Shown piece after piece: positions 1 through 36,370 of a stretch of 36,370 nt of DNA; position 1 is the stretch's first letter, and each line of letters begins with the position of its first letter. Source of the stretch: Gemmatimonadota bacterium (lineage in GTDB: Bacteria; Gemmatimonadota; Gemmatimonadetes; Longimicrobiales; Gaopeijiaceae); the NCBI GenBank assembly GCA_009841165.1, contig VXMI01000010.1:1-36370 (forward strand). The letters run 5' to 3'. Below the pieces are notes generated by a model that ran no database searches, was not told the DNA's origin, and saw only the letters and a list, made by a program, of their open reading frames with translations. Both the position numbers and the translations under genes were made by a program.

Positions 1-550
1 CGAGAAACCCTCCCGCCCCCAGCAGTTCGGCCGCCCGGCTTCCGTCGAGGCGCGTCAGATCCGGCACGGCACGCACCTCGCGTCCCGACGATACCGTGAC
101 GCGCACCGGCGCGTTGACCAGGGCGGTGGGTCCCGGCAGAGGGCTCTGGCCCATGACCGTCCCGGCCGGCACCAGGGGATGCCGCAGCGAGTCGACCCGG
201 CCGACCACGAGTCCCGAGTCCGCGAGCTCGGAGAGTGCGAGCATCACAGGCTGGCCCCGCAGGTCCGGGACGACCTGCACTTCAACCGGAGTATCGGGGA
301 CCGGAAACATGAGGGTGACCGCCACCAGGTACCCCAGGCCCAGCCCCGCTCCGGCCACCGCGAGCGCGGCGATCCCGGGGTGCATCGCGATTCCGCCCAG
401 ACGCACCCGCGCGGCCCCGGTCCTCGCCCCCGTCCTCTTCCTCGGCGAGCGCTGCTTCCGGGGCTTGCGCCCGGCCGGGCGCTGCTTCCCTTTCGCCCTG
501 GTCCTGGCAGCGCCCTTCCGTCGCCGGCGGATCGAACCACCCAGATCCAT
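1..550 (-). CDS. PASTA-domain membrane protein (3' end outside window)
   Basis: This reading frame starts at ATG 550 and stays open to the window edge, so its C-terminus is missing. The first ~45 residues are very basic (many Arg/Lys). A hydrophobic segment follows at about residues 47-67 (around PGIAALAVAGAGLGLGYLV), and then come PASTA-type repeats. The first has VVPDLRGQPVMLALSELADS, then GQSPLPGP and RVTVSSG; a second begins with AVPDLTRLDGSRAAELL. PASTA domains in this layout lie outside the membrane and bind peptidoglycan or muropeptides. No kinase domain precedes them, so this is a stand-alone PASTA protein and not a PknB-type kinase. The ATG shares one base with the rsmB stop codon (TGATG), which suggests translational coupling. 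The PASTA call is secure; the cellular role is unknown. Confidence 0.8.
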   Translation of the reverse strand, partial: MDLGGSIRRRRKGAARTRAKGKQRPAGRKPRKQRSPRKRTGARTGAARVRLGGIAMHPGIAALAVAGAGLGLGYLVAVTLMFPVPDTPVEVQVVPDLRGQPVMLALSELADSGLVVGRVDSLRHPLVPAGTVMGQSPLPGPTALVNAPVRVTVSSGREVRAVPDLTRLDGSRAAELLGAGGFL

Positions 551-1908
551 CAGTCCGGAGCCCTCCTCATTCTGGCCGCAAACGCACCATCGAATCCGCT
601 CTCGTGGGGCAACACCACCAGGCATCCGTCTTCGTCCAGAAACCGCTCCGGAGCGGGGCCCGCCTCGATTCGGAAATCCGGATGGCGCTTCAGAAAGTCC
701 TTCACCTGCCCCTCGTTCTCTTCGTGCTCAAGGGCACATGTAGCGTATACAAGGAGTCCGCCGCGGGGAACCACGGTTGCCGCGCCATCGAGGATCGAGC
801 GTTGCACGGCCGCGAGTTTGCGGATGTCCGCGCGCCTGATGCGCCACCGCCCGTCCGGGTGTCGACGGAACGTTCCCGTCCCGCTGCACGGCACGTCGAC
901 CAGCACCGTGTCCGCGCTGCGCATTGGAGGACGCCGGGCGTCCGCGGCCACCGCCCAGACGCGCCTGCCCGATCCGCGGAGTCCGACCGCCGCACTCCCG
1001 CCGAGACGACGGACACCCTGCACGACTCTTCTCAGGCGCCGCTCCGACAGGTCCGCGGCAACGACGGATCCCGCTGCCTCACTCAGCGCAAGCGCCTTGC
1101 CTCCGGGGGCAGCGCACAGGTCGACGACCAGAGCGCCGGTCGGAGGAGACACATGGTCGACCACCAGCGAAGCAGCCGGATCCTGGATGACTCCGGGGAC
1201 CAGCGAAAGGGCCGCCGCAGGATCGGTCCCCTGGCCGAGTGCGATCCACGGAAGATCTCGCGATCCGGAGCGACACAGCCCTGCCTCTGCGAGCGTGCTT
1301 GCCGCCACCACCGGCCTCTGCCCCACCGGGCGCAGGTAGACCGCCGGTTCCCGGTTGTTGGCATCGACCAGAGCGCGGGCACCGACGGGACCGAAGGCGG
1401 CGATCCACCTCCGCACCAGCCACCGGGGGTGCGAACCCCACGTCGCGAGGTAGGCTTCCAAGTCACTCTCGGCGTCCGGAAACAGGGACTGCGGGCGGGG
1501 ATCGCTCGCGACCTTGCGGAGGACGGCGTTCACCAGTCCGGCGGCTGCCCGCTTGCGTGTCCGCTTGACCTGCTCCACGGACTCGGATACGGCGGCGTAG
1601 GCGGGCACACCCCCCATCTCGAGGACCTGGTAGGCCCCCATGCGCAGCGCGACGAGCACCTCTCGATCGAATTCCGCCGGGTTCCGTCCGGCGCGCCGGG
1701 AAAGGATGTGGTCGATCCTCCCGCGCAGGCGCACGGTGCCGTAGACCAGGGTGCGGATCCAGCCGCGCTCGGGAGACCGCGCGGCGCCCGAGGCTTCCCA
1801 CGCGACATCGAGACGGCGCCCCGACTCCACCTCTATCAGGATCGATGCAGCCAGGACTCGGCCGGGGGACAGTCCCGACCTCCGCCCTACGCCGCGGCGC
1901 GGTTTCAA
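550..1908 (-). CDS. rsmB: 16S rRNA (cytosine-967-C5)-methyltransferase RsmB
   Basis: The protein has 452 residues, usual for RsmB/Fmu, with an N-terminal NusB-like RNA-binding domain (about 15-150) and a C-terminal Rossmann methyltransferase domain. The SAM-binding motif DLCAAPGGKA is at 263-272. Two cysteines of RNA m5C methyltransferases are present: Cys341 in DVPCSGTGTFRRHPDGRW and Cys391 in YATCALEHEENE; in this family the second is the nucleophile and the first helps release the product. The enzyme uses SAM to methylate C967 of 16S rRNA. The start is TTG, overlapping the thiG stop as TTGA, with a GGAG-like site just upstream. In many bacteria rsmB follows def and fmt directly; here three thiamine genes lie between fmt and rsmB. 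Confidence 0.96.
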   Translation of the reverse strand: MKPRRGVGRRSGLSPGRVLAASILIEVESGRRLDVAWEASGAARSPERGWIRTLVYGTVRLRGRIDHILSRRAGRNPAEFDREVLVALRMGAYQVLEMGGVPAYAAVSESVEQVKRTRKRAAAGLVNAVLRKVASDPRPQSLFPDAESDLEAYLATWGSHPRWLVRRWIAAFGPVGARALVDANNREPAVYLRPVGQRPVVAASTLAEAGLCRSGSRDLPWIALGQGTDPAAALSLVPGVIQDPAASLVVDHVSPPTGALVVDLCAAPGGKALALSEAAGSVVAADLSERRLRRVVQGVRRLGGSAAVGLRGSGRRVWAVAADARRPPMRSADTVLVDVPCSGTGTFRRHPDGRWRIRRADIRKLAAVQRSILDGAATVVPRGGLLVYATCALEHEENEGQVKDFLKRHPDFRIEAGPAPERFLDEDGCLVVLPHESGFDGAFAARMRRAPD

Positions 1909-2708
1909 CCGTGCTCCCGATCCAGCATCCCCGTTGTGGGTGACGACGGGACGGCGATCTCGCGCGCGGCCATGCGACCGGCCAGGTACGCCTCCCGGCC
2001 GGCAAGGACCGCAAGCTTCATGGCCCGGGCCATGCCCACGGGGTCGGACGCCGCGGCGATCGCCGTGTTCATCAGCACGCCGTCCACGCCCTGCTCCATG
2101 GTCACGCAGGCGTCGGAGGCCGTTCCCACCCCCGCGTCCACGATCACCGGAACGGTGAGCCGCCGCTTGATCTCGCGGATGTAGTAGGGGTTCACAACGC
2201 CCAGACCGCTCCCGATGGGGCTCGCGAGCGGCATCACGGCCACGCAGCCCGCATCCTCGAGCCGCATGGCGGTGATCAGGTCGTCATTCGTGTACGCCAT
2301 GACCTTGAAGCCGTCGGCCACCAGCTCGCCCGCCGCCGCGAGCGTCGCCGCCGTGTCCGGGAGCAGCGTGCGCTCGTCGCCGATGACTTCCAGCTTGACC
2401 CAGTCGTTGAGCCCCGCGGCACGTCCCAGGCGGGCGTAGCGCAGCGCGTCCTCGGCCGTGAAGCACCCGGCGGTATTGGGCAGCAGGAAGAACTCGTCCG
2501 GGGACAGGTGGTGAAGGATGCCCTCCTCCCGACGGCGGTCCAGATCCACCCGGCGCACCGCCACGGTCACCATCTCGGCTCCGCTGGCGCGGATGGCGGT
2601 GACCATTTCGTCGTTGGTCCGGTACTTCCCGGTTCCGACGATCAGTCTCGACGTGAAGGCGTGATCCCCCATCACGAAGGGGAGGTCGCCCCGCGTGTCC
2701 CTCACCAT
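1905..2708 (-). CDS. thiG: Thiazole synthase ThiG
   Basis: The protein has 267 residues, normal for ThiG, a TIM-barrel enzyme that makes the thiazole phosphate part of thiamine from deoxyxylulose 5-phosphate, dehydroglycine and ThiS thiocarboxylate. The Schiff-base lysine is Lys105 in WVKLEVIGDERTLLPD. Other conserved stretches are SRLIVGTGKY near the N-terminus, LPNTAGCFTAEDA, and the phosphate-binding segments PIGSGLGVVNPYYI and VIVDAGVGTASDA. ATG 2708 follows the thiS stop with no gap. Its ribosome-binding site GGGAGGAGGA is the same DNA that encodes the C-terminal glycines of ThiS. The C-terminus overlaps the TTG of rsmB by 4 bases. I see no thiC, thiF, thiH or thiO in the window. Confidence 0.96.
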   Translation of the reverse strand: MVRDTRGDLPFVMGDHAFTSRLIVGTGKYRTNDEMVTAIRASGAEMVTVAVRRVDLDRRREEGILHHLSPDEFFLLPNTAGCFTAEDALRYARLGRAAGLNDWVKLEVIGDERTLLPDTAATLAAAGELVADGFKVMAYTNDDLITAMRLEDAGCVAVMPLASPIGSGLGVVNPYYIREIKRRLTVPVIVDAGVGTASDACVTMEQGVDGVLMNTAIAAASDPVGMARAMKLAVLAGREAYLAGRMAAREIAVPSSPTTGMLDREHG

Positions 2709-2936
2709 CTATCCTCCTCCCACGAAGTGGACGAGTTCGATTCTGTCACCCTCTTCGACCGGAGTGGCCTGGAGCGCCTCGCGTGCCAGGATCTTCCTGT
2801 TGCGCTCCACCACCACCATCGCCGGGTGCAGTTCCAGGTCACGCAGGAGGTCGGCCACGGTGAGCCCGTTGCGAACCGTGCGACTCTTGCCGTTGAGCAC
2901 GATCGACACGGAATGGACGGTCACGCCGCTGCGCAC
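2709..2936 (-). CDS. thiS: Sulfur carrier protein ThiS
   Basis: This is a ubiquitin-like sulfur carrier of about 71-75 residues with VSIVLNGKSRTV at the N-terminus and the C-terminal tail HFVGGG. The last Gly-Gly is adenylylated and thiocarboxylated, and the sulfur is passed to ThiG. The start is uncertain. GTG 2936 gives 75 residues but has no ribosome site at a useful distance. GTG 2924 gives 71 residues and overlaps the stop of a short upstream frame (2956-2921) as GTGA. The only strong Shine-Dalgarno sequence (GGAGG at 2969-2965) is correctly spaced for that short frame and not for either thiS start. The stop TAG touches the ATG of thiG. Confidence 0.93.
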   Translation of the reverse strand: MRSGVTVHSVSIVLNGKSRTVRNGLTVADLLRDLELHPAMVVVERNRKILAREALQATPVEEGDRIELVHFVGGG

Positions 2937-2956
2937 CCGTGAAGCATCGATTTCAT
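2921..2956 (-). CDS. Candidate 11-residue leader ORF coupled to thiS
   Basis: ATG 2956 opens a frame of 11 codons, MKSMLHGCAAA, then TGA. A full GGAGG sits 8 bases upstream (2969-2965), directly after the tenI/thiE stop. The TGA overlaps an in-frame GTG of thiS at 2924 (GTGA). The strong ribosome site, the spacing and the overlap with thiS are all visible in the sequence. Whether the peptide is made is inference. It could be a translational-coupling leader, or a single-base sequence error could have separated the true thiS start from its body. Confidence 0.35.
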   Translation of the reverse strand: MKSMLHGCAAA

Positions 2957-2969
2957 TCGCGCGCCCTCC

Positions 2970-3611
2970 TCAGCCGAGCGCTTCAAGGTAGCGCGTCACG
3001 GCGTTCCGCGGGCTCTTCGCGCCCCACACGCCGCTCAGGACAACCACGCCATGCGCCCCACGCGCCAGCACGTCGGGCACCACGGACGGCGTGATCCCCC
3101 CGATCGCGAGCACGGGCAGATCGCTCCCCGCCACCGCCGCGGCCACGGCCTCGACCCCGAGGGCGGGCCTGTCCGGGTGGGAGCGCGTCGGGTACACCGC
3201 GCCGAGCACCAGGTAGTCCAGCCCGCTGCCGCGGAGACCCACCGCCTGCTCCGACGAGTGGATCGACCGTCCCACGCGCAACCGGTCCCCCGCGATCCGG
3301 CGCGCGTCCGGCACGGGCAGGGAATCCTCTTTCAGGTGCACCCCGCCGGCGCCCGCGGCCACGGCCACGTCGACCCGGTCGTTGACCACGACCAGCGTCC
3401 CGGTCTCCCGCGAGAGCTCCAGGAGCCGGCGCGTCGCCTCGAAGAGACGGCGGGCGGTGGCGGTGCGAGTCCTCAGGTGGAGCCCCAGGGCGCCGTCCCC
3501 CGCGGCGACGACCGGACCGAGGCGCTCCGGGTAGTCTTCCGCCCCCACGATCCCGTCCCCGACGATGACGTGCAGCCTCGGCAGTCGCGGCATTGCCGCT
3601 CTCATCATCAT
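2970..3611 (-). CDS. ThiE/TenI family protein, more like thiazole tautomerase TenI
   Basis: This is a TIM-barrel protein of about 211-213 residues in the thiamine phosphate synthase superfamily. It begins with PRLHVIVGDG and carries VVNDRVDVAVAAGAGGVHL, VGRSIHSSEQAV, LGAVYPTRSHPDRPALG and PVLAIGGI. The pattern GRS-x-HS with a TRSHPDRP loop resembles TenI, the enzyme that aromatises the ThiG product, more than ThiE, where a G-P-x-F-x-T-x-T-K loop is usual. Either function fits next to thiS and thiG. Three ATG codons in a row (3611, 3608, 3605) can start it, and a GGTGGA lies just before them, best spaced for the third. The open frame continues further upstream, but that part is an out-of-frame reading of fmt. 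The fmt stop is 22 bases upstream. Confidence 0.85.
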   Translation of the reverse strand: MMMRAAMPRLPRLHVIVGDGIVGAEDYPERLGPVVAAGDGALGLHLRTRTATARRLFEATRRLLELSRETGTLVVVNDRVDVAVAAGAGGVHLKEDSLPVPDARRIAGDRLRVGRSIHSSEQAVGLRGSGLDYLVLGAVYPTRSHPDRPALGVEAVAAAVAGSDLPVLAIGGITPSVVPDVLARGAHGVVVLSGVWGAKSPRNAVTRYLEALG

Positions 3612-3633
3612 TCCACCGACGCGTCCATGCGCC

Positions 3634-4566
3634 CTACTCGAACCGATCACCCGCCCGGGGTTCGCGCCCGCGCAGCCAGGCCGCCGCGTCCATGCGCCGC
3701 TTCCCCGCCGGCTGGACCTCGCCGATGCGGAGCACCCCGCGCGCCGTGGCCACCAGGAGCCCCTGTTCAGGGCCGGCGGACACGAGCTCCCCCGGGGCCC
3801 CGACCTGTGGCCACTCCGCCACCCCCGGGCTGAACAGCTTGACCGGCACGCCGCCCAGGAGGGTCCAGGCCCCGGGGACCGCGTCCATCGCGCGGATGTG
3901 GTTGCACACTGCCCGCGCATCACGCCGCCAGTCCACCCGCGCCGACTCCCGGTCGACCTTCGGGGCGAAGGTGGCGGCATCGTGGTCCTGCTCCGCTTCC
4001 GGCACCGGACCGGCCTCCAGCCGGGCGAGCACATCCGTCATCAGGCGCGCCCCGTTGTCCGCCAGGCGGCGGGAAAGCCCTGACGCCGTGTCGTCGGGAC
4101 CGATGGGTGTCGATTCCTGCGCCAGCACCGGCCCCGCGTCCATCGCCTCGACCATTCGCATGATCGAGACTCCCGTGACGCCGTGTCCCCGTTCGATGGC
4201 ACGCGCGATCGGGGCGGCGCCCCGCAGCTCCGGGAGCAGCGAAGCGTGCAGGTTCAGCGAACCCAGCCGGGGGATGTCCAGGATTCGCCGCGCGAGTATG
4301 CACCCATAGGCGACGACGACCGAGATGTCCGGACGAGCCGCCCGGATCGCGCTCTCGAAGGGATCGCCCAGCGGCCGCTCCGGGGTGAATACCGGGTATT
4401 CCTCGGCCTCCGCGATCGACTTCACCACCGATGGACGCGCTTTGCGGCCGCGTCCTCGGGGCCGGTCGGGCCGCGTGATCACCCCGACCACGCGGTGGCC
4501 GGCGGCGCCAAGGGCCCGGAGCGCGGGGACCGCAAACTCCGGCGTGCCCCAGAAGAGGACCCTCAC
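3634..4566 (-). CDS. fmt: Methionyl-tRNA formyltransferase
   Basis: The protein has 310 residues and uses 10-formyl-tetrahydrofolate to formylate Met-tRNA(fMet). It begins VRVLFWGTPEFAVPALRALG, the standard Fmt N-terminus. The catalytic residues seen in the family are present: Asn105 and His107 in SLNLHASLLPELRGAAPI, and Asp143 in VEAMDAGPVLAQ. A short linker leads to the C-terminal tRNA-binding domain ending with QPAGKRRMDAAAWLRG. I chose GTG 4566 because it overlaps the def stop as GTGA and matches the usual protein start. An upstream GTG at 4599 would add 11 residues lying wholly within def. def and fmt work on the same pathway, and their adjacency is conserved widely. Confidence 0.95.
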   Translation of the reverse strand: MRVLFWGTPEFAVPALRALGAAGHRVVGVITRPDRPRGRGRKARPSVVKSIAEAEEYPVFTPERPLGDPFESAIRAARPDISVVVAYGCILARRILDIPRLGSLNLHASLLPELRGAAPIARAIERGHGVTGVSIMRMVEAMDAGPVLAQESTPIGPDDTASGLSRRLADNGARLMTDVLARLEAGPVPEAEQDHDAATFAPKVDRESARVDWRRDARAVCNHIRAMDAVPGAWTLLGGVPVKLFSPGVAEWPQVGAPGELVSAGPEQGLLVATARGVLRIGEVQPAGKRRMDAAAWLRGREPRAGDRFE

Positions 4567-5081
4567 TCCCCGCTCGCGGTGCCCCGGTTTTTTCGCCACT
4601 TCCTGAGGAGGATCCCCCGCTTCAGCGGCGACAACCGGTCGATGAAGAGGACGCCGTCCAGGTGATCCACTTCGTGCTGGAGAGCGCGTGCGAGCAGCCC
4701 ATCGGCCTCGATGCGCACGGGTTCGCCGTCCAGCGACAGCGCCTCTACGGTCACGCGCACCGGACGGGTGACGTTTTCCTCAAGCCCCGGAATGCTCAGA
4801 CACCCCTCGCTGGCCTTGTCCTGCTCCCTGCTGGCTTCGACGACTACCGGGTTGACCAGCGCGTGGACGTGGCGGCTTTCGTCGTCGTTCTTGACGTCGA
4901 CGACCAGGATGCGTCTGGATACCCCCACCTGCGGCCCGGCCAGACCGATCCCCTCGGCGTGGTACATGGTGTCGAACATGTCACGCGCGAGACGCCGCAG
5001 GTCGTCATCGACCGCCTCGACAGGTGCCGCCTCCTCGCGCAGGATTCTGGCGCCCAAAACCTCGATGTCCAGAAGTGCCAC
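4563..5081 (-). CDS. def: Peptide deformylase
   Basis: The protein has 172 residues and removes the N-formyl group from new proteins. All three peptide deformylase motifs are intact: GIGLAGPQVG at 44-53, EGCLSIPG at 92-99 with the metal ligand Cys94, and HEVDH at 136-140 with metal ligands His136 and His140 and catalytic Glu137. The C-terminal LKRGILLRKWRK is also common in this family. The start is GTG 5081, with no obvious Shine-Dalgarno sequence. An AT-rich palindrome and repeated ATGTAA boxes lie 28-60 bases upstream, in an otherwise GC-rich region. The gene overlaps fmt by 4 bases. Confidence 0.96.
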   Translation of the reverse strand: MALLDIEVLGARILREEAAPVEAVDDDLRRLARDMFDTMYHAEGIGLAGPQVGVSRRILVVDVKNDDESRHVHALVNPVVVEASREQDKASEGCLSIPGLEENVTRPVRVTVEALSLDGEPVRIEADGLLARALQHEVDHLDGVLFIDRLSPLKRGILLRKWRKNRGTASGE

Positions 5082-5108
5082 GTATCGGAGTGCTAGGAAA
5101 TGTCTAGT

Positions 5109-5140
5109 TTACATGACATTATGTAATGTCATCCTTACAT
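5109..5140 (-). promoter_or_regulatory. AT-rich palindrome between yajC and def, candidate operator
   Basis: Positions 5113-5132 form a perfect inverted repeat: 9-base arms ATGACATTA and TAATGTCAT around a 2-base centre. The six-base box ATGTAA occurs three times: at 5109-5114 and 5135-5140 on the minus strand, and inverted at 5121-5126 inside the palindrome. The segment is strongly AT-rich against its surroundings. It has no T-run, so it is not a normal terminator. ATGACA inside it resembles a -35 element, with TAAACT at 5111-5106 as a possible -10, but the 15-base spacer is short. I infer a transcription-factor site or promoter for def-fmt and the thiamine genes. Confidence 0.5.
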
Positions 5141-5146
5141 TGGGGA

Positions 5147-5404
5147 CTACGCGGCCTCGATCTTCCGCGCGATGTGACCCCGGTCGATCACGATGCGGGT
5201 GTTCTCGGCCGTCCTGATCGTCAGTTCGGTCTCGGTCGCGTGGACGATCTGCCCGAGGATGCCGCCGTTGGTCATGATCCGGTCGCCCTTGGCCAGCTTG
5301 CTGAGCATCGCCTGGTGGCGCTGCTTCTCCTTTCGCTGGGGACGGATCAGGATGAAGTAGAAGATGGCGATCATGAGCATGATCTGGAACATGATCACGG
5401 TCAT
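5147..5404 (-). CDS. yajC: Sec translocon accessory subunit YajC
   Basis: This is an 85-residue single-pass membrane protein. The hydrophobic helix IMFQIMLMIAIFYFILI is followed at once by RPQRKEKQRHQ, the YajC signature, and then by KLAKGDRIMTNGGILGQI and a short beta-rich cytoplasmic domain. YajC associates with SecDF and SecYEG in protein export. ATG 5404 has a good ribosome site (AGGGAG, 8 bases upstream). A longer form from TTG 5500, preceded by GGAAGGA, would add 32 mostly Pro/Ala/Ser residues and cannot be excluded. The order queA-tgt-yajC is common, but secD and secF, which usually follow, are absent and def takes their place. Confidence 0.93.
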   Translation of the reverse strand: MTVIMFQIMLMIAIFYFILIRPQRKEKQRHQAMLSKLAKGDRIMTNGGILGQIVHATETELTIRTAENTRIVIDRGHIARKIEAA

Positions 5405-5525
5405 TCCGCCCGCTCCCTCGCGTGGAACCGCGGGAGGAGACGGTGGGGCCGACGGAACCGTCGTGACGGCGGCGTGAATCGGATGGCTCGGCAGTGTCAA
5501 GGCTCTTCGTCCTTCCGGGATCGGG

Positions 5526-7726
<2,201 letters not shown>

Positions 7727-7738
7727 TCCGGGGTCGAT

Positions 7739-8800
7739 TCAGTTGAAGAGACTCGGGTGGGGCGGAATGGGGTCGCTCCCGGGATCGCCTGGGCCGCTGT
7801 CCGGGACCGGTATGCCGAGGATCCGGTACGCCTTGCGGGTGGCGACGCGCCCCCGGGGGCCGCGCATCAGGAATCCCTCCTGGATGAGGAAGGGCTCGTA
7901 CACCTCCTCTATCGTGCCCGCGTCTTCGCCGAGCGCGACCGCAAGCGAGTTGAGGCCGACGGGGCCGCCTTCGAACTTCACGATGATCGTGCTGAGGATG
8001 CGTGTGTCCATCGAGTCGAGACCGTACTCGTCGACATCCAGGATTTCGAGCGCCTGCTGCACCACCGGAACGTCCAGGACGCCGTCGGCGCGCACCTGGG
8101 CAAAATCGCGCACCCGCCGGAGGAGCCGGTTGGCCACCCTGGGCGTACCTCGGGCGCGCGCGGCGAGTTCGCGGGCGCCCTCCGGCGTGGTTGGGACACC
8201 CATCAGGTCGGCGCTGCGCGTGATGATCTTCGCGAGGTCCCCCGCGGGGTAGAAGTCGAGCCGCTCCGTGATGCCGAAGCGTGCGCGCATCGGCGCGGTG
8301 AGAAGGCCGAAGCGCGTGGTCGCCCCAACGAGCGTGAACGGCTCCACCGACATCGTCATGGTCTGGGCGCGCGGTCCTTCGGCGAGCCGGACCTCGACGC
8401 GGTAGTCCTCCATGGCGGGATAGAGGAACTCCTCGATCACCGGGCGCAGCCTGTGGATTTCGTCGATGAAGAGGATGTCCCCCCTCTCCAGGTTCGTCAG
8501 GGAGGCGACGAGGTCGGCGGCCTTCTCGAGCACCGGTCCGGATGTAGTGATGATGTTCGCCGACATCTCCCGCGCGAGCAGCATGGCCAGTGTGGTCTTG
8601 CCGAGTCCGGGCGGACCGTGAAAGAGGATATGGTCCAGGGGGTCGACCCTCGCGGTCGCGGCTTCAATGGCGATCTGCAGCCCCTGCTTGACCTTCCTCT
8701 GACCGATGAAGTTCTCCAGCCGGCGCGGGCGCAGCGAGAACTCCGACCGTGCCTCGTGGGGCAGGATCTCGGGCGTCGTGATCTCGGTGCGTCTGGTCAT
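7739..8800 (-). CDS. ruvB: Holliday junction branch migration helicase RuvB
   Basis: The protein has 353 residues. It is an AAA+ ATPase that forms hexameric rings and drives branch migration together with RuvA. It shows the N-terminal [12 protein letters not shown], Walker [10 protein letters not shown] at 62-70, Walker [11 protein letters not shown] at about 109-118, the [18 protein letters not shown] sensor region, and the C-terminal winged-helix domain with [15 protein letters not shown] and [11 protein letters not shown] Pro/Gly/Asp-rich tail of about 20 residues ends in PHPSLFN. ATG 8800 begins 16 bases after ruvA. Confidence 0.97.
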
Positions 8801-8816
8801 GGGCTGATCCCCGGCG

Positions 8817-9413
8817 TCATCGGTCGCGGCCCCGGCGCGAGAGGACCTCTCGAATCACTTCTTCCGTGCTCTCGAAGGTGGCGTCCTTCATCGCATCCCG
8901 CACCGCCGCCTCCGCGTCCGTGAAGCTGTAGCCAAGGCTGACCAGGGCGGACACCGCCTCTGCCACCTGCGCGGTATCGGGGCGGTCTCCCTCAACCGCG
9001 GCCGCGAGGTTGCGGACCTTGTCGGCGAGCTCGAGGATGAGCCGGGCGGCCGTCTTCTTCCCCAGCCCGCTGACCTGCACCAGCACGGGGACATCCTTCT
9101 CGGCCAGGGCTCTGGCCAGACGCTGCGCGTCGTAGGTGCTCATCATGGACATCGCCAGGCGCGGTCCCACCATCTGCACGGTCATGAGCAACCGGAACAG
9201 CGCTCGCTCATGCTCTTCGAGGAAGCCATAGAGGCTCGGCACTTCGTCGCGCACGACGGTCTCGGTGCGCAGCTCCAGGGTGGATTCCTTCGGCGGCAGA
9301 CGCTGGAGGACCGTAAGGGGAACATGGACCTCGTACACGACGCCACCGGAGGTCAGGACCTCGACCCGGTCGATGTCGCTGCCGAGAAGCTCGCCCCTTA
9401 TGCGGCTGATCAC
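8817..9413 (-). CDS. ruvA: Holliday junction DNA-binding protein RuvA
   Basis: The protein has 198 residues, the usual RuvA length. It has the OB-fold N-terminus ([18 protein letters not shown]), then two helix-hairpin-helix motifs seen as [13 protein letters not shown] and [16 protein letters not shown], and a C-terminal domain III ([18 protein letters not shown]) that contacts RuvB. It tetramerises on four-way DNA junctions and loads RuvB. GTG 9413 overlaps the ruvC stop as GTGA, so it is probably translated by coupling. Confidence 0.96.
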
Positions 9414-9916
9414 GGCGTGATCACCGGGGGGTTGGCCGGGGTCGGGAGCCTTCCGGTGAAGGCGTGGCAGAGCGCCGCGGCCACCCCGTCCGCCGCGTCG
9501 CTGGGTGCCGGGTCCGTGCGGAGGCGCAGGTGCCGCCGCACCATGTAGGCCACCTGTTCCTTGGTCGCCCCTCCCGTTCCAACCACGGCCTTCTTGATCT
9601 CGCGCGGGGCGTATTCAGCCACCTCCACCCCACGCTGTGCCGCCGCCAGGATGATCGCGCCCCGGGCCTGTCCCAGCGCGAGCGCGCTTCGCACGTTCTT
9701 CCCGTAGAAGGTGCTTTCGATGGACAGGGTCTCGGGCGAATACTCGTCGATCAGCGCGGCCACACCCTCGTGAATGTCCTTCAACCGGATCGCGAGCGCC
9801 GCCCTCGGCGACGTCCGTATGACGCCGCACTGGAGCAGTTCCACGTTGCGGCGGGGGTCCACGGAAACGACGCCGAAGCCCGTGACGGCCGTTCCGGGAT
9901 CGATTCCGAGCAGCAC
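9410..9916 (-). CDS. ruvC: Holliday junction endonuclease RuvC
   Basis: The protein has 168 residues and an RNase-H fold; it cuts Holliday junctions. The four catalytic acids are present: Asp6 in LLGIDPGTAVTGFG, Glu67 in SIESTFYGKN, and Asp140 and Asp143 in APSDAADGVAAALCH. GTG 9916 gives the standard N-terminus and has an AGG-type ribosome site 9 bases upstream. An alternative in-frame GTG at 9982 overlaps the yebC stop as GTGA and would add 22 Ala/Arg/Gly-rich residues unlike the family start. I prefer the shorter form, but this junction style is common here, so the longer form is possible. Confidence 0.95.
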   Translation of the reverse strand: MLLGIDPGTAVTGFGVVSVDPRRNVELLQCGVIRTSPRAALAIRLKDIHEGVAALIDEYSPETLSIESTFYGKNVRSALALGQARGAIILAAAQRGVEVAEYAPREIKKAVVGTGGATKEQVAYMVRRHLRLRTDPAPSDAADGVAAALCHAFTGRLPTPANPPVITP

Positions 9917-9978
9917 GCCATTTCGCCTGCCGCCGTCCGCTTTCCCGGCTGCGCGTGATTCGGCAGCGGCTCGTACGC

Positions 9979-10725
9979 TCACAGTGCGCGCTGGAGGACC
10001 GACTCGTCCAGATCGGCGTTGGAGTGTACCTGCTGGACATCGTCGTGATCGTCGAGGGCATCGAGCAGCTTCAGCAGGCGCTCGCCTTCCCTTCCCGCCA
10101 CACCGACCTCCGTCCTCGCCACCATCGTGAGCTGCGCCGAGGCCACCGCCAGCCCCGCCGCCGCCAGCGCCTCGCGGACATCGTGCAGGGATCCGGCCCC
10201 GGTCGTCACCACGTATTCGCCGCTTTCGCTCTGCACGTCGTCCGCTCCACCCTCGACCGCGGCCTCGAAGACGGTATCCTCGTCTACGTCCGCCCCGGCC
10301 ACATAGATGATCCCCTTGCGGTCGAACTGCCACGCCACCGAGCCGGCCGTGCCGAGGTTGCCCCCGTTCTTGTCGAGCAGGTGGCGGACCTCCGCCACGG
10401 TGCGCTTCTGGTTGTCCGTGAGCGTCTCGATGTACAGGGCCACGCCTCCCGGTCCATAGCCCTCATAGACGATCTCCTCGTAGGTGACTCCCGCGAGTTC
10501 GCCGGTCCCCCGCTTTATCGCGCGGTCGATGTTCTCCTGCGGCATGTTGGCCGCCTTCGCCGCATCGACCCCCAGCCTGAGCCGGGGGTTGAAGTTCGGG
10601 TCTCCCCCGCCCTCCCGTGCAGCGACGGTGAGCTCACGGATGAGCTTCGTGAACATCTGGCCGCGCTTCTGGTCGTTGACCGCCTTCTTGCGCTTGATCT
10701 GCGACCATTTGCTGTGTCCCGCCAC
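9979..10725 (-). CDS. YebC/PmpR family regulatory protein
   Basis: The protein has 248 residues. It begins MAGHSKWSQIKRKKAVNDQK and contains MPQENIDRAIKRGTGE, YEGYGPGGVALYIETLTDN, and GGNLGTAGSVAWQFDRKG, all typical of YebC/TACO1. Family members have been described as DNA-binding regulators (PmpR) and as helpers of polyproline translation; which applies here cannot be read from sequence. GTG 10725 has an excellent GGAGG site 8 bases upstream. The gene sits just before ruvC, an arrangement found in many bacteria, and is probably the first gene of the long minus-strand string, with a TATAAT box about 120 bases upstream. Confidence 0.95.
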   Translation of the reverse strand: MAGHSKWSQIKRKKAVNDQKRGQMFTKLIRELTVAAREGGGDPNFNPRLRLGVDAAKAANMPQENIDRAIKRGTGELAGVTYEEIVYEGYGPGGVALYIETLTDNQKRTVAEVRHLLDKNGGNLGTAGSVAWQFDRKGIIYVAGADVDEDTVFEAAVEGGADDVQSESGEYVVTTGAGSLHDVREALAAAGLAVASAQLTMVARTEVGVAGREGERLLKLLDALDDHDDVQQVHSNADLDESVLQRAL

Positions 10726-10841
10726 AACCCCTACCTCCATCGCAGCGGAGTGCGTGTCGTTGGTGTTTCCGGTCCCGTCTCGCCGGACGCCGACGGCCGA
10801 CGGCCAAATCCAAATATAGTCCGGCACGCCTGGGGAACGAT

Positions 10842-10847
10842 ATTATA
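10842..10847 (-). promoter_or_regulatory. Candidate -10 element upstream of yebC
   Basis: The minus strand has a perfect TATAAT at 10847-10842, in the only AT-rich patch of the yebC/plus-gene divergent gap. A weak -35 (CCAACA) lies 17 bases upstream. It would give a leader of about 110 bases before the yebC GTG. The region also contains TATATT on the minus strand near 10818-10813. I see no convincing plus-strand promoter. Confidence 0.45.
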
Positions 10848-10912
10848 GGTAGTGGGGTTGGACCTGTTGGCCTCTCCCCTGCAGCGCAAGACTTCTTCCG
10901 CCTGGTTTCAGC

Positions 10913-12319
10913 ATGCGTATCGAGTGTTCCACCGTCCTCCCCGGTGCGGCCGGATTCCGCGTCTCTCCGCGGTTCCGCGTCATGGTCGGCCTTCTTGTCG
11001 TGCCGTTGTCGCTCGCGAGCTTCGGCTTGCTCGGTGCCCAGGATACCGCAGGAGCGACCGGCACGGTCATCGGACTCGTCTATGACAGCACCACCAGCAC
11101 CCCGCTGGCCAACGCCAACGTAGCCGTCCACGGCACGAACGCCCTGGCGGAATCGGACGAGGCCGGACAGTTCAGACTCGACGACGTTCCGGTTGGAGAA
11201 CACACGGTGGTGTTCTTTCACCCGCGGCTGGGCACGCTCGGCGTCAGTTCGACGCCGCAACCCGTGGTGGTCACGGAGCAGGCCGTCTCGGAGGTGTATC
11301 TAACCGTTCCGTCACGGGCGACGATCCTTTCCGGCTGGTGTTCGATCGAGCCGGGAGAGGGAGACACGTCCATCGGCGGCGTCGTGACCGACGCGATCAC
11401 CGGGGTTCCGCTGCCCCGCGCCAGGGTGACCGCCTTCGGCGAGACCTCCGGAGTCCTGCAGAGGCGCCGCGTTGTCCAGGAGGTGCGGACGGAGAGCTCC
11501 GGCGAGTTCCGTCTGTGCCACCTCGACTCATCGGAACCTCTGACGGTCATGGTCATCTTCGGCAGCAGCGAGTCGATGCCCTTCGACATCACCCGATCCG
11601 GGCCGCAGGTATACGATGTGGCAATCCACATAGCGGATCCGGTGACCATCACGGGTTCGGTCGTCGACTACGCGACGGAGGCACCGATTCCGGGGGCCCA
11701 CGTTCAGCTCGTCGGCTCGAACCACTCCGAGTTCACGGACTCGGGAGGAACGTTCGGGTTCGTCGGCGTGCCACCGGGCAGGCAGATCATCGAGACCAGC
11801 ATGATCGGCTACGCCGCGCGTATCGACTCGCTGACGGTGTTCAGCAACGAAGCTCTCGGGCTCGAGATTCCGCTGGCGACCGAAGCCATCGCGCTGGATC
11901 CGCTCGTCGTGACCGGCCGCAGGCAGGAACGGGTGTTTACCACTCCGGGAACCCGTTTCTCAGGGCTGACCGAGGCGCAGGTGGACTCCATCATTCCCCG
12001 GGTGGTGGACTTTCCCGCGCTGGCCCGCGCTGCTCGTGTGCCGGGGTTGTCGATCACGGAGACGATGCTGGCCAATGCCTTCGGTGATCCCCAGATCGGC
12101 GTCTGCATCGAGATGCAACGCAACCGGGGTCGAAATCCCAACGCCTGCAACATGGTCGAGGTGAGGATCAACGACGGTCCCGTACCCGATCCGGGTTTCT
12201 TTCTTCTCGACCTGAACCCGCAGGATGTGGCCCGTATTCAGTTCATTACGCCCCTCGAGGCCGGCCTGCTGTACGGCGACCGGGGAGCCAACGGGGTGCT
12301 TCTGATCTACACCCGGTAG
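10913..12319 (+). CDS. Secreted protein with carboxypeptidase-regulatory domains and a TonB-plug-like C-terminus
   Basis: The protein has 468 residues. It has a Sec signal peptide (basic RVSPRFR, then a hydrophobic stretch around VGLLVVPLSLASFGLLG, probable cleavage after GAQ). Three beta-sandwich repeats of the carboxypeptidase-regulatory type follow, at about 50-130, 150-240 and 245-325 (IGLVYDSTTSTPLANANVAV; GVVTDAITGVPLPRARVTAF; GSVVDYATEAPIPGAHVQLV). After the linker LDPLVVTGRR comes a plug-like domain of about 130 residues ending RIQFITPLEAGLLYGDRG and NGVLLIYTR. That linker and ending resemble the plug of TonB-dependent receptors, yet there is no beta-barrel after it. I infer an envelope or periplasmic protein; the ligand is unknown. 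ATG 10913 lacks a clear ribosome site, and ATG 10982 could begin a shorter signal peptide. Confidence 0.8.
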   Translation: MRIECSTVLPGAAGFRVSPRFRVMVGLLVVPLSLASFGLLGAQDTAGATGTVIGLVYDSTTSTPLANANVAVHGTNALAESDEAGQFRLDDVPVGEHTVVFFHPRLGTLGVSSTPQPVVVTEQAVSEVYLTVPSRATILSGWCSIEPGEGDTSIGGVVTDAITGVPLPRARVTAFGETSGVLQRRRVVQEVRTESSGEFRLCHLDSSEPLTVMVIFGSSESMPFDITRSGPQVYDVAIHIADPVTITGSVVDYATEAPIPGAHVQLVGSNHSEFTDSGGTFGFVGVPPGRQIIETSMIGYAARIDSLTVFSNEALGLEIPLATEAIALDPLVVTGRRQERVFTTPGTRFSGLTEAQVDSIIPRVVDFPALARAARVPGLSITETMLANAFGDPQIGVCIEMQRNRGRNPNACNMVEVRINDGPVPDPGFFLLDLNPQDVARIQFITPLEAGLLYGDRGANGVLLIYTR

Positions 12320-12330
12320 AGGATCGGGGC

Positions 12331-12377
12331 CGCCGCGCAGGGCACTGCTGCCAGCCGGCGCCCCCTCCTGCGCGGCG
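12331..12377. terminator. GC-rich hairpin between convergent genes
   Basis: An 11-base perfect inverted repeat, CGCCGCGCAGG (12331-12341) and CCTGCGCGGCG (12367-12377), surrounds a 25-base loop. A second pair, GCTGCC and GGCAGC, overlaps the same region. It lies between the ends of the plus-strand secreted protein gene and the minus-strand EF-G paralogue. No T-run follows on either strand, so it may be a weak or factor-assisted bidirectional terminator. Confidence 0.4.
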
Positions 12378-12398
12378 CGGCAGCGCGCCCGCCGGCGG

Positions 12399-14489
12399 TC
12401 AGTCTTCCCGCTCCGCGGCCTCCTCGATGATCTTCGCGACCCGCATCGGCGGTACCAGGTCGTAGCCCAGCATCTTTCGCCGATGGTGTCCCCTGCCCTG
12501 CGTGATCGAGCGTAGCGCGGACGCGTACTTGTTCAGCTCTGCCTCGGCAACGATCGCCCTGATGACGGTGTTGCCACCCAGAGGCTCCATTCCGAGCACC
12601 CGGGCCGAACGTCCGTTGAGATCGCCCATGATGTCGCCGACGTATTCGTCGGGAGCCGTCACCTTCACCTCGATGATCGGCTCCAGAAGGGCCGGTTTGG
12701 CCTTTTCGGCCACGTTCCGGAACGCGTACGACCCCGCCACCTTGAAGGCGATGTCCGACGAGTCGACCGAGTGGTAGGACCCGTCGTAGCACTCCGCCTC
12801 GAAGTCCACCACCGGGAATCCGGCCACGACCCCCTTCGTCGCCGCCTCCTGGATGCCGCGGTCGACCGACGGGACATACTTGGTGGGGATCACGCCCCCC
12901 TTGATCGAGCTGATGAACTCGTAGCCCTCACCCCGGTCCCTGGGGCGCAACCTGACCCAGCAGTCGCCGAACTGGCCTCTTCCTCCCGTTTGCTTCTTGA
13001 AGCGGCCCTGCCCTTCCGCGGGCGCCGTGATCGTCTCCCGGTAGGCTATCCTCGGGGTCTCGGTCTCGACGGAGACCCCGTACTTTCTCTTCATCCGCTC
13101 GAAGTGCACCAGGAAGTGAAGTTCGCCCATTCCGCGCACGATGGTTTGCCGCAATTCGGGATTGAATTCGGCGATCAGCGTGGGGTCCTCGTCGTGAAGC
13201 CGACTGAGCGCCTCCCCGAGCTTGTCCTCGTCGGACCTGGCCGCTCCCCGCACCGCCACGGCGATGTCCGGGCGCGGGAAATCCACACCCTGCAGCGTCA
13301 CGTCGCTGCCGGCCGCCGACAGCGTATCGTTGGTACGCGTCGACTTCAGCTTGGCGACGACACCGATGTCGCCCGCGTACAGCGCCTCCACGTCCACGCG
13401 CTCCTTGGCCTGGGGCGTGGCCAGGTGATTGATGCGCTCCGTGGCGCCTTCCCGCGTGTTCCGCAACGCCGATCCGTTGACCACCATGCCCGAGTAGACG
13501 CGGAAGAGAGACAGCTCCCCGACGTGCGGCTCGGTGCTGGTCTTGAACACCAGAACGCTGGCCTGTTCGTCGGAGGCGGCCCGGAGCGCCACGGGCTCCC
13601 CGTCGGCCCCGAACGCTTCGATCTCTCCCGCCCTGCCGGGGGCCGGAACCAGGTCCACAATGCCCTGCGCCAGTTCGCGGACCCCGAACGACTGTTCACC
13701 CGCCCCGCAGAACACGGGGACGACTTCTCCCTCCGCCATCGCACCCGCCAGAGCACCGAGCAATTCCTCCAGCGGTATCTCCTCGCCCTCCAGGTAGCGG
13801 TCCAGCAAGTCCTCGTCGGTGGTCGCGAGCGTCTCCATGAGCTCCGTGCCCCAATTCTCGACTTCGTCCGCGACCTCGTCGGGCACCGGGCCCTCTTCGT
13901 ACTCGCCCGTGATCGTGCCTGGCTTGTGGAAATGGGCCTTGCCCGTGAAGAGGTCGACGATTCCACGGAAGCCTTCGGCCGCTCCGATCGGGATCTGCAC
14001 CGGAACCGCGCCCGGCGCCAGCTTCTCCTTGAACTCGGCGAACGCTTCGGCGAAGCTGGCGTGCGCCTTGTCCATCATCGATATGAACGCCATTCGCGGA
14101 AGCCGGCGCTTTTCGCAAAGCTCCCACACGAGTTCGGTCCCCACCTCGACCCCCGACGCGGCTCCCACCGTGACGAGCGCGGCGTCGGCCACCCGTACGC
14201 CCGCGGTGGCCTCGCCGATGAAGTCCATGTAGCCCGGCGTGTCGAGGAAGTTGAGCTTCGTCCCGTTCCGAACGGCGTGAGCGACCGTCAACTCCAGCGA
14301 CATCGCGTGCGCCTTTTCCTCCGGCGTCGTCATCGTGAGCGCGGAACCGTCGCCCACACTGCCCTTCCGCCGCGACGTGCCAGAGGCGAAACACAGGGCA
14401 TCGATCAGGGTCGTCTTGCCCGATCCGCCGTGCCCGAGAACCACCACGTTGCGAATGTCTTCAGTTCTGAAAGAGTTGGCCTCGGCCAT
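12399..14489 (-). CDS. Elongation factor G paralogue (EF-G2 type)
   Basis: The protein has 696 residues with the full EF-G domain order. The GTPase motifs differ from canonical EF-G. G1 is GHGGSGKT at 19-26, where EF-G has a G-H-I-D-A-G-K-T form. G3 is DTPGYMDF at 83-90, with Tyr87 in place of the catalytic histidine. G4 is SMMD at 137-140, in place of NKxD. The first two changes are known in EF-G2 proteins such as the second EF-G of Thermus; the loss of both Asn and Lys of G4 looks more extreme. The C-terminal domains IV and V are intact (RGQFGDCWVRLRP, GGVIPTKYVPSVDRGIQEA, PLGGNTVIRAIVAEAEL). A clear promoter and an AGGGGGT ribosome site precede ATG 14489, so it is probably transcribed alone. 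Confidence 0.92.
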   Translation of the reverse strand: MAEANSFRTEDIRNVVVLGHGGSGKTTLIDALCFASGTSRRKGSVGDGSALTMTTPEEKAHAMSLELTVAHAVRNGTKLNFLDTPGYMDFIGEATAGVRVADAALVTVGAASGVEVGTELVWELCEKRRLPRMAFISMMDKAHASFAEAFAEFKEKLAPGAVPVQIPIGAAEGFRGIVDLFTGKAHFHKPGTITGEYEEGPVPDEVADEVENWGTELMETLATTDEDLLDRYLEGEEIPLEELLGALAGAMAEGEVVPVFCGAGEQSFGVRELAQGIVDLVPAPGRAGEIEAFGADGEPVALRAASDEQASVLVFKTSTEPHVGELSLFRVYSGMVVNGSALRNTREGATERINHLATPQAKERVDVEALYAGDIGVVAKLKSTRTNDTLSAAGSDVTLQGVDFPRPDIAVAVRGAARSDEDKLGEALSRLHDEDPTLIAEFNPELRQTIVRGMGELHFLVHFERMKRKYGVSVETETPRIAYRETITAPAEGQGRFKKQTGGRGQFGDCWVRLRPRDRGEGYEFISSIKGGVIPTKYVPSVDRGIQEAATKGVVAGFPVVDFEAECYDGSYHSVDSSDIAFKVAGSYAFRNVAEKAKPALLEPIIEVKVTAPDEYVGDIMGDLNGRSARVLGMEPLGGNTVIRAIVAEAELNKYASALRSITQGRGHHRRKMLGYDLVPPMRVAKIIEEAAERED

Positions 14490-14534
14490 GCCACCCCCTG
14501 TTTTGTGTTGTTGGCCGCTTCGTAAGGGCCACGC

Positions 14535-14564
14535 ATTGTAGAAACCGGGTCACGGCAGGGTCAA
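14535..14564 (-). promoter_or_regulatory. Sigma-70-type promoter for the EF-G2 gene
   Basis: TTGACC (-35, 14564-14559) and TACAAT (-10, 14540-14535) are separated by 18 bases on the minus strand. The -10 ends 45 bases before ATG 14489, and an AGGGGGT ribosome site lies in between. This is the best promoter match in the window. Confidence 0.7.
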
Positions 14565-14642
14565 GACTCCTTTGCCGGCCCGTTGGTGAATCCCTGGCCA
14601 GGTGCGGCAGCCGATGCCTCGGGGCCGCGTGCCACCCGACGG

Positions 14643-15635
14643 CTAGTTGGCTCGCGTCTGCCTTGAGACCTTGTCCAGCAGATCCCGCTCTTCGGCGGTC
14701 AGCGAATTGATTCCCTGGGCCGAAATCTTGTCCAGCACCGCATCGACCCGGTCGAGTTCGGCGCTCTCCCTGGCGGCGCGCTTCGCCGCTCTTCGTCCCT
14801 CGAAGGCCTCGATAACCCGCGTGGCCGGAGACTCGCCCCTAGCCGCGGGGGCATCGGGACGGCTCTTGCGACCTCTGCGGCCGGGACCACTCGTGTAGGC
14901 CTTCGGGCCGCGGCCCGACCGACCGCGACGCCCCAGCGCGCTGCGCCACGGCGTTCGCCTCCGTCCGCGGCCGCCGGCGCCCGGACCCGGTCCCCTGGCG
15001 TCGCTCCTACCCGATCCGGGGAGCCACCCGCTCTGTACGAGGAGGAAACCGGCGACGGCACCGCCCAGGTGCGCGAGGTGCGCCACGCCGTCCCGCGCCG
15101 GTCCGATCGCGCTCGCAAAGCTCAGCAAGACGAGGAAGATGACCAGCCACTTCACCCTCACGGGCACCAGACCCCAGATATAGACCGGCGTATTCGGCCA
15201 GATCATCGCAAAGGAAAGCATGATCCCGTAGCAGGCAGCCGAGGCTCCAACGATCGAGGCGCCCGAAAAGACGAAGCTGAGCAGTACGCCCCCGAGTCCG
15301 CAGACGAGGTAGAACTTGATGAAGAGGTCCGAACCCCAGCGGGCTTCCAGAGGCGGTCCGAAGAAGAAGATGAAGAGGAGATTGATGAGCAGGTGCCAGA
15401 GTCCCTGGTGCACGAACATGTAGGTGAGCATGCCCCAGGGCCTGGTCGCCAGGCGGCTCGGCGAAAAGGCGAAGAGGTCGGCGATGACTTCGAAGCCCAC
15501 GCCGACCGAGACCAGGAACACGACCGCATTGGCGATCAGCAGCCTCTTGACCCAGGGCGTAACGGTGAAGCCGCCGGGGCCTCCGCCGAACCCGGCCGAA
15601 CCGAATCCCGTTGAACCGGGCCTTCCGAATCTCAC
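14643..15635 (-). CDS. Rhomboid family intramembrane serine protease
   Basis: The protein has 330 residues. The catalytic serine is in VGASAACYGIM (G-x-S motif), and the catalytic histidine in VAHLAHLGGAVAGFLL. Other family marks are FVHQGLWHLLINLLFIFFFG and a short glycine-rich N-terminus before the first helix. About six membrane helices are visible. The cytoplasmic tail has an Arg/Gly/Pro-rich stretch and ends with a conserved small domain, DKISAQGINSLTAEERDLLD, which I recognise from Bacteroidota-type rhomboids (probably the domain called DUF6576). GTG 15635 is chosen: it overlaps the ddl stop as GTGA and has AGGAG 7 bases upstream. ATG 15653 would add six residues but has a weaker site. 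The substrate is unknown. Confidence 0.92.
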   Translation of the reverse strand: MRFGRPGSTGFGSAGFGGGPGGFTVTPWVKRLLIANAVVFLVSVGVGFEVIADLFAFSPSRLATRPWGMLTYMFVHQGLWHLLINLLFIFFFGPPLEARWGSDLFIKFYLVCGLGGVLLSFVFSGASIVGASAACYGIMLSFAMIWPNTPVYIWGLVPVRVKWLVIFLVLLSFASAIGPARDGVAHLAHLGGAVAGFLLVQSGWLPGSGRSDARGPGPGAGGRGRRRTPWRSALGRRGRSGRGPKAYTSGPGRRGRKSRPDAPAARGESPATRVIEAFEGRRAAKRAARESAELDRVDAVLDKISAQGINSLTAEERDLLDKVSRQTRAN

Positions 15636-16687
15636 GCCACCGCTCCTGTCCATTCCGGCCGCCTCGCTCCGGCCTCGAGGCCCAATCTACAAATACGTTC
15701 GCAGAGCTCGGGAAATTCAATTCCCGCCGCCCTGGCCGCCTTCGGCAGCAGGCTGTTGGACGTCAATCCCGGCAGTGCGTTGGCTTCGAGGCACCAGGCA
15801 CGACCGCGCTCGTCCACGATGAAGTCCACGCGGGAAAAGTGCCGCAGCCCGAGGACACGGTGCACCCGCAGCGCGCTGGACTGCAACCGGCGTGCGAGTT
15901 CGCGCGGGATTCGTGCCGGCGCGGTCTCGATCGCCATCCCCTGTTCGTACTTGCAGTCGAAGTCGAAGAGTTCGCGTACGGGCTCGATCTCGACCACCGG
16001 CAGTGCCTCGCCATCCAGAATCCCCACCGTGAACTCGCGACCGCTCAGGTACTGTTCGTACATGACGCTGTCGCCTCCCCCTCCCGCGATTGCGGTCGCC
16101 TCATCCACCTCGGCAATCGAGCCCGCCAGCACCAGGCGGACCGAGGACCCGCCCGACACGGGCTTGACGATGACGGGGAGCCCCAACCGCTCCGCCACTG
16201 CCTCTCCCGGTGCGGGTTCTGCAAGCCAGTCGGCGGTTGCGATCAGCGCGTCCCTCAGCAGGCGTTTCGTGATGTCCTTGTTCATGGCGAGGGCGCAACC
16301 GACCGGCCCGCTCCCCGCGTAGGCAATTCCGGACACCTCGAGCAGCGTCTGGATCGTGCCGTCCTCTCCGGCGCCGCCGTGGAGCGCCAGAAAGACCACG
16401 TCCGAATCGGCGAGCGCCGGCTCGCGCGCGATCACCGCCGCGTCGGGGAGCACATGCGGGTTCCGGGGCGCGGGGACCGGGATCTCGGCGCGCCCGATGC
16501 CCGAAGCGCGGATGAGCTGCTCCCGGTCGGGGGAGAGCGGTCCCACCGCCGAATCGATGCTGACCACCCGGTGGCCGATCGAGCGCAGCGCCGCGGCCAC
16601 CTCGCAACCGCTCGCAAGTGCCACGCCGCGCTCCTCGGAACTCCCCCCGAGCAGAACGGCCACGCGCAAGGGTGTTCGCCGGCTCAT
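15632..16687 (-). CDS. ddl: D-alanine--D-alanine ligase
   Basis: The protein has 351 residues and an ATP-grasp fold; it joins two D-alanines for peptidoglycan. It shows VAVLLGGSSEERGVAL at the N-terminus, HGGAGEDGTIQ at 103-113, MNKDITKRLL, PVIVKPVSGGSSV with the ATP-binding Lys175, EQYLSGREFTVGIL, and the metal/phosphate segment SRVDFIVDERG followed by CLEANALPGLT. The last motif has Ala where most Ddl proteins have Thr (N-T-x-P-G), a small deviation. ATG 16687 overlaps the upstream synthase stop as ATGA, and the 3' end overlaps the rhomboid gene. The rest of the ligase cell-wall cluster is not nearby. Confidence 0.92.
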   Translation of the reverse strand: MSRRTPLRVAVLLGGSSEERGVALASGCEVAAALRSIGHRVVSIDSAVGPLSPDREQLIRASGIGRAEIPVPAPRNPHVLPDAAVIAREPALADSDVVFLALHGGAGEDGTIQTLLEVSGIAYAGSGPVGCALAMNKDITKRLLRDALIATADWLAEPAPGEAVAERLGLPVIVKPVSGGSSVRLVLAGSIAEVDEATAIAGGGGDSVMYEQYLSGREFTVGILDGEALPVVEIEPVRELFDFDCKYEQGMAIETAPARIPRELARRLQSSALRVHRVLGLRHFSRVDFIVDERGRAWCLEANALPGLTSNSLLPKAARAAGIEFPELCERICRLGLEAGARRPEWTGAVA

Positions 16688-18132
16688 GACGAAGCCGCCA
16701 GGGACCGGACCAGGTCGTAGCGGGTCAGGATGCCGTCCAGGCGGGTGTCGGACCGGATCAGCACGGCCTCCGCTCCCCCCGTCAGGAGCCGCACCGCCGT
16801 GTCGCCGTCCGCACCCTCGTCCAGAACCGGGTAGGGTTCTCCCATGACGCACTCGACCTCCGCGTCCAGAAGGGACCGATCCGACAGGATCGCCGCCATC
16901 AGCCGCCGTTCCGAAATGCTGCCCACGCACTCCCCGTCGACCACCACCGGGAGCTGGGAGATGTTGTGGGAGGAAAGCGTCGAAACGGCCATGCGCACCG
17001 GCATCGCCGGAGCGGCGGTGAGGAGCCGGGGGAGCCGCTCGAACTTGGCGGCGGCCATCTGGGCCACCGTCGGCCGCTGACGCTGGAGGAAGCCGTTGTT
17101 CCGCATCCACTCGTCGTCGTACTGCTTGGTCAGATAGCGCTCGCCCCAATCGCACAGGATGGCCACCAGGCAGGCGTCCGGATCGTCGAGCCGGCGGGCT
17201 TCCGCAAGCGCGGCGTGGACGATGAGGCCGGTGGATCCCCCCACGAACAGCCCTTCCTCCGCCACCAGACGACGCGCCATGCGGAATGCGTCGCCGTCGT
17301 CCACGGTGACGTAGTGGTCCACGTACTCCAGATCCAGCGTGCCCGGTATCCTGTCGTTGCCGAGCCCCTCGACCTTGTACGGCCGGCCCTCGTCGACCTC
17401 TCCCGTCTCGTAGAAGCCCGAGATCACCGATCCCGCGGGATCCACCCCGATGACGCGCACCGAGGGATTTCGCTCCTTCAGATACCTCCCGGTCCCCGAA
17501 ATCGTCCCTCCGGTGCCGGCACCCGCCACGAAGTGGGTGACTCTGCCACCGGTCTGCTCCCAGATTTCCGGGCCGGTCGTGCGGTAGTGGGCGTCGGGGT
17601 TGTCCCGGTTCTCGAACTGATTGGCGAGAAACGCGCCGGGCAGGTCCCCGGCGATGGCGCGGGCGCGATTGATGTAGTGATCGGGGTGGTCGGGAGCGAC
17701 CGCGGTGGGTGTGATGACCACCTCGGCCCCGAAGGCTCGCAGCAGCTTCACCTTCTCGATGCTCATCTTGTCCGGCATCGTGAAGATGCAGCGGTATCCG
17801 CGAATCGCCGCCGCCATGGCAAGAGCCAGCCCGGTGTTGCCGCTCGTGCCCTCGACCACCGTCCCCCCGGGTCCGAGCAACCCGCGCGATTCCGCCGCCT
17901 TGATGATGGCCACGCCGATTCGATCCTTCACGGACCCGCCCGGGTTCATGAACTCGGCCTTCCCGTAGACGGGTGTCCGAATCCCCCGTGTCACACGGGT
18001 GAGGCGTACGAGGGGCGTCCATCCCACCAGGTCCAGCACGCTCCCGTAGGGCTCCCGGTGCCACCCGTGTCCGTGCGCCGAAGCGCCGACCCGCCGGCTC
18101 CGGTCCTCCGCGCGATCAGCCACCCGATTCAC
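16684..18132 (-). CDS. Cystathionine beta-synthase with C-terminal CBS domains
   Basis: The protein has 482 residues. The N-terminal fold-type II PLP domain (about 25-340) has the PLP lysine Lys69 in NPGGSVKDRIG, the substrate loop EGTSGNTG at 94-101, and the phosphate loop GAGTGGTISG. A CBS pair follows (about 345-480), seen as TLSSHNISQLPVVVDGECVG and GILTRYDLVRSL. Sequence runs such as DKMSIEKVKLLRAFGAEVV and HYRTTGPEIWEQTGG are closer to cystathionine beta-synthase than to plain O-acetylserine sulfhydrylase. It would condense serine or an O-acylserine with homocysteine or sulfide; the exact reaction is not certain. There is no haem-binding N-terminal domain of the vertebrate type. GTG 18132 has AAGGA 5 bases upstream and overlaps the TonB-C gene by 17 bases; GTG 18123 is an alternative. 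Confidence 0.9.
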   Translation of the reverse strand: MNRVADRAEDRSRRVGASAHGHGWHREPYGSVLDLVGWTPLVRLTRVTRGIRTPVYGKAEFMNPGGSVKDRIGVAIIKAAESRGLLGPGGTVVEGTSGNTGLALAMAAAIRGYRCIFTMPDKMSIEKVKLLRAFGAEVVITPTAVAPDHPDHYINRARAIAGDLPGAFLANQFENRDNPDAHYRTTGPEIWEQTGGRVTHFVAGAGTGGTISGTGRYLKERNPSVRVIGVDPAGSVISGFYETGEVDEGRPYKVEGLGNDRIPGTLDLEYVDHYVTVDDGDAFRMARRLVAEEGLFVGGSTGLIVHAALAEARRLDDPDACLVAILCDWGERYLTKQYDDEWMRNNGFLQRQRPTVAQMAAAKFERLPRLLTAAPAMPVRMAVSTLSSHNISQLPVVVDGECVGSISERRLMAAILSDRSLLDAEVECVMGEPYPVLDEGADGDTAVRLLTGGAEAVLIRSDTRLDGILTRYDLVRSLAASS

Positions 18133-18505
18133 CGGGGTCCTTCAGAAAATGGACCGGGACGCGCGCCCACACGCGCAGGGGCTCGCCGCGCCTGATTGCC
18201 GGAGTGAACCGCATGACCCTCGCCCCCTTCACCGCCGCGGAGTCCAGCGACGGATGGCCGCTGCTCTCCGCGACCACCACACTGTCGACACCGCCTTCCT
18301 CGCTGACCAGCACCCGCACCACGGCGCTCCCCTCGACGTCCCGGTCCCACATGTCCGCCGGGTATTCGACCGGGCTCTCCTCGAAAAGAGGGCGGGGCCT
18401 TTCCGTCTCGGCACCGATGTCGCAGCCAAGGGCCAGCAGCCCCGCCGCGAGAATCGCGCCGCGCTCCCGCTGGCGCGCCGTGCCCGCCTTGCCCCCGGTC
18501 TTCAC
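18116..18505 (-). CDS. Small TonB C-terminal domain protein
   Basis: The protein has 129 residues. It has a short basic start, a hydrophobic run (ILAAGLLALGCDIG) that may be a lipoprotein signal ending at Cys28 though its lipobox is imperfect, and a TonB C-terminal domain: EYPADMWDRDVEGSAVVRV, then LVSEEGGVDSVVVAESSG and MRFTPAIRRGEPLRVWARV. It lacks the long Pro-rich periplasmic spacer of a classical TonB, so energy transduction is doubtful; a periplasmic adaptor role is possible. GTG 18505 has no ribosome site of its own. It overlaps the stop of a 9-codon frame (18531-18502) that has a strong one. Confidence 0.8.
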   Translation of the reverse strand: MKTGGKAGTARQRERGAILAAGLLALGCDIGAETERPRPLFEESPVEYPADMWDRDVEGSAVVRVLVSEEGGVDSVVVAESSGHPSLDSAAVKGARVMRFTPAIRRGEPLRVWARVPVHFLKDPGESGG

Positions 18506-18531
18506 GACGGATTCACCTGTGCCGATGCCAC
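18502..18531 (-). CDS. Candidate 9-residue leader ORF coupled to the TonB-C gene
   Basis: GTG 18531 opens a 9-codon frame, MASAQVNPS, then TGA. GGAGG (18544-18540) lies exactly 8 bases upstream. The TGA overlaps the GTG of the TonB-C gene as GTGA. The arrangement copies that in front of thiS. Translation of the peptide is inference; the alternative is that the short frame only delivers ribosomes to the next start. Confidence 0.35.
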   Translation of the reverse strand: MASAQVNPS

Positions 18532-18592
18532 CGCCCTCTCCTCCTGTTCATCCGAAGGCTCCGTGCCCTGCAACGGGCCATTCGCGGATCAT

Positions 18593-21202
18593 TCAGGCTT
18601 CGTCGGCCAATGCCCGCAGAGAATAAACTACACTCAATGCCTCGAGGGGCGTCATGCGGTCGGGCTCGAGACGGCGAAGGTGGGCGACAACGGGGTGCAC
18701 CCTGTCGAAGAGGGACAGCTGGTCCATGCCGGCGCGAGCGTCCCCTCCTTCTCCGCTTCCGGCCCGGCCGAGGCCCGCACGCCCCCCTGCCCCGGTTCCC
18801 TCCAGTTCGTCGAGCAGCTGCCTGGCCCTGGCGATCACTTCAGGGGGGATTCCGGCGAGCCGCGCCACGTGGATTCCGTACGACCGGTCCGCGCCCCCCG
18901 CTTCCAGGCGTCGCAGAAACACGATCTCCTCGCCCGCCTCGCGCACCGCGACGTTCAGATTCTTTACCCCGGAAAGCACATCCGACAGCTGGGTGAGTTC
19001 GTGATAGTGCGTGGCGAAGATCGCCTTCGCGCCCACGTGGCGGTCCAGGTGCTCCGTGACGGCCCACGCGATGGACACGCCATCGTAGGTCGAGGTGCCG
19101 CGCCCGATCTCGTCGAGCAGGATCAGACTGCGGCCGGTTGCGCCGTGGATGATCGCAGCGGTCTCGTTCATCTCCACCATGAAGGTCGACTGCCCCGCGA
19201 GCAGGTTGTCCGACGCGCCCACTCGGGTGAAGACGCGGTCGCACAGCCCCAGCCTCGCACGTGTGGCAGGGACGAAGGATCCGATCTGCGCCATGATCTG
19301 GATCAGGCCCGTCTGGCGCAGCACGGTACTCTTCCCGGCCATGTTCGGACCCGTCACGATCGCGATCCGCGCCTCTTCGTCGAGCCGCAGGTCGTTGGGA
19401 ATGAAGTCGCTCCCCGGCATCACGGTCTCGACGACCGGATGACGGCCGGCGGCGATGGCGAGCGTGAAGCCGGTCGTGACCTCGGGCCGCACGTACCCGT
19501 TGCGCTCCGCAACCTCGGCCAGCGCAGCGAGGACATCCAGGGTCGCGACCCGCCGACTGGTCGCCTGGATCCTGGGCACCGCCCTCGCGAGTTCCTCCCG
19601 CACGCGCAGGAAGAGCGTGCGCTCGAGGTGCGCGATCCTGTCTTCGGCGTCGAAGACCTTCTCCTCCCAGTCCTTCAGTTCGGGCGTGAAGTACCGTTCG
19701 GCGTTGGCCAGCGTCTGTTTTCTTATGAAGTGGTCCGGCACCCTGGCGCGGTTCGCGTGCGTCACCTCCAGGTAGTATCCGAACACCTTGTTCTGGCCGA
19801 CCTTCAGCGAGGCTATTCCGGTGCGTTCGCGTTCCCTGGCCTGGAGACCTGCGATGAATCCCTCGGCTCCATCACGGATCTCTCTGAGTCGGTCGAGTTC
19901 GCTGTCGAATCCACGGCGGATCACGCCGCCTTCGCCCAACGTGGCCGGGGCGTCCGCGGAGATCGCCTCCGTAATCGCGGCCTCGACGTCTTCGAGCGGG
20001 TCGAGTCCGTCCAGGAGTTCGCGGAGCATGTCGCCTTCGGCCTCGCCCCCCGCCTCGATCACCCCGGGGAGTTGGCGGATTGACTCGGCCAGCCCCAACA
20101 CCTCCCGGGGCGTCGCCCGCCCCGACCCGATCTTGGTAGCGAGTCGGTCCAGATCACGGATGCCTCCCAGCGCCGACCGGAAGCGGGAACGAGCGTGCGG
20201 CCCGTCGAACAGCTCCGAGACTCCGCCCTGCCTCTTCCAGATGTCCCGCTCGTCGAGCAGCGGTCGCAGCACCCAGCTCCTCAGCAGGCGTGCCCCCATG
20301 GGTGTGGCCGTCAGGTCGAGCACGGACAGGAGCGACGACTCCGTCTGATCGGGACGAAGCGACTCGACCAGCTCCAGGTTGCGGCGAGTCATGGAATCCA
20401 GCGTCATGACCGAGTCGGAGCGCTGGATCCTGGGAGCGCAGAGGTTCTCCGCGGCACCGGGCCTGATCTCTTCGACATGCGCGACGAGTCCCCCCGCGGC
20501 CCTGACGAGCAACTCGTCGCCGGCTTCGAAACCGAACCCGTCCAGGGAATGGACGCCGTAGCCCCGCGTCAACTCCTCGCGTGCCGTCACCAGGTCGAAG
20601 AGCCAGTCGGGGCGCTGGGTCCGAACCGCACGGTCGCGACCTCCCAGGTCGGAATCCGCCGATTCGGCCAGCAGCAGTTCGCTGGGCTCCAGCCGATCGA
20701 GTTCGTCATTCAGGCGCGCCGGCGGAACGCCCAGCACCACGAGTTGACCGGTTGAAACATCCAGCGCGGCGAGTCCGACCTCCTGCTGGCCGGCAACCAG
20801 CGCGACAATGAAGTTGTTGCGGCTTGCATCCAGGAGCGCGTCCGAGACGACCGTCCCGGGCGTGACGGTTTCGACGACCTCCCTGCGGACGATTCCTCTG
20901 GCTTCGGCGGGATCCTCGACCTGGTCACAGATCACGGCCTTCCGGCCGAGCTTCACGAGCCGGTCCACGTACTCCTGCAGCGCCTTCGCCGGGACGCCCG
21001 CCAGAGGAACCCGCTGCGCGGCCCCGTTGTTGCGCGAGGTGAGGGTCAGTCCGAGCAGACGCGAGCCCTCTTCGGCATCTTCGCAGAAGAGTTCGTAGAA
21101 GTCGCCGACGCGAAAGAAGACGAGGTCATCGCGGTGGCGCGATTTCACCTGCCGCCACTGCCGCATGAGCGGTGTGTCGAACCCCTTCGCGGCCTTGCTC
21201 AT
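18593..21202 (-). CDS. mutS: DNA mismatch repair protein MutS
   Basis: The protein has 869 residues, full MutS1 length. The mismatch-reading Phe-x-Glu motif is Phe35-Tyr-Glu37 in [13 protein letters not shown]. The ATPase domain has Walker [10 protein letters not shown] at 618-626 and Walker B with signature [12 protein letters not shown] at about 697-708. Near the C-terminus DQLSLFDR (about 827-834) looks like a beta-clamp-binding motif. ATG 21202 overlaps the copper ATPase stop as ATGA. No mutL is in the window. An 87-base gap with a short leader frame leads to the TonB-C gene. Confidence 0.97.
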
Positions 21203-23484
21203 GCGGGTTGGAACCGTCGCAACCGGTTGGCGTTCGCCACCACGGTGACCGAACTGAAGGCCATGGCCGCTCCGGCGATCATGGGCGACAGGAGGACGCC
21301 CAGAGCCGGGTAGAGAGCCCCCGCGGCCACCGGGATGCCCACCACGTTGTAGAAGAATGCCCCGACCAGATTCTGCACGATGTTGCGGTGTGCGGCCCGC
21401 GAGACGAGGAGCAGGGTCTCGACACCACGGAGCGAATCTCCGAGGAGCGTCGCATCACCCGTCTGTACGGCGACGTCGGTGCCTCCCCCCATCGCAATCC
21501 CCACGTCCGCCGCCGCCAGCGCCGGCGCATCGTTGATCCCGTCACCCACCATCGCCACCACCTTGCCCCCTTCCCGCAGGGCGGCGACCCGCCGGGCCTT
21601 TTCGGCGGGGGACACCCGGGCGAAGACCGTTTCGATCCCCACCTGGCCGGCGACACGGCTGGCAGCGGCCTCGTCATCCCCGGTCAGCATCACGACCTCG
21701 ACGCCCCTCCGGCGCAGGCGCGCCACCGCAGCGGGGGCGCTCTCGCGAACGGCATCGGACACGCCGAAAACCCCCGCGACGACGCCATTCACCGCGAGGA
21801 CCACCGGGGTCGCGCCCTGTTTGGAGATCCGTCCCAGGTCTTCGCCCACGGAATCGGTCTCCACGCCCGTGGCCAGCAGGAACCCGGGTGATCCGGCGAG
21901 CACGCGCCGGCCATCCACGAAGGCCGACACCCCCTGGCCCGGATGCGCTGCGAAGTTGGCCGCTCCACCAGGGCGGACTCCCATCTTTTCGGCGTACCCG
22001 ACCACCGCCCTCGCGGCGGGGTGCTCCGACGCGGCCTCGATCGTCGCCGCGATCCTCAGGAACTCCGCCTGGCCGAAGCGTGCCGCCGGGGCCGCGAAGA
22101 CCACCTCCGGTCTGCCGAGAGTCAGTGTCCCGGTCTTGTCCAGAACCACCACATCCACCCGGCGTGCTCTCTGCAGCGCCTCGCCGTCACGAATGAGCAC
22201 CCCGTGCGAGGCGGCCTTGCCGATCGCGATCATGACCGAAATGGGCGTCGCCAGCCCCAGCGCACAGGGGCACGCGATCACGAGGACCGAAACCGAGGTG
22301 ACCATGGCGAAGTTCAGCCGGGGATCGGGGCCGAACAGGTACCATGCCCCGAAGGTGGCCAGAGCGACGGCAATCACCGCCGGCACGAAGCGGCCGGCCA
22401 CCAGATCCACCGTCCTCTGAATCCGCGGTTTGCTGCTCTGGGCGCGCCGCACCATGTCGACGATGCGGGCCAGCACGGTGTCCTCGCCGACACGCGTCAC
22501 CTCGACGGTCAACGCACCCGTGCCGTTGATGGTCCCACCTGCGACCCGATCACCCGGAGACTTGACCACGGGAACGCTCTCGCCCGTGAGCATCGATTCG
22601 TCGACTTCACTGATTCCGACCCGGACCCGTCCGTCGAGGGGCACGCGGGTGCCGGGCCGTACCAGCACCCGATCACCCGGTCTCACCTCGGCCAGAGGCA
22701 CGGTCCTGGTTCCTTCCGGTCCGAGCAGCTCGGCTTCCTCCGGCGAAAGGTCGATCAGCGCCCTCAGCGCCCTGGCGGTGCGGCCCTTGGCACGCGATTC
22801 CACCGCCTGGCCAAGTACGACCAGCGTGATCACCACCGCGACCGCCTCATGGAACGGACGTCCGCTGCCGGCGGGGAAAAGACCGGGTGCCAAAAGGACG
22901 GTCGTCGAGTAGAGCCAGGCGGCGCCGGTGCCGAGAGCCACGAGGGTGTCCATGTTGGCCGACCGCCTGCGGGCGGCAGTCCAGCCCCCGACGAAGAACC
23001 GCCGGCCCACGTACAGGAGGATCGGCAGTGTGAGGATGCCCGAAAGCCACCATCCCGCACGCAGAACCTCGGGAGCCAGCCGCGGAAGTCCCGGAATCAT
23101 CTCCCAGTGCCCGATGAGCACGACCGGGACGCCGCAGGCCACGCCGACCCCGAACCGACGCATGAGATCCCGATGTTCCGCTTCGCGCTCCTCGTCCCGG
23201 GCGCGTTCCGCTTCCATCGCTTCTCCGCCCGTCTCCGCAACCACTTCAGCCGCGTAGCCGACCCTCTCCACGGCATCCAGGAGCGAGGCTTCCGCAGCCG
23301 CTCCCCCCTGCACCGTCACACGGGCGGATTCGTCAACGAGGTTGACTTGCGCTTCGGCGACACCCTCCACCCCCGCGAGGGCGCCTTCAACCGTGGAAAC
23401 GCACGACGCGCAGTGCATTCCCCGGATACGAAGCCGGAATTCGCTGCCCGGCACCCCGGTGGCGCGCGCTTCCGCCGGATTCAC
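21199..23484 (-). CDS. Copper-translocating P1B-type ATPase
   Basis: The protein has 761 residues. One N-terminal metal-binding domain has GMHCASC (Cys25, Cys28). The membrane metal site is the CPC of [11 protein letters not shown] (about 405-407), and the last helices contain YNVV and [12 protein letters not shown], the pattern of Cu(I)-transporting P1B-1 pumps. The phosphorylated Asp449 is in DKTGTLT; SEHP, TGDD and GDGINDAP are present. It would export Cu(I) from the cytoplasm. I chose GTG 23484: it overlaps the holA stop as GTGA and has GGAGG 8 bases upstream. ATG 23532 would add 16 residues inside holA with a badly spaced site. No copper-responsive regulator or chaperone gene is beside it. 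Confidence 0.93.
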
Positions 23485-24485
23485 GACATCGCCCTCCGCG
23501 GAACCCGTGTCAGGCGGCAGGATAGAAGCCATTCCTCCACGAGCACTTCGTCCGCTATTGCGCTGGCCTTGAGGAGTTGATCCAACCGGCGGAGTCCGCG
23601 GATCGCCTGCACGAGCTCCGCTCGCGTCCAGCGGCGAGCCTGCCCGGCGATGCGCCGCGCCAGAAAGCGCTGGTACGGAGGCAGGGCGGACTCCAGGGCC
23701 CGGACTCCACCCTCGGCAGCAATGCCGATCCGCAGCAGCTGCGTCGAAAGCCCAATCACCAGTCCAACCGCCGTTTCATTCTGTGCGAGCAGTATCGGGA
23801 GAGTTGCCACCGCCTCCTCGATCCTGCGGTTCCCCACGAGATCGATCCAGGCCCAGCGATCCTGCGCGGGCAGCCTCAGTCCCCCTCTGCGCACGGCTTC
23901 GACATCCACCGGCACATCGCGGCCAACCATCTCGGCCAGTTTCCGCACCTCCTGGGCAAGCACGCCCAGATCCGTCCCCGCGGCTCCCACCAGTGCCTGC
24001 GCAGCTTCGAGCTCGATCGTCACGCCGACCTCGTCGCGCGCCCAGCCGACCAGCCACCCGGGGACTTCATCGACCGGCACAGGCCGGAATTCCACCGATG
24101 TCGCAAGCCGGGCAAGATCCTTGTAGAACCTGGCCCTCGACCGTGCCGGCACTGTGGCCTGCAGGATCAGGACCAACCCGGCGGGGGGGTTCTTCGCGGC
24201 CTTGAGTATCACGTTGCGAGCCCTCGGAGTTCCGGCCAGCGCCTCCGTTTCCCTGAGATGTACCACCCGCCACTGCGCCATCATGGGCGGCGTCTCGATT
24301 ACCGACGCCAACTGCTCGACGGACACCTCGGATCCCTGGAGCCGGTCGAGATTGAAGTCCCGCGTAGACGGATCGGCGTACCGCTGCACCAGGAATTCGG
24401 CAGAGGCCCGCTTCCGGAAGTGGTCATCTCCGTGAAGGAAGAAGGCCCCGCCTTCTCGGGCGGCACGCAGAGCAACTGGGATCAC
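23481..24485 (-). CDS. holA: DNA polymerase III subunit delta
   Basis: The protein has about 334 residues, normal for HolA, the clamp-loader subunit that opens the beta sliding clamp. Family features are the N-terminal [19 protein letters not shown], the segment [35 protein letters not shown], and [20 protein letters not shown] in the first domain. A helical C-terminal collar domain includes [20 protein letters not shown] and [18 protein letters not shown]. HolA sequences diverge fast, so the call rests on overall pattern and length. GTG 24485 or TTG 24506 could be the start; neither has a good ribosome site. The 3' end overlaps the copper ATPase gene as GTGA. Confidence 0.88.
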
Positions 24486-24532
24486 GTTCGTTTTGCGGCG
24501 GGTCAACGTTGATAGCGGAGACGCCGCAAAGC

Positions 24533-25087
24533 CTAATCGGGATCGACCTCCGCCGCGAGTCCCTGGGTGTTCGGCCCCGTGAACCAGGAGGAACCGTGAA
24601 CCAGCAGCGGAGGCCAGATCACGTCGTCCGTGGATCGGGTCGGCCGGAGTCCGACAGCCGGTCGCGCCGGAACCGGACTCTCGGGGGCCGCAGCCACGAC
24701 CGGTGCCATTTCGAATTCCGGAGTCGCGGCGGCGGAGGTCCCGGCACCGACGAGGGGAAGCCAGGCAAACGACCCGAGAACCACCGCCACGAGCGCCATG
24801 CCCAATGTGGCGATCCCGGACCCCGCCGATCCGAGGGCCATGGACTCTCGCCGTTCCGTCGCCCAGGCGCGGTTTCGGAGCGGGATGAGGCGTACGTTCC
24901 TTCGCCGGGCGGGCGCTTCCTCTGCACGCAGCACGGAGACGCCTGTGCGAATCACCCTGTCGTAGCGCCGACAAGCCTCGCATGAGGCCATGTGAGCGTG
25001 CACGGCGGTTTGCGCGGCGATGCCGAGACCACCATCACGGTAGTCGGAATACGTCTCGAAAAACCGTCGGCAGTTGAGTTCCAGCAT
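24533..25087 (-). CDS. Zinc-finger anti-sigma factor
   Basis: The protein has 184 residues. The N-terminal zinc-binding anti-sigma motif is His32-x3-Cys36-x2-Cys39 in HMASCEAC. A single membrane helix lies at about 92-114 (GIATLGMALVAVVLGSFAWL), followed by a Pro/Ala-rich extracytoplasmic part. This is the layout of membrane-anchored ZAS proteins that hold an ECF sigma factor until an envelope signal arrives. The ECF sigma factor gene is directly upstream, and this protein is probably its partner. The 123-base gap between the two genes contains three GGAACA boxes. Confidence 0.87.
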   Translation of the reverse strand: MLELNCRRFFETYSDYRDGGLGIAAQTAVHAHMASCEACRRYDRVIRTGVSVLRAEEAPARRRNVRLIPLRNRAWATERRESMALGSAGSGIATLGMALVAVVLGSFAWLPLVGAGTSAAATPEFEMAPVVAAAPESPVPARPAVGLRPTRSTDDVIWPPLLVHGSSWFTGPNTQGLAAEVDPD

Positions 25088-25168
25088 GGGGCGGGACGCG
25101 CCAGCGCGCGAGTAGCGGGTTGCAGGTGCCCTCCGGCGTACACGTTGTATACCGCCGCGAATGCCTGA

Positions 25169-25203
25169 TGTTCCCTTTTGTTCCCCCGTGCTGGCCTTGT
25201 TCC
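25169..25203 (-). repeat. Three GGAACA boxes between sigma and anti-sigma genes
   Basis: On the minus strand GGAACA occurs at 25203-25198, 25184-25179 and 25174-25169, that is 19 and 10 bases apart. GGAAC is the usual -35 core of promoters read by RpoE-like ECF sigma factors, and these boxes lie just before the anti-sigma gene. They may be an overlapping set of ECF -35 elements or a regulator binding array. I could not fix a matching -10. Confidence 0.4.
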
Positions 25204-25210
25204 GACCGCG

Positions 25211-25849
25211 CTACTTGATCATCGGAGCAATGATGCGCGCGAACCTGTTCCTGGCCCGGTTCAAGCGGCTCTTTACCGTCCCCAGCGTGCAATCGGTAAT
25301 CTCGGCGATCTCCTCGTAGGTCTTCCCGTGCAGCTCCCGCAGGACGAAGACCACCCTGTGATGTTCCGACAGGAGGGATACGGCCTCGTCGACCTTCTGG
25401 CGAAGGAACCGCTTGCGGTAGAGGTCGTCCGGGCGTGTCTTCGGGTCTTCCCACTCCAGCGGGCGGAAGTCCGCTTCCCAGTTTTTCATCAGGGACTGAA
25501 AGAGCACCAGGGGGTTGCGTGACCGGTTGCGCAGTTCGTTCTTCGCCAGGTTCCCGGCGATGGTATAGATCCAGGTGGAGAACTTCCGGGTCTGGTCGAA
25601 CCTGTGAATGTGGCGATACACGCGAACGAAGGTCTCCTGGATCAGGTCCTCGGCCCGCTCACGATCGCCTATCGTACGATACACGAAGTTCTGGAGGCGC
25701 TTGTCGTATCGGTACACCAACTCGTTGAAGGCACGCTGTTCCCCGTCGAGGAAACGCTGCACGACCTGATTGTCTTCCAGTTCGGCGAGCCTCGTCCTGC
25801 CCTGGCTGGTGGTTCTCCGGTCGGCGAGAATCGGGCTTGTGTGTCCCAT
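25211..25849 (-). CDS. ECF sigma factor (RpoE-like)
   Basis: The protein has 212 residues. Region 2 is clear (FNELVYRYDKRLQNFVYRTI, RAEDLIQETFVRVYRHI, FSTWIYTIAGNLAKNELR) and region 4 ends with the helix-turn-helix HGKTYEEIAEITDCTLGTVK followed by SRLNRARNRF. There is no extra C-terminal domain. It would direct RNA polymerase to envelope- or stress-related promoters and is probably controlled by the zinc-finger anti-sigma factor encoded next. ATG 25849 has a GGTGGA site close by; GTG 25903 would add 18 residues without a good site. A hairpin-rich leader lies upstream. Confidence 0.93.
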   Translation of the reverse strand: MGHTSPILADRRTTSQGRTRLAELEDNQVVQRFLDGEQRAFNELVYRYDKRLQNFVYRTIGDRERAEDLIQETFVRVYRHIHRFDQTRKFSTWIYTIAGNLAKNELRNRSRNPLVLFQSLMKNWEADFRPLEWEDPKTRPDDLYRKRFLRQKVDEAVSLLSEHHRVVFVLRELHGKTYEEIAEITDCTLGTVKSRLNRARNRFARIIAPMIK

Positions 25850-25944
25850 GATTCCACCATCCTCTCGGTGATGATCCGGATATGTTGTCCGGACGCGAAT
25901 CACATCGACGTCTTACTTCACCGATCCCCCCGCGCATGAAGCGT

Positions 25945-26016
25945 GCCAGCGCCCAGGCCGCTAAAACGCTGGCTTTTGCCGAGCACCTGTCCTCGGGAGG
26001 TGACACCGGCCTCCCG
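25945..26016 (-). other. Three clustered hairpins in the leader of the sigma factor gene
   Basis: In minus-strand order: CGGGAGG/CCTCCCG with a 9-base loop (26016-25994), CCGAG/CTCGG with an 8-base loop (25996-25979), and GCCAGCG/CGCTGGC with a 15-base loop (25973-25945). The first two share three bases, so they could be alternative folds. On the plus strand the GCCAGCG hairpin is followed by TTTT (25974-25977) like a terminator, but no plus-strand gene precedes it. I do not recognise a known riboswitch class. It may be a structured leader of the sigma operon. Confidence 0.35.
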
Positions 26017-26095
26017 CTTGTAAGACACCACGCCCCGGGGACCGCGACCAGCGCGGCTGGCGATTGCCGTCCGGAAAACGACCCCGCCGGGATAC

Positions 26096-26680
26096 TCAGG
26101 GGTGCTCGAGAGCGTCTCCGCCAGTGGACCGAAACAGGAACCGCGAGGCGAAGAGAATGGTCACGATCGACTTCGCATCGGTCATCTCACCGGTCCGGAT
26201 CAGGTCGAGCGCGCGCGAAAGGGGCATTCGCTCCACCTCCAGAAACTCGTCCGGATCGGTTCTCCCCGTGCCGGGCGTCAGACCGAATGCCGCGTAGAGA
26301 TGGATCTGCTCGGTCGTGAACCCGGGCGTGGTATGGATGGTGGTGAGTTCGACCAGACGCGCTGCGCGGTAGCCGGTCTCCTCCTCCAGTTCACGACGGG
26401 CGCAATCGTCCGGCTCTTCGCGCGGTTCGATGATCCCGGCGGGAACCTCGCAGATGACGCCTCCCGCCGCGTAGCGATACTGTCGCAGCAACAGGACGTC
26501 CGGTTCAGCTCCGCGGTCCGTCGCGAACACCGGCAGAACGGCCGCCGCGCCCCGGTGGCGCACCAGCTCCAGCTCGCCCAGGGACCCGTCGGGGAACCTG
26601 ACGCTGTCGACGCTCAAGTGAACGACCCTGCCATCGTGCACGACCCTGGTCGAGAGGCGGGCGCTGCGATCTTCGGCCAT
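26096..26680 (-). CDS. Nudix hydrolase, ADP-ribose pyrophosphatase type
   Basis: The protein has 194 residues. The Nudix box is complete: it begins at GIIEPREEPDDCARRELEEE and continues TGY. The surroundings, VHLSVDSVRFPDGS before and LLRQYRYAAGGVICEVPAG just upstream of the box, match the ADP-ribose pyrophosphatase (NudF-like) subgroup, as does TPGFTTEQIHLYAAFGL afterwards. It probably hydrolyses ADP-ribose or a similar nucleotide diphosphate sugar; the exact substrate is not readable. ATG 26680 is 10 bases after the end of the M16 homologue, so it is likely co-transcribed with the peptidase pair. Confidence 0.88.
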   Translation of the reverse strand: MAEDRSARLSTRVVHDGRVVHLSVDSVRFPDGSLGELELVRHRGAAAVLPVFATDRGAEPDVLLLRQYRYAAGGVICEVPAGIIEPREEPDDCARRELEEETGYRAARLVELTTIHTTPGFTTEQIHLYAAFGLTPGTGRTDPDEFLEVERMPLSRALDLIRTGEMTDAKSIVTILFASRFLFRSTGGDALEHP

Positions 26681-26690
26681 GCGGAAGCCC

Positions 26691-28049
26691 TCAGTCTTGG
26701 AGGTCGTGAATCGTCACCGGACCGATCTTCAGATCCTCGAGCCCGGGGGCGACGGCGTCGGCGTCGCCAACCACGACGGTACACAGTTCACGCGGCCGGA
26801 TGTGACGCCGGGCGGCTGCCATGGCCTGCTCCCGCGTGACCTCCCTGATTCTGTCCCGGTAGTCACGATAGTAGTCCACCGGAAGGCCGAAGACGATCAA
26901 TCCCGCGATCCGGGAGGCAACCTGCCCCGTGGACTCCATCCGCAACGGAAACACGCCCGCCAGGTAGCTCGTCGCGGTCTGGACCTCGTCCGCCGTTGGA
27001 CCCGACTCCGAGAGCGCTTCGACCTCCCTGAAGATCTCCCGCACCGCCGCTGCAGTCACCGAGTTCTCGACTGCGGTCGAAACCACGAAGGGACCGCGGT
27101 TCCGGCGGGCCGCAAACGTGGAGCGGACCCCGTAGGTGAAGCCGTGATGCTCACGAAGGTTGAGGTTGAGGCGCGACGAGAAGGAGCCTCCGAGCACGAG
27201 GTTCACCACTGTCAGAGGGAGGTAGTCCTCGATGAAACGCGAAACGCCGACATGCCCGACCCGAATCTCGGACTGCACGGAACCGGGCCGATGCACCACA
27301 TGGATCGAGCGTCCGGGCTCACGCCCGGCAACGACCGCCTCGGGCGGGTTGGCCGACTGTTCGCCCCAGTCCCCGAATTCCCGGTCGGCAAGTTGCCGCA
27401 CTTCTTCACTCTCCACATCTCCGACCACGACCACTGCAGCCCGTGCGGGCCCGTAGCGAGCCGCGGCGTACTGACGGGCGTGGTCGGCCTCAAGGGCTCC
27501 TAGAGAAGCCTCCGTGCCACCCAGGGGGCGCGCGTAGGTATCTCCGTCACCATAAATGCTGCGCGCGTGGCAATCGGCGGCAAGCGAAGCGGGGTCCATG
27601 CGGCGGTGTGCCGCCGTCGCCAGACGCTGAGCCTTGTAGCGGTCGAACTCCGCCTGGTCGAACGCCGGCGACCGCACCATTTCGGCGAGCAGCGGCAGGG
27701 CATCGACCAGGTTGTCCGCAAGACATGAAACGGCGACAGTGGTGGAATCCCATCCGGTCGCGGCACCAAAACTCGCTCCGATGTCCTCGAGCCGGCATGC
27801 GAGTTCGACGCTCGACAGGCGCGTGGTCCCTCCTTCGAGGGCATCTCCGGCGAGCACCGCCAGACCTTCGCGACCGGCCGGGGCCGCGGTTTCCCCCGCG
27901 CGCAACACAACCATGGCGGTGACGAGGCCGAGGGGCTGTTTCTGCACGACCCGCACACGCATTCCGTTCCCAAGTCGCTCGTCGGCCACGGGAGGGAACT
28001 CGTAGGGGCGAATCGGTCCCGGGGGAGGAGGTTTGCCGCGGTCGGTCAC
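26691..28049 (-). CDS. M16 peptidase homologue without the zinc motif
   Basis: The protein has 452 residues and two M16 (pitrilysin/MPP-like) half domains. Where an active enzyme has HxxEH, this one reads GLAVLAGDALEGGT, so no zinc ligands remain. The C-terminal half keeps NLVLGGSFSSRLNLNLREHH and GFTYGVRSTFAARR, the glycine loop and the Arg/Tyr region that in M16B proteins binds substrate. With the upstream active homologue it would form the alpha part of an alpha/beta heterodimer, as in mitochondrial processing peptidase. GTG 28049 overlaps the active subunit's stop as GTGA, which suits equal expression. It has no signal peptide and is probably cytoplasmic. Confidence 0.9.
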   Translation of the reverse strand: MTDRGKPPPPGPIRPYEFPPVADERLGNGMRVRVVQKQPLGLVTAMVVLRAGETAAPAGREGLAVLAGDALEGGTTRLSSVELACRLEDIGASFGAATGWDSTTVAVSCLADNLVDALPLLAEMVRSPAFDQAEFDRYKAQRLATAAHRRMDPASLAADCHARSIYGDGDTYARPLGGTEASLGALEADHARQYAAARYGPARAAVVVVGDVESEEVRQLADREFGDWGEQSANPPEAVVAGREPGRSIHVVHRPGSVQSEIRVGHVGVSRFIEDYLPLTVVNLVLGGSFSSRLNLNLREHHGFTYGVRSTFAARRNRGPFVVSTAVENSVTAAAVREIFREVEALSESGPTADEVQTATSYLAGVFPLRMESTGQVASRIAGLIVFGLPVDYYRDYRDRIREVTREQAMAAARRHIRPRELCTVVVGDADAVAPGLEDLKIGPVTIHDLQD

Positions 28050-29308
28050 GAGGATCGTTCCGGGATGTAGCGGACGAGTGCCCGATTCCCGGGATTCAGA
28101 TGGTTCCGGCTCCAGCTGCGCACTTCATCGAGAGTGACCTGGCGCAGACGCCCTAGATCGTCGTTGAGACGCGCGGCGTCGCCGAAGTGGGTGGCATACA
28201 TCGAGAGCAGGTCAGCTCGCGTCGCGACCTGCTGCAACGCCCTCAGCATTCGTGTTTCCGCTCCCGTGACAGCCCGTTCCACCGCTTCTTCGGTCAGTGT
28301 GACCGCGTTGTCGAGTTCCTGTGTGACAGCGGTCTCGAGGTCGTTCACGTCGGTGTCCGGGAAGCCGGTTGCGATGACCATGAAGAGGCTCGCGCCCGAC
28401 GTGAGCGGCAGGAGATGACACGAGGCCGACTTTGCCAGTCGACGCCGCACGAGGCGGTCGTAAAGGCGCGAGGTCCTGCCGGTGCCGAGGCAGTGGGCCA
28501 CGACATCCCCGGGATAGAAGAGGTCGGTTGTGAAGGGAGGAACCCGCGCCGCGGCGTAGACCCTGGGCAGGGGCACGGCCCCGGGTACATCTTCTCGCAG
28601 TGTAGCTCCGGTCGAGAAGGGAATCTGATCGATCCCGGGAATCGGCGGGGGATCCGGCCCGGGCTGGATGGCGCCGAAGTAGTGCTCGACGCGGTCGCGC
28701 GCGCGGTCCGGGTCGAAGTCGCCGCAGATCGAGAGTACCGCGTTGTTGGGAAGGTAGTAGGTCGAAAAGAAGTCGCGGACATCGTCCAGCGTGGCGGCCG
28801 CTATGTCCTCGAGGGTTCCGATCACGCTGTGGTGGTATGGGTGGGTCTCCGGAAACAGGAGAGCCTGGATGCGCTCGTCCCAGTCGCCGTAGGGCTGGTT
28901 GTCGTAGCGCTCCTTTCGCTCGTTCATGACGACCTGGCGCTGGTTCTCCAGCTTTTCGCCGTTCATCGCGGGGAGCATCCATCCCATTCGGTCCGATTCC
29001 AGCCACAACGCCAGATCGAGGTGGTGCGAAGGCACCGTCTCGAAGTAGTTGGTGCGGTCGAACCAGGTGGTCGCGTTTGCCGATCCACCCACCTCCTCGA
29101 TGAGCTGAAAGTGTCCGTTCCTGGGCACGTGGGCGGAGCCCTGGAACATCATGTGCTCGAACAGATGGGCAAAACCGGTACGGCCGGGCGCTTCATTACG
29201 CGAACCGACCCCGTACCACAGGTTGACGCTCGTGACCGGCGTCGTCAGGTCCGGTGCCATCACCAGCCTGAGCCCGTTGCCCAGCGTGTGCTCTTCGACT
29301 TCGATCAT
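28046..29308 (-). CDS. M16 family zinc metallopeptidase, active subunit
   Basis: The protein has 420 residues. The inverted zinc motif is intact: His48-Leu-Phe-Glu51-His52 in GFAHLFEHMMFQGS, with a third ligand near Glu130 in VVMNERKERYDN. It begins EEHTLGNGLRLVMAPD, the usual start of processing-peptidase-like M16B proteins, and has no signal peptide. It should cut peptides together with the inactive homologue next to it. ATG 29308 is chosen; the open frame continues upstream but without family similarity. A weak promoter (TTGTGG, 17 bases, TAGGCT; 29404-29376) is possible in the gap to the divergent aminotransferase. Confidence 0.92.
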   Translation of the reverse strand: MIEVEEHTLGNGLRLVMAPDLTTPVTSVNLWYGVGSRNEAPGRTGFAHLFEHMMFQGSAHVPRNGHFQLIEEVGGSANATTWFDRTNYFETVPSHHLDLALWLESDRMGWMLPAMNGEKLENQRQVVMNERKERYDNQPYGDWDERIQALLFPETHPYHHSVIGTLEDIAAATLDDVRDFFSTYYLPNNAVLSICGDFDPDRARDRVEHYFGAIQPGPDPPPIPGIDQIPFSTGATLREDVPGAVPLPRVYAAARVPPFTTDLFYPGDVVAHCLGTGRTSRLYDRLVRRRLAKSASCHLLPLTSGASLFMVIATGFPDTDVNDLETAVTQELDNAVTLTEEAVERAVTGAETRMLRALQQVATRADLLSMYATHFGDAARLNDDLGRLRQVTLDEVRSWSRNHLNPGNRALVRYIPERSS

Positions 29309-29434
29309 TCCTCGCACGCCCCCACGCCCCCATATTCCGTTCGGCACCCGCTGCCGGGTGTTCCGGTGACTCTTGAGCCTATCCGCTGGCGACAGCGTCC
29401 ACAACCAACCGAAAACCAGCCAGGAGCCGGCATC

Positions 29435-30619
29435 GTGGGATTCATCCCGTTTCAGATGGAACGATGGCAGTCCACCTACGAGCACAGGGTGGACTACAAC
29501 CTCTCCGAGAGCGGCGTCCATCCGCTGACGGTCGGCGAACTGCTGTCATACGCGGGAGGAGCGGTGGATCTTTCGGACGTCGGGCTGGGCTACAGCCAGT
29601 CCAACGGTACGGACGAGTTGCGAGCGCTGATCGCGTCCCTGCATCCCGGCGCAACGGACAGGTCCGTCGTAGTCACCATCGGAGGGGCCGAAGCCAACTT
29701 CGTGGCGTTCTGGGAACTGGCCCGGCCCGGCAGGTCGGCGGCCGTGATGCTCCCCAACTACATGCAGGTTCCGGGCCTGATCAGGAACTTCAGCGGGGGA
29801 GCGATTCCGTTCCACCTCCGGGAGGAGGCCGGTTGGCGACCGGATCTGGACCAGCTCGAATCGGCTCTTCGGGCGGGTGCGGGGTTCATTCTGGTGACGC
29901 ACCCCAACAATCCCACGGGGGTAGCCCTCACGTCGAACGAAATGGACGACATCGTGTCATTGGCTGACGCGCATGGAGCGTGGATTCTCTCCGATGAAGT
30001 GTACAGGGGAGCCGAGGTGGGTGCTGAACCCGTCCCAACCTTCTGGGGGCGTTATGACCGCGTCCTGGTCACGAATTCGCTGTCGAAGGCCTACGGGCTC
30101 CCCGGTGTGAGGCTCGGCTGGGTGCTGGGGCCCGAAGATGTGGTGGAGCGCCTGTGGGCCCGCACCGACTACACCACGATCGCGCCACCGTCGGTCTCCG
30201 ACGCTCTCGCCAGAATCGCCCTGTCCCCCGCCGTGCGGCCGAAGATCCTGGAGCGCACGCGCGCGATCATCCGGCGCAACCTGGATCACCTTGCCAGGTG
30301 GGTGGCGTGCCACGACGGTCTGTTCAGCTTCACCCCCCCGGACGCCGGTGCCATCTCGATGGTCCGCTACGATGCGGACATCGGTTCGCTGGAACTCGCC
30401 GAACGACTTCGGGTTGAACGCAGCCTGCTCATCGTGCCCGGCGCTCACTTCGGGATCGAATCCACGATGCGCCTGGGGTTTGGCCCTCCCGAGGACGAGC
30501 TCCAGCACGCGCTCGACCGCCTCGGCGACGCGTTCGAATCGTTGCGGAACCGGGCGTTCGGCCCGGACGCCGTGCGCGCTCCCCTACCCACCGGTGCCTC
30601 CGGTCAGAGTTCGAGCTGA
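29435..30619 (+). CDS. PLP-dependent aminotransferase, class I/II fold
   Basis: The protein has 394 residues and begins MGFIPFQMERWQSTYEHRVD. The PLP lysine is Lys218 in TNSLSKAYGLPGVRLGW; Asn158/159 in THPNNPTG, Asp187 and Tyr190 in SDEVYRG, and a late Arg in TMRLGFG complete a fold-type I site. The start region (YNLSESGVHPLTVGELL) resembles a subgroup that includes capreomycidine-synthase-like aminotransferases, so the substrate could be an arginine-like or other amino acid. This is a weak inference. GTG 29435 has AGGAG 8 bases upstream, which decides the start. The gene is alone on this strand and overlaps the SRAP gene tail to tail by 16 bases. Confidence 0.88.
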   Translation: MGFIPFQMERWQSTYEHRVDYNLSESGVHPLTVGELLSYAGGAVDLSDVGLGYSQSNGTDELRALIASLHPGATDRSVVVTIGGAEANFVAFWELARPGRSAAVMLPNYMQVPGLIRNFSGGAIPFHLREEAGWRPDLDQLESALRAGAGFILVTHPNNPTGVALTSNEMDDIVSLADAHGAWILSDEVYRGAEVGAEPVPTFWGRYDRVLVTNSLSKAYGLPGVRLGWVLGPEDVVERLWARTDYTTIAPPSVSDALARIALSPAVRPKILERTRAIIRRNLDHLARWVACHDGLFSFTPPDAGAISMVRYDADIGSLELAERLRVERSLLIVPGAHFGIESTMRLGFGPPEDELQHALDRLGDAFESLRNRAFGPDAVRAPLPTGASGQSSS

Positions 30620-31311
30620 ATCCCCAGGCCCGGCTCCCCGGGTTCCACCCTCTCTATGCACGCCGGCTCGTCCCATCCCGCGCGATTGACCGCGCGCGAC
30701 ACCGGGTGGAGTTGCAGGTCGGGCTGTTCGGCACCTTCCAGCACCGCGTTCAGCACGGGGGTGGTGGTGCCGCGCGCAAGCCAGTCGTCCCAGACGGTTT
30801 CCTCGAGGATGACCGGAACCCGGTCGTGCAGCCAGCGGATCGACGAAGGAGCCGACCGCGTGAGAATCGCGAACGTAGCGATCCGCGCGCCGTCAGGGGC
30901 AGGCCAGACCGACCAGATCCCCGCCATGGCGAAAAGCGACCCGCCGGGACGATGGATCCACCAGGGCTGTTTTCCGGACGGTAGTGACTCCCACTCGTAG
31001 AACCCGCTGGCGGGGACCAGGCAACGCCTCGCCCGGAACGATTCGCTGAAGGCGCTGCGAGTGGTCACCGTTTCCGCGCGGGCGTTGATCATTCGGGTCC
31101 CGGCCCGGGGATCACTGGCCCAGTGTGGCAACAGACCCCAACGCATGGGCCCGGCTCGCCGACCGCCCCGGGCCGCGACCACCACGGGAGGCTCTTCGGT
31201 CGGAGCGATGTTGTAGCGCGGGAGGTGGGTCAGGCGGATGGGCGTAACATCCGCAGCGAATGCGTCCGCGATCGCGTCTGCGTCTTCGTGAAGCGTGAAG
31301 CGGCCGCACAT
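30604..31311 (-). CDS. SRAP/YedK (HMCES) abasic-site protein
   Basis: The protein has 235 residues. The catalytic residues of SRAP proteins are present: Cys2 (MCGRF, exposed after Met removal), Asn76 in MINARAET, Glu106 in ASGFYEWE, and His162 in WLHDRVPVIL. YedK and HMCES form a thiazolidine crosslink with abasic sites in single-stranded DNA and protect them. It lies 12 bases after the acylase-like gene and is probably the third gene of that operon. No lexA or other SOS gene is near. Its last 16 bases overlap the convergent aminotransferase gene. Confidence 0.93.
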   Translation of the reverse strand: MCGRFTLHEDADAIADAFAADVTPIRLTHLPRYNIAPTEEPPVVVAARGGRRAGPMRWGLLPHWASDPRAGTRMINARAETVTTRSAFSESFRARRCLVPASGFYEWESLPSGKQPWWIHRPGGSLFAMAGIWSVWPAPDGARIATFAILTRSAPSSIRWLHDRVPVILEETVWDDWLARGTTTPVLNAVLEGAEQPDLQLHPVSRAVNRAGWDEPACIERVEPGEPGLGIQLEL

Positions 31312-31323
31312 CGGCTGGGCGGT

Positions 31324-32406
31324 TCAGTTCGCCGTCAGCAGGCCATCAGCACCGTGGGCACGACGGCGACGCTCTGCGGCCTCGCGGACCACAAAGAAGC
31401 CGTCTTCGCCGAGTTCCTGATAGAGAGGCATCAGGAGCCTTCCCGATAGGGGTGCGGCCACTTCGCCGCGCCGGTCGTCGCCCACGATCTGTCCCGCCCT
31501 GATCAGCTGGAAGTTGCCAAAACCTGGCCGGGTCCGGTATCCGTCTGCCGATGCAACCGGATGGCGGTGTACGGTTTCGAAGACCTTCGGGAGGTGGTCT
31601 CGCGCAGCACGCATGATCCGAAAGCTCCGCCGCGCCTCCGGGATCGCCGTCTCCGGCAGAAGTCCTGCCGCCCGCGCAGCCAGCCATACCGCGGCCCGGG
31701 CCCTCGTTACCGCCCGGGGCTCCTGGTGCTGACCGCACTCGCAAACTGTGGTGGTATAGGCAAGCTGGTCGAGATAGCCGAGGAGAGTGCCTTCGAGGTG
31801 CTCGTCGAGACCGAGCACGAGTGGGACGGGGATCTCCATCGCAAACCGGCGGTTGCGCGGTAGATCCGCAGTCGTGGTGAAGGTCCCGCCGCGCCCCGAG
31901 GTCGTGTGAAGGTCGAGTACGTGCACCGGACCACGGCGGCGCTCGGCAATCACGTCGAGCAGGTGCAGCAGTCTGACCATTTCAAGGTCCTCCGGCGAAG
32001 GCGCGGAAACCCGCCTCCCGCGGAGGGGGTGGACACCGCGCCGGGACGGCGACGAGTCCACGGCGGCACGCCTGTGCCCGCCCGGCGGTGCATGCCCGTT
32101 CCTCGACAGATCGATCCGGCCTGCCGTCCATGCACGGTTCATGTCATAGGACAGGAAGCGCCGACCGGCAGCCAGGGCACCGGTATTCCCGACGACGGCC
32201 ACGAAGTCCCCCTTCATTGCGCGGCGGCGTGCCCGGACCTGGTCGATCAGAGCCTCCAATGCCCGGACTCCGGCCGGCTCATTCCCGTGAAGGCCCCCTA
32301 TGCACAACAGGAGGGGGCCCTCCGATGCCCCCTCGACCCACCCGATCAGACCGCTATCGGGATGGGAGGCCGGCTCTCGTGGGAGTGATTGTGCGCTGGA
32401 CCCCAC
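31324..32406 (-). CDS. Succinylglutamate desuccinylase/aspartoacylase-like zinc hydrolase
   Basis: The protein has 360 residues. The zinc ligands of the M14-like aspartoacylase fold are His40 and Glu43 in GGLHGNEPAG and His167 in LDLHTTSG; the catalytic Glu223 is in VCECGQH. The substrate-binding DMNRAW is also present. Between about residues 102 and 130 there is a low-complexity insert rich in Arg, Gly, Pro and His. The enzyme should remove an acyl group or a terminal amino acid from an amino-acid conjugate; the substrate is unknown. GTG 32406 is 2 bases after the ligase-CBS stop, so the two are almost certainly co-translated. This pairing suggests they act on the same compound. Confidence 0.85.
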   Translation of the reverse strand: MGSSAQSLPREPASHPDSGLIGWVEGASEGPLLLCIGGLHGNEPAGVRALEALIDQVRARRRAMKGDFVAVVGNTGALAAGRRFLSYDMNRAWTAGRIDLSRNGHAPPGGHRRAAVDSSPSRRGVHPLRGRRVSAPSPEDLEMVRLLHLLDVIAERRRGPVHVLDLHTTSGRGGTFTTTADLPRNRRFAMEIPVPLVLGLDEHLEGTLLGYLDQLAYTTTVCECGQHQEPRAVTRARAAVWLAARAAGLLPETAIPEARRSFRIMRAARDHLPKVFETVHRHPVASADGYRTRPGFGNFQLIRAGQIVGDDRRGEVAAPLSGRLLMPLYQELGEDGFFVVREAAERRRRAHGADGLLTAN

Positions 32407-32408
32407 TC

Positions 32409-34322
32409 TCAGGTTCCCTGCAGGCGCTCTTCGAGCAGATGATAGGCCATGGGCATGAAATCCGTCTCGCTCACAAGACCGATCAGCTGTTCGTCCTTGA
32501 CCACGGGCAGCGCCGATACCCTCTTCTCGCGCATGATTCGAATCGCGTCCATGGTGGTCGTCTCGGGGGCGATGGTGACGGGATCCCGCACCATGACATC
32601 GCTGACGGGCATCGCCTCCGCTTCGGCAGGTGTCCGGCCTTCGGCCATCAACCGCAGGATGGAACGGTAGGACACCACACCGACGAGGCGATGCTCACTG
32701 TCCTCGATGAGCACGTGCCGGATCCCGCGAAAGTCCATCAGGTACGCGACCAGCTCCACCAGCTCATCCTGGTTCACCGTGGTCAGCGCGGTGGTCATGT
32801 ACTGCTCCACGCGCATGTAGTGGTGCTTCCATCCGCCCGCGTCGTGGATCTGCGCCGCTTCCCATTGCGCGACGGGGGTCCCTTCAACCTGCTGCCGAAC
32901 GGTGGCCGCCGTGATGGCCGCCAGGCGCTCTCCCCGGGTTCCGGACTTCTTGAGCTTGCTGAGCGAGCGCAGCGCCCAGGACGCGCCGGTGACCCCGGCC
33001 CCGACACGCTCCTCGATCACCGATAGGTAGCGGGCCACTTCGTCCCCGTCGATCGGATACCCGGAAAGCCCTTCCTCGGCCAGCGGGAGCAGCGTCTCCA
33101 GCACCAGCCGGTCGGACGGGCCGCTTTCCCCGTCCAGCCAGGCCAATCCTGAGCGAAGGCCGAGTCGGGATGCGGCGAGGAAGTTGCTCTTGGCGTCGTC
33201 GAAATCCATGCGCTCGGTAAGATCCGGGTATTTCCGGGCGACACCCAGAACGGCACCGATCCAGAACACCGCGTTTGCCATCTCGTCGAGGGTGGTGGGG
33301 CCGGCCGGGAGAACCCTGCACTCGATGCGCAGATGCGGTTTCCCCTTCGAGATGCCGTAGCATGGCCGGTTCCAGCGGTAGACCGTCCCGTTGAACAGCT
33401 GCAACGCCTTCAGTTTCGGCACGCCTCCTTCGTCGAGCACGGCGAGCGGGTCCTCGTCGACCGGAGTGGCCAGCAGGACATGAAAAGCCGCGACGTCTTC
33501 CTGAAAGAGCTCCACGGCGGAGCGCTCCAGCCAGTGCCCGCCGAATCGCACGCGCGAACTCATTTCCCGCAGGTGGAGATCAGCCCCCCGGGTGTCCAGC
33601 GACTGCTGGAAGAGGGCTATGCGGGTTTCCGCCCACAGTCGCCGGCCGAAAAGGAGAGGGGAGTTCACGCACGCGGCAAGCACAGGCCCGGTAACGGCTT
33701 GCGCAACGTTGTAGAAGTGGGCGAACTCCTCCGCCGATACCTGGAGGTGGACCTGGAAACTGGTGTTGCACGCCTCGAGCATGACCGAATCGTGCTGGAT
33801 CATCAGTTCATCGGTGCCCCGGATCCGGAGCCGGAAGGCACCGCCGCCCGCCTGGTTCATCGCTTCGTTGAGGGCGTAGTAGCGCGCCCGCGGCGTGATG
33901 TTGTCGAGTGACAGGTCCGACTTGGCCAGCGTAGGGAGGATTCCGGTCAGCATGACCTCCGAGCCATGCCGACGGGCCGCTGCCCGGACACGATCGACGT
34001 ACCCGTCGAGTTCCGCATGCATGTCCGAGAAGCATGACCCTTCCAGTACGCGCGGCGACAGGTTGGCCTCGAGGTTGAATCGTGCCAGCTCCGTCGTGAA
34101 CGGTTCGTCGTTCAGGTCCTCGAGAACCTCGACCGCGACCGGTGCCGGCCTCCAGGCTTCGTTGACCAGGAACATCTCCTGCTCGGCACCGAAGCGACGG
34201 ATTCCCGACTCGATGTGGCCTTCGGCCAGCAACCGCTCCATGGCCAGCATGTCACGAAGGAGCGCACGGGTGAATACCCGGATCGCTTCGGGAGAAGTCT
34301 GCGGAGCGAGATCTACGCCCAT
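32409..34322 (-). CDS. Glutamate-cysteine-ligase-like enzyme fused to a CBS-domain pair
   Basis: The protein has 637 residues. The N-terminal part (about 1-430) resembles the GCS2 family of carboxylate-amine ligases: FGAEQEMFLVNEAWRPAP, FNLEANLSPRV, GILPTLAKSDLSLDNITP, CNTSFQVHLQVSAEEFAHFY, and SKGKPHLRIECRVLPAGPTT. A helical linker follows. The C-terminus has two CBS motifs: about 505-565 (MTTALTTVNQDELVELVAYL, VGVVSYRSILRLM) and about 570-630 (MVRDPVTIAPETTTMDAIRI, LIGLVSETDF). CBS pairs normally bind adenine nucleotides or SAM and regulate activity. The ligase substrates are not certain; gamma-glutamylcysteine is only one option. ATG 34322 has a GGAG site, and a 6-base hairpin sits just upstream. 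Confidence 0.85.
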   Translation of the reverse strand: MGVDLAPQTSPEAIRVFTRALLRDMLAMERLLAEGHIESGIRRFGAEQEMFLVNEAWRPAPVAVEVLEDLNDEPFTTELARFNLEANLSPRVLEGSCFSDMHAELDGYVDRVRAAARRHGSEVMLTGILPTLAKSDLSLDNITPRARYYALNEAMNQAGGGAFRLRIRGTDELMIQHDSVMLEACNTSFQVHLQVSAEEFAHFYNVAQAVTGPVLAACVNSPLLFGRRLWAETRIALFQQSLDTRGADLHLREMSSRVRFGGHWLERSAVELFQEDVAAFHVLLATPVDEDPLAVLDEGGVPKLKALQLFNGTVYRWNRPCYGISKGKPHLRIECRVLPAGPTTLDEMANAVFWIGAVLGVARKYPDLTERMDFDDAKSNFLAASRLGLRSGLAWLDGESGPSDRLVLETLLPLAEEGLSGYPIDGDEVARYLSVIEERVGAGVTGASWALRSLSKLKKSGTRGERLAAITAATVRQQVEGTPVAQWEAAQIHDAGGWKHHYMRVEQYMTTALTTVNQDELVELVAYLMDFRGIRHVLIEDSEHRLVGVVSYRSILRLMAEGRTPAEAEAMPVSDVMVRDPVTIAPETTTMDAIRIMREKRVSALPVVKDEQLIGLVSETDFMPMAYHLLEERLQGT

Positions 34323-34335
34323 TCAATCTCCTCGA

Positions 34336-34352
34336 CCGGAGAAGAGCTCCGG
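34336..34352 (-). promoter_or_regulatory. Small hairpin before the ligase-CBS ribosome site
   Basis: CCGGAG (34352-34347) and CTCCGG (34341-34336) on the minus strand form a perfect 6-base stem with a 5-base loop. It lies just upstream of the GAGGAG ribosome site of the ligase-CBS gene. It could modulate initiation or be a mere chance palindrome; no T-run follows. Confidence 0.3.
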
Positions 34353-34432
34353 CCCCAAAACGGCACCTGCGTTGCGCGGATGGTCCGCGGGATTGGTACA
34401 CAACCCCTTACGTTCGCCCGAACGGACAGGGA

Positions 34433-35101
34433 TTACAAGAAGGTGGCGATTTCCCCGAGAGACTTCTTGGTGATTGCAGGTACCTGTGCGTCGCTGGCCG
34501 GGTAGCCCACTACCAGGATCAGGTAGGGGCGCTCGTTCGGAGGTCGATCGAGGATCTCGTTCAGGAAGTTCATCGGCGAAGGCGTGTGCGTGAGCGTGGC
34601 CAGGCCCGCGCGGTGGAGTCCGGTAATCAGCATCCCCGTCGCGATGCCGACACTCTCCTGGACGTAGTAGTTCTTCACCTTGCGGTTGTCGGGAAGAAGC
34701 TGGTAGCGCTCCGCGAAGATCACCACGAGGCAGGGGGCCGTCTCGAGAAACGGCTTGTGCTCGTCGGTTCCCAGAGCCGCGAGTGCGTCCAGCCACTCCC
34801 GGGGAGCGCCGCCGCCGTAGAATGCGCGTTCCTCTTCCTCGGCGGCGACCCGGATACGCGACTTGATCTCCGGGTCGGACACGACCACGAAGTGCCATGG
34901 CTGGTGGTTTGCACCGTTGGGTGCGGTGCCGGCCGCCCGAATGCACTCTTCGATTACTTCGAGAGGAACCTGCCGGCTGCTGAAATCGCGAACGGTCCGA
35001 CGGCGAGCCAAATCCCGGCGGAATTCCCGCGCCCGCTGCAACATCTCCGGTCGGGAACGCTGGACAAACGAACCCAGCGGGATGAAGCGGGGCCCATTCA
35101 A
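34433..35101 (-). CDS. Nitroreductase family protein, iodotyrosine deiodinase-like
   Basis: The protein has 222 residues, with an FMN-binding nitroreductase fold. [78 protein letters not shown] and [14 protein letters not shown] are very close to the bacterial homologues of iodotyrosine deiodinase (IYD), which use FMN for reductive removal of halogen from tyrosines. The bacterial role is not established. The start is TTG 35101, giving an N-terminus with [20 protein letters not shown] that fits the subgroup; there is no good ribosome site. A short stem (CGTTC/GAACG) lies after the gene. Confidence 0.88.
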
Positions 35102-35144
35102 GGCGTGACGGGCCGGCGGACCGAGGTGTGCAGCGCCCGAAGCC

Positions 35145-35699
35145 TCACGGCGCGTCTCGACCCCTCAACCGCAGGAAGGCGCCCACAACGTCGCCCTGGC
35201 CGAGTTCCTGGGCCGCGCGGCCCGGCGACACATCGAGATACCTCGCCAGAAACCTCGCGTTCACGAGTCCCGTCACCTCGACGTCGGAAAGCGGGATTTG
35301 GCGCCAATCGGATGCCGGCCGCTCGTTGAAGCGGTTGTACGCTCCCGCGAGCGCACCGTAGGGACCATCGAGCTGAACGTGGAAATCGCCCGCGTGAAGC
35401 GAATACCTGCCGGCGACGGCCATCCAGCTCTCGCCACCGCCACGCTGGGTCACCACGACATCCGGGGAGACGCCAGCCCGCTTGGCAATGAAAAGGACCA
35501 CCGGGATTTCGCCCGCGGAAAGACCCCACCGCCGAAGCACCTCCAGCTCGCTGGAAGGGAAGCCGAAGTTCTCGCCGACCGCTCGCAGAAACGCCGCTTC
35601 ATCGGCACGACCGGCGGTCTGTCCATGGCCCTGGGGCACCGCGGCCAGAGACAGAAGGAGCATCGCCATGGCGGATGACAATCTCGGCAAGGTCCGCAT
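35145..35699 (-). CDS. Secreted protein of unknown function
   Basis: The protein has 184 residues and I do not recognise its family. It has a signal peptide ([20 protein letters not shown], probable cleavage after HGQ). The mature part contains two similar helical units: [20 protein letters not shown] with [20 protein letters not shown], and [20 protein letters not shown] with [17 protein letters not shown]. Each has helix, short turn and a run that follows the pattern V-x-x-x-R/L-G-x-[20 protein letters not shown] separates them. ATG 35699 has an AGGAG 9 bases upstream and is favoured over an upstream ATG at 35753 by the signal peptide. It lies between the dehydrogenase and nitroreductase genes and may be co-transcribed with them. 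Confidence 0.75.
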
Positions 35700-35791
35700 C
35701 GGGAACGTCTCCTCTGTCGTTTCCTCTCGTACTTCGAGATCGAATCTGGTCAAGGCCGTGGCGGCCGGTCAACCGGATGCGCCGGGCCGGG

Positions 35792-36370
35792 TCATGTCCG
35801 GCCCAGCTCCCTCGCCGCGACCCTGTGAGCAGCCACGGCCGGAGAGATCGAGAGCGCATCCGCCTCCCGGAAGATCTCGTCCAGCGACCTGGCGATGCGC
35901 CGGCGCACTTCTTTCGTCACCTCTGCCGAGTCGCGAGTCCCGCGTTCCATCAATCCGAACGCCATGGCTCCTCCCCCGTTTATGACGTAGTCCGGCGCGT
36001 ACAGGATGCCTCGCTCAACCAGAAGGTCGGCATCCGCGGGGCGCTCAAGCTGGTTGTTGGCCGATCCCGCCACGATTCTGCAGCGCAACTCCGGAATGGT
36101 CCTGCGGCTCACCGTGGCGCCGACGGCACACGGGGCATAGACGTCGCACTCCGCGTCGTAGACATGCCGGGGATCGACGACGGTCCCTCCGCACTCACCC
36201 GCCACCGCTCGCGCGCGGTCCGCATCCACGTCCGACACGAGAACCCCGGCCCCCGATCGAGCCAGCAGCAGCGCCAGGGGCCCCCCCCCCGGGCCCCACC
36301 CCCGGTCGCGCGGGGGCGGATTCACGAAGCGCGCGGGCGCGCAGAGGTGGCGGGTGTCGGAGGGAGGGTG
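35792..36370 (-). CDS. Glu/Leu/Phe/Val dehydrogenase, C-terminal part (5' end outside window)
   Basis: About 170 residues of the NAD-binding domain are visible. The Rossmann loop reads GWGPGGGPLALLLARSGAG, followed by LVSDVDADRARAVAGECGG, then YDAECDVYAPCAVGATVS, RCRIVAGSANNQLERPADAD and GILYAPDYVINGGGAMAFG. These match leucine/glutamate-type amino-acid dehydrogenases, with leucine dehydrogenase the nearest in feel. It oxidatively deaminates an amino acid with NAD(P). The N-terminal catalytic domain is missing. The frame stays open to the window edge, but similarity stops near 36300, in a run of ten C and other homopolymers that looks like poor sequence. GTG 36325 is not a convincing start. 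Confidence 0.85.
   Translation of the reverse strand, partial: HPPSDTRHLCAPARFVNPPPRDRGWGPGGGPLALLLARSGAGVLVSDVDADRARAVAGECGGTVVDPRHVYDAECDVYAPCAVGATVSRRTIPELRCRIVAGSANNQLERPADADLLVERGILYAPDYVINGGGAMAFGLMERGTRDSAEVTKEVRRRIARSLDEIFREADALSISPAVAAHRVAARELGRT
36277..36370. other. Low-complexity edge of the window, probable sequence-quality loss
   Basis: The last 94 bases contain GGGG followed by ten C (36281-36290), then repeated GGG/CCC/GCGC blocks and AGGGAGGG. The dehydrogenase reading frame stays open through it, but the protein no longer resembles the family (PPPRDRG replaces the usual beta-strand before the Gly-rich loop). This is what a degraded contig end looks like. Confidence 0.55.

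Follow-up and report, generated by a model that had tools for sequence, protein, structure and literature searches.

Two adjacent genes in the genome of a Gemmatimonadota bacterium raise the question whether an enzyme predicted to form an amide bond and an enzyme of an amide-cleaving family act on one and the same compound. Both lie in the stretch of DNA analysed here, which is referred to as the window (36,370 nucleotides; contig VXMI01000010.1 of assembly GCA_009841165.1). The nearest named relatives are Gemmatimonadetes / Longimicrobiales MAGs. A first-pass annotation had proposed that a GCS2-type carboxylate-amine ligase with a C-terminal CBS pair and a zinc acylase might constitute a make-and-break pair, and had noted the SRAP gene that follows them.

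Results

According to the list of open reading frames, the ligase gene (P0001, 32409..34322, minus strand, 637 aa, ATG start) is followed after 2 bases by the acylase gene (P0002, 31324..32406, minus strand, 360 aa, GTG start) and after a further 12 bases by the SRAP gene (30604..31311, minus strand; PF02586, E 1e-69), the arrangement that had been annotated. The GTG start of the acylase is not fixed by conservation, most relatives aligning from about residue 14-20 onward, and the exact 2-base gap therefore depends on the choice of start. Upstream of the ligase, a nitroreductase-family gene is located (34433..35101, minus strand). The SRAP gene adjoins the pair, and the nitroreductase gene is its conserved neighbour, in the window's own family (f1) only; in the neighbour tables of Gemmatimonadota and Bacteroidota neither was seen next to the pair outside this family. 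As lineage-specific neighbours, both were rejected as members of the core unit.

The ligase matches the GCS2 profile PF04107 (34.2 bits, cut-off 21, E 2e-8; residues 45-267) within a catalytic region that comprises residues 1-490 (32853..34322, minus strand), and its C-terminus contains two tandem CBS stretches (PF00571, 83.8 bits, E 1e-23), which bears out the annotated domain content. The GhExE signature at residues 45-49 reads G45-A-E47-Q-E49. In an alignment of 109 rows G45, E47 and E49 are at least 97% conserved, as are E78, N83, E85, Q190-x-H192 and R332-x-E334-x-R336. The Mg/ATP site of GCS2 is reported to include GhExE, a signature that PafA shares (PMC2588565). The predicted model of the ligase is of moderate confidence (pLDDT 74; residues 223-283 below 50) and matches the folds of YbdK (1r8g, E 1e-9) and of the plant glutamate-cysteine ligase (2gwc). 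Hence, the residues for ATP and metal binding, the loss of which would have spoken against the proposed unit, are retained. Searches with the sequence against solved structures yielded no convincing match, fold comparison alone being successful; HHalign of YbdK alone against the ligase profile recovered the GhExE segment only, and the scores obtained with the NCBIfam models for YbdK and GshA are far below the cut-offs (TIGR02050, 17.2 bits versus 176.4; PRK13517, 17.8 versus 409). Within the glutamine-synthetase fold the ligase is a divergent representative, and on the basis of its sequence an ATP-dependent amide ligase activity is predicted for the GCS2-CBS protein.

The CBS-bearing ligases form one clade in the tree (support 99). 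In the window, CBS domain 1 comprises about residues 505-560 (approximate limits; 32643..32810, minus strand) and carries S551-Y-R-S554 in place of the ribose-binding S/T-x-x-D/N motif, the acidic residue being absent. CBS domain 2 (residues 573-623; 32454..32606, minus strand) contains the corresponding motif as S618-E-T-D621, and the alignment shows that it is maintained in the clade, with S/T in 85 and D/N in 84 of 86 copies. For the C-terminal part of the model, the fold matches are CBS pairs and include nucleotide-bound AcuB. The ligand that would gate synthesis is probably an adenine nucleotide, a reading against which the missing acidic residue of CBS domain 1 counts.

The acylase matches AstE_AspA_cat (PF24827, 49.3 bits, cut-off 25) with a catalytic domain at residues 30-227 (31726..32319, minus strand). 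H40, E43, H167, R83, D88-x-N90-R91 and E223 are invariant in an alignment of 13 rows. By analogy with aspartoacylase, we take H40, E43 and H167 to be the zinc ligands, R83 and N90-R91 to bind the substrate and E223 to be the catalytic glutamate. The catalytic set is complete, as had been annotated. An Arg/Ser-rich insert at about residues 98-137 (31996..32115, minus strand), shorter or missing in the aligned relatives, is modelled with low confidence (pLDDT below 50 at 109-130). The model as a whole (pLDDT 82) matches the folds of AstE (1yw6), EutE/DoeB (6twm) and CphZ (8eip). The acylase remains far below the NCBIfam equivalog cut-offs of AstE (37.6 versus 305.65) and aspartoacylase (35.3 versus 180). 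Like the ligase, it appears to represent an uncharacterised subfamily within a known superfamily.

Full-length relatives are present in dozens of genomes, which puts the observation far beyond chance. Scans in depth covered two phyla, the Gemmatimonadota and the Bacteroidota. Among 298 Gemmatimonadota genomes, the CBS-ligase was found in 68 and the acylase likewise in 68; both are encoded in 54, compared with 15.5 expected if they were independent, and 51 genomes have them next to each other on one strand, the ligase preceding the acylase. The scan of 218 Bacteroidota genomes found the CBS-ligase in 58 and the acylase in 39. The two occur together in 38 (10.4 expected), so that 38 of the 39 acylase genomes also encode the CBS-ligase; in 32 instances the acylase lies directly downstream of it. 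These counts are drawn from related genomes, and p-values derived from them overstate independence. Conserved adjacency in other genomes, which had been set beforehand as a test, was observed together with the co-occurrence that the annotation had suggested scoring. The flanking genes vary: nitroreductase and SRAP genes surround the pair in the window's family, and PriA, ScpB and an RluB-like pseudouridine synthase do so in one Bacteroidota lineage. Since they differ between lineages, the pair alone is common to both phyla, and no third gene shared by the Gemmatimonadota and Bacteroidota neighbourhoods examined was found. In five Saprospiraceae with the ligase the acylase is encoded elsewhere in the same genome, indicating that co-occurrence outlives adjacency.

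The association is not obligatory, as about a quarter of the CBS-ligase genomes (34/126) yielded no acylase of this family, namely 14 of the 68 in Gemmatimonadota and 20 of the 58 in Bacteroidota. A few of these acylase-less ligases are located at contig ends. Conversely, one genus (g74) encodes the acylase and lacks the ligase. The protein distances of ligase and acylase are correlated over 31 pairs (r 0.52), with r 0.72 within Gemmatimonadota and 0.40 within Bacteroidota. The latter is also the phylum of the acylase replacement described below.

In one Bacteroidota lineage with the gene order PriA - ligase - acylase - ScpB, ligases and acylases at corresponding positions differ strikingly in their divergence. 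The ligases of loci L134 and L140 are 86.5% identical, and the acylases in the same slot share 33.1% identity; for L139 and L134 the values are 77.7% and 35.3%, respectively. The acylases of L139 and L140 group with another acylase subclade. The simplest account is that a distant homolog replaced the acylase in place, which implies that the presence of an acylase in this slot is selected for.

Hydrolase genes were likewise observed beside ligases without CBS domains. In a CBS-less clade of the Bacteroidota phylum, which lies outside the CBS clade, the ligase gene is followed immediately by a highly divergent AstE-like gene in all 13 genomes; the match to the latter starts no more than about 20-40 bases from where the ligase match ends. 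The one copy scored reached 34.5 bits (Pfam cut-off 25), and the zinc motif (HGNE and DLH) is present in the copies read. In a Gemmatimonadota family (f5), the CBS-less ligases are preceded on the same strand by a Peptidase_C26 gene in 6 of 8 genomes, and the best NCBIfam model for this gene is that of gamma-glutamyl-GABA hydrolase (PuuD), the cut-off of which is not reached. One of the two remaining genomes has a contig end near the ligase. The two unrelated hydrolase folds that adjoin ligases of one family offer the best clue to the chemistry and may point to a bond that both can cut, plausibly a gamma-glutamyl amide. In plasmid records, we found only CBS-less relatives from Actinomycetota and haloarchaea, without an obvious hydrolase neighbor. 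Compared with CBS-less ligases, those with CBS domains are more often accompanied by the acylase (Fisher 6e-11). However, we set this association aside as evidence, because the CBS forms represent one clade and because many CBS-less ligases possess hydrolases of their own, which are either sub-threshold or of another family.

The ligase is the sole GCS2 protein found in the genome of the window. A glutathione synthetase (GshB, PF02955) was not matched in this genome, as opposed to 10 of 14 control genomes, and no EgtB exceeded the cut-off (best 39.4 bits versus 360). Judging by these searches, the glutathione and ergothioneine routes look incomplete. A link to bacillithiol by way of the GT4 glycosyltransferase next to some ligases was rejected, as the BshA model yielded 79 and 91 bits versus a cut-off of 273.7.

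Discussion

The make-and-break pair originally proposed is supported in part, in that both active sites are intact and the gene order is conserved over two phyla; the SRAP gene does not belong to it. A partnership of a ligase with an amide hydrolase is strongly favoured by the comparative evidence, in which an acylase was apparently replaced in situ and CBS-less ligases have other amide hydrolases next to them. On balance, we consider it probable that the two enzymes form a single amide-bond module gated by the CBS pair, in which they work against each other or one after the other, gamma-glutamyl chemistry being the most likely. The ligase would phosphorylate a carboxylate with ATP, the glutamate gamma-carboxylate being the most likely one, and the amine of a second compound would attack the resulting acyl phosphate to give the amide. 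The AstE/AspA-type zinc enzyme would then cleave this amide, or the same amide after modification of the partner, and return glutamate. Because both enzymes, if active at once in one operon, would waste ATP, the CBS pair is the obvious candidate for control and probably gates synthesis by an adenine nucleotide. A bolder version of this module can be advanced only tentatively: a hitherto undescribed, nucleotide-gated metabolite cycle in at least two phyla, in which the GCS2-CBS ligase would make a gamma-glutamyl-type conjugate new to known pathways and a dedicated hydrolase, AstE-like or, in a sister lineage, of the C26 type, would remove it.

The conjugate could serve as a temporary protecting group, the ligase gamma-glutamylating an amine, another enzyme encoded at a different place, perhaps the nitroreductase-like oxidoreductase in the window's family, altering it, and the acylase freeing the product and glutamate. 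The PuuD-like C26 hydrolase beside CBS-less ligases and the conserved nitroreductase neighbor in the window's family would fit such a route. However, the nitroreductase gene stays confined to that family as a neighbor, and the two phyla share no third gene in the neighborhoods examined. For the latter reason, the evidence leans towards a pool that is stored and released, and we regard the protecting group as rather unlikely. Less likely still is a plain gamma-glutamyl-cysteine ligase of thiol synthesis with the acylase as recycling peptidase. Gamma-glutamylcysteine itself serves as a thiol in some archaea, and a sole GCS2 protein in the genome would suit this function; the missing PF02955 match, the low EgtB score and the distance of the ligase from the YbdK and GshA models argue against it.

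It is conceivable that the shared operon is of historical origin only and that ligase and acylase have unrelated substrates, given that about a quarter of the CBS-ligase genomes are devoid of the acylase. This appears improbable in view of an order conserved over two phyla amid otherwise different neighbors, a slot apparently refilled by a distant homolog and, in parallel, the presence of other amide hydrolases next to CBS-less ligases. Some ligase-hydrolase pairs are known to act on proteins, and the ligase might accordingly tag a side chain of a protein or peptide and the acylase remove the tag, comparable to PafA/Dop or RimK/RimB. In line with this idea, a derivation of PafA from GCS2 ligases has been proposed (PMC2588565). 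However, the neighbor tables reveal no conserved small protein next to the pair and the acylase fold best matches small-molecule acylases, so that we give a protein substrate very little credence.

How does the proposed amide-bond module relate to known systems? The ligase resembles YbdK, EgtA and the plant-type glutamate-cysteine ligase in its GCS2 match above the cut-off, the GhExE signature and the fold (1r8g, 2gwc), but differs from them by a catalytic part of ~490 residues, the C-terminal CBS pair and the acylase as operon partner. Likewise, the acylase shares the AstE_AspA_cat match above the cut-off, the full catalytic set and the best fold matches with AstE, aspartoacylase, EutE (DoeB) and CphZ. 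It differs in that it scores below all NCBIfam cut-offs for AstE and aspartoacylase, is encoded outside an arginine or ectoine operon and is linked to a ligase. In the putrescine route, the glutamine synthetase homolog PuuA and the hydrolase PuuD provide gamma-glutamyl protection and subsequent release. The likeness consists in a ligase of glutamine-synthetase fold combined with a gamma-glutamyl hydrolase, and the CBS-less relatives adjoin a PuuD-like C26 enzyme; the window, however, encodes a zinc acylase unrelated to these hydrolases.

Cyanophycin synthesis is distinct from the pair described here, since CphA lies outside the GCS2 family, makes a polymer and is without CBS domains. The two systems are nevertheless alike in that cyanophycin synthetase and CphZ, an ATP-dependent ligase and an isopeptide hydrolase of the AstE/AspA family, act on one amide, and CphZ (8eip) is among the fold matches of the acylase. 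As a precedent, the isopeptide that an ATP-dependent ligase forms is cut by an enzyme of the AstE/AspA type, the cyanophycin dipeptide (beta-Asp-Arg) hydrolase (PMC10206079). Amidoligase neighborhoods in which GCS2-sized ligases are encoded beside a thiol peptidase or a gamma-glutamyl cyclotransferase have been described by Iyer, Burroughs and Aravind (PMC2588565); these belong to a different ligase family, and the passage on them names neither the CBS fusion nor an aspartoacylase partner. Neither the fusion with CBS domains nor the pair was found to be described in the open-access papers searched; the same authors' amidoligase survey of 2009 lay outside that search, and priority is not established.

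Taken together, the pair points to an uncharacterised small-molecule pathway represented by two genes with readable active sites, the ligase of which is present in between about a quarter and a third of the Gemmatimonadota and Bacteroidota genomes sampled. The repeated swaps of the hydrolase partner offer a clue to the chemistry, possibly that of a gamma-glutamyl amide; the window by itself does not provide this clue. The CBS pair would subject an enzyme of the glutamate-cysteine-ligase type to direct gating by energy state.

Neighbouring genes in the window

The upstream neighbour of the CBS-containing GCS2-type ligase gene is a nitroreductase-family gene (34433-35101), the product of which gave BluB/FbiB-like scores that were all below the cut-off. 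This gene is conserved as a ligase neighbour in most of the window's family, and none was seen beside the ligase outside this family. Close to the window end, we observed a partial Glu/Leu/Phe/Val-type dehydrogenase (35792-36325) that resembles the tryptophan dehydrogenase ScyB model, likewise below cut-off. Elsewhere in the window, two genes for M16 (insulinase-type) peptidases lie side by side on the reverse strand (26691-29521). In the open frame 15632-18064, the D-Ala-D-Ala ligase domain begins only at residue 467; the long N-terminal part matched no family, and the high G+C content may have produced it as an open-frame artefact.

Gene arrangements in other genomes

In the Gemmatimonadota family f7, a GT4 glycosyltransferase is encoded directly upstream of the ligase (L097:9121-10125, L099:9633-10991 and L105:6282-7343); judged by the NCBIfam cut-off, the copy tested is not BshA. 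In one Gemmatimonadota genus (g74), the AstE/AspA-type acylase is present without the ligase (L092:7383-8621 and L093:7336-8574) and is followed after 6 bases by a gene for a protein of approximately 1070 aa that contains leucine-rich repeats and a metallopeptidase-like stretch.

In Saprospiraceae-like genomes with the acylase apart from the ligase, the gene after the acylase encodes, in each of the seven loci, a small acidic protein of 153-165 aa (L116:7657-8118, L117:1362-1841, L118:7283-7753, L119:5278-5745, L120:986-1447, L145:6623-7096 and L146:7240-7737), with no Pfam match in the copies tested. In some Bacteroidota, two tandem CBS-ligases precede one acylase (L137:8013-11883, L138:8686-12556 and L150:7663-11511), the two copies of one locus sharing about 45-48% identity. 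The downstream copy of L137 is without a GCS2 Pfam match, yet the motifs are retained in it.
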